From the NCBI GenBank assembly GCA_026014615.1, contig JAOZHZ010000019.1:1-64000 (forward strand): a DNA stretch of 64,000 nucleotides. The letters are read 5' to 3'. Every line of letters begins with the position of its first letter. Positions within the stretch are counted from its first letter, which is position 1. The stretch comes from Candidatus Bathyarchaeota archaeon (lineage in GTDB: Archaea; Thermoproteota; Bathyarchaeia; Bathyarchaeales; Bathycorpusculaceae). Both the position numbers and the translations under genes were made by a program. This document shows, one piece after another, positions 1 to 64,000 of the stretch. The notes below the pieces were generated by a model that was given only the letters and a program-made list of their open reading frames with translations, did no database searches and was not told the DNA's origin.

Positions 1-1
1 G

Positions 2-535
2 GAATGGGGCTTAACTCATGTTTCTATCTGTCCAGATGCAGTGGTTCTTGATGTTGGTTGCGGCGGAGGCAAAAACGTCAGCCGCCTCGCCAATCGAGCT
101 CCGAACGGAAAAGTATACGGTGTTGATTATTCAGAAGACAGCGTTAAAGTTGCAACGGAACAAAACAAGAAGCTAATCAAAGCAGGCAGAGTCAAAATTC
201 TTCACGGCTCTGTAGAAACTCTACCTTTTCCTGACAACTTCTTTGACCTCGTTACTGCAGTGGAAACGTATCATTTTTGACCTGACCTATTTGAGAACCT
301 AAAAGAAATACGCCGTGCTCTAAAATCAGAAGGACAAATACTGTTTATCAACGAAGCATACAAACATGAGAAATTCGAAAAACGGAATAAGAACTTTGCA
401 GAATTAGGCAACTTCAAGTATCATTCACCAGAAGAATATCTACAGTTTTTGAGTAATTCGGGGTACGCTGTCGTCGAGATTAATGTGCTTGAAGATAAAA
501 ACTGGATTGCCGCTAAAGGGAAAAAGCAACATTGA
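2..535 (+). pseudogene. SAM-dependent methyltransferase, 5' partial, interrupted by in-frame TGA
   Basis: The reading frame enters from beyond the left edge and shows a class I methyltransferase motif I (VLDVGCGGG) followed by an acidic SAM-ribose residue (YGVDYS) and LPFPDNFFDLV, as in the UbiE/Methyltransf_11 group. The frame meets TGA at 278-280, after ETYHF, where relatives usually have Trp (YFWPD). Immediately after it the same frame continues for 84 codons with a normal family C-terminus (NLKEIRRALKSEG, then a terminal KGKKQH) up to TGA at 533-535. A TGG-to-TGA change is therefore the simplest reading: either a recent nonsense mutation or a base-call error. The substrate cannot be told from sequence. 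It sits upstream of a corrinoid gene cluster but has its own transcription unit. Confidence 0.75.
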
Positions 536-618
536 CAAATTTTCAATATCTACTCTGTTCCCTTTGGATTTCTTAGGTTTCTATTTTAACACCTAGTTTT
601 TGTTGGTTTTGTTTTTGT

Positions 619-673
619 ACCGCTTTTTTTTCGGGCAAGCTATAGACGTACCTAGAGGGTAATGATTGTACCA
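619..673 (+). promoter_or_regulatory. Regulon element copy 1 (promoter plus operator-like palindrome)
   Basis: The 25-bp core is at 631-655: a TCGGGC box, then CTATAG, then a GTACCTAG box. It is preceded by a run of T and followed by TGTACCA at 667-673. CTATAG lies about 25 bases from TGTACCA, the normal distance between an archaeal TATA box and the transcription start. The cobalt-chelatase/BtuFCD operon begins at 696. Five further copies occur in the window with identical internal spacing. I infer a promoter with an overlapping repressor site. A metal-dependent DtxR-type regulator is plausible from the palindrome but none is encoded here. Confidence 0.65.
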
Positions 674-695
674 TAACTCAAGGAGAACAGAGTGT

Positions 696-2681
696 TTGAG
701 TAACAAAACAATCTACCCCTTCAGTGCTATCGTCGGTCAAGATAAAATGAAACTGGCTCTTATTCTAAATGCAATCAACCCAAAAATCGGCGGTGTACTA
801 CTTCGCGGCGAAAAAGGAACTGGCAAATCCCTAGCTGTACGTGCCTTGGCAAATCTACTCCCAGAAATAGACGTGACCGCTGACTGCCCTTTTCACTGTG
901 ACCCTGCTCGCCCCAAAGACATGTGTGACTTTTGCAACGCCAAAGTGATACAGGGCAAAAGACTACCCACAACTAAACGTTTTATCTCGGTAGTAGAGTT
1001 ACCCGTCGGTGCCACCGAAGACCGCCTAGTCGGCACTATAGACATAGAGAAAGCTATCAAAACAGGCGAAAAACATTTCGACCCCGGCATATTGGCTCAA
1101 GCAAACAGAAACATCCTCTATATCGATGAAGTGAATCTTTTAGATGACCATCTGGTGGATGTTCTACTTGACGCCGCTGCAATGGGCGTTAATTTTGTTG
1201 AACGCGAAGGCGTTTCTTTTAGTCACCCCTCACAGTTCGTTTTAATAGGAACCATGAATCCTGAAGAAGGTGAACTCCGTCCTCAACTTTTGGATCGATT
1301 CGCTTTATCGGTGGAAGTTAAAGGCATACCATACAGGGAAGCCCGTGCTGAAATAGTACGCCGCCGGGTTGCTTTTGAGAGCGCCCCAGCGGCTTTTGTT
1401 GCTTCTCAGCTTGAAAATCAAGAATTAATCCGCCGAAAAATCACCATGGCTGCTCAGCTTTTGCCTAAAGTACAGTTAAACCCGCAGTTGCTTGATTTAA
1501 TAACACAGATATGTACTGACTTCGGCGTGGATGGCCATCGTGCAGACATAACCATGTACAAAACGGCCTGCACAATTGCTGCTTACAAGGGGCGAACAAA
1601 CGTTGTTGAAGAAGACATCAAAGAAGCTGCTGAACTGGTGCTTCCCCACAGACAACGCCGCCAGCCTTTCGAAGAACCTCATATGGAACAACAGCAGGTT
1701 CAAGACAGTATTGAAAAATGGAGTAAGTCCAACCAATCACAGCCTCAGGACAGCGACCGTTCACAGACTCCTGATTCTCCCCCTAAACATGAAAATCCAC
1801 AAAAAGAACAGGTCTTCCAAGCCGATAAACCCTACACTGTAAAACCTCTTTCTACACCTGTTCTCGACGAATTTCAGCAACACAATTCAGGGCGCAGGTC
1901 AAAAACGCTCAGCAACTCTAAAAACGGTCACTACGTATCCAGCACTCTCCCCAAAGGAAAAATTGAAGATTTAGCTTTTGACGCAACTTTGCGTGCGGCG
2001 GCACCTTTTCAAAAACGCCGAAAAGAAGACTCCGACGGCCAAACAGCGCTTTTAATCGAAAAATGCGACCTGCGCGAAAAAATCCGAAAAAGCAAGATAG
2101 GCAACCTAATTGTCTTCGTGGTTGATGCTAGCGGCTCTATGGCTGCGCAAGAACGGATGAATACCACTAAGGGCGCGGTTCTTTCCCTTCTACTCGATGC
2201 TTATCAGCGGCGAGACCGCGTCGGCATGGTAGTATTTAGAAAAGATACAGCTAAACTAATTCTTCCTCCAACTAACAGCGTTGAGTTGGCACAGAAATAT
2301 TTAGCCAAGCTACCTACAGGTGGACGGACTCCATTGGCACACGGGTTAAAACTTGGCATGGAAACCGCCAAACTCTGGATGCGGTATGATGATATGGTTC
2401 CTCTTCTGGTTCTGGTTTCAGATGGGCGTGCAAACGTAAACTTTGGCGGTGGAGACCCAATTGCTGATGCAAATGGTATTGCACGGGAAATAGCTTCCGA
2501 AGGCATCCAATCAATTGCAGTTGACACGGAGCGAAGCTTCATCAATTTTGGGCTGGTGAAGCAGATATCCAAGGCAATGAGCGCTAAATATCTGCGTTTA
2601 GAAGAGTTAAACGCCGCACCCATCGCATCGGCTGTTCAAAATACACTTTGTCATAATCAAAAAAGCACTTTAAACAATTAG
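696..2681 (+). CDS. Chelatase ATPase/VWA protein (ChlI-ChlD fusion) for CobN
   Basis: This is the AAA+ motor and metal-ion-dependent adhesion partner of class I metal chelatases, here probably serving the CobN encoded downstream. The N-terminal AAA+ module (about residues 5-330) has Walker A GEKGTGKS, Walker [11 protein letters not shown] and an inserted four-Cys motif (CPFHC...CDFC) usual in this family. A low-complexity Gln/Pro linker follows, then a C-terminal VWA domain with the MIDAS sequence DASGS at about residue 475. The TTG at 696 is chosen because AAGGAG lies 11 bases upstream; an upstream ATG at 666 would place that site inside the gene. It is first in an operon of overlapping genes and is preceded by regulon element 1. 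Cobalt as the metal is inferred from the corrinoid neighbours. Confidence 0.88.
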
Positions 2682-2697
2682 GAGGGAGGTGATAAAA

Positions 2698-3918
2698 TTG
2701 AAAAAAACATCTTTTGTAGCCACAGTAGTTATCATCGGAATAATAATCATTGCATCGATCTATGGAACCTACAGTCTACTATCTACATCACCATCACCCT
2801 CTCCTACACTAACTCCGTCTGCTTCGCCATTGTCCACTAATAAGCCGACATCATCGCCTACCTCGTCTACATCTTCTTCCAATCCAGCAGCCTCTTCAGC
2901 AGTACCTACTTCAAATCCAACTACCAGTCCCACCCCTGTTCCAACTAGTGTGACCGTTACCGATGGTGCGGGAAACACTATGACTATACCGCTTCCAGTG
3001 ACAAAAATTGCTGTACTTGATGGAGGCATAGCGGAGGTTCTTTGTGCCATGGGTGCACAAAATCTGATTGTCGGTCGAACTGATGGCTGTACATTACCGC
3101 CATCCATTCTAAGTGTGCCTTCATTTGGCGATAATGATTATGCACCGAACGTTGAGGGGCTTCTAACGCTTGATCCAGATGTTATATTCGCCGGTCCCAT
3201 GTTGCCCTATAACACTGCCGCTTATGAGCAACTTAAAAATGCTAACATATCAATCTACATCTTTAGCACAACCCCGTATGAACGACAAACGCCCCCTGAA
3301 ATGACTGCTGAGGAACTCCGCAATGCTCAGACGCCCATAGATTACATATGCGGATTTATGCAAAACATTACTTCAATCGTGGGTCATCAGGCTGAAGTAG
3401 ATGAGTATGTCGAGTGGGCGCAGAGCTACAACACACTCGTTAGAGAACGCCTAGCAACACTAACGTCTGATCAAAGACCCAAAGTCTTAATTGAAGAGCA
3501 TCAGGCATACCAATCCATCGTTTCTCTACGTGCATACCAAGCTGGCGGAATAAACATCGGTGAAAATCAGACGACTTATTCAGCTATTCTGAGTCCTGAA
3601 TTTGTGGTTGAACAGAACCCCTCGGTTATCATACATATGATTTCGAGCACCAGCCATAACGTGAATGACTTCATCGCTGCAAGAAACGAGGTACTTACCC
3701 GATCTGCAATTCAAAACGTGGACGCAGTAAAATATGACAGGGTCTATGTCTGTGACTTTTCCGCAAGAAGTGGCATACGCTGTGTAGTCGGCTACCTCTA
3801 CTGGGCAACTTGGCTTCAGCCAAGCCTCTTCTCAGACATAAACCCAGCCGCGGTGAATCAGGAGCTTAACCAGCAGTTTTTCGGAACCGCCATCGCAGGA
3901 ACGTTCGTGTATCCATGA
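2698..3918 (+). CDS. btuF: Corrinoid (or iron-chelate) ABC transporter substrate-binding protein
   Basis: Periplasmic-binding-protein fold of the BtuF/FhuD class III group (about residues 85-400), recognisable from VTVTDGAGNTMTIP, followed by KIAVLDGG and the VEGLLTLDPDVIF segment. The N-terminus is a single hydrophobic anchor (residues 6-25) followed by a roughly 60-residue Ser/Thr/Pro linker, so the protein is probably tethered outside the membrane; no lipobox Cys is present. TTG at 2698 is preferred over GTG at 2689 because a full GGAGGTGA Shine-Dalgarno at 2685-2692 gives correct spacing only for the TTG. It overlaps btuC by four bases (ATGA). The cobinamide/cobalamin substrate is inferred from CbiZ and CobN in the same operon; a siderophore or heme substrate is possible. 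Confidence 0.82.
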   Translation: MKKTSFVATVVIIGIIIIASIYGTYSLLSTSPSPSPTLTPSASPLSTNKPTSSPTSSTSSSNPAASSAVPTSNPTTSPTPVPTSVTVTDGAGNTMTIPLPVTKIAVLDGGIAEVLCAMGAQNLIVGRTDGCTLPPSILSVPSFGDNDYAPNVEGLLTLDPDVIFAGPMLPYNTAAYEQLKNANISIYIFSTTPYERQTPPEMTAEELRNAQTPIDYICGFMQNITSIVGHQAEVDEYVEWAQSYNTLVRERLATLTSDQRPKVLIEEHQAYQSIVSLRAYQAGGINIGENQTTYSAILSPEFVVEQNPSVIIHMISSTSHNVNDFIAARNEVLTRSAIQNVDAVKYDRVYVCDFSARSGIRCVVGYLYWATWLQPSLFSDINPAAVNQELNQQFFGTAIAGTFVYP

Positions 3919-4991
3919 CAACAACTGCAGAACTCAAGAAAATCTACAGTAAAAGTAAGAAGCGTAAGCTTCTTGCAATTTTCTCTGTTTTTATAGCAGT
4001 AATAATAGTATTGATCGTTTCCATTAGTTACGGTGCGGGTTCTCCACGTCTGCCTGAAGCCTTCCAAGTTATTTTATCCCGCTCCCTTCCGTTTTTACAT
4101 CTTAATCCTGGTTCTGACTTAGCCCAGTATATAATTTGGGATATACGACTTCCCCGAATCGTTATGGCTCTAATCGCTGGAGCAGGACTCGCTGCCGCTG
4201 GAGTCTCCATGCAAGGCATCCTGCGTAATCCGCTTGTTTCTTCTTATGTTTTGGGAATTTCTTCTGCGGCAGGGTTTGGCGCTGCATTAGCCATAGTTTT
4301 CGGCGTAGGCGTCATATCTTTCGCTGGGGGCTACTTGGTTGTCGGTAATGCCTTCCTGTTCTGTTTGGTTGCCATGGCGATTGTTTATTCGATTGCCCGG
4401 ATACGTGGTATGTCCTCAGAAACCGTGATTTTAGCGGGTGTAGCTATTGGTTTTCTTTTTTCTGCTCTTTTGTCTTTGATTCAGTATATTTCGCCTGCGC
4501 CTGAAGCGGTAAGTGCTATAGTTTTCTGGCTTTTAGGCGGGCTGTATTCAGCAACATGGGACAAAATTTTGATTTGTCTGCCTATTGTTGCCTTTACGAT
4601 TATTCTTATGATGACGCAATCTTGGGACATCAACGTTATGAGTATGGGTGAAGATGTGGCAACAAGTTTAGGCGTCAACTCCAAACGCGTATTAACCCTG
4701 AATATGCTCTTAGAAACAATAGCAACGGCAAGCATAATCGCTTTTACAGGCATCATAGGTTTCGTCGATTTGATTGCTCCTCATATCGCAAGGATGCTTT
4801 TGGGTAGTGACCACAGATACCTTATCCCTTGCAGTATTGGTGTTGGTGCGTTTATGCTACTTGCCTCGGATACGGTGGCGCGGCTGATATTTATGCCCAC
4901 CGAGCTTCCGGTTGGAATCCTCACTTCTCTGCTCGGTGTTCCATTCTTCATCTATCTTTTGATAAGTAAACGGAGGCGAAGTTTCGGATGA
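3915..4991 (+). CDS. btuC: Corrinoid-type ABC transporter permease (FecCD/BtuC family)
   Basis: A 358-residue polytopic FecCD-family permease with the family signatures DIRLPRIVMALIAGAGLAAAG near residue 70 and IIGFVDLIAPHIARMLLGSDHR near residue 280, the latter containing the coupling region that meets the ATPase. Length and the ten-helix hydropathy pattern are normal for BtuC. The start ATG overlaps the binding-protein stop (ATGA), and its own stop overlaps the ATPase start in the same way, so the three transporter genes are translationally coupled. Substrate is inferred from operon partners only. Confidence 0.88.
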   Translation: MTTTAELKKIYSKSKKRKLLAIFSVFIAVIIVLIVSISYGAGSPRLPEAFQVILSRSLPFLHLNPGSDLAQYIIWDIRLPRIVMALIAGAGLAAAGVSMQGILRNPLVSSYVLGISSAAGFGAALAIVFGVGVISFAGGYLVVGNAFLFCLVAMAIVYSIARIRGMSSETVILAGVAIGFLFSALLSLIQYISPAPEAVSAIVFWLLGGLYSATWDKILICLPIVAFTIILMMTQSWDINVMSMGEDVATSLGVNSKRVLTLNMLLETIATASIIAFTGIIGFVDLIAPHIARMLLGSDHRYLIPCSIGVGAFMLLASDTVARLIFMPTELPVGILTSLLGVPFFIYLLISKRRRSFG

Positions 4992-5821
4992 AACTAACTA
5001 TAAACAAACTTTCATTCAACTACGCTGCTGCTCCAATCTTAAAAGACATAGAACTAGAAGTCCGACTGGGCGAAGTGTTAAGCATTGTGGGACCAAACGG
5101 TTCAGGCAAAAGTACCCTGCTAAAATGCATTAATCGTATCTTGAAGACCAAACAAAATACTATACTAATTGACGACCAAGACACACGCAAACTAACTCTC
5201 AAGCAGTTATCTATGCTTATGGGGTATGTGCCTCAGAGTTCAACGAGCACTTTTCCTTTCACCGTTTTTGATGTGGTGCTAATGGGCAGAAAACCCTACA
5301 TTCACTGGAACATAGGCGAACGTGACAATGAGATTGTGGCGGAGATGCTGGATTTTCTTGGCATCAGTCACCTTGCGATGCGCCACTTCACTGAACTCAG
5401 CGGCGGAGAACAACAAAAAGTCATCGTCGCCCGCGCATTAGCACAACAGCCTCAATTTTTGCTTCTTGATGAACCAACTAGTTCACTCGACATTAAACAT
5501 CAGCTAGAGATTCTTTGTATGTTAAAAAGTTTGGCGCAGAGCAAAGACCGCTCTGTTATTGTGTCGATGCATGATTTGAATTTAGCCAGCCGATTCTCTG
5601 ATCGCATGTTGATGCTTAAACAAGGTTGCATATACGCCGTGGGCACGCCTGAAGCTGTGTTGACAGAGAAAAACATTGAAGCCGTCTATGGCATTAAGGC
5701 AACTGTTACTACTTCAATCATCGGTAAACCCCAGATTACCCCTTTGGTGACTGGGCAGCACATTTCTTTGTTTCCTAAATTGTCAAATGAAGGAAAACAA
5801 AGGGAGGTAAAAAAAACATGA
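4988..5821 (+). CDS. btuD: Corrinoid-type ABC transporter ATPase
   Basis: A 277-residue FepC/BtuD-type ATPase with Walker A GPNGSGKST, Q-loop region VPQSS, signature ELSGGEQQ, Walker B LLLDEPTSSLD and H-loop SMHDLN. The approximately 40 C-terminal residues after the nucleotide-binding domain are usual for the family. It begins in an ATGA overlap with btuC and ends in an ATGA overlap with the cobN-like gene. It energises import through BtuC of substrate delivered by the anchored binding protein. Confidence 0.9.
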   Translation: MKLTINKLSFNYAAAPILKDIELEVRLGEVLSIVGPNGSGKSTLLKCINRILKTKQNTILIDDQDTRKLTLKQLSMLMGYVPQSSTSTFPFTVFDVVLMGRKPYIHWNIGERDNEIVAEMLDFLGISHLAMRHFTELSGGEQQKVIVARALAQQPQFLLLDEPTSSLDIKHQLEILCMLKSLAQSKDRSVIVSMHDLNLASRFSDRMLMLKQGCIYAVGTPEAVLTEKNIEAVYGIKATVTTSIIGKPQITPLVTGQHISLFPKLSNEGKQREVKKT

Positions 5822-8800
5822 CACAAATTAAAATCGCATTTGTAACTACAATTCCCCTCGAAGCAGGACCCGCTGTATCAGCGACTAAATCCATAAACGA
5901 AAAAAATTTCAACACCGTTGAGTTGTCTCTCTTAAGCGGTGGCGACTTCCGTGAATTGGGCGGACTTGAAGAGTTCATTCGCTTCTCCCAGAACGCCCAT
6001 GTCGTTATTGTGCATTTGATGGGAGACCTCCCTGAGCTGGACCGACTTACAACAGCCGCTAAGAAAAACAATGTGCCCATTAGTGTCATCGCCCCACATT
6101 CAGGCGACATCGAAACACTGTCAACCGTAGATCCCGAAGATCATAAAAAAATCTCACATTACATTAACTACGGTGGTAAAAAGAACTTTGAAAACCTCCT
6201 CTTATATTTAGCCAACCGTTTCGTCGGCACCAGCTTTGATGTTGCTGCTCCAACCACGCCTCAATGGGAAGGAATCTACCACCCCGACTTCGATTATATC
6301 CCTACCTTAGAGGAATACGTTGGGAAAAAAGTTGATCCTATCCGAGTTACGGTGGGCGTCTGGTTCCATCAAGTTTACTGGCAAGGCGCAAACACAAGCT
6401 TCATCGACAGCTTAGTCAGAGAAATCGAACGGCAAGGTGCAAATGTCATTCCGGTTTTCTTTGGTGGACCAAAAAACCCCGCTTTGGGGATCAAAGGTTT
6501 AGATTGGGTGATTGATACTTACTTTATGAAAGAGGGCAAACCAACCGTTGATGTTGTTGTAAGCACTATGTCTCACTCGCTCTCGGTATCACTGTCTGGC
6601 ACCGACGCTACCGTTGCTCTAACGAGACTAAATGTTCCCCTCATTAAGGCAATTACGGCCTGCAACACCTTTGAAGAATGGCGCGATTCTTCTCAAGGAC
6701 TAAGCGTTTTAGATGTTATTGCAAACGTCACCATGTCTGAATTCGACGGTGCGTTGATCACCGTGCCCATTGCGGCTATGGATTTCTCGCAAACAATCCC
6801 CTCGACTGGAACCCGCATAATCAAGTTTGACCCCATCTCTGAACGAATCACTAAACTGGCTAGTTTAAGCATAAAATGGGGCAAACTTCGTCACATGGCA
6901 AACAAAGACAAGAAAGTAGCCATAATCCTTCACAATTACCCGCCCCGAAACGACACCATCGGTCACGCTTTCGGCTTAGACTCCTCCGCTTCAGTCATGA
7001 ACATACTTAAAGACTTAAAGCAGCAAGGCTACAAGCTGGATTCACTACCTGAGAACAGCAAACAACTGATGGATACCATAATTAATGGGTTGACCAACGA
7101 CCGCAGATGGGCTAGCCCTCACGAACTCTCCGAACGGGCACTGGCCAAAATTTCTGCTGGACAGTACGAGCAGTGGTTTAACGAGTTGCCGCTGGATGTT
7201 TCAGCTAAAATGACTCAGAGTTGGGGTCCACGTCCTGGCAAGCTTTTCACTTACGATGGAAAACTGCTGGTTGCGGGTATATTAAATGGTAACGTCTTCA
7301 TCGGGATGCAGCCGCCTCGGGGCTTCCTAGAGAACGCCGCAAGCATATACCATAGCCTTGACATCTCTATGCCCCACCACTACCATGCATATTACCGCTG
7401 GGTACGCGACATCTTCAAAGCAGACGTTATCATGCACATTGGTACCCACGGAACCTTGGAGTGGTTGCCCGGCAAATCTGTGGGTCTCTCAGCCTCCTGT
7501 TCCCCCGACATAACCATCGCGGATTTACCCAACATTTACCCCTATGTCATAACTAACCCGGGGGAGGGGACGCAGGCTAAGCGGCGTAGTTACTGCTGCA
7601 TCATTGAACACCTCGTTCCAGCCATGCATAACGCGGATTCCTACGAGGAACTTGCAAAACTGGAAGTTCAACTACAGGAATACTACCAAGCAAAAACCTT
7701 GAACCAAGACAAACTGCCTATCCTGCAGGAGCTTATTTGGGAAAACGTAGTTCAAGCTAAACTTGACAAAGACCTCTTGGTTAGCCAAGAAGGTGCCTTT
7801 GCTGATTTCGATAAGTTCCTAGAACAACTGCATGCTTACCAAAATGAACTCTCAGATGCGCAAATTCGGGATGGGTTGCATACTTTAGGAGAAGCGCCAA
7901 CCGGTTCGCGTCTCGACGAGTTTTTGGTTACGTTAACGCGGCTAAGCAACGGTTCGGTGCCTTCGCTACGACAGTCCCTTGCAGAGCTACAGGGTTATGA
8001 CTATGAAGATTTGCTGGCGAACCGAGGTAAACTTGGAGTGGACGGCAGAACCAATGGCGATAAACTCAAAGAGCTAAACAGCCTCTCCATACAGCTAATT
8101 CAAAAACTCCATGCTGAAGGTTTTAACAAACAGCAAATCCCTAAAATAATAAACGATGTTCTCAGCAAAGACAGTGTCAAAGTACACAAGGTTCTCTCTT
8201 ATATCGCCGTTTTTATTGCGCCCGCTTTAGAGGCAACTATCAACGAAGTAACCAACGTGATTGCAGCCGCCTCTGCAAGTTACATACCTTCTGGGCCGTC
8301 AGGGTCGATTACCCGCGGCATGGCAGATATTTTGCCCACCGGCAGAAACTTTTACTCCGTTGACCCAAGGACTATTCCAACAAGCGCTTCATGGCAGGTT
8401 GGCGTAGCACTAGGAGACTCTTTGATGGAACGCTACCTCAAAGAAGAAGGCAAATACCCCGAAAACATAGGCATAATCATTTGGGCTACTGACACCATGA
8501 AAACCAGAGGCGACGACATAGCCGAAATCCTTTATTTAATGGGTATGAAACCCGTGTGGGAAGAGTCTAGTGGTCGCGTAGTGGGCGTCGAAGCGATACC
8601 CCTTGATGACCTTAAGCGACCCAGAGTAGATGTGACCGTAAATATCAGTGGACTTTTCCGCGACACTTTCCCAAACATTGTTCACCTTATAGATGATGCT
8701 GTAGCTTTGGCTGCCAGCCTCAAGGAGCCACATGAACAAAACTTTATAGCTAAACACATCGTTGTCGAAGTTGCTGAACAAACCGCCAAGGGTATTGATT

Positions 8801-9582
8801 TTGATAAAGCGCGAGAAGAAGCAAGCTACCGAATTTTCGGAGACCGCCCCGGCACATACGGCGGAGGAGTAAGTGACGCTATCGATTCAAAAAACTGGAA
8901 AGAGCAAAAAGACCTAAGCGATCTCTATGTCGCATCTGCCAGCTACGCTTACACCCAAAAAACCTACGGGCGCCAAGTGCCTGCTCAGTTTGAACGCCGG
9001 CTGAGCAAAATAAACATAACAGTCAAAAATCAAGAGTCTCGGGAATATGACATCCTTGATGGCGACGACTGGTATGACGCGCATGGCGGCATGATTAACG
9101 CTGTGAAAATCATTGGCGGCAAGGCACCCCGTTCCTACTGCGGTGACAGCTCCGACCCTGACCGAGTAAAAGTCAGAAGCACACAAGAGGAGACCAACTA
9201 TGTTTTTCGCTCGCGCCTTCTTAACCCCAAATACATTGAGGGCATGAAAAAACACGGCTACCAAGGCGCCGCTGACCTTTCTCGTTCGATAGATACAGTT
9301 TTTGGCTGGGATGCGACCGTTGAAGCGGTTGAGGACTGGATGTATGAGGAGATCGCGAAAAAATACGTTTTCGATAAAGCCATGCGGGAGTGGCTCAAAG
9401 AAGTTAACCCTTATGCATTACAGAACATGACTGAACGGTTACTGGAAGCTATTAGTCGTAATATGTGGCAAGCATCTGAGCAAATGAAAAACGACCTACA
9501 AACGCTTTACCTAAACATCGAGGGCTTACTGGAAGACGCTAACGAGAAGAAAAACAACAGCAACGGAGGAAAAACCAAATGA
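5818..9582 (+). CDS. cobN: CobN-like large chelatase subunit
   Basis: A 1,254-residue member of the CobN/BchH (Mg/Co chelatase H subunit) family. The diagnostic block HIGTHGTLEWLPGK is near residue 540, followed by NPGEGTQAKRR near 580 and PSGPSGSITRG near 825. Together with the ChlI-ChlD protein three genes upstream it would form an ATP-driven metal chelatase. In aerobic bacteria CobN inserts cobalt into hydrogenobyrinate diamide. In anaerobic archaea the exact substrate of CobN homologues is unsettled, so cobalt insertion during corrinoid salvage is an inference from BtuFCD and CbiZ in the operon. It overlaps btuD at its start and cbiZ at its end by four bases each. Confidence 0.88.
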   Translation: MTQIKIAFVTTIPLEAGPAVSATKSINEKNFNTVELSLLSGGDFRELGGLEEFIRFSQNAHVVIVHLMGDLPELDRLTTAAKKNNVPISVIAPHSGDIETLSTVDPEDHKKISHYINYGGKKNFENLLLYLANRFVGTSFDVAAPTTPQWEGIYHPDFDYIPTLEEYVGKKVDPIRVTVGVWFHQVYWQGANTSFIDSLVREIERQGANVIPVFFGGPKNPALGIKGLDWVIDTYFMKEGKPTVDVVVSTMSHSLSVSLSGTDATVALTRLNVPLIKAITACNTFEEWRDSSQGLSVLDVIANVTMSEFDGALITVPIAAMDFSQTIPSTGTRIIKFDPISERITKLASLSIKWGKLRHMANKDKKVAIILHNYPPRNDTIGHAFGLDSSASVMNILKDLKQQGYKLDSLPENSKQLMDTIINGLTNDRRWASPHELSERALAKISAGQYEQWFNELPLDVSAKMTQSWGPRPGKLFTYDGKLLVAGILNGNVFIGMQPPRGFLENAASIYHSLDISMPHHYHAYYRWVRDIFKADVIMHIGTHGTLEWLPGKSVGLSASCSPDITIADLPNIYPYVITNPGEGTQAKRRSYCCIIEHLVPAMHNADSYEELAKLEVQLQEYYQAKTLNQDKLPILQELIWENVVQAKLDKDLLVSQEGAFADFDKFLEQLHAYQNELSDAQIRDGLHTLGEAPTGSRLDEFLVTLTRLSNGSVPSLRQSLAELQGYDYEDLLANRGKLGVDGRTNGDKLKELNSLSIQLIQKLHAEGFNKQQIPKIINDVLSKDSVKVHKVLSYIAVFIAPALEATINEVTNVIAAASASYIPSGPSGSITRGMADILPTGRNFYSVDPRTIPTSASWQVGVALGDSLMERYLKEEGKYPENIGIIIWATDTMKTRGDDIAEILYLMGMKPVWEESSGRVVGVEAIPLDDLKRPRVDVTVNISGLFRDTFPNIVHLIDDAVALAASLKEPHEQNFIAKHIVVEVAEQTAKGIDFDKAREEASYRIFGDRPGTYGGGVSDAIDSKNWKEQKDLSDLYVASASYAYTQKTYGRQVPAQFERRLSKINITVKNQESREYDILDGDDWYDAHGGMINAVKIIGGKAPRSYCGDSSDPDRVKVRSTQEETNYVFRSRLLNPKYIEGMKKHGYQGAADLSRSIDTVFGWDATVEAVEDWMYEEIAKKYVFDKAMREWLKEVNPYALQNMTERLLEAISRNMWQASEQMKNDLQTLYLNIEGLLEDANEKKNNSNGGKTK

Positions 9583-10337
9583 TAAATGCTGTGCCGCAAT
9601 CCAAAGAAAACCGACTTAACCTTCAACTGAGAGATGCAGATGCACGAGTCCTCTATCACAAATACGAAAAAGCACAGCTGAACCTCACGCTTGTCTCTTT
9701 TAGAGAAAAAAGAAGAGTACTCTCAACCTTGGATGGACTGCGCGAAGTTTGTAATGTCGCTAACGTGTATGTCCCCGGTTGTCTATCGACCGGGCATATG
9801 ACTTTGCAAAGCTATGAGCAATTTAAGCGGCGATTGCCTAAAATTTTAGGAATCTCCCGTAGCGACGTCGCGATCATTAGCACAGGCGTAAATATGGAAA
9901 AAGTGGCTGTGTGCGAAAAAATCCACGGTAACTTTCACGTTTGCTGTATCGCTACCGCGGGTGCAAGAAACAACGCTTTGCGGTCAGGCGTAGATGTAGG
10001 CAACTGGGTCGAAAATCGAACAGGTATGAAACTGGCGATGGGCACTATCAACATCATTCTTTTGACCAATGTGTCTTTGACTTTGGGGGCTATGGCACGT
10101 GCTATCATGACGACTACTGAAGCCAAAACTGCCGCCCTTCAAGACCTCGATTACAAGAGTACTCTTTCTCCACAGATGCAAGCTACAGGTACAGGAACAG
10201 ATAACATGATTGTTGTTTCAGGCATAAACCCCGACCTGTTGATTCGGCATACTGGCGGGCACACGAAGATGGGTGAATTAATCGGTGTTACCGCAAAAGC
10301 TGCTGTGACAGAGGCGCTTAAAAAGCATGATAACTAA
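9579..10337 (+). CDS. cbiZ: Adenosylcobinamide amidohydrolase
   Basis: A 252-residue CbiZ family protein. The family core is visible as VYVPGCLSTGH, then IATAGARNNALRSG, then GTINIILLTNVSLTLGAMARA and a C-terminal HTGGHTKMGELIG. CbiZ cleaves the aminopropanol arm of adenosylcobinamide or pseudocobalamin to adenosylcobyric acid so that imported incomplete or foreign corrinoids can be rebuilt with the native nucleotide loop. This gives the strongest support that the BtuFCD importer in the same operon carries corrinoids. The start overlaps the cobN stop (ATGA). It is followed 12 bases later by a drug-type ABC ATPase. Confidence 0.85.
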   Translation: MINAVPQSKENRLNLQLRDADARVLYHKYEKAQLNLTLVSFREKRRVLSTLDGLREVCNVANVYVPGCLSTGHMTLQSYEQFKRRLPKILGISRSDVAIISTGVNMEKVAVCEKIHGNFHVCCIATAGARNNALRSGVDVGNWVENRTGMKLAMGTINIILLTNVSLTLGAMARAIMTTTEAKTAALQDLDYKSTLSPQMQATGTGTDNMIVVSGINPDLLIRHTGGHTKMGELIGVTAKAAVTEALKKHDN

Positions 10338-10349
10338 GTTGGAGCGTAC

Positions 10350-11267
10350 TTGGCTTTGACGGGGTTCATTTATACTGAGAATTTAACGAAGCATTATGGT
10401 GGCATCAAAGCGATAAACAATCTGAACCTTAAAGTTGACAGCCGAGAAATTTTTGGGTTTTTAGGACCTAACGGCGCCGGAAAAACAACAACCATTCGTG
10501 TCCTAACAACGCGAACTTTGCCCACTTCAGGATTTGCATCCATTAACGGCTTCGACGTGGTGAAAGAACGTAATAAAGTTAAAAGGACCATTGGTATTGT
10601 ACAGCAACATCTCAGCTTGGACTTGAACTTAACCGTCAGAGAAAACATGGAATTTCACGCCCGTATACACCGCTTGGATTCTTCAACCCGCAAAAAACGC
10701 ATCAATGATCTGCTTGAATACGTCGAACTATGGGATTACGTTGACAAAATGGTGGACACACTCTCTGGAGGCATGAAAAAGAAAGCCGCCATCGTCTGCA
10801 GTCTGCTTCATGAGCCTAAACTTTTGTTTTTAGATGAACCCACAGTAGGGTTGGATGCACAGGCAAGGCGTCACATGTGGGCTTTGATGCGCCGCTTAAA
10901 CAAGGATGGCACAACAATTTTTCTAACAACCCATTACATCGAAGAAGCCGAAGCTCTATGCAATCGAGTCGGAATTATTTATCATGGTCGCTTAATCACC
11001 GTGGGCAAGCCTCTTGAACTTCGTAACAATTTGGGTTCAGTCGTGGTTGAAACCTCTACTGCTGACAAAGAAACGCAATACCACTTTTTCGCAGACCGCG
11101 AAGCTGCAACGAAATACGTTAAACGTTTACCTCCAGAACCGCAAACAGTGATTATTCGTGACTCAAACTTGGAAGACGTATTTATCGAACATACCGGCGA
11201 AAAGGTGGGTACACCTGACCCCGTCGCATCCGAGGATATTGCATCTGATGCTGCGCTTTTTCTCTGA
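10350..11267 (+). CDS. ABC transporter ATPase, DrrA/ABC-2 type
   Basis: A 305-residue ATPase of the daunorubicin-resistance/ABC-2 class with Walker A GPNGAGKTT, Q-loop VQQH, signature LSGGMKK, Walker B LLFLDEPTVGLDA and H-loop TTHYIEEA. The TTG at 10350 follows a GGAG site at 10341. It lies 12 bases after cbiZ and is probably the seventh gene of that operon. Its cognate membrane partner starts inside its 3' end at 11248 but is broken by frameshifts. Unless those breaks are read errors, this ATPase has lost its channel. The substrate is unknown. Confidence 0.85.
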   Translation: MALTGFIYTENLTKHYGGIKAINNLNLKVDSREIFGFLGPNGAGKTTTIRVLTTRTLPTSGFASINGFDVVKERNKVKRTIGIVQQHLSLDLNLTVRENMEFHARIHRLDSSTRKKRINDLLEYVELWDYVDKMVDTLSGGMKKKAAIVCSLLHEPKLLFLDEPTVGLDAQARRHMWALMRRLNKDGTTIFLTTHYIEEAEALCNRVGIIYHGRLITVGKPLELRNNLGSVVVETSTADKETQYHFFADREAATKYVKRLPPEPQTVIIRDSNLEDVFIEHTGEKVGTPDPVASEDIASDAALFL

Positions 11268-11993
11268 CATTTATTCGATCCTATGGATTGACCTGCGTAA
11301 TATGAGACGCCAATGGAAGCCCATGGTTGCTTCCAGTATTGTTTTGCCGTTGCTGTATGTGGTGGCTTTTGTTTATGGTTTAGGGCAGGGGCTTGAGGTC
11401 AACGGCTTCAGCTACCTGTTTTTATTATTCCTGGCATAGTTGCCTAAACCGCTTTCTCGATAAGTTTTAACGGCGCAGCTTCAAAGTTGCAGGTGGCTAT
11501 GCTCTTTTGTAAGAGCTTTGATGAACTACCGATGGCGCCTGTGAATTTACAATCCATCGTTATAGGGAAAGCGCTCGTGGGCGCACTCAGAGGCTTGATT
11601 AGTTCCATTGCAATATATGTGGTGGGTTTAATCCTTGTGCCTACTTACTGGTCAGTCCACTTTTCTTCATGCTACTGCTGTTTTCATGCTTTGTATTTGC
11701 ACTATTTGAAGTGATGGCTTCGCTTTCGCTTAACACCCATCAGTATATGATCAACTTTAACACCGTAGTGGTTCTGCCGATGACTTTTTGTGCGGTACCT
11801 TTTTTCGCTTACCAAATTGCCTGCCATAGCAAAAATGGTCCTGTATTTTCTACCTCTGACCCATTCAAGTGAACTACTGCGGGCAACTGCGCTGGGACAA
11901 GATTTTCCTTGGCTATCCTTTGTTGGCTTGTCCACTTTTGGTATTGCTTTCTTTGTAGGGTGCATGGTGACTCTGAAAAGGACTATTGCATAG
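11248..11993 (+). pseudogene. ABC-2 type permease, multiply frameshifted
   Basis: Reading across frames reconstructs one DrrB-like permease. It starts MLRFFSDIYSILWIDLRNM at 11248 and passes through a first transmembrane segment, SSIVLPLLYVVAFVYGLG. In another frame it continues as LQVAMLFCKSFDELPMAPVN, then LFSCFVFALFEVMASLSL, then PLTHSSELLRATALGQ and a last helix ending at TAG 11991-11993. At least three frame changes are needed, near 11430, 11670 and 11800, plus an in-frame TAA near 11445. The order and spacing of the pieces match an intact ABC-2 permease of about 250 residues, so this is a decayed gene or a badly read one rather than several small genes. Confidence 0.8.
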
Positions 11994-12055
11994 GGACACT
12001 GGTATAATATTTATTCTTTTACGTTTTTCTCAAAATTATTCGGTTTTCTTTTTTT

Positions 12056-12108
12056 ACCTATCTTTTTTCGGGCAAGCTATAGGTGCACCTAGCTGCGTTA
12101 ATGTAGTA
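12056..12108 (+). promoter_or_regulatory. Regulon element copy 2
   Basis: The 25-bp core at 12068-12092 is the closest to consensus: TCGGGC, then CTATAG overlapping a perfect AGGTGCACCT palindrome at 12081-12090. A T-tract precedes it and TGTAGTA follows at 12102-12108. It is 137 bases upstream of the exporter-fold transporter pair that begins at 12229. The T-tract starts shortly after the pseudogene stop and may also terminate the upstream operon. Confidence 0.7.
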
Positions 12109-12228
12109 AACCGTGGTTTCAGCGGTTATGTAATTATAAATGGCTGTGTTGCGCTTGAGTTGGAAACATGCAGTTAGGACTTCTATGCATAGAGTTAGTT
12201 TAGGTTTGAAGAACGGAAAGGAAGAACT

Positions 12229-13980
12229 ATGAATACGATCATGCGGGTTTATTCCTATTCGGCGAAGTACAAGAAAACGATGATTGCATCAATTGTCTGT
12301 TTAACAATCGCTGCTGTATTGAGTGCTGTACCCTACTTTATAATTTACGACATAATCATGCGATTCACAGAAACGGGAACGCTAAGCGTGCAATACATCG
12401 CTATCGCGGCAGGAGCCATTCTAGCTTGCCTACTTTTGAATACTTATACCCTGATGAAGGGATTGACCTTCTCGCACCACCTTGCCTATGATACTCTGAG
12501 GGGTATGCGCAAAAAGGTAGCTGACAAGCTCTTAAAGATACCTTTGGGTACGCTCGAAAGGCATAGCACGGGAAGTCTTAAGAAAAACTTCGTCGAGAAC
12601 ATCGAAAACATGGAGTTACTCTTGGCTCATGCGATGCCCGAGGGTATTTCCAATATAATTACCTTGGTGATCTTGTCCGCCGCGCTTTTTGTGGTTGATT
12701 GGCGCATGGCGCTTGCAACGCTGGCGGTGGTGCCCATCGGCATAGCTCCGTTTTTTGCTATTTTCAAGGTATCGGTGAAAAAGATGGTGCCCTATTACCA
12801 AGCCTCCAAAAAGATGAATGAAAACATCATTGAATATATCAATGGGATGGAAGTGATCAAAGTATTCAACCAGACACCCTCCTCCTTCAAGAAATACAGC
12901 TCCTCTGTTGAGAATTACACAAAATATACACTGGATTGGTACAAGATGTCTTACAACTACATGACTCTATATGACGTTTTTCTGCCGGCGACCCTTCTCT
13001 TCGTGTTACCTATCGGTATGGTGCTCTACCTTGGGGGCACGCTGTCTCTGGGGGCTTTCGTCCTTGGAATCTTGCTTGCCATGAGTATAGGCATACCGAT
13101 TATACGGCTGGTGGAGTTTTTCCCCACGTTCCCCATGCTCAAGCATCAGTCCGGTAAAATAGAAGAATTTTTCAACGAGCTGGAGCTTAAGAGTGGAGAA
13201 AGAGCTTCGCCACCCAAAAATCACACGGTCACGTTTGATCATGTAACGTTTGCCTACAATGATCTGGATGTGCTTCATGATGTATCTCTGACAGCTAAGA
13301 AAAACACTGTGACTGCACTAGTCGGCGAATCAGGAGCAGGCAAATCCACGCTTGCCAAACTACTTGTACGCTTCTGGGATATCAAAAGCGGAGAAATTAA
13401 AATCGGAGATGTAAACATCCGGGACCTTTCCTTTGAGACGCTGATGAATGAGATTAGCTACGTTTCACAGGATATCTTCCTGTTCAATACTACGATTTTG
13501 GAAAACATTCGTATGGGTAACCCCAAGGCAACCGACGACGAGGTAATAAAAATGGCAAAGTTGGCACAATGCCATGAATTCATCACCGAAACAGAGCAGG
13601 GTTACCAGACGGTTGTAGGCGAGACCGGTGACAAACTTTCCGGCGGGCAACGTCAACGGATTGCTATCGCGCGGGCCATGCTTAAAAATGCGCCTATTGT
13701 AGTGCTTGATGAAGCTACCTCTTTCACTGATCCAGAAAATGAAGACAAAATACAGCTGGCCCTTAACGGTCTAATTCGCGGCAAGACCGTTATAGTGATC
13801 GCACATAGACTGTCAACTATTGTGAATGCCGACCAAATCATTCTATTAGACAGCGGCAGGGTCTCCGCCCGAGGTACGCACTCTGAGCTTCTTGCTACGT
13901 CCTTAATCTACCAGAAAATGTGGGCTGCCCACAGGGAATCTATGGAGTGGGATATTGCTGTAAAAGGGAGGAGTGCATAA
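12229..13980 (+). CDS. ABC transporter half-molecule (fused TMD-NBD), subunit 1
   Basis: A 583-residue protein with a type I exporter-fold membrane domain (six helices, residues 15-300) fused to a nucleotide-binding domain. Walker A is GESGAGKST, the signature KLSGGQRQR, Walker B IVVLDEATSFTD and the H-loop IAHRLST. The start has AAAGGAAG upstream. It pairs with the following gene, nine bases away, to form a heterodimer. Such pairs next to an ECF module of the type below recur in bacteria and methanogens, and some relatives (YbtPQ, IrtAB) import metal chelates despite the exporter fold. Under regulon element 2, a metal-chelate or tetrapyrrole substrate is plausible but unproven. Confidence 0.85.
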   Translation: MNTIMRVYSYSAKYKKTMIASIVCLTIAAVLSAVPYFIIYDIIMRFTETGTLSVQYIAIAAGAILACLLLNTYTLMKGLTFSHHLAYDTLRGMRKKVADKLLKIPLGTLERHSTGSLKKNFVENIENMELLLAHAMPEGISNIITLVILSAALFVVDWRMALATLAVVPIGIAPFFAIFKVSVKKMVPYYQASKKMNENIIEYINGMEVIKVFNQTPSSFKKYSSSVENYTKYTLDWYKMSYNYMTLYDVFLPATLLFVLPIGMVLYLGGTLSLGAFVLGILLAMSIGIPIIRLVEFFPTFPMLKHQSGKIEEFFNELELKSGERASPPKNHTVTFDHVTFAYNDLDVLHDVSLTAKKNTVTALVGESGAGKSTLAKLLVRFWDIKSGEIKIGDVNIRDLSFETLMNEISYVSQDIFLFNTTILENIRMGNPKATDDEVIKMAKLAQCHEFITETEQGYQTVVGETGDKLSGGQRQRIAIARAMLKNAPIVVLDEATSFTDPENEDKIQLALNGLIRGKTVIVIAHRLSTIVNADQIILLDSGRVSARGTHSELLATSLIYQKMWAAHRESMEWDIAVKGRSA

Positions 13981-13981
13981 A

Positions 13982-15730
13982 ATGTTTAAGTTTATAATGA
14001 GACTCCTAAAGTTTTTGGGCGAGTATTCACATAGGGTAAAACTTGCCTTTGTTCTGAGCTTTTTTGAGAATATGCTGAAATTTGTCCCGATCTTTGTGGC
14101 ATGGTACTTGTTTACGAATATATTAAGCAATACCGCTACACTGAACGACGCCTGGATTTCCGGAGTTGCCATATCGGCTTCACTTCTTATCCGTTGCCTG
14201 CTTCAGCGTGGGTTTCTGAGATTGCAGGGTACCTCAGGTGTAGAGTTCACCGCACGGGAACGCATCGCCATCGGCGATCGGTTCAAACGCTTCCCTATGA
14301 GCTTTTTTAACGAAGGAAATCTTGGAAATGTTACCTCTGTCGTTACCGTTGACATGACGTTTATCGAAGAAACGGGCATAAGTGCTTTGCACAAAGTAGT
14401 AAATGGATTAATCGCTATTTTGTTTGGATCGGTAATACTTGTCGTGATTGATTGGCGAATTGGCCTGGTGTCTATAGCAACATTTGCGGCTTCCCAGCTG
14501 GTATTCCAGTGGTTTCAAAAGCTCGGAAAAGAGCAGTCGAAAATCCGGCAGAGACAGCAAGCGTCTCTTGTCGCTGCGGTAGTGGAGTACATCCGGGGGC
14601 TCCCTATCATCAAGTCGTTTAATATGGCCGGTGATAAAGCAAAGACCGTTAAGGATGCCATCGAAAAAACCCGTTACCATGCAATTAATTTTGAAGAAAA
14701 AGCTGTGCCTCCTCTTTCGTTGTATATGGACTGCTTTGCTATCGGTACCGCGCTGACGGTTCTGCTAGTGACCAGTTTTGGCTTTTACGGCAGCATGGAG
14801 CTATCTGTTATGTTGATGTTTCTGATTTTCATCTTCTATATTTACGCACCAGTTAAGGCTCTAGGGGTGCAGTCAGCGATTATGCGTGTCATGGAGGCAG
14901 CAATGGACCGTTATGAAGCGCTGCAAAAGGTGCCCATAATAGATGAGAAAGGACAGGACATTAAACTCAACCGCTTTGACATCGAATTCAAGGACGTTAC
15001 CTTCTCCTACGAGAAGACTGAAACTCTAAAGGACATCAGCTTTAAGGTGCCTGAGAAAAGTATGACCGCTTTGGTCGGCGCTTCAGGTTCTGGCAAAACA
15101 ACGATTGCTAATCTGATAATGCGGTTCTGGGATGTCCAACATGGCGAAGTGTTAGTGGGCGGTGTTAACGTTAAACAGATGACCTGCGACAGTCTGCTTA
15201 AGAACGTCAGCGTTGTATTCCAGAAAGTCTACCTATTCAACGATACGGTGCTGAATAACATAAAGTTTGGTAAACCCGATGCTACCTTTGATGAGGTCGT
15301 GGAGGCAGCCAAAAAAGCGCGGTGCCACGAGTTCATTACTCTGCTCCCGGATGGTTATGACACAATGGTGGGCGAAGGTGGTTCAACGCTTTCTGGTGGT
15401 GAAAAGCAGCGTATCTCAATTGCACGTGCCATCCTCAAAGATGCACCTATCATTCTGCTGGATGAAGCCACAGCCAGCGTGGACCCTGATAATGAGAAGC
15501 ATATACAGATGGCTATCAGTGAACTGGTAAAGAATAAGACTCTTGTAGTTATCGCACACAGGTTGTCCACCATTCGCAGTGCTGACCAGATTCTTGTCAT
15601 TGACGAAGGCAGGTTGATCCAGAAGGGTACACACGCTGAGCTAATGGAACAGGATGGGCAATACCGGCATCTTTGGGAAAAACGAATGACTGCCCGCGGC
15701 TGGAGGATTACATCCGAAGATGAAAAGTGA
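13982..15730 (+). CDS. ABC transporter half-molecule (fused TMD-NBD), subunit 2
   Basis: A 582-residue paralogue of the preceding gene: an exporter-fold membrane domain, then Walker A GASGSGKTT, signature TLSGGEKQR, Walker B IILLDEATASVD and H-loop IAHRLST. Both subunits keep a catalytic Glu after Walker B (LDEAT), so both ATP sites look competent. ATG 13982 is preferred over GTG 13973 because the GGGAGG site at 13966-13971 gives normal spacing only for the ATG. It shares one transcription unit with subunit 1. The T-tract and regulon element 3 follow its stop. Confidence 0.85.
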   Translation: MFKFIMRLLKFLGEYSHRVKLAFVLSFFENMLKFVPIFVAWYLFTNILSNTATLNDAWISGVAISASLLIRCLLQRGFLRLQGTSGVEFTARERIAIGDRFKRFPMSFFNEGNLGNVTSVVTVDMTFIEETGISALHKVVNGLIAILFGSVILVVIDWRIGLVSIATFAASQLVFQWFQKLGKEQSKIRQRQQASLVAAVVEYIRGLPIIKSFNMAGDKAKTVKDAIEKTRYHAINFEEKAVPPLSLYMDCFAIGTALTVLLVTSFGFYGSMELSVMLMFLIFIFYIYAPVKALGVQSAIMRVMEAAMDRYEALQKVPIIDEKGQDIKLNRFDIEFKDVTFSYEKTETLKDISFKVPEKSMTALVGASGSGKTTIANLIMRFWDVQHGEVLVGGVNVKQMTCDSLLKNVSVVFQKVYLFNDTVLNNIKFGKPDATFDEVVEAAKKARCHEFITLLPDGYDTMVGEGGSTLSGGEKQRISIARAILKDAPIILLDEATASVDPDNEKHIQMAISELVKNKTLVVIAHRLSTIRSADQILVIDEGRLIQKGTHAELMEQDGQYRHLWEKRMTARGWRITSEDEK

Positions 15731-15787
15731 TTCTGAGCCTTAGGTTAGCACCAAAACTGCTTTTCCTTTTTTTGGTTTTTTGTTTTT

Positions 15788-15840
15788 TCCTATTTTTTCT
15801 CGGGTAAGCTATAGTTGCATCTAGCGGTGTTATTGTACTA
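15788..15840 (+). promoter_or_regulatory. Regulon element copy 3
   Basis: The core is at 15800-15824 (TCGGGT, CTATAG, GCATCTAG) and TGTACTA at 15834-15840. It precedes the first ECF S-component gene at 15890. The whole leader down to the GGAGATGGTTTC ribosome site is nearly repeated 755 bases later as copy 4, showing that promoter and gene were duplicated together. The centre of CTATAG to the A of TGTACTA is 25 bases. Confidence 0.65.
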
Positions 15841-15889
15841 AAAAAGTGGTTGTTCATATGCAGTTATCGGTTGAAATGGAGATGGTTTC

Positions 15890-16504
15890 ATGAAAAACAC
15901 AACAAAGCAAAGATTAGTTGGAAAAGACTTTGTAAATATCGGTATATATAGCGTTTTAATTTTTGTGGTTGCTATGGCTGTAAGTATGTTATTTGTCCCT
16001 TTTATCGCGGTTATGTACCCCTTTATAGCTGCGGTGTGTGCGTTCTTTACCGCCCCAATCTTTATGTTGATGACGTATAAAGTTGCAAAACGCGGTACCG
16101 TAATGTTATGCATGATTATCTTTTCACTTTTCTACGTAGTTATGGGTTATGTTTATATGCTGCCGTTTGGAATCGTCACAGGCTTACTTTGCGAGGCAGT
16201 GCTATGGAAACGAGGGGCTTACCGCAACTTTTGGTATAATGTTGCAGGTTTTTCTGTTTTTAGTATACTAGGGTACGTGGTCTGTAGCGTTCTGCCTATC
16301 TACATATTTGGAACCGAATACTACTTGGAGATGCAATCCGGCATCAACCCGGCAGCTGCGGTTTATATCCAGTACGCTTTGTCGCCTTTATGGATGGCTG
16401 TTGCAGTTATAACAACTTTTGTTATGGCTTTTATTGGTTGTTTGATTGGACAGCGAATGCTGCGAAAGCATTTTATGAAGGCAGGTTTGATTTCGAAAGA
16501 GTAA
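15890..16504 (+). CDS. ECF transporter substrate-binding (S) component, MptD/Trep_Strep-like, copy 1
   Basis: A 204-residue integral membrane protein with five or six helices and the features of the S-component family annotated as Trep_Strep or MptD. These are a cytoplasmic N-terminal KDFVNIGIYSVL, a KVAKRGTV loop between helices and a basic C-terminus. The substrate of this family is not known. It is about 60% identical by eye to the next gene, and both keep the same start context and tail (RKHFMKAGLISKE here). With EcfT and EcfA downstream it would form an energy-coupling-factor importer. Each S copy has its own regulon element. Confidence 0.78.
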   Translation: MKNTTKQRLVGKDFVNIGIYSVLIFVVAMAVSMLFVPFIAVMYPFIAAVCAFFTAPIFMLMTYKVAKRGTVMLCMIIFSLFYVVMGYVYMLPFGIVTGLLCEAVLWKRGAYRNFWYNVAGFSVFSILGYVVCSVLPIYIFGTEYYLEMQSGINPAAAVYIQYALSPLWMAVAVITTFVMAFIGCLIGQRMLRKHFMKAGLISKE

Positions 16505-16542
16505 CAAGCCTCTTTGCCCCCTCTTGTCGGTTTTCTTTTTTT

Positions 16543-16594
16543 TCCTACTTTTCTTCGGGCAAGCTATAGCTGCATCTAGCGGTGTTATGTACTA
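16543..16594 (+). promoter_or_regulatory. Regulon element copy 4
   Basis: The core is at 16555-16579 (TCGGGC, CTATAG, GCATCTAG) and TGTACTA at 16588-16594. It lies between the two S-component genes and is nearly identical to copy 3. It could drive the second S component together with the small ORF, EcfT and EcfA. Confidence 0.65.
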
Positions 16595-16641
16595 AAACTA
16601 GCTTTCAACTGCATTTAACAGGTTGAATCGGAGATGGTTTC

Positions 16642-17256
16642 ATGAAAAATATGGCGAAGCAGAGATTGGTTGGAAAGGACTTTGTGAACATCGGCGTATA
16701 CACCGTTTTGCTTATGGTAGTTACCTTCATAGTCAGTATTCCATTTACGCCTTTCATGGCAGTTACGTACCCTTTTATGGCTGGGTTTTGCGCTCTATTC
16801 AGCGCCCCCATCTTTATGCTTATGACCTACAAAGTCGCAAAACACGGTGCGATACTGCTTTGCACAACCGTATTTGGGTTCATTTACACCTTTATGGGCC
16901 ATTTCTATTTACTTCCGATTGCGTTTCTATCAGGCATAATCTGCGAGGCAGTAATGTGGAAACACGGGGCTTACCGTAGCTTCTGGCATAATGTCGCCAG
17001 TTTCTCGATAGTGAGTGTACTCATGTTTGCATGCGGAACATACATACCCATCTATATCTTCGGGCCTGAATACTACATGAACCTGGCATCCAGCAACAGT
17101 GAGTACGCTCTGATTCAAATACAATATGCAATGTCTCCATTATGGGCAACTGTTACGGTTGTGACAGCTGTACTCCTTGCGGTTGTCGGTTGCTTGATTG
17201 GGCGACGGTTACTGAAGAAGCATTTTATGAAGGCAGGTTTAGTTTCGAAGGAGTAA
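16642..17256 (+). CDS. ECF transporter substrate-binding (S) component, MptD/Trep_Strep-like, copy 2
   Basis: A tandem paralogue, also 204 residues, of the preceding S component. The motifs are aligned without gaps over most of the length (KDFVNIGVYTVLL, KVAKHGAILL, CEAVMWKHGAYRSFWHN). Divergence is greatest in the last extracellular loop around residues 140-160, which is where substrate specificity would be expected to change. SD GGAGATG stands before the ATG. A 30-codon ORF begins three bases after its stop and links it to ecfT, so S2-ORF-T-A form one unit. Two S proteins may share one EcfTA engine. Confidence 0.78.
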   Translation: MKNMAKQRLVGKDFVNIGVYTVLLMVVTFIVSIPFTPFMAVTYPFMAGFCALFSAPIFMLMTYKVAKHGAILLCTTVFGFIYTFMGHFYLLPIAFLSGIICEAVMWKHGAYRSFWHNVASFSIVSVLMFACGTYIPIYIFGPEYYMNLASSNSEYALIQIQYAMSPLWATVTVVTAVLLAVVGCLIGRRLLKKHFMKAGLVSKE

Positions 17257-17259
17257 CAA

Positions 17260-17352
17260 ATGGTCGCTGCTCGTGGATTAAGGAACAGGATGATGGCATC
17301 AAGCAAACTCTACAGGGACTTGACTGAACAAAAAGGCGGGACTGAAACATGA
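17260..17352 (+). CDS. Small ORF coupled between S component and EcfT
   Basis: A 30-codon ORF (MVAARGLRNRMMASSKLYRD and ten more residues, ending TET) with GAAGGAG seven bases before its ATG. Its stop is in an ATGA overlap with ecfT. The peptide is basic and has no membrane segment or recognisable domain. Good ribosome site, tight spacing on both sides and matched frame make translation likely. The product may be a small regulator of the transporter, or the ORF may merely keep ribosomes moving into ecfT. It is too short for composition tests. Confidence 0.4.
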   Translation: MVAARGLRNRMMASSKLYRDLTEQKGGTET

Positions 17353-18047
17353 AAAGGCAAACGTGGGGGCTTCATTTTGACCCTCGAACCAAATTTTTTA
17401 TTGTACTATTATGTGGCGTATTCACCTTCATTGTTAATCAAGAAGGCTTGTTCATATTTCTCGCCTTAACATCAACATACCTGCTTATACAGGGGATGCC
17501 TAAAAATGCCGTTAAATTCACGCTAGCATTTGCCTTGTTGTACGCCCTGCAATATGCAGTCTATACCTATCTAAGTGGCATCGCAACCATCTTTGGTTTC
17601 ATTCTCTTCTTCTTAGCTCGTTTCATACCCGTGTTTATGGCAGCCTCCGCTCTATCAATAACACCACCCGGAGAGTTAATCGCTGCGTTGCAGAAGCTGC
17701 ATATACCAAAAGCAGTAATCATTCCGCTCGCAGTAGGACTACGATTCACACCCTGCATCTCCCAAGAATTCAATACAATACGCGACGCAATGCACCTGCG
17801 CGGCATAGCAATTTCGTCGTTTAACACAATAGCGCACCCCGTTATGGCTATGGAATACGTCTTGGTTCCCCTACTTATGAGAAGCATGAAAATTTCCGAT
17901 GAACTAGCCGCGTCAGCGTCTGCCAGAGGAATTGACAATCCGGGGCCAAGAACATGCCTAAGACAAATCCATTTCGGGCTTTCAGACGTAACAGTACTGA
18001 GTGTCTTTTGTATTGTGGGTGTGCTGATTGGGCTGTTTTTTACATAA
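17349..18047 (+). CDS. ecfT: ECF transporter transmembrane (T) component
   Basis: A 232-residue CbiQ/EcfT family membrane protein. The family's coupling helices are visible as the AMHLRGI motif near residue 150 and the second ASARGID motif near residue 195, which dock on the two ATPase halves. It starts with LHFDPRTKFFIVLLCGV, a usual EcfT opening. It overlaps the upstream 30-codon ORF (ATGA) and precedes the fused ATPase by 20 bases. Confidence 0.85.
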   Translation: MKRQTWGLHFDPRTKFFIVLLCGVFTFIVNQEGLFIFLALTSTYLLIQGMPKNAVKFTLAFALLYALQYAVYTYLSGIATIFGFILFFLARFIPVFMAASALSITPPGELIAALQKLHIPKAVIIPLAVGLRFTPCISQEFNTIRDAMHLRGIAISSFNTIAHPVMAMEYVLVPLLMRSMKISDELAASASARGIDNPGPRTCLRQIHFGLSDVTVLSVFCIVGVLIGLFFT

Positions 18048-18067
18048 CCCGTTAAGGAGAAAAGAAA

Positions 18068-19561
18068 ATGATAGAACTAAAAAATGTAACCTTTCAATAT
18101 AATGGCTCACAAAAGCAGCTCTCAGATTTGTCGCTGGATATAAAAAAGGGCGAGCTTGCCGTCGTCACTGGTCCCAGCGGTTGCGGCAAAACCACGCTGA
18201 CCCGTGTCATAAACGGGCTAATTCCCCACTTTTACGAAGGCAAGCTAACTGGCGAGGTGTATCTTAACGGGCAAAACGCGATGGCGCTTCAGCCGTGGGA
18301 ATTCGGTAAGCTTGTGGGTAGCGTGTTTCAGGACCCTAAAAGCCAGTTTTTTGCAATCGCAGTGCAAGATGAGATTGCGTTTAGCTGCGAGAATTATGGA
18401 ATGCCCTCAAAAGAGATAGCTTCGAGGTTAACGAAAGCGGCAGATGCTCTTCGTATTGAACACCTTCTCTTAAGGCAATTGACAGGTCTTTCTAGCGGGG
18501 AAAAACAGAAGGTCGCGGTGGCTTCTGTGGCAACGATTCAGCCAGCTATTTATGTGATGGATGAACCCTCAGCCAATTTAGATATGAAAGCCACTGCGGA
18601 ACTTGCCCTTATTCTTAAAAATCTTAAAGAAAACGGTGCTACCCTTGTTGTTGCGGAACACCGCCTTTATTACCTAGTGGAGCTTGCCGACCGTATCGTA
18701 TACATGAAAGACGGTAGACTCCAGCGTGAATTCACCCCACAACAGATGAAAGCGCTGACAAAACATCAGCTATCCGAAATGGGGCTTAGGGCAACAGAGC
18801 TGGAATGGCGGAAGTGTAGCAACCCTACCGCCATAGTTACATCGAGTCAGAATCCAATTGTCAGCGTCCAAGACTTATGTCTAAGAGTGGGAAAACGGCG
18901 TGATTACCTGCTTGCTAATCTATCTTTTGATTTACTGCCCAGAGAAATTACCGCTTTAACAGGCTCAAACGGTGTGGGTAAAACTACACTTGCACGAACA
19001 CTATGCGGTCTTGCACGGGAAGCAAAGGGGCAAATCCTGTTTAACGGATATGCTGTTAAACCCTCTGCACGTTATAGGCACGCATGGTTTGTAATGCAGG
19101 ACACTGATTGTCAATTGTTTTCGGAAAGCGTGTTAGGCGAAATGACAGTGGGCAGAAAAACAACGTCTGAACTTCAACGGAAAGCAGAGGAAATCTTGAC
19201 GGTGCTGGGTTTGTGGGAGTTTCGGGATAGACATCCAGCTTCTCTTTCTGGGGGGCAGAAGCAGCGGCTTACTCTTGCCGTGGCGTTTATGCAGGATACC
19301 CCGCTGTTGGTTTTGGACGAACCGACTTCTGGGCTGGATAGGGCTAATCTTGAAAAGTTGGTGCAGTGCATAAAAAAGCAGGCTGAGCAGGGTAGGGCTG
19401 TTTTGATTATTACTCATGACCATGAGCTTGTGCAGAGTGCCTGTTCAAGGATGCTGCATTTAGCAAAATGTACTTTAGCGAAAGATTTCACGTTGCACTC
19501 AGAGAATTACGCGTTGGCGCTGGATTGTATGTTAACAGAAGAAAAGATTCTAAACCGATAA
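18068..19561 (+). CDS. ecfA: ECF transporter ATPase, two nucleotide-binding domains fused
   Basis: A 497-residue protein made of two CbiO/EcfA nucleotide-binding domains. The first (residues 1-235) has Walker A GPSGCGKTT, signature LSSGEKQK and Walker B IYVMDEPSANLD. The second (about 265-480) has GSNGVGKTT, LSGGQKQR and LLVLDEPTSGLD. Both catalytic sites look intact. The fusion replaces the usual EcfA1/EcfA2 heterodimer. It starts after AAGGAG, 20 bases past ecfT, and is the last gene of the unit. Element 5 follows its stop. Confidence 0.88.
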   Translation: MIELKNVTFQYNGSQKQLSDLSLDIKKGELAVVTGPSGCGKTTLTRVINGLIPHFYEGKLTGEVYLNGQNAMALQPWEFGKLVGSVFQDPKSQFFAIAVQDEIAFSCENYGMPSKEIASRLTKAADALRIEHLLLRQLTGLSSGEKQKVAVASVATIQPAIYVMDEPSANLDMKATAELALILKNLKENGATLVVAEHRLYYLVELADRIVYMKDGRLQREFTPQQMKALTKHQLSEMGLRATELEWRKCSNPTAIVTSSQNPIVSVQDLCLRVGKRRDYLLANLSFDLLPREITALTGSNGVGKTTLARTLCGLAREAKGQILFNGYAVKPSARYRHAWFVMQDTDCQLFSESVLGEMTVGRKTTSELQRKAEEILTVLGLWEFRDRHPASLSGGQKQRLTLAVAFMQDTPLLVLDEPTSGLDRANLEKLVQCIKKQAEQGRAVLIITHDHELVQSACSRMLHLAKCTLAKDFTLHSENYALALDCMLTEEKILNR

Positions 19562-19650
19562 CATACTATCGCTATACTTCTTTTATAAGCTCGTACGGCT
19601 CTAAAATAGCCCTTTCACGTCGGTATTCTATTGTCGGTTTTTCTTGTTTA

Positions 19651-19702
19651 TTCTAGTTTTTCTTGGGCAAACTTAAGGTGCACCTAAACACATACATTAC
19701 TA
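19651..19702 (+). promoter_or_regulatory. Regulon element copy 5
   Basis: The core is at 19663-19687. It diverges most in the left half (TTGGGC and CTTAAG) but has the perfect palindrome AGGTGCACCT inside a wider TTAAGGTGCACCTAAA, resembling DtxR/IdeR-type operators. TTACTA follows at 19697-19702. It precedes the HemN-like radical SAM gene at 19803 and probably the sufCB genes behind it. Confidence 0.6.
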
Positions 19703-19802
19703 ATCTACAATCCGCTTGATTTCAACTTAGACATGCAAAATGGTATTCATCTATCCGTTGTAAAAGAGTTCCTGAGCATTAATTTGGAGAGTTGGACACA
19801 AC

Positions 19803-21098
19803 ATGAAACAGTCTCCTATGGCAACAGAAAAAGAGAGTACATACAGCGAAAGACAGAGCTGGCCACCATACACATACCGAGACTACGCAGACATCGCTCC
19901 TGAAACATACAAAGAATTTATGGAGTTTCTATCCACCGAGAATACATCGAACAGAATTATGGAGATGCAGCCCTGGGTATCCTTCTGTGACTCCAAATGC
20001 ACCTTTTGCTACTACCCAAACAACCCCTACTCAAGTGCCCAAATGGGACTATACCTTGAGGCTCTTAAAAAGGAACTATTGATGTATGCGGAAACAAAGT
20101 ATATCAAAACCAGTGAATTTGATGAAATATCTCTCGGCGGCGGGACACCAAGCCTTATGACCAAAGAGCAGATGTTTGATCTAATAGGCTTCTGTGAGGA
20201 ACACTTCACTCTCTCAGATGAGTACTACATCAAAATTTCGGGTTCATCTCGAAGCTTGTCCAAAGAGAAATTGGTTGCAGCCGCAGAATATGGCGTCTAC
20301 CAGATAGACATGGGCGCCCAAACCTTCGACGACAAACTTCGAAAAATGCTCAACCTTCCTGATAGCGCAGAACATGTAAAAGACGAAATCAGATTTGCAA
20401 AAAAACTTGGACTCTGCGTCTGTATAGATGTCATGTATAATATTCCGGGACAGACGCTGGAAAGCTGGATTGATACTGTCAAGACAGCAATCGAATTGGA
20501 TGTAGAAGTTGACGCGTATTGTCTCAACGTAGACCCAGAAACAGTTTTGTACAGACAACTGCAGGCTGGGAAGGTACCGCCTCAGCCCGACCCAGAAGTG
20601 GAGAAGAAGATGTATGTTGCAGCCTACGATTTATTCACTGCGGCAGGCTACAGGCCGATTGGTCATGACCGTTACTCCCGAGTACAATGGCACGCTGAAG
20701 AGAAATGTCTAAACGGCTGGCCTTGGGCAGGTATCTTAACCGCAGGGGCAGGATGTTTCATGGGCTATTTTCAAAAGTTTTCCTACTCTAACTTAGATTT
20801 AGCAAATGGATACATCGATTCTGTCAAGGAAGGAAGGTTTCCTATAGCCAAACTCTCAAAATCAACTGACAGAGATATGATGAGAAAATTTATGACAAAG
20901 CTTTACCTGCGTCTGCCAGTGGATAAATTTGAATTCAAAGAAAAATTCGGAGTTCTTCCCGAAGACGTTTACCCCGAACAACTAAGTAAGCTCATAGAGA
21001 AAGGCTTAATCCAACTAGACGAGAAGGAAATCAGGCTGACCGCGGTGGGGGACCTCTGGAAAGCCAATATAGCCTGGGAATTTGCAGAAAACAAATGA
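19803..21098 (+). CDS. HemN/HutW-like radical SAM protein
   Basis: A 431-residue radical SAM enzyme of the HemN superfamily. The cluster motif C62-x3-C66-x2-C69 is followed by a Tyr (CTFCYY), as in HemN-like proteins. A GGGTPSLM glycine motif lies near residue 120 and a HemN-type C-terminal domain after about residue 340. Relatives include oxygen-independent coproporphyrinogen oxidase, HemW, and the ChuW/HutW enzymes that open heme anaerobically to release iron. The company of ECF and ABC importers and Fe-S assembly under the same control motif favours a role in heme or tetrapyrrole use, but that is inference. A methyltransferase role cannot be excluded. Confidence 0.75.
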   Translation: MKQSPMATEKESTYSERQSWPPYTYRDYADIAPETYKEFMEFLSTENTSNRIMEMQPWVSFCDSKCTFCYYPNNPYSSAQMGLYLEALKKELLMYAETKYIKTSEFDEISLGGGTPSLMTKEQMFDLIGFCEEHFTLSDEYYIKISGSSRSLSKEKLVAAAEYGVYQIDMGAQTFDDKLRKMLNLPDSAEHVKDEIRFAKKLGLCVCIDVMYNIPGQTLESWIDTVKTAIELDVEVDAYCLNVDPETVLYRQLQAGKVPPQPDPEVEKKMYVAAYDLFTAAGYRPIGHDRYSRVQWHAEEKCLNGWPWAGILTAGAGCFMGYFQKFSYSNLDLANGYIDSVKEGRFPIAKLSKSTDRDMMRKFMTKLYLRLPVDKFEFKEKFGVLPEDVYPEQLSKLIEKGLIQLDEKEIRLTAVGDLWKANIAWEFAENK

Positions 21099-21139
21099 GC
21101 TCTTCTTATGTTTATTCGATAAAATTGAGTGTATGATTC

Positions 21140-21907
21140 ATGTCAACGCTTTACGTTAAAGGTTTAACTGTTAAAGTTGAGGGTAGAGTACTTCTTAAGG
21201 ATTTAACTTTCACCCTTAAAGAGGGAAAAAGCCACATTCTTTTTGGTCCTAATGGGTCAGGAAAAACAACGCTTATCAGTGCTCTAATGGGGCTTCCCGA
21301 ATATGAAGTCGTTTCTGGACAAATAATCTTCCAAGGCGTAAACATAATCAATAAAAGTGTTGACGAACGCGCGAGAATGGGCCTAATCGTAGGCTTCCAA
21401 AACCCGCCAGAAATAACTGGTGTGAAGCTGGGTGACATGCTTAAACTCTGCTTAGGCAAAGCTAATTCTGACGAGTTTAGCCCTGAAGAAACAGCTCAAA
21501 TCGAAGCTTTCCGCCTGACTCCTTTTCTTAACCGAGACGTCAATTTAGGTTTTAGCGGCGGCGAAAGAAAACGTTCCGAAATTCTTCAAATGATTTTCCT
21601 AAAGCCTAACCTGCTGTTGCTTGACGAGCCAGATTCAGGTGTTGACGTGGAAAGTTTACGGCTGATTTCTACTGAGATACAAAACTATATTGAACGTTCA
21701 GGGCATAGCGCATTAATCATTACGCATAAGGGCGACATTCTAGAGTACGTAAAGGCGTCCTATGGCTGTATCCTGCTTAATGGACAGTTTCACTGCTTCA
21801 AAAACCCAATGTGCATTTACAAAGAAATAAAAAAACTAGGCTACGAAGAATGCGTAGCATGTCGTAAAAGAACAAGTAAGGGATGGAGAAATGAACAAAG
21901 AGAGTAA
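21140..21907 (+). CDS. sufC: Fe-S cluster assembly ATPase SufC
   Basis: A 255-residue SufC ATPase with Walker A GPNGSGKTT, signature FSGGERKR and Walker B LLLLDEPDSGVD. It also has the SufC-type segment GLIVGFQNPPEITGV. The Cys-rich tail (CVACRK) is common in archaeal SufC. It overlaps sufB by 17 bases. Together these two form the minimal SufBC (also called SMS) scaffold complex found across anaerobic archaea. It follows the radical SAM gene by 41 bases and is likely co-transcribed with it from element 5. Confidence 0.9.
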   Translation: MSTLYVKGLTVKVEGRVLLKDLTFTLKEGKSHILFGPNGSGKTTLISALMGLPEYEVVSGQIIFQGVNIINKSVDERARMGLIVGFQNPPEITGVKLGDMLKLCLGKANSDEFSPEETAQIEAFRLTPFLNRDVNLGFSGGERKRSEILQMIFLKPNLLLLDEPDSGVDVESLRLISTEIQNYIERSGHSALIITHKGDILEYVKASYGCILLNGQFHCFKNPMCIYKEIKKLGYEECVACRKRTSKGWRNEQRE

Positions 21908-23015
21908 CCTGACCAAAATACCACATCACATTCTGCAGGAAGCACAAAAGGCTGGCATAGAAAGTGACGGAAAAAACCGTTCAGGCACGTTTTTCCATTT
22001 AAATCAAGAAACAGTAGCTGCTGAAGTCCACGAGTTCTATGAAGGAAAAATAGAATTAATGGACATTAAAGCTGCATTAAAAAAGTATCCCTGGCTTGAA
22101 GATTACAGATGGAAACTGATCAGCAAAGACACAGATGAATACACACGAAAAGTCGCTGAGGATTATAGCGGTGGCTATTTTATGCGTATTCTTAAAGGTG
22201 CAGAAATCGATTTTCCACTACAATCATGTCTTATGATTACTCAGAGAAATCTTGAACAAAAAGTTCATAACATAATCATCGCTGAAGAAGACTCCAAGGC
22301 ACACATAATCACAAGCTGCTTACAATATTCTAGCGTCCCAAACGCTGCTCATATAGGCGTTTCTGAAACATATGTCAAAAAAGGAGCTATGCTAAACTTC
22401 ACCATGATTCACCAATGGAGTGAACAAACACTTGTGCGACCAAGAAGCGCCGCTCAAGTTGAAGACAAAGCTGCATTTATTTCAAACTATGTTTGTATGC
22501 GTCCAGTTCGCGACGTGCAAATGTACCCTGTTGCTTACTGCACTGGCAACGAGTCTAGGGTGAGCTTTAACAGTATTCTCTATGGTCACAGGAACAGCCT
22601 CTTAGATATAGGTTCAAAAGCGGTGCTAGCAGGCAAAGACAGCAAAGCCGAAATGGATGGTCGAGCAATCGCCCGTAAAGGCTCAAAAATGACTCTCCGC
22701 GGATTGATTGAAGGAGATAACCCTGACTGCAAAGGTCACATGGACTGCCGTGGGTTGCTGATGGATAACAAATCGTTGATTCAGTCGATACCTGAGCTTA
22801 TTGCCAAAAAGAAAGGTGCTGAAATCACACATGAGGCAGCTGTGGGCAAAATCAGCGAAAAAGAAATCACCTATCTGATGACTCGTAAGCTTTCACGTGA
22901 TCAAGCGGTTTCATTGATTATTCGCGGCTTCATGGATGTTAGTATTTTAGGTTTGCCTGACACGCTTAATAAGGAAATTAAAAAAATCATAGATGCTTCA
23001 GCGGATGCTGCATAA
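21891..23015 (+). CDS. sufB: Fe-S cluster assembly scaffold SufB/SufD-like
   Basis: A 374-residue SufB/D family protein, with the right-handed beta-helix core (about residues 95-340) and the conserved ending ITHEAAVGKISEKEITYLMTR followed by RGF. Conserved Cys and Glu/His residues of the scaffold face are present (for example NPDCKGHMDCRG). It starts inside the end of sufC after a GGAG site, so the two are coupled. The shorter length than bacterial SufB matches archaeal single-scaffold systems. No SufS, SufE or SufU lies in this window. Confidence 0.9.
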   Translation: MNKESNLTKIPHHILQEAQKAGIESDGKNRSGTFFHLNQETVAAEVHEFYEGKIELMDIKAALKKYPWLEDYRWKLISKDTDEYTRKVAEDYSGGYFMRILKGAEIDFPLQSCLMITQRNLEQKVHNIIIAEEDSKAHIITSCLQYSSVPNAAHIGVSETYVKKGAMLNFTMIHQWSEQTLVRPRSAAQVEDKAAFISNYVCMRPVRDVQMYPVAYCTGNESRVSFNSILYGHRNSLLDIGSKAVLAGKDSKAEMDGRAIARKGSKMTLRGLIEGDNPDCKGHMDCRGLLMDNKSLIQSIPELIAKKKGAEITHEAAVGKISEKEITYLMTRKLSRDQAVSLIIRGFMDVSILGLPDTLNKEIKKIIDASADAA

Positions 23016-23091
23016 AAATTGCTATTGCTTGTTCAGATAATATAAATCAGGAAATTTGCCAACCCAATTTTTGGTCAGTTTCCTCTTTTTG

Positions 23092-23145
23092 CCTATCTTT
23101 TTTTCGGGTAATCTTTAGCTGTACCTAGCCGACTTCACTGTACTA
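23092..23145 (+). promoter_or_regulatory. Regulon element copy 6, orphan
   Basis: The core is at 23104-23128 (TCGGGT, CTTTAG, GTACCTAG) and TGTACTA at 23139-23145, with the same T-tract. Unlike the other five copies no full-length gene follows. Only a 24-codon ORF with a strong ribosome site starts 50 bases further on. It therefore drives a small protein, a regulatory RNA or the remnant of a lost regulon gene. Confidence 0.55.
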
Positions 23146-23194
23146 TAACTCTGCCCAAGTGATGTATCCCCTAAATCTTAAAAGGAGGTGTATC

Positions 23195-23269
23195 TTGGTA
23201 CAAGAAAACGATGCACAGGTGATCGGGAAACCACATCTCTGTTTTGAGTCCAGAAGGTCTCCACCGTAA
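23195..23269 (+). CDS. 24-residue ORF after orphan regulon element
   Basis: TTG at 23195 follows AAAGGAGGTG with good spacing and opens a 24-codon frame (MVQENDAQVIGKPHL... ending SRRSPP) closed by TAA at 23267-23269. No domain or membrane segment is visible. The combination of conserved promoter-like element and near-perfect Shine-Dalgarno suggests that it is, or once was, translated under the regulon. It may be the 5' end of a truncated gene, since scattered coding-like remnants follow around 23515-23610. Confidence 0.35.
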   Translation: MVQENDAQVIGKPHLCFESRRSPP

Positions 23270-23767
23270 ACTAACACACTCCAGAATGCCCCTTTTCAAT
23301 GACTTTCTTTGATTGACCTTGAGGTAGTAATTATTTATTGAATTTGAATTAAGCTATTATTTGAAAATCTTTGGAGCATTAGATACAACACCGTAAACCC
23401 AACTCTCTTACATTCTCCCTTTTTCTTTTGTAGGAAAGGAGTAGCTGTACTGCTAAACGGCGACCATTGGCCTGTCTTATTTTACTCCTTTCTCTTCGGG
23501 GAGGTATGCAAAAAAACGGGCACCCGAGGGTTTAGACATACCGATAATAGAATATTTACAGACCATAGAATCACTCGAAAAGCAGGGTTTGATTAGTTCA
23601 AATGGAACCTGACCTGCACAACCAGATTGCCCATCAGCCATTTACAAGTTGACACCATAAAGCCAAAGCAACCTGAACAGTAGATTCGGTCGTACTCTAT
23701 TGACTCACCACTCTTAGAATACAAGGCTCTTGAGAAGAGCTTTATCGATGTGCAAGATGCCGTTTTA
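23270..23767. other. Gap with inverted repeat and possible regulator remnant
   Basis: No intact gene is seen. A perfect 10-bp inverted repeat (GAAAGGAGTA at 23434-23443, TACTCCTTTC at 23483-23492, 39-base loop) could form an RNA stem. Downstream, one frame around 23512-23613 reads like the end of a winged-helix domain (IIEYLQTIESLEKQGLISS) before a stop, so a decayed regulator may lie here. That reading is weak. Confidence 0.3.
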
Positions 23768-24001
23768 CTACTTTTTCAGGAAATCCCAGCCCTTCTCGGT
23801 GAGCATCCATTGGTTCTGTCGTCCGACCTTCTTGCCCTTTATCAGCCCCTCTGCCACGAGCGTGTAGAGGTGCACCTGCGCAGTGTTCCAAGATATGCCA
23901 AGCGCCTTTCCCACTGTCTCAGTGGTGACTGGCCAGTCCTGTTTTGCCAGAAAGCGCACTATCTTGCTGTCCAAATCATCCATATGTGCAGTTCCCATCA
24001 T
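23768..24001 (-). CDS. Winged-helix transcriptional regulator (small)
   Basis: A 77-residue protein consisting of one winged helix-turn-helix. The sequence DLDSKIVRFLAKQDWPVTTE leads into a recognition region GKALGISWNTAQVHLYTL and a wing GRQNQWMLTEKGW. ATG 24001 is used with AGGAAAG in front; the frame is closed by TAG 15 bases further upstream. There is no ligand or metal domain, so it resembles small archaeal DNA-binding proteins that act as local repressors. A 12-bp tandem repeat array lies directly upstream of its start and may be its own binding site. Confidence 0.7.
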   Translation of the reverse strand: MMGTAHMDDLDSKIVRFLAKQDWPVTTETVGKALGISWNTAQVHLYTLVAEGLIKGKKVGRQNQWMLTEKGWDFLKK

Positions 24002-24014
24002 CTTTCCTACATCC

Positions 24015-24104
24015 TATGACATCCACTACGATACTTGCTACGACATATACTACGGCATCCACTATGGGATGCCCTATGATATTCACTATGACATCTCCTA
24101 CGGC
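24015..24104. repeat. 12-bp degenerate tandem repeat, 7.5 units
   Basis: Seven contiguous 12-base units of the form TAYGRNATNYNC run from 24015 to 24098, followed by a half unit. Six of seven keep TAY at the first three positions and most keep AT at positions 6-7. The array ends ten bases before the regulator start codon, on its upstream side. The period of about one helical turn would place each unit on the same face of DNA, as in iteron or operator arrays. On the plus strand it reads as repeats of Tyr-Asp-Ile-His, but no ribosome site or sensible protein goes with that. Confidence 0.6.
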
Positions 24105-24484
24105 AGAATTTAAATCTTGCTTGATTGAATATTCTGGCGCATGAGCCCAAAGTCATCAGGTCAGGGCAGTCAGGATTGGTGTAAAATTCGACAAATGCCT
24201 ATTGCCAATTTGGGCTTAAATTGCTATCGAACAAATTATCAAACAGGTATTTTCATGAGGCACTTGTTAAAGCCGTCTAACTGTATTGTAAGCTACCGCT
24301 TGGATAAAGACGTCCAGATAAACGCCTCGCAAGGGGCATCCACGCATAATAAACGTTCAAAGCTATAAAACCGACGGTATAAACGCAAAAGTAAAATCAC
24401 AAAAAAATGCAAAAACAGAGCAGCAATTATAACGTCTGGATAGCGAAAAACTGCCCAAAATACGCCTATTTTTTGAGTTTTATT
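24105..24484. other. AT-rich stretch without genes
   Basis: No supported gene, RNA or clear repeat is seen. Short open frames here lack ribosome sites and protein-like composition. It separates the regulator's repeat array from the left boundary of the integrated element. Confidence 0.4.
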
Positions 24485-24512
24485 TGGTGCTGCGGGCAGG
24501 ATTCGAACCTGC
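24485..24512 (-). repeat. Left attachment site: stranded tRNA-Leu 3' end
   Basis: These 28 bases equal exactly the T-arm, acceptor 3' strand, discriminator A and CCA of the tRNA-Leu at 29570-29691. Flanking bases diverge at once on both sides. Upstream of the T-arm there is no D-arm or anticodon arm, so it is not a functional tRNA. Confidence 0.9.
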
Positions 24513-24718
24513 CTTACGGCTTACTGATTTATTGGATTCTCTTATCTCTTGGCTCATAGTCTAAAACCTATTGTGTTATTGTTGGTTTCTAGTTTTAAGT
24601 TTTGGGGTGCGAGACTCGACCCTTGCGGTCGATGTCTGCGGTGGAGTGATTCCTAAAAAAATCGGATAGTTAAGTTGCCTTAGGGGTTTGAAAACTCCTG
24701 AGTGTTATTTTATTAAAG

Positions 24719-25621
24719 TTAATTTTTAGTCTTTGATTTGAGCATGTATTCGATAGCTTCCATTTTATCATGCATCTGCACAATATAGCAAGCATAGTGC
24801 CACGGGTCTTTCTTCAATAACTTCTCCACTTCCTCAGATTGGCGAACTTTTTCATCGTACCATTCTTCTTCTGCCTTTGCTTCTTCTGGATGTTTTTCTA
24901 TCCATTTCTCGATTCTTTTAGCTTCTGCGAAAACGTTTTTGATTTTTCGTGTCTTAGGAAAAATTACATGCTCTATTCTTTCAAGACGTTCATTGAGTTC
25001 TTTTATCTCTTTCTTGTGCTGGTTAATTTCAATTTCTCGGATTGTCAAGGTTTCGGTTTCTAAGTAAGGCTGCGCTTTTTCTTCGTATAGCTTCCTGTAG
25101 AAATCATCGCTTTTTCCAGTGTTGTCTTTTAGCGTATTCAAATAGATTTTGGCGTTTCTTCTGTAGAACTTTACTAAATCAAACAGTTTCAGCTTTTTCT
25201 TACAGTTGATTATTTTGGTCTTTTCATATTCCTCAGCCAATCGTCTAAACGTTCTGCTGACATCTTTGGTGTTGATTTCTTTATTTGAGTTATGAAGAGT
25301 GAATAGAAGACTTTCAGTGGCTTTGTTATTTTTGCTTTTCAAGTATTGGATTGTGTATCTTTTTGCTTCTTCGCCTATGAATGTTGGTGTCGTATTTGAC
25401 TTAATCTTGCAGGGTGTTTCAGTAGTTAGGTCTATGTCGCTGGTTTTTAGTTGTTTTATCATGTTTGGAGAGAGCCCTGATTGCCTCATAATCGTGAAAA
25501 ATGCTTTTTCTCGGATTGGGCTTTTTGAGGTAATGTAATTTATTTCTTCTTCGTCTGAACTCTTAATGGCAGTCATCAAGTCACCGATTAAAGGTTTCAT
25601 TATTTGATGTAATTGTGCCAT
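24719..25621 (-). CDS. Tyrosine-recombinase-like protein with degenerate catalytic region
   Basis: About 300 residues from ATG 25621; the frame stays open upstream to 25729 but that would overlap the divergent rep gene. The segment REKAFFTIMRQSGLSPNMIKQ followed by KTSDIDL resembles the start of an integrase catalytic domain, but the usual GLR arginine is replaced. Nothing clearly matches the HxxR or the terminal MGH...Y elements. The second half is strongly charged and coiled-coil-like (EINQHKKEIKELNERLERIE). It may be an inactive relative acting in DNA binding or element maintenance. The region between it and rep has TATATA, suitable for divergent transcription. Function is uncertain. Confidence 0.5.
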   Translation of the reverse strand: MAQLHQIMKPLIGDLMTAIKSSDEEEINYITSKSPIREKAFFTIMRQSGLSPNMIKQLKTSDIDLTTETPCKIKSNTTPTFIGEEAKRYTIQYLKSKNNKATESLLFTLHNSNKEINTKDVSRTFRRLAEEYEKTKIINCKKKLKLFDLVKFYRRNAKIYLNTLKDNTGKSDDFYRKLYEEKAQPYLETETLTIREIEINQHKKEIKELNERLERIEHVIFPKTRKIKNVFAEAKRIEKWIEKHPEEAKAEEEWYDEKVRQSEEVEKLLKKDPWHYACYIVQMHDKMEAIEYMLKSKTKN

Positions 25622-25691
25622 TTTATGTATATAATGGTTTCTTAATAGCTGTTGTTTGGTGGTTAATCTGATTAGCGCAGAATTAGATTTC

Positions 25692-26615
25692 ATGCAGGAG
25701 TTTAGGTATCTCCGTGTTGGTGACGACAAACAAAAGGATGATAGATGCGGTCAATTTATGGGTCATGTCGGCTGTCTACGTGAGGATTTACACCGTTTAA
25801 TAACTCTGGACGGCGTTAACCATGCTGGCAAGGTTTTCATTAGGCGTATTTATCACAGTTGTGACCGCCCCGAGTGTCCTGTTTGCTTTAAGCGTTGGGC
25901 TATCAAGCAAGCTGATAGGGTAGAGCAACAGTTTAAGCCCTTCTACGTCAAATTCGGCTGTCCTGACCACATTATCGTTTCTTGTCCTAGGTCAGATTAT
26001 AGTTTGCCTTATGAGAAGCTTAAGGTTAAAGCGTTGAAGGCTGCTAAAGCCCGTGGTTTTATGGGTGGTTTCATGATTTTTCATGCCCAACGCTACCATA
26101 GGGCTAATGAAACATACTTTGGCGAGTCTGCACATTGGTTTTATGCCCCACATTTCCACTTTTTAGGCTTCTTAGATGGCGGTTACGGTGCGTGCCGTGG
26201 CTGCAAAAAGTCAAAGCTGGAATGCTGGAACTGTTCGGGCTTTGAAGGTCTTACGCGTCGCCTAAACTTGACGGATGGGTATATCGTTAAGGTTAAGGGT
26301 GCGCGTAAGACAGTTTTTGGAACTGCTTACTATCAGCTTAACCATGCTACAATAGTTTGCGGTAAGATTCGTGCTCATGTTGGCTCATGGGTTGGCGTTA
26401 TGGCTTATACTAAACATAAGCTTGTAGCGGGGGAGCGTAAGAAAAAGCATGTTTGCCCTATCTGCGGTCACGATTTAGTTCCCGTTAAATATGTTGGCTT
26501 AGGCGACCCACTTGATGCTCAATGGTGGGTAGAGGAATTTGAAGATGATTTGTGCGATAGCGGCGGTTCTGTGAAGTGGATTGAAGCACCTAAGAAGAGG
26601 GATTACTATGAATGA
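25692..26615 (+). CDS. rep: Rolling-circle replication initiator (HUH endonuclease)
   Basis: A 307-residue protein with a Zn-binding module near residues 55-65 (CDRPECPVCFKRW) and an HUH motif PHFHFLGF at about residues 157-164. A candidate catalytic Tyr lies near residue 240 (VGVMAYTKHKL), and a second Cys cluster CPICGHDL follows. This layout matches Rep proteins of haloarchaeal and other archaeal plasmids and pleomorphic viruses, which nick one strand at the origin and stay covalently bound through Tyr. ATG 25692 is chosen because the homologous region begins just after it; GTG/TTG starts upstream overlap the opposite gene. It overlaps the next small gene by eight bases. Confidence 0.72.
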   Translation: MQEFRYLRVGDDKQKDDRCGQFMGHVGCLREDLHRLITLDGVNHAGKVFIRRIYHSCDRPECPVCFKRWAIKQADRVEQQFKPFYVKFGCPDHIIVSCPRSDYSLPYEKLKVKALKAAKARGFMGGFMIFHAQRYHRANETYFGESAHWFYAPHFHFLGFLDGGYGACRGCKKSKLECWNCSGFEGLTRRLNLTDGYIVKVKGARKTVFGTAYYQLNHATIVCGKIRAHVGSWVGVMAYTKHKLVAGERKKKHVCPICGHDLVPVKYVGLGDPLDAQWWVEEFEDDLCDSGGSVKWIEAPKKRDYYE

Positions 26616-26895
26616 GTGTTCCCTCTCTAATTCACATTGCCTCGGTGAAAAAGTCTTTTCAACGCCACGGTTAGATGTGGTTATTCATTACGATGTTTTT
26701 TCACCTATTCTTGAATTAACATATAAGTGCGGTAGTTTTAGACGTCGTTTTTTGGTTAAACGGTTCTATTACTCTAAGGCTGTTTTGCCTGTCTATTATC
26801 AGGATTTCTTAGAGTTTCATTTTTGCGCGGATTTAGAAATTGACTTAGAATTCTGCTCACCGAATAACCAACGGGAGAGGGGAGGTGAAATTTGA
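26608..26895 (+). CDS. Hypothetical element protein, 95 residues
   Basis: Not recognised. ATG 26608 lies inside the end of rep (ATGAATGA overlap), suggesting translational coupling. The product is aromatic- and Cys-containing (FRRRFLVKRFYYSK in the middle) with no membrane segment or signal peptide. It is followed directly by the next gene, whose ribosome site GGAGGTG lies inside the end of this one. Composition is similar to the neighbours, so it is probably a true element gene. Confidence 0.55.
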   Translation: MNECSLSNSHCLGEKVFSTPRLDVVIHYDVFSPILELTYKCGSFRRRFLVKRFYYSKAVLPVYYQDFLEFHFCADLEIDLEFCSPNNQRERGGEI

Positions 26896-27252
26896 ATGAG
26901 TGCTAAAGATACTAAAACCTTAGATGCAAGTGTTGAAGAATTCGGTTCATTGCTTGAAGGTGAAAAGAACTTCCTCCCAAAAAATGAGCTGGTTTTCATT
27001 GTCTTGAAGCGTCCAAAGCCTGTGGACAGCACTTTCAATGGTAAACCAAGCAAGCTGTATGAGGTTGAAGTGGTAGATTCGAAGGGTGACTTAACAACTA
27101 TGTCAGTCACTGTTGGTGACTACAAAAAAATACGTAAAGCTGCCGAGAAAGTTCTTGATGTTCAAAAGCGTTACCCTAATCTTCCTTTGATTCCTTACGT
27201 TAAGATTTCTTCCGCTTTGCCTTTTCAACAACCTATGAATGGTCAACGATGA
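26896..27252 (+). CDS. Hypothetical element protein, 118 residues
   Basis: Not recognised with certainty. It starts at ATG 26896 right after the preceding stop, with GGAGGTG in front. The middle part (LYEVEVVDSKGDLTTMSVTV) alternates hydrophobic residues like a small beta-barrel. Its position directly behind rep recalls small single-strand-binding proteins of rolling-circle replicons, but no OB-fold signature is clear enough to claim it. It is the last gene of the rep unit. Confidence 0.55.
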   Translation: MSAKDTKTLDASVEEFGSLLEGEKNFLPKNELVFIVLKRPKPVDSTFNGKPSKLYEVEVVDSKGDLTTMSVTVGDYKKIRKAAEKVLDVQKRYPNLPLIPYVKISSALPFQQPMNGQR

Positions 27253-27350
27253 CCGTTTGATGGTTAGTTGTTATTCCCTTTTTTTGTCAAAAAGCTTAAC
27301 TTAACGGCTGTTCTCGCGGTTTCTATCGAGTTTGGCGTTTCGTTTGGCTT

Positions 27351-27420
27351 GCACCGTTTCGTTGGGGTGCGGAGCGGAGCGAGGCGAAGCCCGCGAAGCG
27401 CAGCTCACCAAATGGGTGTG
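27351..27420. other. GC-rich hairpin-forming region, candidate replication origin of the element
   Basis: A locally GC-rich 70-base stretch within AT-rich element DNA. It has stems GCACC/GGTGC (27351-27355 with 27366-27370) and CACC/GGTG (27406-27409 with 27415-27418). Repeated GGAGC and GCGAAGC words lie between them. It lies between the rep unit and the TOPRIM gene and has no convincing coding sequence. Rolling-circle double-strand origins are often such hairpins; no nick-site consensus for this Rep is known to me. Confidence 0.3.
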
Positions 27421-27475
27421 TTTGACGGAAAAAGTTTTTTGCGTGTGTTAACAAATTGATTTGAAGGCTTCCGAG

Positions 27476-28624
27476 ATGAAACTGGATACCAAAAACCTGA
27501 AGCTCGAGGGAGTTAACAAAGGGGATATAGTTGATTTTAGCAAAGTTACGAATGTTGAGCAATTAAAGAATGCAATAGTAGAAAACTATGTTCTTTGTTG
27601 CAGGAAGTGTTTTTCGCATAGTGTGTGCAAATTTCGAGATTCTTCTGAGCCGCCTTGTCCTCTTCTTGAAAAGATAGTCCGCAATTATGTTGACATGAAT
27701 ATAAAGGCAGTAAACACAGCAAGTCAATGGGAACTTGAGGATTTTATTAAGTCAACAATACTATTGATTGACATTTTTGTTGATTTTATATCATGGCAAG
27801 GTATCTACGTTGATGAATGGTACAACTGGTATTTTGAAAGTATGCATCCGAGCTTAAATTCAACAATAGCCCATGGATTATTAGATAACATAGGTAAATT
27901 TCTGAGTAAATACAGAGTAGTTAAAACAGACCGCCTAATGCAATTCATTGTTTTAGTAGAAGGAAATTCCGAATATGCTGCTTTGCCGCCAATCCTCGCA
28001 AAATTAGGTGTATCAGGAATAAATTATAAAGGCAAAAACGCGGTCCGTTTCATCAATATGGAAGGGAAGGACAGACTCCAAAAAGAAAAGATACGCGATA
28101 ATCTGAAAAAATTTCGTGAAGATGGAGTGAGTTATTTCTTGGTTATTGATAATGACTCAAACGTGACCACATACATTAAAGACTTGGAAAGAGAAAATCT
28201 CCTAGACGACCAACACTGTTTGGTCTGGAAATACAAATTTGAGGATAATTTTCCTGTGGAGGCAATTCTCTCCGCTTTGGACGACGAAGTCAAAGGAATT
28301 GCCAAACGAATAGATGTTAATGAGCTTAAGAAATACAATTCCACTAGACATGATATTGCTAAGTCAATTGAATACTTAATGAACAAGGTAGGAATCCACT
28401 TTACTTTTAACGATTATAAGGTTTCAATTGCCAAGAAATTGAGTGACTTAGTTTGCAATGAAATAGATGAATCAATGATGGTGGGCGCAACATATGATGG
28501 ATTCAGAACCCCAAAAAGTAAAAGTTTTCCCGAATTCGTGGAAAGTTTAAAAATAATTGCTGAAGAAATGAACAAAGAAAGCACTGAATTTCATGTTGTA
28601 AAAAATAATAAAACCCCGAAATAG
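27476..28624 (+). CDS. Stand-alone TOPRIM (OLD-like) protein with N-terminal Cys cluster
   Basis: A 382-residue protein. Residues about 35-65 hold a cluster of Cys (CCRKCFSHSVCKF...CPLL) that may bind metal. Around residue 160 the sequence FIVLVEGNSEYAALP matches the conserved Glu motif of TOPRIM domains, and LVIDNDSN about 60 residues later fits the DxD motif, as in OLD-family nucleases. No ATPase domain is present on either side, unlike classical OLD proteins. A nuclease role in element defence or competition is an inference. Start ATG 27476 is preferred over TTG 27461. Confidence 0.6.
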   Translation: MKLDTKNLKLEGVNKGDIVDFSKVTNVEQLKNAIVENYVLCCRKCFSHSVCKFRDSSEPPCPLLEKIVRNYVDMNIKAVNTASQWELEDFIKSTILLIDIFVDFISWQGIYVDEWYNWYFESMHPSLNSTIAHGLLDNIGKFLSKYRVVKTDRLMQFIVLVEGNSEYAALPPILAKLGVSGINYKGKNAVRFINMEGKDRLQKEKIRDNLKKFREDGVSYFLVIDNDSNVTTYIKDLERENLLDDQHCLVWKYKFEDNFPVEAILSALDDEVKGIAKRIDVNELKKYNSTRHDIAKSIEYLMNKVGIHFTFNDYKVSIAKKLSDLVCNEIDESMMVGATYDGFRTPKSKSFPEFVESLKIIAEEMNKESTEFHVVKNNKTPK

Positions 28625-28667
28625 AGGCTTAACTTTTATTACTTTCCTAAAAAGATTAAAGAGAAAA

Positions 28668-29516
28668 TTATTTTGGTTTTTTGAATATTTGGTAGCCTTC
28701 TATTTCTGTGAATTTGGTGAAGCCTGCTTCGGTGAGGTCGCATATTTCTTTTAGTGTTGTTGGTGTGCCGAGTTGTACGGTTCTTGAGATGTATTCATCG
28801 TTTGAAAAGTTTATCAGGTGTGTATAGATTAAGGTGTGTTCGATGCGTTTATGCCCCATTTGTTGTTTAACTAACAGAATGTCTTTAGTTTTTGCGTAGA
28901 GCATTGTTGCGAAGTAGTGCCTTAAGTCGTATAATCTATATTTTATGAGTTCTGGTCGGTTTAGTTTTTTTGCTGTGCTGTTTCTGCCTCTTGTCCATGC
29001 TCTGCATTGGTCATGGGGTGCTGGAAAAAGGGTTTTGCTTGTGTTTTTTGTGATATATGTTTTAAGTAGTGCTAAGGTTGAATCTGTAAGTTTTAGGATT
29101 CGTGGATTTCCTCTTTTACATGCTTTGGCGTTTATGGTGCCTTTTTCTAAGTCTATGTTTTTTAGTGTGCTTCTGTGTAGCTCTATTGGTCGTAATCCTG
29201 TTTCTTTAAGAATGGTAAATATAGTTGCCCATTTTCTGTGGAATGACGATATTATTATGTTTGCTTCTTCGTTGCTTGGTACGTTTGGTAATCTCTCTTC
29301 TTTTTGAAAATAGGGTATATCCCAGTTTAGTCCAGTGTGTGTAACATAGCGGTTATATGCCATCGCTAACCCTTCTTTGTATGCGTTGCTTGCTTCATAA
29401 TTGATTATGTAGTCTTTGCAGATTTGTGGGATTTCTAAGCAGGTGTTTCTGTCGAGAAATTTCAAGCGTCTAACTGTGCATATGATTGTGCCTTCGGCGT
29501 TTCCTTTGGCTTTCAT
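28668..29516 (-). CDS. int: Tyrosine site-specific integrase
   Basis: A 282-residue tyrosine recombinase. The N-terminal SAM-like core-binding domain is in residues 1-85. The catalytic domain shows the first Arg in LKETGLRPIELH, the second Arg/His in RLYDLRHYFATMLY, MGHKRIEHT, and the nucleophile Tyr in LIYTHL. The residue before DLRH is Tyr rather than His, common in archaeal integrases. The gene lies 53 bases from the tRNA-Leu 3' end and reads away from it, the usual layout for an element integrated into the 3' part of a tRNA. The gene appears intact, so excision may still be possible. Confidence 0.85.
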   Translation of the reverse strand: MKAKGNAEGTIICTVRRLKFLDRNTCLEIPQICKDYIINYEASNAYKEGLAMAYNRYVTHTGLNWDIPYFQKEERLPNVPSNEEANIIISSFHRKWATIFTILKETGLRPIELHRSTLKNIDLEKGTINAKACKRGNPRILKLTDSTLALLKTYITKNTSKTLFPAPHDQCRAWTRGRNSTAKKLNRPELIKYRLYDLRHYFATMLYAKTKDILLVKQQMGHKRIEHTLIYTHLINFSNDEYISRTVQLGTPTTLKEICDLTEAGFTKFTEIEGYQIFKKPK

Positions 29517-29569
29517 TGTTTGGGCTACGTTGAAGATTCTTTGGTTAAAAGTGCTATGGGTAGCTGTGA

Positions 29570-29597
29570 TGGTGCTGCGGGCAGGATTCGAACCTGC
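29570..29597 (-). repeat. Right attachment site within tRNA-Leu
   Basis: The 28-bp att core, comprising the T-arm, acceptor strand, discriminator and CCA of the tRNA-Leu gene. It is identical to 24485-24512, and the integrated element lies between the two copies. Confidence 0.9.
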
Positions 29598-29691
29598 GAA
29601 CCCCTACGGGAAAGGATGTCCCATCGGGCGCCTTAAGTCAAAGCGCGTGATCTTGAGTCCTTCACCTTTGACCTGGCTTGGTTACCGCAGC
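29570..29691 (-). tRNA. tRNA-Leu(CAA) with 34-nt intron
   Basis: On the minus strand the acceptor GCTGCGG (29691-29685) pairs with CCGCAGC and is followed by A and an encoded CCA. The D-arm is ACC/GGT and the anticodon stem AAGGA/TCCTT around the loop CTCAAGA, giving anticodon CAA. The intron, 29651-29618, sits at the canonical position 37/38. A long variable arm (CCC/GGG stem) and T-arm GCAGG/CCTGC complete a class II tRNA of 88 bases after splicing. The gene is the integration target of the adjacent element and is left functional. Confidence 0.93.
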
Positions 29692-30052
29692 ACAACGCTT
29701 GTGGGCTACAGACTTTTCGTTTTCTGTCTTATTAATCATTTGCCGCCCACATATGGTTCCAAGTAAAGTCAAACATTCCAAAAAGAAAAAGCATGATACA
29801 GCTACAGGCTGCCCCTAATTGCGAGCGGTAATCTGGTGTTTCTTGAAGCATTTTTGGGACGTCAACCATCAAAAAACCCGCTGAAAACGAGTGCTGCCTA
29901 CTTTTGCACTTCTTGTTCCAATTGCTGTTTTTCTTTTAAATCCATAGACCAAAGGTTAGATTTAATACTAAGTTTTGAAAAAGGTTCATGTAACGTTAAG
30001 GTATTGAAAAAAAGCCTGAATGTGAAAAGGGACATTAAGTGGGGAATTAAAG
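29692..30052. other. Intergenic region upstream of surface protein
   Basis: No gene is supported. It contains AT-rich sequence with a possible TATA-like TTTAATAC near 29960, before the GTG start at 30053. Confidence 0.3.
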
Positions 30053-32419
30053 GTGAATTATCGAAAAGATTTTGGAAAACGTTCTGCGTTTGTAGTTTGT
30101 TTGCTTTGTTTTACTGCGATTCTTTCTCCTTTGTCAATGTTGGAGTCAGCTCACGGGATATCACAATCAACAAATGTTCACGGCATTGTTGTCGACGAAA
30201 ATGGTGTCGGTTTAAGTGACGTTAAGGTTGAAGTTTTCACCCTTGCAGGCGACTTTGTTACAGGTATTAAGACTAACTGGCAGGGAGAATTCGCAACGCC
30301 GCCCGTCGAATTCGGAACATATAATCTGCATTTAAACAAAGTGGGCTACGCCGAAGTCGTAAAAAAGGTCACCATTAACGTCTTTGGGCAACGGCTTGGC
30401 GAAACAGTTATGTCACCCGCATTAAGCTTATCTGCGTCAACTCTGAGCGTGGTAACCCATCCAGGGCTACAGGTTGCGCTGCCGTTTACCGCAACCTATT
30501 CTGGGGAAGGAAATGAAATTGTAGAGTTTTCTGTATCCGCTCCAGAGGAACTGTCGCCAAGACTTTTGCAAGGCTCAAACGAAATCATCCAACTTGAACT
30601 AACTTCTGGACAGAGTTTGTCGCTTCAGATAGAACTTACAGTTCCATCAACGGTGCCTCATGATACCAGCTACACAGTTTCAGTAACGGCTTATGGAACA
30701 GGACAAGCTTCTAAGAACTTCACGGTGGTGGTACGAAGCCCAATAGCAGTGGACGTTGCGGTTTCGGGCAAAGTTGTAGATGAACTAAAACTTGGAATGG
30801 CGGGTGTGACTGTGGGCGTTTATTCTTCTTCAGATACCTTGGTTAAAAGTGTCGTGTCATCCTCAGACGGTTCTTTTAGCGTTAACCTACTTGGGGCTAA
30901 CACGTATTCATTAAAGTTTTCCAAAGATGGCTATGTTCCAGTCAGCACATCAGTTACCTTGAACGCTACAGATGCCGAAGTTGTGCTTAGTGACACCAGC
31001 TTAGCCAAGGTTTTGTGGTTAACTTCGTCTATTTCAGGCACCACAGCAAACCCTGGCGACAAGCTGACCTTGCCATTCATGCTAAGTAACGTGGGCTCAA
31101 CTATAGAATCTGTAAGTCTTTCAGCAAACGTTCCCGACGGATGGTCAGCGAAAGTCTTGGATGGAAGCAACCACGAAATCACAAGCACCGCTTTGACTTC
31201 AAGTTCCAACGTAAATCTGCAGTTAGATGTTCTTGTTCCGCTTGGAGCAGAAGGTGACTACAATTTAACACTTGCCGCCACAGGAAAAATAGCCACAACC
31301 TTAACCTTCAAAGTGCACGTTGGACTCACCAACGATTCAATACTGTTTTGTCAATTTCCCGGAAAATCAGTCTCACCAGGAGAAGCAGTCAAGTTTCAAA
31401 TGTCGTTGACAAACCCGTTCAGTGTTCCGATGCGTTTTGGACTATCTGTTCTTGATGTTCCTGCTAACTGGACGGTTCTGATTAAGAATGCTGGTGGCGA
31501 CTACGTAACCGAGGTAATTCTTGGTGCCAACGAAGTCGCAGAAGTAGTGGTGGAATTGAAGTGTCCGCCTTCAACAGCCACCAACAAAACCTATGACATG
31601 TCATTTGTCGCCGAGGCAGTAAACCAGAACGTAACTGACAGTGTACCCGTCGCCGTAACAGTGACGGAGCTGGCAAGTGAAATTGCTTTGACGGTGAGGC
31701 TTCCTGAAGTTGCCATTGAAGCTGGGAACTCTGTGAGTTACCCCATTGCAGTTTCGAATTCTGGAGTTGTCGACCGTTTTCTGTTGCTGTCTATTGAGCC
31801 ACCCGCAAACTGGAAAACGGCTTTCAAGTTAGGAGGCGTTGAAGTCACTAAGCTTTACCTTATGGGGGGTAACACTTCAGAACTAACCGTTGACGTTACT
31901 CCGCCCAGCAGCGTTGCCCTCAACACCTACACGTTTCCAATTTACCTTAAATCGGAAAGTGGAATAATTCTGGCGCAGGCAAACCTAACCACCACAATAG
32001 TTGGCTCCTATAACCTCGGTTTATCGCTGTCGACTTATATGACCACCGCAAACAGCGGAGAATCCGCCACCTTCACCGCCACCGTCACGAACATGGGCTA
32101 CACGACCTTAACAGGCATTAGAATGAATATCACCCTTCCCGTAGAAGACTGGTCAGTCTCGTTTACCCCCGTGCAGGTAAATACCCTCGGACCAAGGGAA
32201 TCCGCTTCGTTTAATGTCGTTGTGAAAACAACTGAAAACACGGTTTCAGGAGATTACATGGTAACTGTGAAGGGTGAAAGCGACCAGATGGGTTCTGGAC
32301 AAAACCAAGTTCGACTCACGGTTTCTGCCTCAACCTCTTGGGGACTGTACGGCATAGGCATAGCTGTCGCCTTCATCGGCTTGCTCGTGGTGGTCTTCTG
32401 GAAATTTAAGCGGAGGTAA
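30053..32419 (+). CDS. Secreted NEW3/carboxypeptidase-regulatory domain protein with C-terminal anchor
   Basis: A 788-residue surface protein. The signal peptide covers about residues 8-33 (FVVCLLCFTAILSPLSMLES). Two carboxypeptidase-regulatory-like beta domains follow (VHGIVVDENGVGLSDVKVEV and VSGKVVDELKLGMAGVTV). Several NEW3/CARDB-type immunoglobulin-like repeats come next, with the recurrent pattern of membrane-transport accessory proteins (SVSPGEAVKFQMSLTNPF). One transmembrane helix near residues 765-784 ends in KFKRR. It is first in a unit with an ABC-2 ATPase and permease, a recurring archaeal arrangement in which the exposed protein is thought to assist export; the substrate is unknown. 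GTG start. Confidence 0.78.
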   Translation: MNYRKDFGKRSAFVVCLLCFTAILSPLSMLESAHGISQSTNVHGIVVDENGVGLSDVKVEVFTLAGDFVTGIKTNWQGEFATPPVEFGTYNLHLNKVGYAEVVKKVTINVFGQRLGETVMSPALSLSASTLSVVTHPGLQVALPFTATYSGEGNEIVEFSVSAPEELSPRLLQGSNEIIQLELTSGQSLSLQIELTVPSTVPHDTSYTVSVTAYGTGQASKNFTVVVRSPIAVDVAVSGKVVDELKLGMAGVTVGVYSSSDTLVKSVVSSSDGSFSVNLLGANTYSLKFSKDGYVPVSTSVTLNATDAEVVLSDTSLAKVLWLTSSISGTTANPGDKLTLPFMLSNVGSTIESVSLSANVPDGWSAKVLDGSNHEITSTALTSSSNVNLQLDVLVPLGAEGDYNLTLAATGKIATTLTFKVHVGLTNDSILFCQFPGKSVSPGEAVKFQMSLTNPFSVPMRFGLSVLDVPANWTVLIKNAGGDYVTEVILGANEVAEVVVELKCPPSTATNKTYDMSFVAEAVNQNVTDSVPVAVTVTELASEIALTVRLPEVAIEAGNSVSYPIAVSNSGVVDRFLLLSIEPPANWKTAFKLGGVEVTKLYLMGGNTSELTVDVTPPSSVALNTYTFPIYLKSESGIILAQANLTTTIVGSYNLGLSLSTYMTTANSGESATFTATVTNMGYTTLTGIRMNITLPVEDWSVSFTPVQVNTLGPRESASFNVVVKTTENTVSGDYMVTVKGESDQMGSGQNQVRLTVSASTSWGLYGIGIAVAFIGLLVVVFWKFKRR

Positions 32420-32424
32420 CACAA

Positions 32425-33363
32425 GTGTCCGAGCCAATGATAGAAACCCGCCAGCTAACAAAACAATACGGCACCTTCAAAGCAGTTGATAAACTAGACC
32501 TATGCGTCAACAAAGGCGAAATCGTGGGCTTTCTAGGACAAAACGGCGCAGGAAAAACCACCACCCTACTCATGCTTATGGGCTTGTCCATTCCTACCTC
32601 AGGGTCAGCCACAGTGGCAGGCTACGACGTCGTTAAAGACTCCCGAAATGTGCGCAGGGTGACAGGACTTCTTCCCGAAGGCGCAGGCTACTACGAAGAC
32701 CTCACCGCAAAACAGAACCTAGATTACGTCTGCCGATTAAATGATATACCGAGCCTTGAAATTGCGCCCTGCGTCACGAGGGTTCTTGAGTCTGTGGGGC
32801 TTTCGCAGTGGGCAGATACGAAGGTGGAAAAGTTTTCTCGAGGCATGAAACAGCGGCTGGGCATTGCGGAGGTGCTGGTTAAGCAGCCTAAAGTCGCTTT
32901 CTTTGATGAACCGACAATTGGTTTGGATCCTAAAGGTACTAAAGAAGTCCGGGATATGCTACTTAAACTCAACAAAGAATACGGTCTTACCATCCTTTTG
33001 TCATCTCATCTGTTGCATGATGTGCAGCAAACCTGCCAAAAAGTGCTAATTATACGCAAAGGCAAACTCATCGCTGCCGACACCATCGAAAACCTATCCA
33101 ATAAATTGCGTCAAGGTCAGAACATGATCATTGAGTTTGAGTTAACACAGGTAAGCCCTGATTTGATTCACGAACTTGAAGCCATAAATGGGGTAACGTC
33201 GGTTCAAGAAGAAAACCATAGGTTATACGTAAACATGGTTGAAAACATGGCAAGAGAAGTCTCCGAAACCATCGCCAAGCATAAGGCGACTATTCTTTTG
33301 ATGAAACCCAAAGAGCACAGCCTTGAAGAAGTGTTTCTCAAGTACTACGAGGAGGAGGACTAA
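32425..33363 (+). CDS. ABC-2 type transporter ATPase
   Basis: A 312-residue ATPase with Walker A GQNGAGKTT, signature FSRGMKQR, Walker B VAFFDEPTIGLDP and H-loop SSHLLHD. The C-terminal 90 residues form the usual accessory domain of this class. GTG start after GGAGGT, five bases past the surface-protein stop. It is followed two bases later by the permease, so the three genes form one operon. Confidence 0.88.
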   Translation: MSEPMIETRQLTKQYGTFKAVDKLDLCVNKGEIVGFLGQNGAGKTTTLLMLMGLSIPTSGSATVAGYDVVKDSRNVRRVTGLLPEGAGYYEDLTAKQNLDYVCRLNDIPSLEIAPCVTRVLESVGLSQWADTKVEKFSRGMKQRLGIAEVLVKQPKVAFFDEPTIGLDPKGTKEVRDMLLKLNKEYGLTILLSSHLLHDVQQTCQKVLIIRKGKLIAADTIENLSNKLRQGQNMIIEFELTQVSPDLIHELEAINGVTSVQEENHRLYVNMVENMAREVSETIAKHKATILLMKPKEHSLEEVFLKYYEEED

Positions 33364-33365
33364 AC

Positions 33366-34355
33366 ATGGCAAACTACCTCACGGTGTGCCGAAAAGAACT
33401 TGCCGACCATCTGGGAAGCAAACGTTACCTCGTACTGCTACTTCTGATTGTTTGCTTATCAGCGGTAACAGCGTATCAAGGTGCCACCGCCCTGAAAAGC
33501 AGTTACGCCACAAGTTCGAACATAGGGTTTATGGAAATGTTCTCAGGAGCACTAGGCAGTGGTTTCTCATTTAGCTATCTAATGATCTACTTTGGTCCAA
33601 TTATTGGGTTATCCTTGGGCTTTGACGCCATAAACAAAGAACGCTCAAGCGGTAGTCTTTCCGTTTTGCTTTCTCAGCCAATATTCAGGGATGCCATCAT
33701 AAATGGGAAATTCCTTGCGGGTCTCGGTGCCCTTTCCCTGATGGTGACAAGTACTGTGGGTATAATGGTTGGCTTGGCAATTCCTATTGTTGGGTTTGGG
33801 CCAACACTTGCAGAAGTCTCTAGAATACTCCTCTTTACCCTGCTGACTATACTTTACTTGGGCTTTTGGCTTGCACTCAGCTTGCTGTTCTCAACCGCAA
33901 TCAAAAAGACAGCAACCGCGATTATTGCAACCATTTTCACGTGGATTTTCTTCACCTTTGTACTCACAATCGTCGCCTCCCTGATTGCAACCGCAGTTGT
34001 GCCCGTCCAGTACCCGCAGGCATTTGCCGCGCCGGTGCAGGTTTCAGGAGACCAAGGCTTCGTGATGCCTGACCAATCCCAAACACAGTTGTACTTGCAG
34101 AGCATTCAAGACAGGTACACGCTTCAGAACACCATTCAAAGCATCTCACCTTCATATCTTTACACCCAAGCCTCCAACACTATCCTTACGGGTGTGAACA
34201 CAAACACCATCATTTTCTCATCATCGGGTATGCAACCCAGCCAAGACGTTTCATCCTGTTGGCCGCAAGTGGTGGCGTTAGCCGTTGGCATGGTCATATG
34301 CTTCGCTGGATCGTATATGTTGTTCTTGCGCCGAGAAATCCGAGCAGGAGGATAA
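33366..34355 (+). CDS. ABC-2 type transporter permease
   Basis: A 329-residue membrane protein with six predicted helices. The amphipathic start (VCRKELADHLGSKRYLVLLL) and the motif KERSSGSLSVLLSQPIFRD are typical of ABC-2 permeases of the NosY/YhaP group. A large extracytoplasmic loop lies between about residues 210 and 295. It has GGAGG in front of ATG 33366. It partners the ATPase just upstream. Confidence 0.85.
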   Translation: MANYLTVCRKELADHLGSKRYLVLLLLIVCLSAVTAYQGATALKSSYATSSNIGFMEMFSGALGSGFSFSYLMIYFGPIIGLSLGFDAINKERSSGSLSVLLSQPIFRDAIINGKFLAGLGALSLMVTSTVGIMVGLAIPIVGFGPTLAEVSRILLFTLLTILYLGFWLALSLLFSTAIKKTATAIIATIFTWIFFTFVLTIVASLIATAVVPVQYPQAFAAPVQVSGDQGFVMPDQSQTQLYLQSIQDRYTLQNTIQSISPSYLYTQASNTILTGVNTNTIIFSSSGMQPSQDVSSCWPQVVALAVGMVICFAGSYMLFLRREIRAGG

Positions 34356-34412
34356 ACAAAAACCACATTTTTCTAAATCCCTTTTCCACCATTTTTTCAC
34401 GTAACAACCATA

Positions 34413-34439
34413 AGTGACCCCTATACGCCCTTGGTCACT
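34413..34439. promoter_or_regulatory. Inverted repeat upstream of fprA
   Basis: A perfect 7-bp inverted repeat, AGTGACC at 34413-34419 and GGTCACT at 34433-34439, with a 13-base spacer. It is followed by ATTTTTG and lies 57 bases after the permease stop and 93 before fprA. It may act as a stem-loop ending the upstream operon or as an operator for the oxygen-response gene downstream. Confidence 0.35.
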
Positions 34440-34531
34440 ATTTTTGCTGGATACATTCGCGCGCCTTAAATCAGTAAAAGGTTAAATCGGTTAACTGTTT
34501 TAACAAATTGCATTCTTGCAGGTTATCTTGT

Positions 34532-35764
34532 ATGACTAACAGTAATAAGCCCCTTCCCATATGCCCCGACGTCCATTGGGTGGGCGCCAACGACACTGAA
34601 ACCCCACTTTTTGAGGGACTCTGGAGCATACCCGAAGGCGTCTCCTACAACTCCTACCTCGTACGCGGATCAGAGAAAACTGCCCTCATCGACTCGGTAC
34701 ACGAAAAGAAAGCCCAAGAACACTTTGACAAAATCAGCAGCCTAACTGACCTCTCCAAAATCGACTACCTCATCATCAACCACATGGAACCAGACCACAC
34801 CAGCGCCATCCCCCAACTCCTAAAAAAAGCCCCCAACACCAAACTGGTGTTCACCCCAATCGCGCAGGTCATATTCAAAAAATTCTACGGCACCAACCCC
34901 GACGCAGTCCTCGTAAAGGGCGATGACATGAAGCTTTCACTTGGCAACAAAACGCTCAAGTTCCTGCAGACGCCTTGGCTGCACTGGCCCGAAACCATGA
35001 CCACCTACCTGCCTGAAGACAAAATCCTGTTCTGCTGCGACACGTTCGGCTCCTTCAAGAAACTGCCCGACGGCGCTATCTTGGAATCCGACATATACAT
35101 GAACAAACAGAACATCTGTGAATGCTCCCAGAAGTATTTCGCTTCGGTTTTTAATGGGCAGCGGGATTGGGTTCTGAAGGCTATAGAGAAATTTGACGCG
35201 TTGAAGCTGGAGGTTGAGGTTTTGGCGCCCAGCCACGGACCTGTCTACACCGCCAGTGTCGAGCAAACGTTGCGGCAGTGGGCGGACTGGAGCAAAGGAA
35301 GCTGCAAGAAGACGGTTGTGATCGCTTATGGCTCCATGTACGGGATGACAGCCAAATGCCTCGGTGCCCTTGAAGAAGGTGTCAAAGAAGCAGGCGGCAC
35401 CGTTCAAGCGTTCAACCTGTCCGAAGTTGACCCCGTGGACGCCTTAACCGCCCTCGTGGAGGCGCCCGCCTTAATTGTTGGCGCCCCTACTTACGAGCAC
35501 GAAGTGTTTCCTAAGGTGGCGGACTTTGTGAACTTGCTTCGGGTTAAAAAGTTCTCCAACCGATGCGCAACCACGTTTGGAAGTTTTAGCGGGAGCGGTG
35601 AAGCCACCCGCAAATTATCCGCGGAACTTACTGAGTTGGGTTTTGAAGTGGTCGGCAAGCCCCTTCCCGGCTACGGCAGCCCAACAGAAGCAGACTTAGA
35701 GAAAGTCAAGGAGCTGGGCAAATCGCTCGCGGAACGGACCTTCTCCAAGTACAACGCAGTCTAA
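34532..35764 (+). CDS. fprA: FprA-type flavo-diiron protein (A-type flavoprotein, oxygen reductase)
   Basis: A 410-residue two-domain protein. The N-terminal metallo-beta-lactamase-like domain carries the diiron ligands HMEPDH near residue 83, CDTFGSF near 168 and SHGP near 230. The C-terminal flavodoxin domain binds FMN (VIAYGSMYGMTAKC and APTYEHE). In methanogens FprA reduces oxygen to water with F420H2. In others the donor is rubredoxin, and some relatives reduce nitric oxide. It protects anaerobes from oxygen. ATG 34532 is used; TTG 34508 would add eight residues without homology. It appears to be a single-gene unit. Confidence 0.88.
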   Translation: MTNSNKPLPICPDVHWVGANDTETPLFEGLWSIPEGVSYNSYLVRGSEKTALIDSVHEKKAQEHFDKISSLTDLSKIDYLIINHMEPDHTSAIPQLLKKAPNTKLVFTPIAQVIFKKFYGTNPDAVLVKGDDMKLSLGNKTLKFLQTPWLHWPETMTTYLPEDKILFCCDTFGSFKKLPDGAILESDIYMNKQNICECSQKYFASVFNGQRDWVLKAIEKFDALKLEVEVLAPSHGPVYTASVEQTLRQWADWSKGSCKKTVVIAYGSMYGMTAKCLGALEEGVKEAGGTVQAFNLSEVDPVDALTALVEAPALIVGAPTYEHEVFPKVADFVNLLRVKKFSNRCATTFGSFSGSGEATRKLSAELTELGFEVVGKPLPGYGSPTEADLEKVKELGKSLAERTFSKYNAV

Positions 35765-35903
35765 AAGTTGTTGCTGCCAACAATAAAACACGCCGCTTTG
35801 AATTTAGATCAAACAACAGCTACGTTATGTTTTGCATCGCTCATTTTGGCGAGAACTCAGTTACTAATAGCCAAATTCTGGCTTACTTGTCGATTTTAGG
35901 CAG

Positions 35904-35915
35904 AAAAATATAATA
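35904..35915 (+). promoter_or_regulatory. TATA-like promoter before candidate ncRNA
   Basis: AAAATATAATAG is an archaeal TATA-box match. A start 25-27 bases downstream falls near 35937, just before the structured region at 35948. Confidence 0.45.
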
Positions 35916-35947
35916 GGCTGCAGAATGCATTAACACCATCGTTTGAG

Positions 35948-36064
35948 GGGTGCGGTAAGCACACGCCTTTGGCTGCAAGCCTGCTTGCATCAGGATTCGT
36001 CATTGTACGCGTGTGGTGGACCTCGCCGAACCCTTTCTCCGACGGCGGCACTCAGATATTTTTT
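35948..36064 (+). ncRNA. Candidate structured ncRNA, three-way junction
   Basis: A GC-rich block in AT-rich intergenic DNA with several complementary segments that nest without conflict. The closing stem is GGGTGC (35948-35953) with GCACTC (36048-36053, one G-U). Inside it CACACGC (35960-35966) pairs with GCGTGTG (36009-36015) and encloses TGCAAG/CTTGCA (35974-35979 and 35984-35989). A separate hairpin is CGCCG/CGGCG (36024-36028 and 36043-36047). A TATA-like box lies about 40 bases upstream and a run of T at 36059-36064 follows. It does not match tRNA, 5S, SRP or RNase P RNA as I know them. Function is unknown. Confidence 0.45.
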
Positions 36065-36230
36065 CTCCAGCCTTTTACTAATGGTGCCTGTCTACACAGA
36101 CAAGCTTTCCAACTCCTTATTTGGAGTCAACCCTAATAAATCTTTGCTATTTTGCTGTTATAATAGCACTCAGCAACACCACGTTCTTTAATTTAATGTG
36201 CATATTTTGAAAACAAATTTCGTAATTTAA

Positions 36231-36331
36231 TTCGGTTTGCTTGATGGTTGCCCTCATAAAATCTAAAAAAACGTGCCCGCAAAGACACTCACTAATTTAA
36301 AAATAAAATGATTTCGACAATACTTCGAAAA
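36231..36331. repeat. 101-bp perfect direct repeat, copy A
   Basis: Identical base for base to 36589-36689; the copies are 358 bases apart start to start. It begins with TTCGGTTTGCTTG and ends with TTCGAAAA. It lies in non-coding DNA downstream of the pepF gene. Confidence 0.9.
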
Positions 36332-36588
36332 TAACCACAGTTTATTCCATAAAAATACCATTACTTTTAAAAATCGAAATTAACCGAATAGAATACTTTC
36401 GCAAATCAGACAGATGCTCCATATGCACGTTTTGTGATATGTTACGGAAATAACCAACTAAAATTCTCGAACAGAATTTATCGCATATTCGAAAACATTC
36501 AATAAAAAAACAACGAAATAAGGCTATTTTTGAAAAAGCGCCAAAATTTTAACCCAGATTTACTTTTATATAATTCTTTATTATGCTC

Positions 36589-36689
36589 TTCGGTTTGCTT
36601 GATGGTTGCCCTCATAAAATCTAAAAAAACGTGCCCGCAAAGACACTCACTAATTTAAAAATAAAATGATTTCGACAATACTTCGAAAA
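36589..36689. repeat. 101-bp perfect direct repeat, copy B
   Basis: This copy stops 13 bases short of the pepF stop codon (36702-36704 on the minus strand), so it is the 3' flank of that gene. Copy A may be a duplication of this flank. The 257 bases between the copies are AT-rich and contain several TTCGAA-like words but no gene. Confidence 0.9.
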
Positions 36690-36701
36690 CCTCATCGGGA
36701 C

Positions 36702-38489
36702 TTAGCTGACGGCTTTTCGCAGTTCTTCTACGAAGTGACCAAACCGTTCCAACCCAAGTTGCCAGAAGGTGGGTTCCGAAACGTCCAAGTCTACGATTTT
36801 GCCAATTTCCAACGGGGAAACACTGCTGCCCGCCGACAGCGCTTTCACCAGTTTGGGCACAAACGCCTTGCCTTCTTGCAGGTACCGTTCGTAAACGGCA
36901 TAGACGAACATTTGGGCGTACACGTAGGGGTAGTTGTAAAAACGGTAGTTTGCCATGTAGTAATGGGGCTTCATGGTCCACTCGGCGTCCATTTCGGGAA
37001 GCCACTCAACGGCGTCACCAAAGATACGGTCGCGGCTGCGGGTCCAGTTATTGCATATCGTCTTGTAGTCGAGGTAGTTGCCTTGCTGGATTGAGCTGTA
37101 AAGGGCTTGCTCAAACCACACTCGAGCTGTAACTTGAAACGCTGTTTGCCCTGCCTCATCCAAAACCAAACATAGCACAGCTTTACGGTCGGCATCTGAT
37201 TTTGCTTCGTCCAACAGCAAATCCGTTAGCAATAATTCGCTGAAAATCGACGCTGTCTCCGCCACTATGGAGGGCATGCTTGTGTTAAGCAGCGTTTGGC
37301 TTCTTGAGGCGTAGTAGTCGTGGGTGGCGTGTCCCAGTTCGTGGGCTAAGGTGAAGACGTCGCTGAGGGTGCCGTTGAAGCTTTGCAGAATAAACGCTAA
37401 CTTGCCTGAGTAGTAACCTGCGCAGAAGGCGCCGTTACGTTTGCCAAACCGCGGCGAAGCGTCAATGCAGCGTTTGCTAAACATCTGCTTCACAGCCTCA
37501 GCATAAGGTGGGTCAAAGCGGCTGTACGCCCTCGTAACCAAATCTTCTGCTTCCTCAAACGTGAACTTCCGCTCGGGCACATCAGGCAAAGGCGCGGTGA
37601 TGTCGTAGTTGGCGAGCACTGGTAGCCCCATGAGTTTGGCTTTCAGTTTCAAGTACCTACGGAAGGTGCCCGCGTTTTCTTCAATTGTACGTAGCAAATT
37701 CGCTATTGTTTCTTTTTGGGTGTCGTTGCTGATGAGGCTTGAGTCCATGGGTGAGGCGTATTTGCGGCGTCGGGATATGCTGACCCAGTCGTTGCAGATG
37801 TTTCGCAGCGCAGACGCAAAAATTTCGCCGTCTTTGCCCAGCAAACCGTAGATGGCGCGGTTAGCGGATTCTCGCGTTGCCCTGTCAGGATGCGGCAGCA
37901 ATCCATTGGCTTCTCCATAGCTGAGCATTTTCTTTTCACCTTGGACAGTTACTTCGAACATGCGGGTGTTAAGCCACTTGCTCTGCAGTTCCTGCCACGC
38001 CTGCACGCCGAACTGGTCCTTCTCAATTATGAGTTGCTCTTCCACTTCGCTAAGCTGATGCTCCACGCGGCGCTGCACACGTTCCAGCATGTGCCGATAA
38101 CCCGACAGTACAGGTTCCTTAATCACCTCTGTCTTAGCCTTCACCAGCGCACCTAGCTCCAAAGAGAAGAACGCCAATTGCTTACCCAGTTGGGCTTCTA
38201 GTTTGTTGACTTTGTCGTAGAGCGCCTGAGTTTGGGGAAGCGTCATGTTAGCTGAAAATGATAGGCTGGCGTATAGTGAGAGGTTGCTGATTTTCTCTTC
38301 GAACGATTCTATCTCTTTGAGGCACTTCAAAAGGTCGTTTGGGGAAAAGGTGGTTATTTTTCCGCGGTAAGCCTTCTCAAATTGGTCTGCTAAAGCTTCC
38401 GCTTGGGTCATGGCTTGCTCGATTGAGGGGTCGGTTGCGCTGGGGAACAGTTCGGTTAAGTCCCATGTGATTTCAGGGTTTGTGGACAT
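36702..38489 (-). CDS. pepF: Oligoendopeptidase F (M3 family metallopeptidase)
   Basis: A 595-residue M3B peptidase. The zinc motif HELGH near residue 370 (TLAHELGHATHDYY) and the downstream glutamate ligand in VAETASIFSE are intact. It degrades short cytoplasmic peptides of about 7-17 residues. ATG 38489 is chosen because AAAGGCGAT precedes it and the family N-terminus (ITWDLTELFPS) follows immediately; the longer frame to 38549 has no homologous sequence. It is transcribed divergently from the membrane protein at 38647. Confidence 0.9.
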   Translation of the reverse strand: MSTNPEITWDLTELFPSATDPSIEQAMTQAEALADQFEKAYRGKITTFSPNDLLKCLKEIESFEEKISNLSLYASLSFSANMTLPQTQALYDKVNKLEAQLGKQLAFFSLELGALVKAKTEVIKEPVLSGYRHMLERVQRRVEHQLSEVEEQLIIEKDQFGVQAWQELQSKWLNTRMFEVTVQGEKKMLSYGEANGLLPHPDRATRESANRAIYGLLGKDGEIFASALRNICNDWVSISRRRKYASPMDSSLISNDTQKETIANLLRTIEENAGTFRRYLKLKAKLMGLPVLANYDITAPLPDVPERKFTFEEAEDLVTRAYSRFDPPYAEAVKQMFSKRCIDASPRFGKRNGAFCAGYYSGKLAFILQSFNGTLSDVFTLAHELGHATHDYYASRSQTLLNTSMPSIVAETASIFSELLLTDLLLDEAKSDADRKAVLCLVLDEAGQTAFQVTARVWFEQALYSSIQQGNYLDYKTICNNWTRSRDRIFGDAVEWLPEMDAEWTMKPHYYMANYRFYNYPYVYAQMFVYAVYERYLQEGKAFVPKLVKALSAGSSVSPLEIGKIVDLDVSEPTFWQLGLERFGHFVEELRKAVS

Positions 38490-38646
38490 GCAGTTATCGC
38501 CTTTGCAGAGTGTTACTTTCAGAGGGTTATTTGGGGTTTTGCCTAGCACCCGCCAGACGTGTTGTAGGTCTATGGCAAAGCATAAGTATCCACAAACCCA
38601 TACAGTCCGTAAACGCTAAAAGTGGACCTAACGTGAGGTGAATCAT

Positions 38647-38985
38647 ATGATGGTTATACCTTTAGATTTACTAGGCGACCTTCTCGGATACATAAGTGGC
38701 TCCATAGGCGGGCTTCCAACAATCGCGGTCATGGCTATCCCCTTCATCGTCGGCATAGTGGTAGGTTTCCTCGTCAAAAGAGTCTTGAAGTGGGCAATCA
38801 TAGCAGGCATTATAGTTCTGGTCGTTGCATACTTTGGCTTCTTCGGCTTAAGCCTCAGCACCCTCGGCGACTTAGCAAAACAGTACGGACCCATGGCCGT
38901 TCAAGGCGCTATAATGCTCTTCGGGCTGCTACCGCTGGGATTAGGCTTCCTACTTGGCTTAGTTCTGGGCTTCATATTCGGATAA
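38647..38985 (+). CDS. Small membrane protein, unknown
   Basis: A 112-residue protein with three hydrophobic helices rich in Gly (IPFIVGIVVGFLVKRVLK, then IIAGIIVLVVAYFGFFGL, then LLPLGLGFLLGLVLGFIFG). FUN14-like glycine patterns are suggested but not sufficient for a call. ATG 38647 has GAGGTGA before it. It is a single gene, and its 3' end overlaps the possible reading frame on the opposite strand. Confidence 0.65.
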   Translation: MMVIPLDLLGDLLGYISGSIGGLPTIAVMAIPFIVGIVVGFLVKRVLKWAIIAGIIVLVVAYFGFFGLSLSTLGDLAKQYGPMAVQGAIMLFGLLPLGLGFLLGLVLGFIFG

Positions 38986-39327
38986 GCCCCCTTTCCTTTT
39001 CTTTGTTTTTCTTCTAAGGCGTCGGAAAGTTGCGGCATTGGTCGCGGCACTTTATGGAATACCACAACGTCACGGAAAAGCAAGCAAGCAACCAACAACG
39101 CTTCCACAGCTATGACGATCAGCAGAAGTTGAGTTTGAGCTGCTTGCTGCACCTGAGTGAACGTGTCTATACCTCCAGTGGCGGGGTTATTAGCATCATA
39201 ATTAGGAATTGTATTTACAGCAGTTTGCAAGGTTGAGCCCAAAGCGGTGAACAACACATAGATAGGCATTATAAATGCAGCTGCCAAAAACAGGATTGAG
39301 ATAACAAGCCAACTAGTACTTGTTCAT
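38901..39327 (-). pseudogene. Small membrane protein with probable N-terminal frameshift
   Basis: An open frame from 39287 encodes two transmembrane segments (AAAFIMPIYVLFTALGSTL and LLLIVIAVEALLVACLLF) and a basic Pro-rich tail. Its first helix clearly continues upstream (SWLVISILFLAAAF) to near 39315, where the frame has no start. An ATG with GAGGT upstream lies at 39327 in another frame (MNKY then stop). One base of frame change would join them into a normal membrane protein. The tail overlaps the convergent gene by 85 bases, so the true 3' end is uncertain. Confidence 0.45.
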
Positions 39328-39522
39328 TCAAAACCTCTAAGATAGCCTTCTTCTGCGCTGATATAAACGTTAACCGATTGCCCCGAACAGGAAAAAGGTC
39401 TATACTTCTGCAAAAGTCCACAAAAGAAAAAGGGTTTGAGGCAAGGTTTGCAGTGCGGCTGACTCGCGGTTGAACCAAAAAGTTGCACAAAAGAGACCTT
39501 TTCGTCTGGTGAAATTTGGAGG

Positions 39523-40044
39523 TTAAATAACGGATATGCCTTGGAGAATATGCACTATCGCAATTGTGTAGAATGTTACGGCGAAGGCGGGGTGAAGAAA
39601 GCGCATGTACTTAGTGTATTGTTTGGCTTTGCCAGAATACAGGATTATGCCTGTTGCAACAAGCAGGACTGTTGCTGCATATAATGCTACGCCTGTGCCT
39701 AAATCGGGGTAACTGAAGGCAGGTCGGGTTAGCTGATGGGCAAAATGAACGGAGATAAGCAACACCGCAAGCATGTTTCCAATCATGTGTATTTGGAGTG
39801 CAGCTTTGAAGCGCCGAGGTGTTTTCCGTTTGATTATGGGGAGAAAGGGACTGGTGAAGGCTATGTATAGGGCGCCGCCCCAGCCAATCCAGTGTGTCAA
39901 TGAATGTGTTGCACCAAGAATTGTTACCTGAACGAAGGGTAACCGAGATATGCGCAGAAAAATTATAACGTCAATTATCACTGTGGCAACTATCATTGCG
40001 AACAAAATCAAAAGGAACAGCTTTTTCGTTTTTGCTCCCTTCAA
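39523..40044 (-). CDS. Four- or five-helix membrane protein, cytochrome b561-like
   Basis: A 173-residue protein with five hydrophobic segments. His residues lie inside or at the ends of several: ATHSLTHWIGW, then HMIGNMLAVLLISVHFAHQL, then LHPAFAVTFYTIAIVHIL. Paired His on neighbouring helices is the pattern of b-type heme binding in b561 or ferric-reductase-like proteins, so an electron-transfer role is possible. No family match is certain and heme binding is inference. It is a monocistronic unit ending before the DUF35/thiolase genes. Confidence 0.55.
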   Translation of the reverse strand: MKGAKTKKLFLLILFAMIVATVIIDVIIFLRISRLPFVQVTILGATHSLTHWIGWGGALYIAFTSPFLPIIKRKTPRRFKAALQIHMIGNMLAVLLISVHFAHQLTRPAFSYPDLGTGVALYAATVLLVATGIILYSGKAKQYTKYMRFLHPAFAVTFYTIAIVHILQGISVI

Positions 40045-40142
40045 TAATTTATGGCACCGTCACAGATTAAATAAAGGGTTGTGGTAACCCCAATACAGCA
40101 TCAAACACTACAAAAAATAGTAAAAAGCGGAAAAAAGAAGAG

Positions 40143-40550
40143 TTAGACATTAACGGGCTTAAAACAATACCTCTGCCACTGAGGCCACGCCTGCCCCGCA
40201 GCGCACGCCTCAAAATCCACCGCCAAATCCATGCCCACTTTCAACTTGTCGTGAGGCACACCTGAAATCACACCCGGCAACTTCAACCCATTCTCCAACT
40301 GCACAATACCCACCGCGTAAGGTGCTAACGCTTGAAATTGGGCTGGCGCGACATAAATAACCGTGTAAGTTAACAGTTTACTTTTTCCTGAAACTTCTTT
40401 CCACACAAAATCTTGGCTGTAGCAGTTGTCGCAGATGGGTCTGGGGGGCAGGTGGATTTTTCCGCATTTCTGGCATTTTGCTGCCATCAATTTGCCCTCG
40501 GAAAGGAACTTGTAGAACTGCTCTATGGTGAATGCTGTTTGGGTGCTCAT
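40143..40550 (-). CDS. DUF35 Zn-ribbon/OB-fold acyl-CoA-binding protein
   Basis: A 135-residue DUF35 protein with an N-terminal rubredoxin-like zinc ribbon (CQKCGKIHLPPRPICDNCY) and a C-terminal OB fold. In archaea it bridges acetoacetyl-CoA thiolase and HMG-CoA synthase, allowing intermediate transfer for the mevalonate pathway. Its start overlaps the thiolase stop by one base (TAATG). HMG-CoA synthase itself is not in this window, so a different condensing partner is possible. Confidence 0.88.
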   Translation of the reverse strand: MSTQTAFTIEQFYKFLSEGKLMAAKCQKCGKIHLPPRPICDNCYSQDFVWKEVSGKSKLLTYTVIYVAPAQFQALAPYAVGIVQLENGLKLPGVISGVPHDKLKVGMDLAVDFEACAAGQAWPQWQRYCFKPVNV

Positions 40551-41725
40551 TAGTTTTCGCTCCTGTAAAGGTGCACTGTTGCGGTGGCTCCTGAGCCGCC
40601 CACGTTATGCGTTAACCCCACCTTTGCGTCTTTTACTTGGCGTTTGTCGGCTTGTCCCGTTAACTGCAGATAAATCTCATAAACCTGCGCAGTACCCGTA
40701 GCCCCCACAGGATGCCCCTTAGCTTTTAAGCCGCCGCTCGTATTCACAGGCAAACGTCCCCCCAAACAGGTTTCGCCGCTGTCAATCAACTCCCCACTTT
40801 TACCAACAGGGCAGAACCCAAGGTCCTCATAATCCATGAGCTCCACGTAGGTGAAGCAGTCGTGAACTTCCGCCACCTGAACTTTTTGGGGCGTAAGGGC
40901 TGCCATGTCATAGGCGGTTTTTGCGGCGGTTTTGGTGGATAGCAGGCTGGTTAGGCTTTTTCGTTCATACAAACCGATGGTGTCACTTGCTTGTCCTGAG
41001 CCGATGATTTGCACGGGCTGGTCCGTGTATTTGCTGGCAAGCTCAGGCTTAGTCAACACGATACAGCTGGCTCCGTCAGTTATCAGGGAACAATCGTACA
41101 TTTTAAAGGGCCACGCCACAGGTTTAGAATCCAGCACTTTCTCTACAGTGATTTCCTTCTGCAGATGGGCCTTCGGGTTCAAACTTGCGTTATGATGATT
41201 CTTGACGGCGACTTTCGCCATATGTTCCTGCGTGGTGCCGTAAGCGTTCATGTGAGCCGTAGCCATCAACGCAAACAAGCCCGGAAAAGTGATGCCGTGA
41301 AACTGCTCAAACGGGTAATCCGACGCCATCGCAAGGAACTCCGTGACTTCGGCGGTGCTTCGATGGGTCATTTTCTCCACGCCACCCACGATGACAACAT
41401 CAGCTAAACCAGAAAGAACCGCGTATATTCCAGACCGCAAGGCGGCGCCGCTGGATGCACAAGCTGCTTCGGTTCGCGTTGCAGGCACACCCAAAAGTCC
41501 CGACCAGTCAGCTACTGCTGAACCTGTGTGTCCTTGATGCTCATACGCTTCGCCCATGTGTCCAATGAACATCGCCTTGACATCCTGTTTAGGGTTAAGG
41601 TTTGGGCAATGGTCAAAAGCTTCTTTGGCTGCGTAGCTGAAAAGCTCCCGCGCGTAGAGTCCCTCGTGTTTTCCGAATTTAGATAATCCTGCGCTGACTA
41701 TAGAGACAAGTGGTTTCCCATTCAA
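40550..41725 (-). CDS. Thiolase family protein (acetyl-CoA C-acetyltransferase-like)
   Basis: A 391-residue archaeal SCP2-type thiolase. The nucleophilic Cys lies in EAACASSGAA near residue 86. The distal catalytic His and Cys regions are VHDCFTYVE, GHPVGATGTAQ and NVGGSGATATVHLY. It condenses two acetyl-CoA, or performs the reverse, in complex with the DUF35 protein encoded next. The first codon is TTG. It is most likely a step of isoprenoid lipid synthesis or of acyl-CoA breakdown. Confidence 0.88.
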   Translation of the reverse strand: MNGKPLVSIVSAGLSKFGKHEGLYARELFSYAAKEAFDHCPNLNPKQDVKAMFIGHMGEAYEHQGHTGSAVADWSGLLGVPATRTEAACASSGAALRSGIYAVLSGLADVVIVGGVEKMTHRSTAEVTEFLAMASDYPFEQFHGITFPGLFALMATAHMNAYGTTQEHMAKVAVKNHHNASLNPKAHLQKEITVEKVLDSKPVAWPFKMYDCSLITDGASCIVLTKPELASKYTDQPVQIIGSGQASDTIGLYERKSLTSLLSTKTAAKTAYDMAALTPQKVQVAEVHDCFTYVELMDYEDLGFCPVGKSGELIDSGETCLGGRLPVNTSGGLKAKGHPVGATGTAQVYEIYLQLTGQADKRQVKDAKVGLTHNVGGSGATATVHLYRSEN

Positions 41726-42012
41726 ACCTTCATTTCCCCATCTGTAAACATATGCTATGCTGTGTTTAAAGACTATGCAAATGGCACCGCTTTCCTTAAA
41801 ACAGTTACGTCAACCAAACCCAAAAAAGAGAGCATCCGCAGACAAAACTACCCAAAAGCACGCGAAATGGGGATAGTGAAGAAGCCTTCTCCGTTGCTCC
41901 TCAAACAAACATACCCTTCATGCCTTATTAATTACTGAGTCTACATCAAACATATATCAACTCTCGAAATATCCACATAATCTTTCCTGACACAAAACGA
42001 AGTAGCAGAAAC

Positions 42013-42672
42013 TTATAGAATGTCGGGTTTGTCGCTGGCTATACCATCTACACCCTTCTTAGCCATCGCAGCCGCATCCTCTTTTGAGTTAACCGTCCAG
42101 ACCAGAATTTTCAAGCCGTTTTCATGTGCCTTCTGCACGTTAGCCGTATGCGTAAAATGGTAAAGCGAAACCAGCCACTGCGCCTTCAACTCCAACGCAG
42201 CTTTAATCGGGTTCGTATGTTTAACATAAATTAAACCCGTTTCGACTTCAGCGTCAAGCTCCCTAACCTTTCTCAACGCCTCCTCCAAAAAGCTAACCAA
42301 AACAACGTTTTTCTTCATGCCCTTCTGCTCAACAAGCACCAAAACCTGCTCTTCCAACCCCTCTTCCTTGAGCTCCACAAAAACCTTCACCTTTCCATCC
42401 AAAAAGTCCAGAACTTCTTCCAGCGTGGAAATCCGCTCTTCCTTCTCGGTTGCGAAGCTTTGCACCTCTTTAAGCGTCAGGTCGCCAACTAAGCCTTTGC
42501 CGTTTGCAGCTCGCTTAACATCCGCATCGTGAATAACAACAATTGCGTCGTCCTTGGTTCTTCGAACATCCAACTCCACGGCGTCCACACCAAGCTCTAG
42601 GGCTTTTTTGAAGCTACGAAGAGTGTTTTCAGGCTCGTAGGCTCGGGCGCCGCGATGCCCAACCTTTATCAT
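42013..42672 (-). CDS. glpQ: Glycerophosphodiester phosphodiesterase
   Basis: A 219-residue GDPD family TIM barrel. The N-terminal active site GHRGARAYEPENTLRSF and VDAVELDVRRTKDD with IVVIHD supply the catalytic His and metal-binding Glu/Asp residues. It cleaves glycerophosphodiesters to glycerol phosphate and an alcohol. There is no signal peptide, so it acts in the cytoplasm. It is divergent from trmO with 65 bases between the starts. Confidence 0.9.
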   Translation of the reverse strand: MIKVGHRGARAYEPENTLRSFKKALELGVDAVELDVRRTKDDAIVVIHDADVKRAANGKGLVGDLTLKEVQSFATEKEERISTLEEVLDFLDGKVKVFVELKEEGLEEQVLVLVEQKGMKKNVVLVSFLEEALRKVRELDAEVETGLIYVKHTNPIKAALELKAQWLVSLYHFTHTANVQKAHENGLKILVWTVNSKEDAAAMAKKGVDGIASDKPDIL

Positions 42673-42688
42673 ACCTATTTTTGGGCGA

Positions 42689-42704
42689 TTGAAACCTTAT
42701 ATAG
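42689..42704 (+). promoter_or_regulatory. BRE/TATA promoter of trmO
   Basis: TTATATAG at 42697-42704 is preceded by a GAAACC B-recognition-like element. A start about 25 bases downstream gives a leader of roughly ten bases before ATG 42738. Confidence 0.55.
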
Positions 42705-42737
42705 CTTCACTAACCACCAACACACAGTGAACCCGCC

Positions 42738-43208
42738 ATGGTTTCTAAACACCCAATCGCAATTGACCCCGTGGGCTACGTAAAAACCGAAGCGGTCGGC
42801 GACCAAATCAAAGACAAAACCCGAACCTCAGAAATCATAATTGACCCTAAACTGCAGTTCGCATTAGATGGCATAACCGACTACTCACACATCTACGTGC
42901 TGTTTTGGCTCCACGAAATCCCTCAAGAAAAACGCGCAACACTTAAGGTTCATCCCCGCGGCAGAAGCGACATGCCCCTTGTAGGCGTATTCGCAGCTAG
43001 AACCAACCTTCACCCCAACCCCATCGGCTTAACACTGGTCGAATTGGTCAAAGTTGAAGGCAATGTCTTAACAGTTCGTGGACTGGACGCCTTTAACGGT
43101 ACTCCCGTGTTGGACATTAAGCCGTTTGATTCTTGGGATATAGCCAAAGAACCGCGGGTTCCACGATGGTGGCTGAAGCTGGAAGAAGAAAAACAGAAAA
43201 AACTGTGA
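42738..43208 (+). CDS. trmO: tRNA (N6-threonylcarbamoyladenosine37-N6)-methyltransferase TrmO
   Basis: A 156-residue TrmO/YaeB (UPF0066) protein. The family signature is clear: ITDYSHIYVLFWLHE, HPRGR, GVFAARTNLHPNPIGLT and ALDxxGTPVLDIKP (here GLDAFNGTPVLDIKPF). It methylates t6A37 in threonine tRNAs using a beta-barrel SAM-binding fold. Relatives in archaea usually stop after this domain, as here. Confidence 0.88.
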   Translation: MVSKHPIAIDPVGYVKTEAVGDQIKDKTRTSEIIIDPKLQFALDGITDYSHIYVLFWLHEIPQEKRATLKVHPRGRSDMPLVGVFAARTNLHPNPIGLTLVELVKVEGNVLTVRGLDAFNGTPVLDIKPFDSWDIAKEPRVPRWWLKLEEEKQKKL

Positions 43209-43227
43209 AATTAACGGGAAATTAAGT

Positions 43228-43716
43228 CTACAGATAGTACTTTGATTCTGCAGTTTTAACAATTGCCTCTCTGAGTTCCGCGCCCGTCAAGTTAGCGTCT
43301 TTGATTTTGACAAACGCATCAGCAAAATCCGCGTCGTTTGCGGCTGCACGTAACCAGCTCTCAAAGTCGCCCCTGCCAACATGAAACTCCAACGAAGCCG
43401 CATCCACTTTTGCAGCTAACTCACAAAACTCGCGGATGGTGCACGCTGAAATCCCAAGCGGTTCATCCACAGCAGTGTAAAAGTGGAAGACCATGTTTTC
43501 AGACACAGGCACAGACGCTTTAAGAACGCCTTTTCCCTTTTCAGTTATAGTATACCCCGCTCCAACCTTTTTGGTAAAACCCTCTTTGGCAAGCTGCTGC
43601 ATATCCTGAATTATCACATTGGCTGTCAAACCCGCTTTTTTCGCAAAATCATTCATGTCCGTACGTCCCGTTATTTCGTTCATGAATTTTAAAACTTTCA
43701 TTTCTTCTTCGTTCAA
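43228..43716 (-). CDS. Winged-helix protein with DUF5752 domain
   Basis: A 162-residue protein. The first 70 residues form a winged helix (MKVLKFMNEITGRTDMNDFA, then GYTITEKGKGVLKA). The remainder matches the DUF5752 pattern (FHFYTAVDEPLGISACTI, then LEFHVGRGDFESWLR). DUF5752 proteins are common in archaea and their role is unknown. The combination suggests a regulator sensing a small molecule or partner. The gene converges with trmO. Confidence 0.7.
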   Translation of the reverse strand: MNEEEMKVLKFMNEITGRTDMNDFAKKAGLTANVIIQDMQQLAKEGFTKKVGAGYTITEKGKGVLKASVPVSENMVFHFYTAVDEPLGISACTIREFCELAAKVDAASLEFHVGRGDFESWLRAAANDADFADAFVKIKDANLTGAELREAIVKTAESKYYL

Positions 43717-43889
43717 GAAGCATCCCTCGGCACTAGACTATTTCCGAGTGCACCTTAAAAGCGTTAATGCACCGCAGCAACGCCGATACCATATCTGCGC
43801 TTCGCATGAAAGCAGCATTACCAAAAACCAGCTGATTTCTCAATATGCGGCGTATATTCTTATTAACTTGAGCATGCAGTATTTCTTTC

Positions 43890-44288
43890 ATGTATTCTGG
43901 ATACGTACTTTTATGTGACAAGACAACGTTTGGACAATGCGTCAGCCGAAGACTCTACACATGCTCCGACAAAAACAAAGGAGAAGCCGAAACCATAAGA
44001 CGCGGCGCCGTCCTCTTCATGTACGACCCCCAAACTAAAACCCTAGTGGGTCCCTTCACCGCCGCAAGCGAGGGCGCCACAAGAATCGAAACAGGCACCT
44101 GGAGAAGCGAAATCGACCGACACTCCCTCTCAGGCAACATCAAACTCGAATGGAAAAACCTACATATAATCAAAAACGCAGGCGAAAGATTCCCGTTTCT
44201 GAATAAGCCTACAAAATGCGAGTTAACCTCACTTAACGTGCAGACACTTTTGGACGCCCTAAAAGACGCACCCGTCTACCAAGGCTAA
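43890..44288 (+). CDS. DCD-domain protein
   Basis: A 132-residue protein that is almost entirely a DCD (development and cell death) domain. It opens SGYVLLCDKTTFGQCVSRRL, continues with AVLFMYDPQTKTLVGPF and TAASEGATRIE, and closes with LEWKNLHII. The domain was described in plants, where it marks stress and cell-death proteins. It also occurs as single-domain proteins in some archaea and has a fold related to ASCH/EVE/PUA-type nucleic-acid-binding modules. An RNA- or modified-base-binding role is inference. ATG 43890 is used. Confidence 0.7.
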   Translation: MYSGYVLLCDKTTFGQCVSRRLYTCSDKNKGEAETIRRGAVLFMYDPQTKTLVGPFTAASEGATRIETGTWRSEIDRHSLSGNIKLEWKNLHIIKNAGERFPFLNKPTKCELTSLNVQTLLDALKDAPVYQG

Positions 44289-44335
44289 CAAAACAGACTA
44301 ACTTTTTCTGTTTCCTCTTCAATTTTTAGGGAACC

Positions 44336-44767
44336 CTAAAAAGTTGGAAAGAACGGTGTGGGAAACATCACGCCCAGCAACACACCAAACAATATGCTCA
44401 ACCCAGCGAACACAAGCACAGCAAGCAGCGCAATTGCTAGGGCACCCAGCCAGCCCGTGTTAAAACTCGCCTTAAACACACCCAACCACGCTAAGAACGC
44501 AATTATAAGCGCCCAAATATAGGCGCTTGCCCCAATTAAGGCGCCAAGCAGAAACTGCACCAAAAACAGCGTCAGCGTGTAAACTATGGGTCCAAACAGA
44601 GTGGCAATCAGGGCGTCACCAAGCGAAGATTTGCCTCCAGTGACAACTTTGCCCGCGATGTACACAGGAATAGAAACAATAACCCACAGAATAACCAAAC
44701 CGACTACGAAAATCAGAATGCTCTCCAGCGTAAGGTCTCCAACTACAGGAACAGACAAAACAACCAA
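44336..44767 (-). CDS. Membrane protein, unknown
   Basis: A 143-residue protein with four predicted helices (ILIFVVGLVILWVIVSIPVY and three more) and a short Pro/Phe tail. TTG start with TTAGGAG six bases upstream. It follows the radical SAM set by about 100 bases on the same strand and could be its last gene or a separate unit. No family is recognised. Confidence 0.6.
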   Translation of the reverse strand: MVVLSVPVVGDLTLESILIFVVGLVILWVIVSIPVYIAGKVVTGGKSSLGDALIATLFGPIVYTLTLFLVQFLLGALIGASAYIWALIIAFLAWLGVFKASFNTGWLGALAIALLAVLVFAGLSILFGVLLGVMFPTPFFPTF

Positions 44768-44869
44768 AACTCCTAACAGGATTCATCGCAGCAGCCACCT
44801 ATAAGAATACCTATTGCACGTAAAAAAAAGAAAAAGGGAGAACGGTTTTAGCACAATGATGGGCTGCTG

Positions 44870-45118
44870 TTACTTGATTTTGGCTTTCAGCTCCGCATTC
44901 TCCTTCTGCAACATCAAAATCGTTGTCGACATAGCCTTAACAGCATTAAGCAAATCACTCTGGGAAAGGGCAGCGTTATTCGTACGTGTTTTGGGAATAC
45001 TGGTTTGCTGTTGCAGGTCAGGGGAAATTTTGACGTTTTGCAGGGGCATATTTTGGAGTGTTCTTCTGTTAACAGCAGCATTTTTGGTCCTGTTTAATCG
45101 TATGTTATTCACGGTCAT
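44870..45118 (-). CDS. Small coiled-coil protein coupled to the radical SAM gene
   Basis: An 82-residue protein. The first half is polar and basic (NNIRLNRTKNAAVNRRTLQN). The second half forms an amphipathic helix with coiled-coil heptads (ILMLQKENAELKAKIK). AGGAGGTG lies inside the end of the radical SAM gene and the two overlap by 14 bases, so expression is coupled. No known RiPP recognition-element fold is seen. Its position suggests a partner or scaffold for the maturase. Confidence 0.6.
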   Translation of the reverse strand: MTVNNIRLNRTKNAAVNRRTLQNMPLQNVKISPDLQQQTSIPKTRTNNAALSQSDLLNAVKAMSTTILMLQKENAELKAKIK

Positions 45119-46295
45119 GCACCTCCTGCGCGATAGGCTGATTCTTTTTTAGGTTCTGTTGGTTTGGAGTTTGCTGCTGGGGGGTTTTATACAGTTTCTG
45201 GAAGGTAGGATTGTTCTGCAGGGATCGGCATAGGTCGCTGAAAACTTCTGTTATCAGTTGTTTGATTGTGCAGAACGCCGAGGGGTTCACGTGGGGTAAA
45301 CCGAAGACGTCGTAGTTTTGGGCAATACAGCCGCCTATGCAGTTGTTCTTATAGTTACAGTTCAAGCATTTTGTAGGAACCTCACAGTAGGGCGCTACAC
45401 TCTGCCAATTTTTGATCCATTCCAAGCGACTCGGCGCAAAACCATTGAATATGTCACCTATCTTTATTTCATGAGAGTCAACGAATCTGTGGCAAGGATA
45501 AATTGAGCCGTCATAGTCAACTGACATTCCGCCTTGCCCCAACCCGCATCTTGAATGCCAAGTCTTCCTCGTCTGAGTAATTGCTGCGTTTGCGTCACGA
45601 ACAAACATACTAAACACCGGAATACCCTGTTCCATCCATTTTTTGTAGTACCCACGAAAGATTTCAAGTTCCTGCCTAAGGTTCGCCAAGTCTTGAGGAG
45701 TCCACTCCACTTCATAGACCATGTCCACAGCAAGGCTGGTTAGGTTGTATTCTTCGACGAAAGATTTTATGGCGTCTGCTAGCCCCTTCACGGTGGACGG
45801 CGTTACTGTCCAACGCAGTTGCGGCGCATTTTTGAAATGCTTCTTTAGCAGCGAAAAGCCTCGCCAAGCATCTTCCCAACTACCTTTCCCATTCGGGTAA
45901 ATACGGTTGATATCATGACTGCTTTTTGGTCCATCAATAGAAACGGTAACGCCGAAATCGTGTTCTTTCATCCACAAAGCCATATCTTCAGTTACCAAGG
46001 TACAGTTTGTAGTCACACCGAACCTCCATTTGTGTCCCTCTGCACGGCTTTTCTCAACTATGTATTTCATCAGCTCAAAGTTGCAAAATGGCTCGGCACC
46101 AAAAAACCACAGACCCCCGTTTGGATCCAAGTTTTGGGCACAAAAGCGTATGAGTTGATCAGCAGTCTGTTTTGTCATTTTTGCTCGAGTTAGGTTTTGG
46201 TTGAGTTTATAGACAAAGCAGTATTTGCATCTAAGGTTACACTCGCTAGTGACCCAAACGGTCATTTCTTTGATTTTCGCCGGCAGATTAAGCAT
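45105..46295 (-). CDS. Radical SAM/SPASM peptide maturase
   Basis: A 396-residue radical SAM enzyme. The SAM cluster motif is C19-x3-C23-x2-C26 (CNLRCKYC). The SPASM/twitch region after about residue 250 has CGLGQGGMSVDYDGSIYPC and a final cluster CLNCNYKNNCIGGC, giving enough Cys for two auxiliary clusters. Such enzymes form thioether or carbon-carbon crosslinks in ribosomal peptides or activate sulfatases (anSME). The neighbouring Cys-rich protein makes a peptide-modifying role likely. It overlaps the upstream small gene by eight bases and the downstream one by 14. Confidence 0.85.
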   Translation of the reverse strand: MLNLPAKIKEMTVWVTSECNLRCKYCFVYKLNQNLTRAKMTKQTADQLIRFCAQNLDPNGGLWFFGAEPFCNFELMKYIVEKSRAEGHKWRFGVTTNCTLVTEDMALWMKEHDFGVTVSIDGPKSSHDINRIYPNGKGSWEDAWRGFSLLKKHFKNAPQLRWTVTPSTVKGLADAIKSFVEEYNLTSLAVDMVYEVEWTPQDLANLRQELEIFRGYYKKWMEQGIPVFSMFVRDANAAITQTRKTWHSRCGLGQGGMSVDYDGSIYPCHRFVDSHEIKIGDIFNGFAPSRLEWIKNWQSVAPYCEVPTKCLNCNYKNNCIGGCIAQNYDVFGLPHVNPSAFCTIKQLITEVFSDLCRSLQNNPTFQKLYKTPQQQTPNQQNLKKNQPIAQEVHDRE

Positions 46296-46476
46296 GTAAA
46301 GTCTTCCTCTTTTGTGGTTGGGGAACCAAGCCTAACGCAATCAAAGACTCAAGTACAATCTCCTTAACCCGTTGCTCAGACAAAGACTGCCCAAACTGAG
46401 ACGGAGGCTTTGGAGGAAACTTCGATTGATTACAGCTCTGATTTGATTGATTGTTCACGCATTTTTTACTCATCAT
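46288..46476 (-). CDS. Small protein upstream of maturase, possible precursor or carrier
   Basis: A 62-residue protein from ATG 46476, which has GAAGGAG upstream. The N-terminus is Asn/Ser/Cys-rich (KKCVNNQSNQSCNQS) and followed by a Pro stretch. The C-terminal half is a predicted helix (SEQRVKEIVLESLIALGLVP). It lies between the Cys-rich protein gene and the maturase and overlaps the latter. It could be a short modified peptide with its two Cys as targets, a leader-like recognition protein or a chaperone. No family is recognised. Confidence 0.55.
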   Translation of the reverse strand: MMSKKCVNNQSNQSCNQSKFPPKPPSQFGQSLSEQRVKEIVLESLIALGLVPQPQKRKTLHA

Positions 46477-46500
46477 ACCGCACTCCTTCAATGCTAACCA

Positions 46501-48090
46501 CTACTGAGCCATAAGACAACTCCAAAGACAAGGCATCTGACACATCATACAAGGCGACATACAAGACACCTCACAGGCAGTCTCACAAGTCACTTCACAG
46601 CCAGTTTGACAACTCAGCTCACAGGTGGTTTGGCAAGTGTTACATGTTTGGCATGAAAGCTGACAAGCAGTCATACACGTCCATTGACAAGACATCTGAC
46701 AAGACTCACACGGAGCTTGACAAAAAACTTCACAGCCAGTTTGACAATCATAACATGATTCACATGAAACTTCACAGCCAACTTGACAATCTTGGCATGA
46801 GTAGCATGATTCACATGAAACTTCACAGCCAGCTTGACACGTTGTTTCACACCCGCCACAACCTGTGAAATATGCATCAATACGATGGTGCGTCGTAACA
46901 TTATAGAAGGTGTAAGTGTTGATTGCTCCTTGTGGCACTCCATCTACGTCTACATGGTCAATCTGGTAGCCAACAGACGGTGAAATGTTGAAAGTTTGGT
47001 TTTGGTTATAGCTGACTGTGACTGTTCCTGATGGAGTTATTGTTCCTCCTGCTCCTGCGGTTGCAAGTATGTAAACATAAACAGGATCCGTTACATAGAC
47101 GCGGTAAATGTTAATTCCACCCTCGTCATCAAGCAGAACGGGGACATCGCTGTTGTTCACTATTTTTACTGTGTTAGGTGCCGTATCATTGTAGATTGTT
47201 CCAGTATTCAGCAAGTTATAGCTTGGCGCTAAACCATTGCCTTGTGTCTTGCTGAGGTAGTAGGTGATAAATTGAGTGCCGTTTATGTAGGCGGTTAAGG
47301 AAACATCCTCATTTTCGCTTGGTCCCAGGGGAACCATTTGGTTGAAGTTGAAAAGACAGATTTGTCCTTGTTGGTAGTTGCCGCTGGTGTAGGTTGGTGA
47401 CCAATTAAAGACCCACTCCATACAGCCTCCCGGTTCTATTGTAGTGTTGGCAGCAGTGGGGACGCTAAATCCTGAGACACTACGACGCCCAGTGGTTTCG
47501 TAGCGGCATGGATAATCAACCCGCAAAGTATCCAAGTTTCCATCTGATCCGTGATCTGTTCCAATTCTACATCTAATAGGGTTACAAGCAGTAGAGCCGT
47601 CGCACAAGTCCACAGGAGATTGGCAACTTAGATCGCACATTTCATACGCTCTAAAAATTTGGAAATCAAAGATAGTAACAGTTGAAGTGTTATTTGTGTT
47701 ATGTATAACGAAAGTGTTCAGCCCTACGTCCCGATAGCCTGGGTGTTGGGATACATCATAACCTTGCCAAGCGCCGTGTCCAGCAAGGCGACTAAGGTAA
47801 CAACCGTCTAGTTGGACACCATTAACCGTATACTCCAAATTAATATCTTGATCAGGTGTAGTGTTGTTTGCATATGACAGGAAAAGAAAGTTACACCAAT
47901 CTTGTCTTTGGTAGCACCTTGGTTCTGTGCATGTGAAGGTTATTGTTGTATATCCATTTGGGGGTATCGTGTAGTTAGGTCCACTCGGGTATCCCCAGTA
48001 AGTTACTCCTCGACTGCCGTCAAATGGAGAACCTGTTTCACACTGATAGCCATAATATGTACTAATTGTGGTTGATAAAGTACATGACAT
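46501..48090 (-). CDS. Large protein with C-terminal cysteine ladder, putative radical SAM substrate
   Basis: 529 residues without a signal peptide. Residues about 1-330 hold two related beta-sandwich-like domains (FTCTEPRCYQRQDWCNFLF and MEWVFNWSP...ICLFNFNQ). Residues about 340-408 are a divergent InlB B-repeat (GGTITPSGTVTVSYNQNQTF). Residues 410-529 contain 32 Cys in 120 positions. All 31 gaps between successive Cys are three or four residues (ten threes, 21 fours, mean 3.7). The gene lies 24 bases before the small protein and maturase genes on the same strand. Maturation of this tail by the radical SAM enzyme is the favoured inference; a metal-binding role is the alternative. Confidence 0.75.
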   Translation of the reverse strand: MSCTLSTTISTYYGYQCETGSPFDGSRGVTYWGYPSGPNYTIPPNGYTTITFTCTEPRCYQRQDWCNFLFLSYANNTTPDQDINLEYTVNGVQLDGCYLSRLAGHGAWQGYDVSQHPGYRDVGLNTFVIHNTNNTSTVTIFDFQIFRAYEMCDLSCQSPVDLCDGSTACNPIRCRIGTDHGSDGNLDTLRVDYPCRYETTGRRSVSGFSVPTAANTTIEPGGCMEWVFNWSPTYTSGNYQQGQICLFNFNQMVPLGPSENEDVSLTAYINGTQFITYYLSKTQGNGLAPSYNLLNTGTIYNDTAPNTVKIVNNSDVPVLLDDEGGINIYRVYVTDPVYVYILATAGAGGTITPSGTVTVSYNQNQTFNISPSVGYQIDHVDVDGVPQGAINTYTFYNVTTHHRIDAYFTGCGGCETTCQAGCEVSCESCYSCQDCQVGCEVSCESCYDCQTGCEVFCQAPCESCQMSCQWTCMTACQLSCQTCNTCQTTCELSCQTGCEVTCETACEVSCMSPCMMCQMPCLWSCLMAQ

Positions 48091-48351
48091 TTTTTCACAT
48101 TCCTTTATTTCTTGTAGTCGATTCTAATTCTAATTTTTCGACAACATTCAATTGGTGCGCTTGAATTTTAAAGAGAGTGTAATGTTTCAGAAAGCATACC
48201 TGATTGATTACCTTTTAGAGATCAGTTTTTTGTTAAACTATATTGCTTCTACGTAATGTGTGATTTTGTTTATATGACATATTTCAATACCCAAAATAGT
48301 TACCGATAAATTAAGGAATCTGTAACACACGCCTTTTTAACAGAATATAGT

Positions 48352-49635
48352 TCACGAATAGGCAGGATGTTTTCTTCTGATGGTAAATAAAATTGTGCAT
48401 GCAGCGCCTATTAACAAAGCCAGTGCCATCACTGAGGAAAACTCTGGAACGGTAGGGGAAGCGTTTGTATTGTGTGAAGGTAAAAATTCGTCCGCAATAA
48501 AGGCGTAAACAGTGTGGTCTGAGGAGCCTACGTAGACTACGCCATCAACAACTGCGGGAGACGAATCAACAACAGAGCCAGTTGTGTAATTCCAGAGCTT
48601 AACCCCATTTGTAGCGTTCAAAGCATACACATTGTAATCACCTGAACCGATATAGACTACGCCATCAACGACAGCAGGAGACGAATAAACAGCGCTTCCA
48701 TTTATAGTATAATTCCAAATTTTTATCCCGTTGGTGGCATTCAACGCATAAACATTTCGGTCGTTTGAGCCTATGTATACCACGCCGTTAACTACTGTCG
48801 GCGATGTGTCGTCAACATAGTCGCCAGTGGTGTATTTCCATATTCTTTGTCCATTTGACGCATTCAAAGCATACACATTACTGTCAAATGCACCTATATA
48901 GAGCACACCGTCAACAACTGCGGGAGACGAATCAACGTGGCGGTCTAAGCGAGGATAATCACCCGTTGTGTAGCTCCATATTTTTTGTCCGTTTGAGGCG
49001 TTCAAAGCGTAAATATCGCCATCCCTTGAACCAAAATAGACCATGCCGTTTGCAACAGCAGGCGATGAATAAACAATACTGTGTTCTTTTTCTGTGTTGT
49101 ATTTCCATATTTTTTGTCCGTTTGTGGCGTTTAGGGCGTAAACGTTGCTGTCTGATGTGCCGATGTAGAGCACGCCGGCAACTACGGCGGGGGAAGAAGA
49201 AGTTATTGCTGTGTTGTAGTGCCATATTTTGGTGCCTGTTGAAGCGTTAAGAGCATAAACTCCCGAAGAACCCACATACACTACACCATCAACAACGGCA
49301 GGAGACGAACTAACATGACCGCCGGTTGTGTAATTCCAAATTTTGTGTCCGTTTGCAGCGTTTAAAGCGTAAATGTTATCGTCAAGTGAACCTACGTATA
49401 CTACGCCATCAATAACGGCAGGAGACGACAAAACCGATCCTTCGGTGGTGTATTTCCAAGTTTGGGTGGGCGCGTAGGTTAAGTTGCCGACAGCGCCGCT
49501 GTGAGATGGGTCATAGCGAAACATTGGCCAATCGGCATACGCAAAAGGAAGCACAACTATGATAGAAAGAAAAACTACAAAGACAAACGCTGTTGCCCTG
49601 AGCAGATTACTCATGCGCCTCAATCGCCTCATCAT
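48352..49635 (-). CDS. Secreted PQQ-like beta-propeller with C-terminal anchor
   Basis: 427 residues: a signal peptide (LRATAFVFVVFLSIIVVLPFAYA), eight or nine repeats of about 40 residues of the type SPAVVDGVVYVGS...YALNATNGxKIWNYTT, then a linker with VPEFSSVMALALLIGAACTI and a basic end. The repeats form a BamB/PQQ-dehydrogenase-like propeller on the cell surface. The terminal Pro-Glu-Phe plus helix plus basic residues recurs in other surface proteins in this window and may be a sorting signal. No PQQ ligand set is evident, so a binding or scaffold role is likelier than catalysis. Confidence 0.82.
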   Translation of the reverse strand: MMRRLRRMSNLLRATAFVFVVFLSIIVVLPFAYADWPMFRYDPSHSGAVGNLTYAPTQTWKYTTEGSVLSSPAVIDGVVYVGSLDDNIYALNAANGHKIWNYTTGGHVSSSPAVVDGVVYVGSSGVYALNASTGTKIWHYNTAITSSSPAVVAGVLYIGTSDSNVYALNATNGQKIWKYNTEKEHSIVYSSPAVANGMVYFGSRDGDIYALNASNGQKIWSYTTGDYPRLDRHVDSSPAVVDGVLYIGAFDSNVYALNASNGQRIWKYTTGDYVDDTSPTVVNGVVYIGSNDRNVYALNATNGIKIWNYTINGSAVYSSPAVVDGVVYIGSGDYNVYALNATNGVKLWNYTTGSVVDSSPAVVDGVVYVGSSDHTVYAFIADEFLPSHNTNASPTVPEFSSVMALALLIGAACTILFTIRRKHPAYS

Positions 49636-49735
49636 TTATTAAGATATGCGGACGTAAAAAATTTTTCGATAGATAATTGTTCCCACAATTTCTTTTTACT
49701 TTTTTATGAAAATAACGGTCAATTTTATGACTTAA

Positions 49736-50052
49736 CTAGAGGTAGCGACCGGCACTACCTGGAAAACCCAAACGATAAACACAGACCACTTCGTCGGTAA
49801 ACCAAACTTAGCCGTAGATTCTAACGGCAACCCCCACATAAGCTACCTTTTAAACACCATAACAATCATCACCAATCTAAAATACGCAGCCACAACAGGC
49901 ACAACCCCAACTACCACACTACACCCACACAGACCACTTCATCACCCTCACCCTCAATTCCCGAGTTTCCAATTTGGATAATTCTGCCTTTAGTTACATC
50001 ATCAACACTAATTTCCGCTGCAATAATCAGGAAAAAGAAGCGCAAATTATAA
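49736..50052 (+). pseudogene. Fragment of a repeat-containing surface protein
   Basis: Without an upstream start, one frame reads TTWKTQTINTDHFVGKPNLA then VDSNGNPHISY. This matches repeats of the broken gene at 53806-55042 (NWTTQTIDTTNYAFSSIAVD). After a frame change between about 49895 and 49950, another frame gives SIPEFPIWIILPLV, a hydrophobic helix and RKKKRKL before TAA. It is the remaining 3' end of a paralogue, with N-terminus missing and a frameshift inside. The rest of 49636-50243 shows nothing else. Confidence 0.65.
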
Positions 50053-50243
50053 CGCGGAACAACAGATTAGTTAACTCCACGACTTAATTGAGCAAAAATT
50101 TGCACTAGTTTATTTGCTTTCCGATTACAAAACCAATTCAATTCAACAGAATTGGAATAATTGACTTTTTCAGCGTACACCTTTTAGACGAGGGACCAGA
50201 AGGGTTTCAGAAATATATCGTCTTTTTAAAATCAAGATTTGGA

Positions 50244-51566
50244 GTGGTTGAAATCAGTTATGAAGCGCTAAAGGTGAGTCAGTTGGGCGACAATACAAAT
50301 AAACCAAAAAATGACCCGTCAAAACTTAGAATCTTATGGCACAGTGTAGCTCCATGGATTGCTTCTGGCTATGGCAAAACAACAAAGGAGATATGCACAA
50401 GATTGCCGAAATACGGATTTAAAGTAATTATCTCAGCATACTATGGTGCCGAGCCAGGCGGAATTCCCCCTTACCAAGTCCCCGTTTTACCCTCAAAAGA
50501 GGGATCTTTCGGCATAGCCTCTGCCGCTAGATATTGTAGACAATACAATGTAGACATGGGCTTGCTATTTACAGACTGGTGGGCATTCAGCGATTTTCCC
50601 AAAATTATTCCCCATGCAACTCTGTACGGCCCCATGGATCAGATGAGCTACCCCGAGGAAATTATGAGCTTTACACGGGAATATTATAAAATTATAGGGT
50701 TGTGCAAATGGCAACAAAAATGCTTAGCAGACGCAGGAATAAAATCGGACTACATTTATCATGGGGTTGACACGAACGTATTTAAGCCCACGAACAAGAA
50801 AAATGAACGAAAGAAATTCGGCATTAACGAAGACGACATTTTTATCTTCGGAACAATAGCGGCCAATGGTGACAAAGAAGATAGAAAAAGTCATAGCAGA
50901 TCAATGAAGGCAATGAAATACTTCTTAGATCAAAACCCTGACGTCAAAAATATCATTTGGTTATACCACACCAGCCCCACCGACTCAAGAGGCATGCCCT
51001 TACTTTCAATTGCACACAAACTTGGACTAGACAAAATAATTAGGTTCATGGACCCGAATATGGCAAACACCATGCTCACGGAAGAAGACTTGGCATCATT
51101 AATGAATTGCTTTGACGTACATTTGCTCTGCAGTAAACGTGAAGGGTTCGGCATGCCCATATTAGAGACACAAGCTTGCGGGGTACCTAACATATGCCAT
51201 GACGCCACCAGTATGACAGAATTAGTCAAAGGTCACGGATGGCTATGTAAGTCATTGAGCCACGGGTTAAACTTTGAAACCACACCTATTAACACGGAAA
51301 CTGCATCTCCGGATGTTTACGACATTGCCAGTTGCATCGAGGACGCATACTTTCATCCAGATAAAGTGAAAAAATATGGAGCCGATTCTAGGACATTTGC
51401 ATTGCCATTTGACTGGGATGATTTAGTAAAGAACCGCTGGGTTCCTATACTGGATGAACTATCAGATAAAATTAGAGCGGAGCGGAAGGAACATGAAATG
51501 CTTGGCGATAACCCCCAAAAGGATGCCTATTTTGAGCAACTGTACACGCAAGCCATGAAGCCGTAA
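50244..51566 (+). CDS. Glycosyltransferase, GT4-like
   Basis: A 440-residue GT-B fold protein. The N-terminal half begins LRILWHSVAPWIASGYGKTT. The C-terminal nucleotide-sugar domain has NCFDVHLLCSKREGFGMPILETQACGVPNI, with the E-x7-E motif of GT4 enzymes. GTG start with GGAG just before it. It is followed nine bases later by the fused methyltransferase-GT2 gene, so the two probably work on the same surface glycan or on glycosylation of the neighbouring surface proteins. Confidence 0.8.
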   Translation: MVEISYEALKVSQLGDNTNKPKNDPSKLRILWHSVAPWIASGYGKTTKEICTRLPKYGFKVIISAYYGAEPGGIPPYQVPVLPSKEGSFGIASAARYCRQYNVDMGLLFTDWWAFSDFPKIIPHATLYGPMDQMSYPEEIMSFTREYYKIIGLCKWQQKCLADAGIKSDYIYHGVDTNVFKPTNKKNERKKFGINEDDIFIFGTIAANGDKEDRKSHSRSMKAMKYFLDQNPDVKNIIWLYHTSPTDSRGMPLLSIAHKLGLDKIIRFMDPNMANTMLTEEDLASLMNCFDVHLLCSKREGFGMPILETQACGVPNICHDATSMTELVKGHGWLCKSLSHGLNFETTPINTETASPDVYDIASCIEDAYFHPDKVKKYGADSRTFALPFDWDDLVKNRWVPILDELSDKIRAERKEHEMLGDNPQKDAYFEQLYTQAMKP

Positions 51567-51575
51567 GGGACAAAC

Positions 51576-53171
51576 ATGTCAAACAACGATCAAAAAGAAA
51601 CAGACACACTTCCACTGACCAACAAACAAGTGCATTACGCAAGCACAAAGACGTTTGTGGGAAGCAAATCATCTGACTTCTACGGAGAAGGATACTTCTT
51701 GAATGGCCAAGGCTCCAACTATGGCCGCAGAGACAAAAATGGCATTCAGCTCTTCTTAAACTATGAAGAACATAACATCTTGCCGGGAAATCGACGAATA
51801 GCCGCCTATCTTACACACATCTATAGACCTAAGACAGCAATTGTGCTTGGCTGCGCAAGAGCTTACCTTGTGAAGGCTTTCCGCGAATTAGGCGTAGAAT
51901 GCAAAGGTATTGACATTAGTGAATGGGCAATAAATCATGCTCCAACTGAAATAAAGGAACATCTTTATGTTGGTGACATATGTGACTTAAGTCTCTTCGA
52001 GAAAAACTGCTTTGATGTAACTGTTGCCATGGACGTTTTTGAGCACATTGCCGTTCCAGACCTGTATACAGCACTTGATGAAGCCGAACGCACTACCCGT
52101 GATGTCTTAATTGTTAAATTTCCAGTAAACAACGATTATTTGAACCCGGACCAAACTAGCGGCGGCGACAAAAGCCATATTTCAGTTTATAGTGTTTCCT
52201 GGTGGCGTCGCCAGTTTGAGGAACGTGGTTTCATTTTGGAAGGCCAAGCAATTGAACCTCAACCAGAAGACGAAACGTCAGCAACACTTGTTTTCCGCAA
52301 GAAAAGCTCATTACGTGCGTCTCAATCTATACCATCTGCTCCTGCTAAATTTTCTGAAAAGCAGCTTGTCAACATTATCATGCTAAACTGTAACGGGATT
52401 AAGTTCACGCATAGATGCATTGAGACTCTGTACAAAAACACTGACTACCCATTTAACCTGATAGTTGTTGATAACCAGTCGACGGATGGCATTGAGGAGT
52501 ACCTGAACGTTGCCCAAAAGAGCAAACCAAATATGCATGTGGTCTTAAGTAAGCAGCCGAATACTGATTTTGGGAATGGCGTAAACATTGGCCTGCAGTA
52601 CTGCAGAAATTTGCTAGACAAGGAGCCATCACCATACATTCTGCTGTTAAATAATGACATGTTATTCCTGCAGAAGAACTGGCTTAGCATAATGGTTCAA
52701 ACTCTGGAAAACAATCCAGACGTAGGTATTGTGTCACCCCAGCTATTGTATCCAAATGGCCAGCTTCAATATGCCGGTGCAACCTTTAACGCTCAACTAC
52801 AGCCGTATCATATTGGTCGTTTCAAGAAGCCGACAACGGAATATTGTAAGGTACGCACTATTCCTTGGGCTACCTTCGCGTGCGCCTTAATTCGCAAGGA
52901 GCTTCTTGAGCAGGGACTAGATGAGCGGTATTTGCTGGGTACATATGAGGACGTGGACTTCTGCACAAAAGTCCGCGTTGATGGCTTTGAAGTACTGTAC
53001 TGCCCTCAGGCATCGGTTTACCATTATGAGAGCGACACGGTATCGGATGTAACTACTGAACAATTTGGTAAACAACAGCTCGCCAACGCTACATTGTTCA
53101 CAAAGCGCTGGGCAGATTGGCTACGTTTTAACCGCGGCGCATACCCCGATCTGTATTCGGAAACAAGTTAG
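51576..53171 (+). CDS. Methyltransferase-GT2 glycosyltransferase fusion
   Basis: 531 residues in two parts. Residues about 60-235 form a class I methyltransferase (TAIVLGCARAYLVKAFRELG, then DVTVAMDVFEHIAVPDL). Residues about 265-520 are a family 2 glycosyltransferase (VNIIMLNCNGIKFTHRCIE, VVDNQSTDG, LLLNNDMLF, then GTYEDVDFCTKVR). It probably transfers a sugar and methylates the glycan. It is cotranscribed with the GT4-like gene upstream. Fusion of these two activities is seen in cell-surface polysaccharide loci. Confidence 0.82.
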   Translation: MSNNDQKETDTLPLTNKQVHYASTKTFVGSKSSDFYGEGYFLNGQGSNYGRRDKNGIQLFLNYEEHNILPGNRRIAAYLTHIYRPKTAIVLGCARAYLVKAFRELGVECKGIDISEWAINHAPTEIKEHLYVGDICDLSLFEKNCFDVTVAMDVFEHIAVPDLYTALDEAERTTRDVLIVKFPVNNDYLNPDQTSGGDKSHISVYSVSWWRRQFEERGFILEGQAIEPQPEDETSATLVFRKKSSLRASQSIPSAPAKFSEKQLVNIIMLNCNGIKFTHRCIETLYKNTDYPFNLIVVDNQSTDGIEEYLNVAQKSKPNMHVVLSKQPNTDFGNGVNIGLQYCRNLLDKEPSPYILLLNNDMLFLQKNWLSIMVQTLENNPDVGIVSPQLLYPNGQLQYAGATFNAQLQPYHIGRFKKPTTEYCKVRTIPWATFACALIRKELLEQGLDERYLLGTYEDVDFCTKVRVDGFEVLYCPQASVYHYESDTVSDVTTEQFGKQQLANATLFTKRWADWLRFNRGAYPDLYSETS

Positions 53172-53369
53172 CCTTTGTGCACCTTGGCTCTAACCGATAC
53201 CAAAAGTGCTGAACCACGTGAACAGATAGTTACTATCAGCTACTCAAAGTTGTTCATAGCCTTAGTTTAACTTGTGATTTGAAACTATGATATAGAAGAG
53301 ACTATTTTTGTGAAATTAAAAATTTAAAATTGAAACCGGTGAGAGCCCTTTTTCCCTCCGAAGCACGGT

Positions 53370-53705
53370 TTATTGATCTAGCTCCTTAAGCACTTCTGTA
53401 AGAATTTTTGTCTTAGGATTCTTTCGATTTAGCATTATAACTCTAATTTTCCCATGTTTAACCTTTACACGATATTCATCAATTATTAGTTCGTCTTTCT
53501 GAAGGAGCCCCAGATTTCTGTTCAATTCGTTATAAGTGCTACCAGTCTTGCGTACAAGCTCCATTACGCGAATTTCTCGTGTTGACGACAGTTCCTTCAA
53601 TATTTTTTGCCTCAAAGACGAAGCAAGAACTCGCTTAAGCTCCAATTCAACCACCCATAACAATTTTTCAGGTTTAAACTCACCAAACCACCCCAGTTTT
53701 AACAT
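53370..53705 (-). CDS. Winged-helix transcriptional regulator
   Basis: A 111-residue protein with an ArsR/MarR-like winged helix: LASSLRQKILKELSS, recognition helix MELVRKTGSTYNELNRNLGL, and wing EYRVKVKHGKIRVIML. No ligand domain is visible. It lies between the glycosyltransferase pair and the surface-protein genes and may control either. Confidence 0.7.
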   Translation of the reverse strand: MLKLGWFGEFKPEKLLWVVELELKRVLASSLRQKILKELSSTREIRVMELVRKTGSTYNELNRNLGLLQKDELIIDEYRVKVKHGKIRVIMLNRKNPKTKILTEVLKELDQ

Positions 53706-53805
53706 TTAAAAAATTCGCAGCATCATAAAAACGAATATAAAACAGCCTTTTCACAAAAACAATATATAAAAACAGATAAGACACAAAAAAAGAACTTAAG
53801 GACAT

Positions 53806-55042
53806 TCAATCGGGCTTACAGAGCCTACCCACAAACGCAGCAGTCAATGAAAACAAGAAAAGCATAGCCAAAGCAATCATTTTTGGAAACTCAGGAATTG
53901 ACGGTGAAGGTGATAGAGTTGCGGACTTGACAGGTGTTGCGTATGTTAGGTTGTAGTAAAAACGAAGAAGCACTTGCCCGGGAACCGGCCTACTATAGAT
54001 TATATGTGGCCTGTTTTCCGAATCTAAGGCTATTTCACCAGCCGAATCTACTTTTTGGTCTATCTGCTTGATAACCCCATTTTGAATCAGCCTCCACCAC
54101 ATACATTTGATTCGTGTAGTTAACACAACTTATATGCGGAGTATCATAGAAATCCAATACTATTTGGCTCCCAGAAGACACGTCATCAATTTTGATTGGC
54201 GGATCTACAGTTTGAATGTCCCAAATTGTGCCATTCCACACACCATCGCGTAAGCTACCATTGTAATAGCTTGCATGCGGGTAGCCTTTGGAGTCCACGG
54301 CTATAGAAGAGAAGGCATAGTTGGTCGTGTCTATGGTTTGGGTGGTCCAGTTCGCACTAAGTGCTGTTCGTGTTGCATATCTTAAAGACCCTACAGAGGA
54401 ATTGGAAAAAAGGGGTCTGTGAAAGTAGCTTATGTGGGGAACACCGTTAGGACTCACGGCTATTGATGGAAATTCATTAATGCCTAATGTGGAATCTACA
54501 ATCTGGGCGACCAGATGTGAACCATCCCAAAAAGCATATGTTAAGTGTAACTCGACATAGCCTTCGTTGTTAATTCTTGGATGAGCGTATGCTATGTGCA
54601 GGTTACCCTTTGAATCAAAAGCCATGTCGGCAACACCAGCTAGTTCTTCTGAGGAAACCAAGGTCTGATTATTCCAGTGGGTACCGTTCCAAAGGGCATA
54701 TTTGAGCTCATCATATTTTTGATATCCAATATGCAGTTGGTTGTCATCATCCAAAAACAAAGCCTTAGCTGACCCTGCACTATCAACCAATTGAGCAATC
54801 CAATTGATACCATCCCAAAAAGCATAGTAAAATCCATTTCGAGAGGTATCAGGCTCACGGTAGATCTCCCGGTAAACATAGTAAGTTACATGGGGATTGT
54901 CTTCATCATCCAATACCAAAGAACCACCCGCACCCCATTCATCAATGCTTTGAAAACTCCACGAATCCGCATACGCTGGAGCCGCACACAAACAAAATAG
55001 CATAGACATAAAAACAAACACAAATACACATCTACACCGCAT
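53806..55042 (-). pseudogene. Surface protein with sialidase-like repeats, one frameshift
   Basis: ATG 55042 opens a signal peptide (MRCRCVFVFVFMSMLFCLCA, cleavage after AYA) and six or more repeats of the type WTTQTIDT...SIAVDSKGYPHASY. Near 54070 the frame shifts within a GGGG run: before it the frame reads MYVVEADSKWG, and after it the next frame continues VIKQIDQKVDSAGEIALDS. The protein would end in SIPEFPKMIALAMLFLF and a short polar tail. Removing one G restores a single gene of about 410 residues, so a homopolymer read error is a real possibility. Confidence 0.75.
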
Positions 55043-55200
55043 GACAACACACCCTAGACGCACTATAAAAACGTAAAACAAAATATTAAGGATTATATGA
55101 AAAACAACCAAAAGAAAAAAGACAGGATGTTTTTAAAGCAGCAGTTCAAGCACCCATACCCAAACTACAAAGGATAACGCACTTTTCAGGAAATTTATCA

Positions 55201-55344
55201 TTAGGTTTTTTTGTATTCGGGGTTGGGAACGTCTGCGCCGCATTTTTGGCATTTGTAACTATGGATTTTACGGCGGCAACCCTGACAAGTGCTCTGGTTA
55301 ACTAGGTTTCCGCATGCGGGACAAACTAAGTTTTGTGCTGACAT
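55201..55344 (-). CDS. Small double zinc-ribbon protein
   Basis: A 47-residue protein (MSAQNLVCPACGNLV..., ending PNPEYKKT) with four CxxC-type pairs or near-pairs: CPAC, CQGC, CQKC and the linked spacing between them. These are enough for two zinc sites. ATG 55344 has GAGGTG in front. Archaeal proteins of this size usually bind nucleic acid or act as adaptor subunits; the role is not known. It was too short for standard ORF length limits. Confidence 0.65.
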   Translation of the reverse strand: MSAQNLVCPACGNLVNQSTCQGCRRKIHSYKCQKCGADVPNPEYKKT

Positions 55345-55420
55345 TATTTTCACCTCGTTCAATCCTTATTTTTCTCGTTTTTCTAGATGTAAAAGAGAAA
55401 AAGAAGCAGAGATTTTCTGC

Positions 55421-58400
55421 TTAAGGGGTAACTGAGACTGAGTCTACGAAAAGATTTGCGCTATAGCCACTTTCGTATAAGGCAGCAATTGCTATGTATC
55501 TGAAGTCGCTAGGATAATTGCCGCAGTTAATCCAATAGGGCGAACTGGATGTTATCGTTTGATTACTGACTGGAACCCAATCGTTGTTTGCATTGTAAGA
55601 CACATATACGTGGATGTGTGTCCAGTATCCGGGGGCAGAGTAGCCGTAGATTTTAATGTTGCCGTGTGCGGGAGCATTCATTGCTCCAACTATGTTTCCT
55701 CCATCTCCAGAGTTTCCACCGTATATTTGCACGAAGTTTGCGTTGTTTGAACTGCCCACGAGTCCGTTCGGGTTATTGATAGCTCCGTTGCCATAAGTGG
55801 TTGGCTGCGGAACAATGCTTGATACCCAGTAATTAGTCGGCGGGTTTTGGACGGTTACTGTATTATAGCTAGCGGCGCCACTCCATGCATTATTTGTGTC
55901 TTTGGCTCTTACGGTGACGTTCTTTGTTCCTGGGGAACTCCATGTGTGAGAAGCTGACGCTGCGGTTCCGCTGGTATATGGACCCACTGTTGTTGTGGTG
56001 CCATCATTCCAGTTAAACTCGTATGTAATGTTTTGGTCTTCGGGGTCTGTTGATGTAGCATAAAATGGGCCACAACTTACGTTGACGGTTCCTATTGTGG
56101 GTCCACTAAGCGATGAAGGCGTGCTGGGTGGATTATTGCTTGGGTCAAAGCTGAAGTATGCTCTGATTCCCTTCAGATTAGTGATATTGTTGAATGTGTA
56201 GTTGCTAATTGCCCCTTGTGAAACATAGTGGAGATTGCCATTTTCAAATTCCTCTGCGACTTCGACATCGTCTATACGGTAATTCGTGTTCGGCGTAATG
56301 GTGAACGTTTTGCTCTCTCCATAATCCACTTGAACTTGTCCTGAAGGCGAAATTGCGCCCCCTTCTTGAGCCACTGAAGCTTCAATGGTTAGGTAAACTG
56401 GCGATGTATTGTAAACGCGATAAATGTCAATTCGACCTCCTTTTTGGCAAACGGGCGGGCAAGGTTCTTCATCACAGCCATCACAGAGCACGAGATCAAC
56501 TCCAGCATTTGGGTCTACCGTTACAAATAAGCCATTAACTTCGTTTGGGCTGTCATTGTAATATTCCGATAGTATTGGGTGGGTTGCAAGATCAATTCCG
56601 TGAGCTATATGACGAACGTTGTTGTCGTCCTGCCCTTTAGGGTGGTAAAAAGCGACCCATGGACTACTATTAAGTTTAACCCAAAAAGGGATATCGTTGT
56701 TTGGAGCCATTTTCGCATTATATGGGGCGTCGATATTAGCGGTTGTGATATTGTTGAAGTTGAAAAAGCAGTGCATTTTATCGACGTAATCGCTGGCAGG
56801 GTCCGGCGGATTTATCCACATCCAAGAGATGTATGGATCGCTTGGCGACATCGATTTTATATGGTCGTCTGGACCAAATTTGGTGATACTTACACCACCA
56901 CAGCTCTTGTAGTTACATGGATAATCTTGTCTTGTGGGATCAAGTTGGTCATTCTCGTCTATTGCGTATTGATGTTCCTGTCTACATTCAGGAGCTGATT
57001 CACAAGGGCCTCCATCGCAGGCATTTTGCCCGTCGCACGGCAGATAGCACATTGGATATCCTAAAACAACCATCAAGCCTTTTATTGTGACATTGACATA
57101 GGGGTCCTCGTTAACAAATTTAAGCTCATTAGACCCTGCTCCAGGTTCCTTCAAAATATAAGTTTCATTAATTTTTGTTTGAGCAAAGTCAAAAACCTCT
57201 GTTAAGTCGTGACCTGCTTTCCTACTGTGCCAAGTTGCATGAGCGACATTTTCAAAATCATTTAGATAAAGTTCTATGGGACCAACGTCGTTATTTGGAG
57301 AATCTGGGTCGTTGGGGTTAGTGCTGACTTCGTAGATAACATTGCAGAAATCAGATTTTGGGGGATATTGTTGCTGGTAGCATTGTGGCTGCGTTGCAGT
57401 GAATTTGAAAGTTTTGGTGCTATTGGGGTTGTTTTCGCCACCATATTCTAAAGTGAAATCTGGGATTGGGCCCCAAATCGTTGTTCCCTTTCCGCCCTTT
57501 GCTCCTTCCGCAGGGTTGCAATTATTGTCACAGTTAAAATAAGGACTGCTGCCGTTCATACCGCATCCTGAGAAGGCTGCTTGTACGTCGTGGTTGCTGT
57601 CCATTGTGATTATTATGGGGTTATCAGTGTTCGTTTGTTCATCTACAGTCAGGTAATCAAAGGCGTAACCAACGTCTGCCGTGGCAGCTACCTGAACGTT
57701 AGCACCTGGGCTGTAGACTTGTGTACCTGGGGCAGGGGTGGTCGTGCCTCCATTTTCTGTTGAAATTTTTAGAATACAGGTGTTTGGGTCCTGAGCAAAA
57801 TCTGCTGTAATAGTGTGGTTTGCTGTGACGTTTGAGAATGTGTAACTGCTTATTGCGCCTTGACTTACGCTGTCTACTTGGACATCAACTATGTGGTATC
57901 CGATGTTTGGAATTATGTTAAAGGTTTGGTTACTTCCGTAGTTTACTGTTTGTGCAGTACTGGGTGAAATCGAGCCATTATTTCCCGCTGACGGTGTTAA
58001 AGTATAGGTGTTGATTGCGGAGGTAACCGAAATGGTGTGCGTTGTTGTGACGTTGTTGAAGGTGTAGCTTGATATTGCTCCTTGGTCGACCGTATCAACG
58101 TAGACGTGGGTTATGTGGTATCCTGTGTTTGCTGAGATATTGAATAGTTGGTTGTCGCCAGTGTTCACCAGAACGGTTCCTGAAGGCGTAATTGTTGAAC
58201 CAGCATCATTGGAAGCTGAAATGGCGCATCCGGGTACATACTCAGCATAAATGCTCATTGCATAGTTGTAATAAGTCAAAGGAAAATTAGTCCAAAATTG
58301 GTTAGCTGTACCTGTGTTATAACGTACTGTAAGCGTGTCAGGGCTACTTCCTGTGTTGTAGAAAAGTAACCAGTAATATGTTCCAGCTGTGAGTATGGGT

Positions 58401-58687
58401 TGAGTGTAACCATTGCTATGGCTGGACCAATATGGTGTGACCCAAGCATTCGTAAAAACATTGCGGCTAGGTGTTAACCATAAACAAGAGCTAGTTTTGA
58501 TTGCGCCATTGTTATCATTATATATGCCTATCTGTACGTAGTCGCCAGCGTGAACTACTCCGCCAATGTAACAATGTATGTTGGCTAACAACCCGTTTTC
58601 GGGGGCTTGAAACCGGCAGGCAACTGCGCGGTTAGGCCCTACTGAAAATGATGATGAACCTAATGTTGTGTACCCCATTGTGGCCAT
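55421..58687 (-). CDS. Giant multidomain protein, paralogue of the Cys-ladder protein
   Basis: 1,089 residues with no signal peptide. It opens with a jelly-roll-like domain (about 1-150), followed by three divergent InlB B-repeats (SPSTAQTVNYGSNQTFNI type). A core then matches the Cys-ladder protein segment by segment: QPQCYQQQYPPKSDFC, CDGQNACDGGPC, QDYPCNYKSCG and IDIYRVYNTSPVYLTIEAS. Next are another B-repeat, a PKD domain (SASHTWSSPGTKNVTVRAKD) and a discoidin-like C-terminal domain. The cysteine-ladder tail is absent. Probably an extracellular or surface assembly protein, but the export route is unclear. Confidence 0.7.
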   Translation of the reverse strand: MATMGYTTLGSSSFSVGPNRAVACRFQAPENGLLANIHCYIGGVVHAGDYVQIGIYNDNNGAIKTSSCLWLTPSRNVFTNAWVTPYWSSHSNGYTQPILTAGTYYWLLFYNTGSSPDTLTVRYNTGTANQFWTNFPLTYYNYAMSIYAEYVPGCAISASNDAGSTITPSGTVLVNTGDNQLFNISANTGYHITHVYVDTVDQGAISSYTFNNVTTTHTISVTSAINTYTLTPSAGNNGSISPSTAQTVNYGSNQTFNIIPNIGYHIVDVQVDSVSQGAISSYTFSNVTANHTITADFAQDPNTCILKISTENGGTTTPAPGTQVYSPGANVQVAATADVGYAFDYLTVDEQTNTDNPIIITMDSNHDVQAAFSGCGMNGSSPYFNCDNNCNPAEGAKGGKGTTIWGPIPDFTLEYGGENNPNSTKTFKFTATQPQCYQQQYPPKSDFCNVIYEVSTNPNDPDSPNNDVGPIELYLNDFENVAHATWHSRKAGHDLTEVFDFAQTKINETYILKEPGAGSNELKFVNEDPYVNVTIKGLMVVLGYPMCYLPCDGQNACDGGPCESAPECRQEHQYAIDENDQLDPTRQDYPCNYKSCGGVSITKFGPDDHIKSMSPSDPYISWMWINPPDPASDYVDKMHCFFNFNNITTANIDAPYNAKMAPNNDIPFWVKLNSSPWVAFYHPKGQDDNNVRHIAHGIDLATHPILSEYYNDSPNEVNGLFVTVDPNAGVDLVLCDGCDEEPCPPVCQKGGRIDIYRVYNTSPVYLTIEASVAQEGGAISPSGQVQVDYGESKTFTITPNTNYRIDDVEVAEEFENGNLHYVSQGAISNYTFNNITNLKGIRAYFSFDPSNNPPSTPSSLSGPTIGTVNVSCGPFYATSTDPEDQNITYEFNWNDGTTTTVGPYTSGTAASASHTWSSPGTKNVTVRAKDTNNAWSGAASYNTVTVQNPPTNYWVSSIVPQPTTYGNGAINNPNGLVGSSNNANFVQIYGGNSGDGGNIVGAMNAPAHGNIKIYGYSAPGYWTHIHVYVSYNANNDWVPVSNQTITSSSPYWINCGNYPSDFRYIAIAALYESGYSANLFVDSVSVTP

Positions 58688-58696
58688 ATTAAACAC

Positions 58697-59304
58697 ATCC
58701 AGTCAATGTTTTTGCATTTGACACATTATAGTTGATTGCTCTGCCCTCCGAGCGTTGGGCGATTTGCTCTTTGGAGCATTCGGTTCGCCCGTGAGAGACC
58801 CAGATTACTTTTGGGCTGATTTTTTGTTTTTCCGTATTTTTTTCAACCATGGAAATCATCGGAAAGGCAATACGCTCTTGCGAATTTAAAGAATTTTTAG
58901 AAAATATTATGGTTCATCAGAAAAAAGTCTTAAGAACATTATAAAATAAAAGACTTTTGCGAACATACTTTTATTTCAGCCAAACAACCTATTTGTACAG
59001 CCTTCTTCGCATACCGCATTTTTACTGTATCGCCACTAACATGGGCAGTATTCTAAATTGCCCTTCTTTCAACCAACTGGCATCAAATTAGAAACAAAGA
59101 AAGGGGCGTTATGCAAGCAACATAGACACCGCTTGTCAGCTTCAGAACCCACCCAAACAACCTAAATATCACAAAAACTCACAAAAAGTAACCAATTTGT
59201 TTCTGCTTACAAATTTACAAACACCTCAATCAACCTAACCACGCCAAAACTGCGGCTGTTACCCGTAAAGCATAAATTCTTTCGCTTCACTTTTTAGTTT
59301 TCAG
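58697..59304. other. AT-rich intergenic region
   Basis: No gene, RNA fold or clear repeat is supported. It carries upstream sequence of the giant protein gene on the minus strand and the promoter region of the tRNA on the plus strand. Confidence 0.35.
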
Positions 59305-59458
59305 CGGGAGGTAGCTCAGCCTGGCAGAGCTCTCGAGCGGGCTAACACGCTTGGCCTGCGGAGAAGCTGTAGAGGTCTACCCACGGTGGGCTTCATTCAA
59401 GCCTGTCTAGGCCACAGAAACCGAGCTGTCGCAGGTTCAAATCCTGCTCTCCCGACCA
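59305..59458 (+). tRNA. tRNA-Tyr(GUA) with two introns
   Basis: Acceptor CGGGAGG (59305-59311) pairs with TCTCCCG (59448-59454), followed by A and CCA. The D-arm is GCTC/GAGC and the T-arm GCAGG/CCTGC. A standard anticodon arm forms only if two introns are removed: 59336-59365 (30 nt) inside the 5' stem between positions 30 and 31, and 59373-59419 (47 nt) at 37/38. The result is stem CTCGG/CCGAG around CTGTAGA, anticodon GTA, with a 77-base mature tRNA. Intron ends could shift by a base. Multiple-intron tRNAs are known in several TACK archaea. Confidence 0.82.
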
Positions 59459-59603
59459 ACAATTAATTACCCAAAAAGCTCCAGCAATTCGGCCATTATT
59501 TTATGGTTGGCAGCAACAACTGTTTTCATTTAATCAGAAGACCAAAAAAGATGGTGCCGGCGTTTTTTCGCCTTTAACGTTGATGCGAAACAAAAGCTGC
59601 CTT

Positions 59604-61112
59604 TTAAACTGCAGCGCTTTTGAGCGTTTTTTCTTTGCTTGACTGCTGCTTTGTTTTTTGGGCTTTTATTTCTCGTACTTTTGTCAGTATTTTTGTTATG
59701 ATTTGTTCGTCGTTTGGTATGCCTGGTGGGGGGTCGACAACTTTGCGTATCATAATAGGTACAAGGTCCATGCGGTAGGCGGTGCCTTCGTATTCTATGC
59801 CGCCCCACTGGGTTGGGAACAAGACGTCGCCAAGTCTTGATGTGCAGTTCATGTCGGGGTTAATAACGATTAAGGGGTGTTTCACCATTTGTTTCATTGA
59901 GGGTGCGGGGAAGTGTGCACCTGGGTCGGACGCGATAACCAAGGTTGCGTCGTTGTCTCCACGTCTAAGCAAGTCGATAGCTGAAAATTCGCCTGGATTA
60001 TACTGTGGGTAACCCTGTGAAAAATCAAGCGCATAAGGGTAACCTGTTTGCCAGCCGAAAACCACGTTCGCACCTGTGATGTTGAAGTGTCCTCGCATGG
60101 GGGTGATGACAAATTTGGTTTTTTTGTTAAGGTCTCGTGTTAATTTGATTGCCATTTCGATGTTTCGGAATCTGCCGGCGGTTGCAGTTAAGCCCAATCC
60201 AAAGAAAATGGCGCCAAACTCGCAGTTAACCATGGCGTCAGCCACTTCTTTTAAGTATTCAACTGGAACCCCGCCGACTTTTTCAACATCTAAGTCTTGG
60301 TCGTTGATCAGACATCGGAGGGCTTCGAAGATTTCGTAGTCTTTGTTTGGCTCAACCTGCACAAAATAGTCAGCAGCTTCAGCAGTCATCGTCTTCCTAA
60401 CATCAAAAACAATCATCTTACGCCCCATCTTATTAATCGTCTGAGGCGGAGCATCCACAACACACGTCTGAGGACGAGGCGGAGGCTGATACTTGATATG
60501 GGTCTTTCTAGCTGCTGCGTCGAGTTTTTTCTTTCCAGAAGCAGCCTTAACTTTCTGTATGTAATCTTTCCATTCACTCTTCTCAAAGCGACCTTCGGGG
60601 AAGGCGGTGTATCGTTCCACGTGTCGTGGATGTGAAGCCCAGGGGTTGCATCCCCAGTAAATTATCAAGTCCGCCCGATGTCTCACTTGCCCTAGCGTGC
60701 ACGTGGGTAAGCCTGCTTCCTGTGTTGCCATCATTGATGGCCCATGGCAAATACTGCAAACGTTATCCAAAGCGCAGCCCAATTCTTCTGCCAATTCTAA
60801 ACCCAGACGTTGCGTTTCACTTGTGCAGCACTCCCAACCAAACAGTAACGGATATTTGGCGTCAGTGAGAATTTGAGCAGCCTTGTTAACGGCTTCATCC
60901 ATAGAAACAGGAACTAATTCACCATTCTTGCGAATCATCGGCTCTAAAATGCGTTCATCGTTTTTGTAGCCGTGAACCATCTTAGCTTCACAGACTGCAC
61001 AGCCGTTTTTCATCGCAACAATCTCGTTATTCTCCACTGTTACTTCAAGATCATCACATAAGCAGCCACATATTGGACAAACAACAGATTTAACAACTTT
61101 CACAGTAATCAC
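59604..61112 (-). CDS. fwdB: Formylmethanofuran dehydrogenase subunit B
   Basis: A 502-residue FwdB/FmdB protein. The N-terminal cluster-binding Cys set is CPICGCLC...CAVC. The metal-pterin ligand Cys122 is in CSICHGPS, so this is the Cys rather than selenocysteine form. Later blocks are GRFRNIEMAIKLTRDL and ITPMRGHFNITGANVVFGW. The enzyme catalyses the first, CO2-reducing step of the methyl branch, or its reverse. About 55 residues between roughly 176 and 231 (Lys/Pro-rich) are extra compared with methanogen FwdB. Subunits A, C and D are not in the window. Confidence 0.85.
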   Translation of the reverse strand: MITVKVVKSVVCPICGCLCDDLEVTVENNEIVAMKNGCAVCEAKMVHGYKNDERILEPMIRKNGELVPVSMDEAVNKAAQILTDAKYPLLFGWECCTSETQRLGLELAEELGCALDNVCSICHGPSMMATQEAGLPTCTLGQVRHRADLIIYWGCNPWASHPRHVERYTAFPEGRFEKSEWKDYIQKVKAASGKKKLDAAARKTHIKYQPPPRPQTCVVDAPPQTINKMGRKMIVFDVRKTMTAEAADYFVQVEPNKDYEIFEALRCLINDQDLDVEKVGGVPVEYLKEVADAMVNCEFGAIFFGLGLTATAGRFRNIEMAIKLTRDLNKKTKFVITPMRGHFNITGANVVFGWQTGYPYALDFSQGYPQYNPGEFSAIDLLRRGDNDATLVIASDPGAHFPAPSMKQMVKHPLIVINPDMNCTSRLGDVLFPTQWGGIEYEGTAYRMDLVPIMIRKVVDPPPGIPNDEQIITKILTKVREIKAQKTKQQSSKEKTLKSAAV

Positions 61113-61339
61113 GTTCCGTACTCGTTGTTTAGACTTGCATACAAAGCCGAAGTAGCCTCGGTTGGGGCTGTTTCGACTCCAACTGGAAAACCCTTGAACA
61201 GGGGCATACGGAAGGTTTTGTTGCCGTAGGCGATGTTTGCCTCTAAATCGCAGTGCATGAAAACTAATTTAGACAGCGAACATGATGGAAATTCTGTTTT
61301 GGCTGCAATTAAGGTTACTTGTGCCTTTTGTGCTGTCAT
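61109..61339 (-). CDS. Small protein coupled to fwdB
   Basis: A 76-residue protein starting at ATG 61339, with GAGGT upstream. It overlaps fwdB by four bases (ATGA). The sequence (VTLIAAKTEFPSCSLSKLVF, then FPVGVETAPTEATSAL) has no certain family. The position corresponds to that of FwdD in some operons but the length and motifs do not match. It is probably an accessory of the dehydrogenase. I do not assign a function. Confidence 0.55.
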   Translation of the reverse strand: MTAQKAQVTLIAAKTEFPSCSLSKLVFMHCDLEANIAYGNKTFRMPLFKGFPVGVETAPTEATSALYASLNNEYGT

Positions 61340-61556
61340 GATTTCAAACCTCACCCATCAGAAAAACTAATATCAATTATTATATTTTTTGATAGAAAAA
61401 CCGTAAAACCCTCAACACCACGCCTACCTTGCCAAATAGCTCAAACCAAAACGCCCGAAGACAACTTTCTGGCGGCATCGGCGTCTCGCCTCCGGATACG
61501 CCATGGACTTGTTTTAATATTCCGTAAGCACATTATGCATCAAGGAACAAAACCAA

Positions 61557-62321
61557 ATGAGCCAAATTAACAAGCTCGAACAATACTGGCTAGACGTACT
61601 TGCAACATTACCGTCCACACAGACCCTACACGGCGCAACAATCACCTGCTACCCCAAAGTCCCAATCCCAGTTCTCAATCACACCACAAACATCAATTTT
61701 AAAGAAGACTGCACTGATTTAATAGCCAAAGTTGAGCAGCATTTCCGTTCAAAACAAGTGCCCTTTACTGGCTTCAGAATCACTCCCCTATCACAGCCAA
61801 GTTCCATCGGTCTACAGTTGAGAAACGCTGGGTTTAAGCAGGAAGGGGACCAGTCGTTCATGGTTTTCCAGAAGGAAAACGTCGAAGAAAACGTGAATAC
61901 CGCAGTGTCGGTTAAGAAAGTAGTGACGGATACTGACGTTGATGTCTTTGGAGGGTTGTTGCTCACGAATTTTGAGATGCCGCTTGCATGGAAAGAAAGC
62001 TGTAACGACTTCACGAGGGCATGTATGCGTAGCGGGTGGCAGTTCTATGTAGGATGCATTGACGGCGAACCTGTTGGCACGTGCGCGTTATTTTCTTCAG
62101 GCGGCGTCGGCGGCATATTCGACGTGGGCACCTTAGTGGATTTCAGAAAACGGGGCGTTGGGGCAGCCTTAACAATTCACGCCCTCAAAAAGTCAATGGA
62201 AGCAGGAAACATTGTTCATACATTGCAGGCTGAAACAGGCGGAGGGGCAGAACGTCTTTATGAGAAAATTGGGTTCAAAACAGAATACAAACTACAGTAT
62301 TACATAAAGGAAGCCACCTAA
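61557..62321 (+). CDS. GNAT family N-acetyltransferase
   Basis: A 254-residue protein. The C-terminal half is a GNAT domain: FDVGTLVDFRKRGVGAALTI forms the acetyl-CoA pyrophosphate loop and AERLYEKIGFK the last motif. The N-terminal half resembles a degenerate GNAT domain, as in tandem-GNAT proteins. The acceptor is unknown. It stands alone between fwdB and the convergent membrane protein gene. Confidence 0.78.
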   Translation: MSQINKLEQYWLDVLATLPSTQTLHGATITCYPKVPIPVLNHTTNINFKEDCTDLIAKVEQHFRSKQVPFTGFRITPLSQPSSIGLQLRNAGFKQEGDQSFMVFQKENVEENVNTAVSVKKVVTDTDVDVFGGLLLTNFEMPLAWKESCNDFTRACMRSGWQFYVGCIDGEPVGTCALFSSGGVGGIFDVGTLVDFRKRGVGAALTIHALKKSMEAGNIVHTLQAETGGGAERLYEKIGFKTEYKLQYYIKEAT

Positions 62322-62383
62322 AAGAATAAAGGGCTTTTATGCAGCATTAAGAAAATCTGGCTTTTTGTTTTTTCTTTAGTGGT

Positions 62384-63460
62384 TCAAGTTTTTCGGATGG
62401 GCATTTCGGAGGCGGGTTCTGCTGGTTTTGTGCGGGAAAGTGCTATACCTGAGGTGGATTTTACGATTTTGGGAACGCCGATGAGGTCTTGGAGTATTAG
62501 GATTCCGCGCGCAAGTACTGCAAAGGCGCCTAAGGCTCCGGCCATTGCGGGGTCAACAACTAAGAGTCCCAGAATTGCGACTATGCCAAATTCCTGTACA
62601 CCTGCGCCTGCGGGGGTTATCGGAACAAAACCCAACGCCGTCACAAGCGGGTGAATGAGGAAAAACGCCAGCCACGTCAAAAACGGACTTAACCCAAGCG
62701 ATATGCCTAATGCTAAAGCCAAGAAGTACCACTCAAACCCTTTCAGAACCCAGCAGGCCAACGTCAGAACAATGACCTCTGGAATTGCTTTGCTGTTCTT
62801 TTGTGAACTTTCTCGGAATTCTTCAAGTTTTCCCACCAGTCCACCGGCGAATCTTTTTAGGAAACGCCAGTTTGCCACGCGATTAAACAGGTTTAATGCT
62901 CTTTGAGACCAGGTAATGGCGGCAAGCAAGATGGCGCCTGTAAGCATCAAGCTGATGCCTATTCCCGCTAGGAGGAGTCCGTCGATTCCTGTTGCCGCTT
63001 GGAACTGTTGCCAATTCTCGGCTGGAACCACCTGAATCAAAAAGAACACTGCGCCTATGCCTCCTGCGACTTTGGCTAAGAACTCTATGGTTTGTATGCT
63101 TAGTATGCCTGAGAGGCTTTTTGAGGTGGGCACGTTTTGGTCTCTTAAATAGAGGGGGGTTAAAATGTAGCCTGACCGTCCGGGGGTGACGTCGCTAGTT
63201 AGCATGCCTGCGTACTGGGCGAGCAGGGTTTTTCCGAAGGAGGTTTTGATGCCTTCTTTTCCCAGCACTCTCTGCAACCTGAAGGTGAAAAGCAGGTTGA
63301 TGCCAAAGTAACAGAGAAACGCCAGAACGATGTATTCAACTTTGATGTTTAGTAGTGCCTCGTATAAGGATTCTACTCCGATGTACCAGAATAAAGCTGC
63401 AAAAATAGCTATCATAACGACAACTTGCAGCAGGGTGCGAGTAACTTTTCTGGTATTCAA
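62384..63460 (-). CDS. Flippase-like membrane protein (UPF0104/LPG synthase transmembrane family)
   Basis: A 358-residue polytopic protein of the lysylphosphatidylglycerol synthase transmembrane/UPF0104 family. Family landmarks are SDVTPGRSGYILTPLYLRD near residue 95 and GFVPITPAGAGVQEFGIVAI near residue 300. Members occur beside polyprenyl-glycan enzymes and are thought to move lipid-linked substrates. TTG start. It stands alone here. Confidence 0.8.
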   Translation of the reverse strand: MNTRKVTRTLLQVVVMIAIFAALFWYIGVESLYEALLNIKVEYIVLAFLCYFGINLLFTFRLQRVLGKEGIKTSFGKTLLAQYAGMLTSDVTPGRSGYILTPLYLRDQNVPTSKSLSGILSIQTIEFLAKVAGGIGAVFFLIQVVPAENWQQFQAATGIDGLLLAGIGISLMLTGAILLAAITWSQRALNLFNRVANWRFLKRFAGGLVGKLEEFRESSQKNSKAIPEVIVLTLACWVLKGFEWYFLALALGISLGLSPFLTWLAFFLIHPLVTALGFVPITPAGAGVQEFGIVAILGLLVVDPAMAGALGAFAVLARGILILQDLIGVPKIVKSTSGIALSRTKPAEPASEMPIRKT

Positions 63461-63740
63461 ATCGTTTTTGCTCGGTTGCTTTAAGGTCTGTTGAAAGGTT
63501 TACATTCTTAACCAAAGTTAAATCTATTGTGGAAAAAACCTTCAGCCTACTCAGTTGTTACGCCTCTAAAAATAGCAAGCAAACTTGGTTTGTTGGGTAA
63601 GCCGTTAGATTGGGGTCTCTCAATCGTCATACAGATTTCATATGAGGAGGGTGAGTGAAGCGGTTTTGACTTGCAGCTATCTTTGTTTTGTTGTTTGTGG
63701 ATGAAAAGTCCTAAAAGCGCGTAAATTGAGAATTATACTC

Positions 63741-64000
63741 ATGCGAAAAAAGCAGGCTGCCCTAATAGCCATACTTGGCGGAGTTATTATTTTGGCAGTC
63801 AAGTTTTTGGCTTACTTTGTGTCTGACTCGGTGGCTTTGCTTTCTGACGCGTTGGAATCCATCGTGAACATTGCGGCTTCGGGGCTGATGCTTTTTTCAG
63901 TGTGGCTTTCCGAAAAACCCGCTGACGACAGCCACAACTATGGACACCAAAAAATCGAAGACATCACCTGCCTAATCGAAGGCATAATTATCATTGCTGC
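63741..64000 (+). CDS. Cation diffusion facilitator transporter, 3' partial
   Basis: The first 86 codons of a CDF/ZitB-type metal exporter: AALIAILGGVIILAVKFLAY, then SDSVALLSDALESIVNIAAS with the Asp of helix II that binds the transported divalent cation, then the HNYGHQKIED loop. The window ends within helix III. It exports zinc, iron or manganese; which one cannot be read here. Confidence 0.82.
   Translation, partial: MRKKQAALIAILGGVIILAVKFLAYFVSDSVALLSDALESIVNIAASGLMLFSVWLSEKPADDSHNYGHQKIEDITCLIEGIIIIA

Follow-up and report, generated by a model that had tools for sequence, protein, structure and literature searches.

The closest described parallels to the locus considered here are radical-SAM enzymes that form, or are presumed to form, thioethers on their substrates. 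According to passages of one source, PapB tolerates Cys-Xn-Asp units with n anywhere from 0 to 6, as well as in-line and nested links, and forms six thioethers on one peptide (PMC9413430). CteB, whose structure is 5WGG, is presented in parts of another source as a presumed thioether-forming enzyme, or sactisynthase, and the definition of the SPASM cysteine motif adopted below is the one in those same parts (PMC6231123). A different type of parallel is provided by NCBIfam, where TIGR04114, TIGR04117 and TIGR04118 are named as CXXX-repeat radical-SAM targets and TIGR04115 as their maturase, so that this kind of system had already been predicted; literature searches under the CXXX-repeat and TIGR names found no study. 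Metallothionein-like proteins are Cys-dense too, with a thiol every few residues, a less regular spacing and no known radical-SAM partner.

The original prediction held that no described protein has an arrangement as regular as that of the cysteine 'ladder' discussed here, which needs qualifying in view of the three NCBIfam target models, though the ladder itself matches none of them. In the literature searched, no title describing the pairing of such a ladder with a radical-SAM enzyme was found, and the passages checked are silent on it.

The ladder and its carrier protein

Within the 64,000 nucleotides of Bathyarchaeia DNA analysed (the window), the minus strand at 46504-46863 encodes 120 residues with 32 cysteines, and, as first reported, all 31 intervals between successive cysteines are three or four residues (four in 21 cases, three in the other 10), with a mean of 3.677. 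The minus strand is the coding strand, the plus strand in that phase being interrupted by stops. When the tail residues were shuffled 2000 times, no run at such intervals exceeded 8, as against the 32 observed, which rules out chance as the source of the spacing; a run of at least 5 is present in none of the other open frames of at least 30 residues in the window. Two short DNA tandem repeats within the ladder, of 24- and 51-bp units with 78 and 83% match, indicate that duplication helped to build it. Despite these, a simple-repeat artefact was rejected for the window ladder on the grounds of synonymous codon changes. In the closest homologue, G006, all 32 tail cysteines are retained, 14 of them via a different codon, and 28 of the 81 other aligned residues differ, in a comparison where the aligner rewards Cys matches and so favours the count of those retained. 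Cys columns in the carrier region are retained in only 10 of 19 cases. To judge from such sequence comparison, the ladder cysteines look to be under selection.

Table 1. Coordinates in the window of the ladder gene, its parts, its neighbours and its paralogue
Feature	Position	Strand	Basis or remark
529-aa ladder protein	46501..48090	-	ORF; 46504-46863 encodes the final 120 residues
First beta-rich carrier domain, ~residues 1-151	47638..48090	-	AF2; Foldseek
Second beta-rich carrier domain, ~residues 190-334	47089..47523	-	AF2; family alignment
InlB-B-repeat-like beta domain, ~residues 337-409	46864..47082	-	similarity to the 1091-aa paralogue
Cys ladder proper, residues 411-525, 32 Cys, no Lys or Arg	46516..46860	-	intervals of 3 or 4
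67-aa partner peptide, 3 Cys, Pro-rich linker, helix-like end	46288..46491	-	kept between ladder and radical-SAM gene
Radical SAM/SPASM enzyme, 396 aa	45105..46295	-	8-nt overlap with partner ORF
82-aa ORF, coiled-coil-like end	44870..45118	-	14-nt overlap with radical-SAM stop
1091-aa paralogue, carrier domains, no ladder	55421..58696	-	sequence comparison

Ladders are found more widely, with lengths ranging from 7 to 89 Cys. When a gap above nine is taken to terminate a ladder, 22 archaeal-type or related ladders have 757 intervals, 493 of them three, 232 four and none five, where composition shuffles predict 7.3% fives. The remainder comprises 17 sixes, 9 sevens, 3 eights, 2 twos and a single one, and the sixes, sevens and eights are what one missing cysteine would leave. 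Of 725 residues directly following a Cys, 393 are Q or E and most of the others Y, N, V or D; the position preceding the next Cys is mainly S, T, G, A or V. Neither Lys nor Arg occurs in the nine carrier-type tails counted. The ladders of L176, L179, L182 and G249 are mostly CxxC, and the stand-alone ladders of L174, L176, L179 and L182 have a leader-like start in common. Nine phage ladders have 272 intervals, of which 239 are four, 26 three and 4 five, the residues between being mostly Ser, Gly, Thr or Asn.

From the closeness of the mean, 3.68, to the helical repeat, one continuous stripe of thiols along an alpha helix had been proposed. This did not hold up. With 100 degrees taken per residue, the window ladder has a resultant of 0.33 and the 22 ladders have anything from 0.03 to 0.76, and the mean spacing varies from 3.03 to 3.97 (3.03 to 3.72 in the 22 related ladders), so that a helix-matching value is not a family trait. 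On both counts, the low resultant and the varying mean, the helical stripe was rejected.

Neither Pfam nor NCBIfam gives a match to the 529-aa protein at E <= 1. AF2, given a 10-row alignment, draws the carrier as all-beta, with block pLDDT mostly 73-96 (residues 31-150 and 181-410); in the same model the blocks of the tail have pLDDT 26-69 and are partly drawn helical. On eight short CxxC ladders the mean pLDDT was 34.5, so that in neither case is the ladder given a confident shape. Foldseek with the model of the 529-aa protein returned beta-rich matches (BcsB, CUB and PNGase proteins) at a whole-chain TM of ~0.1-0.2, too weak to name a fold. The InlB-like domain has 53-58% identity to stretches of the 1091-aa paralogue, in which PF18998 matches are present, and is absent from six of ten aligned homologues (L164, L165, L166, L167 and both L177 rows). 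Inspection of the archaeal ladder proteins by eye showed no signal peptide.

Two genes near the ladder, by eye a PQQ-type propeller gene (48352-49635) and a glycosyltransferase-like one (50244-51566), have homologues close to ladders in two and three other loci respectively. At a distance from the ladder, an integrase-like ORF at 28668-29516, again judged by eye, adjoins a long, 119-base tRNA match at 29573-29691, and an integrated element may cover about 24.7-29.5 kb; Rfam gave tRNA as its only match in the window.

The radical-SAM partner in archaea and phages

Downstream of the ladder open frame, at a distance of 173 nt, is that of a SPASM radical-SAM enzyme, and the ORF for the partner peptide in the interval starts with TTG, 9 nt past the ladder stop. 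The 67-aa peptide ends in a conserved helix-like motif, KEIVLESLI..LVP..KRK, and in both loci of G155 the ladder protein itself ends in this motif. By eye, a similar end follows a short ladder within one small ORF in L176. In L179, from a bacterial MAG, a single ORF encodes the radical-SAM enzyme with an interrupted CxxC ladder at its N-terminus. The motif of the partner peptide is a candidate docking sequence for the maturase, which would be provided in trans in the window but in cis at other loci. The 82-aa ORF is possibly a fourth gene of the block. By eye, an ORF of like make-up comes after the radical-SAM gene of L177, and the radical-SAM frame of G171 ends in a stretch resembling it; inter-locus BLAST detected no counterpart.

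The enzyme itself has the SPASM motif, CxxxCxxC and then CX9-15GX4C..CX2CX5CX3C..C, with the cluster residues C19/C23/C26, C250/G263/C268, C310/C313/C319/C323 and C342 invariant in all nine aligned sequences. Pfam finds Radical_SAM, the SPASM model being just below its cut-off (20.2 vs 21.5 bits). The best NCBIfam model is that of PapB, NF047865, at 227 bits where the cut-off is 340 (relatives L168, L177, L176 and L179 score 231, 233, 197 and 247); a model for a quinohemoprotein amine dehydrogenase maturation protein comes second at 160 and one for the SCIFF maturase fifth at 137, and TIGR04115 gives 128 against a cut-off of 350. The nearest solved chain is 5WGG (E 5e-46), and the enzyme profile also matches the anaerobic sulfatase maturases 4K36 and 4K37. 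Since alignment to 5WGG begins at its residue 88, profile position 12, the RRE part of that chain has no counterpart in the window enzyme, and the Pfam and NCBIfam matches of the neighbouring 67-, 82- and 143-aa ORFs include no RRE that would place it among RRE-guided maturases. In the relative at L182:4172-5872, an intein that includes a LAGLIDADG domain splits the radical-SAM ORF within CxxxCxxC.

Among 256 genomes of the class, a close radical-SAM enzyme (E <= 1e-45) is present in eight, and a ladder adjoins it in all eight. Within the genus of the window the ladders have 32 Cys (window) and 33 and 50 Cys (two other genomes); four genomes of a second genus, one of them with two loci, have longest runs of 15-31; and the three ladders of G249 have runs of 44, 30 and 11. 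When two ladders by themselves served as queries against these 256 genomes, ten genomes were returned, namely those eight together with G179 and G035. G179 was discarded as a simple-repeat artefact, a microsatellite with nine copies of HLSC where a contig begins. In G035, a bin with 8% contamination, a phage-like contig has a 22-Cys ladder with a distant radical-SAM ORF 2.9 kb away; this ladder (L219:5781-6122) is of CxxC type with His, Asp and Lys between its cysteines and adjoins, by eye, a terminase-like ORF. A relative of the opposite type is G042, where a search at E <= 1e-20 gave no enzyme and where the carrier protein, on a 3.9-kb contig, ends exactly at the expected start of the ladder. 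Read from its sequence, it would be a natural negative, a carrier with neither ladder nor detected radical-SAM enzyme.

A scan of named genomes with the enzyme profile gave 24 loci, 11 of which (L169-L177, L179 and L182) have a ladder of at least 7 Cys, L169-L174 being contigs already counted among the class genomes and the ladders of L175 being the same as those of L174. None of the other 13, at identity <= 30%, has a ladder of that length. The 11 include Ca. Bathycorpusculum, Bathyarchaeota, Brockarchaeota, Ca. Lithacetigena, a bacterium with ladders of 83 and 89 Cys, and the Clostridiales-labelled contig L177. This last has an enzyme 65% identical to that of the window and archaeal-type neighbours, and is possibly mis-binned.

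When enzyme rows are ranked by score, all 13 above 200 bits have a ladder within 250 nt (nine of them built the profile, and two are one sequence). Below 200 bits a ladder is present in 10 of 39 within the stretch covered; the 29 with none there include enzymes from Campylobacter and faecal phages. A tree was built from 50 of the 52 rows, omitting L175, a duplicate, and L182, which bears the intein. In it the window enzyme is in an 11-row clade (99/99) whose members all have a ladder, and a separate clade of five phage rows (96/90) has one in 5/5. The ladder label changes 6 times on the tree vs ~16 when shuffled, a clustering that is partly selected because some phage rows came from the ladder scan. 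The pairing of ladder and enzyme is well supported by these sequence comparisons.

The pairing recurs in phages, where counts of it are biased by the derivation of some loci from the ladder scan. A homologue of the CR5 enzyme is present in 61 phage records, and ten loci of SPN3US type chosen from these (CR5, EarlPhillipIV, SPN3US, Kwan, Asesino, Huxley, SNUABM_29, STsAS, Phobos and SNUABM_11) have two ladder ORFs in every case, ~1-2 kb upstream of the CR5-type enzyme, with a second radical-SAM gene annotated in eight. In SPN3US itself the ladders come after genes 168 and 167. Passages on gp168 describe an SPN3US tail protein like phiKZ gp131, at the baseplate rim and possibly in fibres (PMC5105663), and gp163-gp167 do not appear in the main text of that source or of PMC5694885. 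At ~4.1-5.0 kb in L237-L244 and ~16.1-17.0 kb in L196/L197, ladder ORFs are often unannotated or under genes in other frames: opposite-strand annotated hypothetical genes cover them in L240, L241 and L243, while L239 and L197 each have an in-frame annotation for just one ladder ORF of the pair.

In other phages the organization differs. The 54-Cys ladder frame of L116 overlaps the enzyme frame, and the front of its ladder protein has a 42-bit match to a PHROG tail protein; L194 has four radical-SAM ORFs and then two ladder ORFs; and in L081 ladder and radical-SAM match are 2.7 kb apart. Tail-fibre-like repeats are also found next to the L182 locus. TIGR04115 is nearly reached by the enzymes of L116 (341) and L194 (the fourth, 344) vs 350. 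In L199, a faecal contig deposited as phage, a 31-Cys ladder, whose start we take to be Tat-like, adjoins a radical-SAM ORF and scores 43.5 of 50 with TIGR04117, just short. A viral ladder scan gave at least 120 stretches, mostly simple repeats. The ORFs from it with at least 20 Cys and varied units (cut 0.6) are those of L081, L099 and L116, each of whose records has a radical-SAM match; there is no such match in the record of L078, whose 23-Cys ladder has less varied units. Six further loci from the scan (L047, L077, L085, L098, L117 and L140) have varied but shorter ladders, of 8-11 Cys. Of nine phage radical-SAM records with flanks, three have long ladders, one (Phass-1) a 7-Cys run and five none. 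No ladder is near the enzyme in L193 and L195, and the L194 ladder has no match in either of their records. A second type of Cys-dense end, Cys-Asp rich with intervals of two or three, is seen at L194:5558-5983 and L193:5516-5914, directly preceding another radical-SAM ORF.

Possible nature of the ladder

The reading we favour, at a probability of about 0.62, is that the ladder is the substrate region of a structural protein modified by the radical-SAM enzyme, probably a thioether-crosslinked rod on beta-rich carriers. That the ladder is a substrate, that its links are thioethers, that the rod is stiff and that its job is structural are all things we infer. A thioether-crosslinked rod was among the original guesses, and that part has gained from a SPASM enzyme so close by and from the pairing in 13 of 13 rows; the helical stripe that went with it fails. 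The partner peptide would dock the ladder onto the enzyme (in trans for the window, in cis for relatives), and the enzyme would then act along the ladder in the cytosol, forming thioethers of the ranthionine or sactionine type between Cys sulfurs and carbon atoms of neighbouring residues. An initially floppy stretch would in this manner become a stiff polycyclic rod, presented by the beta-rich domains in front of it as the stalk of a fibre or adhesin-like protein; the corresponding genes of some phages adjoin tail genes. The tolerance of PapB for n of 0-6 implies that this type of enzyme can work along uneven spacings. PapB chemistry proper was rejected for most of the cysteines on the grounds that acids are too few, and with 13 of them (D+E) for 32 Cys the acceptor in the window ladder must mostly be another residue. 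That one chemistry serves both archaeal and phage ladders is unproven.

CxxC runs are classic metal ligands. The ladders of L176, L179, L182 and G249, being mostly of this form, would suit an unmodified thiolate rod that binds metal or Fe-S clusters, as a metallothionein-like store or an electron wire, with the radical-SAM enzyme acting elsewhere or having a minor job. However, a recurring enzyme partner, its fusion to a ladder and the joint absence of both from G042 would be unexpected on such a basis, spacing that drifts from 3 to 4 with no fixed motif does not favour it, nor does the adjacency of some phage ladders to tail genes, and we think it unlikely. Dense, evenly spaced thiols and beta-rich carrier domains would also be in keeping with an extracellular fibre locked by disulfides, neighbouring cysteines pairing after export. 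The partner enzyme is cytosolic though, no export signal is seen by eye, and homologues have odd Cys counts (33, 33 and 31), leaving this highly improbable. Neither a metal wire nor a disulfide fibre explains why the enzyme partner recurs.

A rival that retains the enzyme is that it modifies the ladder by a reaction other than thioether formation, such as epimerisation, the formation of C-C or C-O links, or the Cys oxidation that sulfatase maturases carry out. SPASM enzymes catalyse many reactions, the profile matches 4K36 and 4K37, and the residue after Cys, so often Q or E (393/725) and often Y or N, could suit other acceptors. Yet the best model, PapB, is named as a ranthipeptide maturase, CteB is a presumed sactisynthase, and the residue strictly retained is Cys itself, so such a reaction seems improbable. 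A further possibility, a functionless low-complexity expansion that happens to be beside an unrelated radical-SAM gene, could draw on the short tandem repeats in the DNA of the ladder and on lengths that range so widely (7-89 Cys). It is hardly credible given 32 of 32 cysteines kept across 14 synonymous changes, no fives among 757 intervals vs the 7.3% expected by shuffling, and recurrence next to radical-SAM genes in phages.

A broader proposal is more tentative than the rod reading itself, and the odds are somewhat against it: that archaeal and tailed-virus Cys ladders, zipped by dedicated radical-SAM enzymes into adhesin stalks or tail fibres, constitute a widespread and unrecognised class of covalent fibre. 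If so, the products would serve as stalks and fibres, and not as small antibiotics or signals, and radical-SAM stapling would build large mechanical parts, beyond small natural products, in archaea like Bathycorpusculum and in cultivated giant phages like SPN3US. It would also mean a genetically encoded, redox-proof rod of tunable length (7-89 Cys seen). With ladder and enzyme genes close together, the cultivated phages are a ready test bed. Such ladders could have been overlooked, as tails with no Lys or Arg (the nine archaeal-type ones counted) would leave tryptic proteomics nearly blind to them and as, for many ladder ORFs of phages, the annotation has either nothing or a gene in another frame or on the opposite strand.

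Comparison with known systems

Likeness to the CXXX-repeat targets and TIGR04115 is in having Cys at regular short spacing in what NCBIfam names as radical-SAM targets with a maturase. The window ladder differs in mixing CxxC and CxxxC, with Q or E after Cys, and in that 10 of its 31 intervals are three, so that cysteine is not at every fourth residue. By its sequence, the window system is a variant outside the existing CXXX-repeat models, passing none of them. With CteB and CteA (thermocellin), the relationship is that of closest solved relative, a radical-SAM enzyme with two auxiliary clusters; however, the first 87 residues of 5WGG, which include its RRE, are unmatched in the window enzyme, and CteA is a short peptide. 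PapB provides the model on which the window enzyme scores best, and its tolerance of varied spacing is a further point in common. The acceptors in PapA, though, are Asp and Glu, of which the window ladder has too few (13 for 32 Cys), and where PapA is a short leader-core peptide, the candidate substrate in the window is a large multidomain protein.
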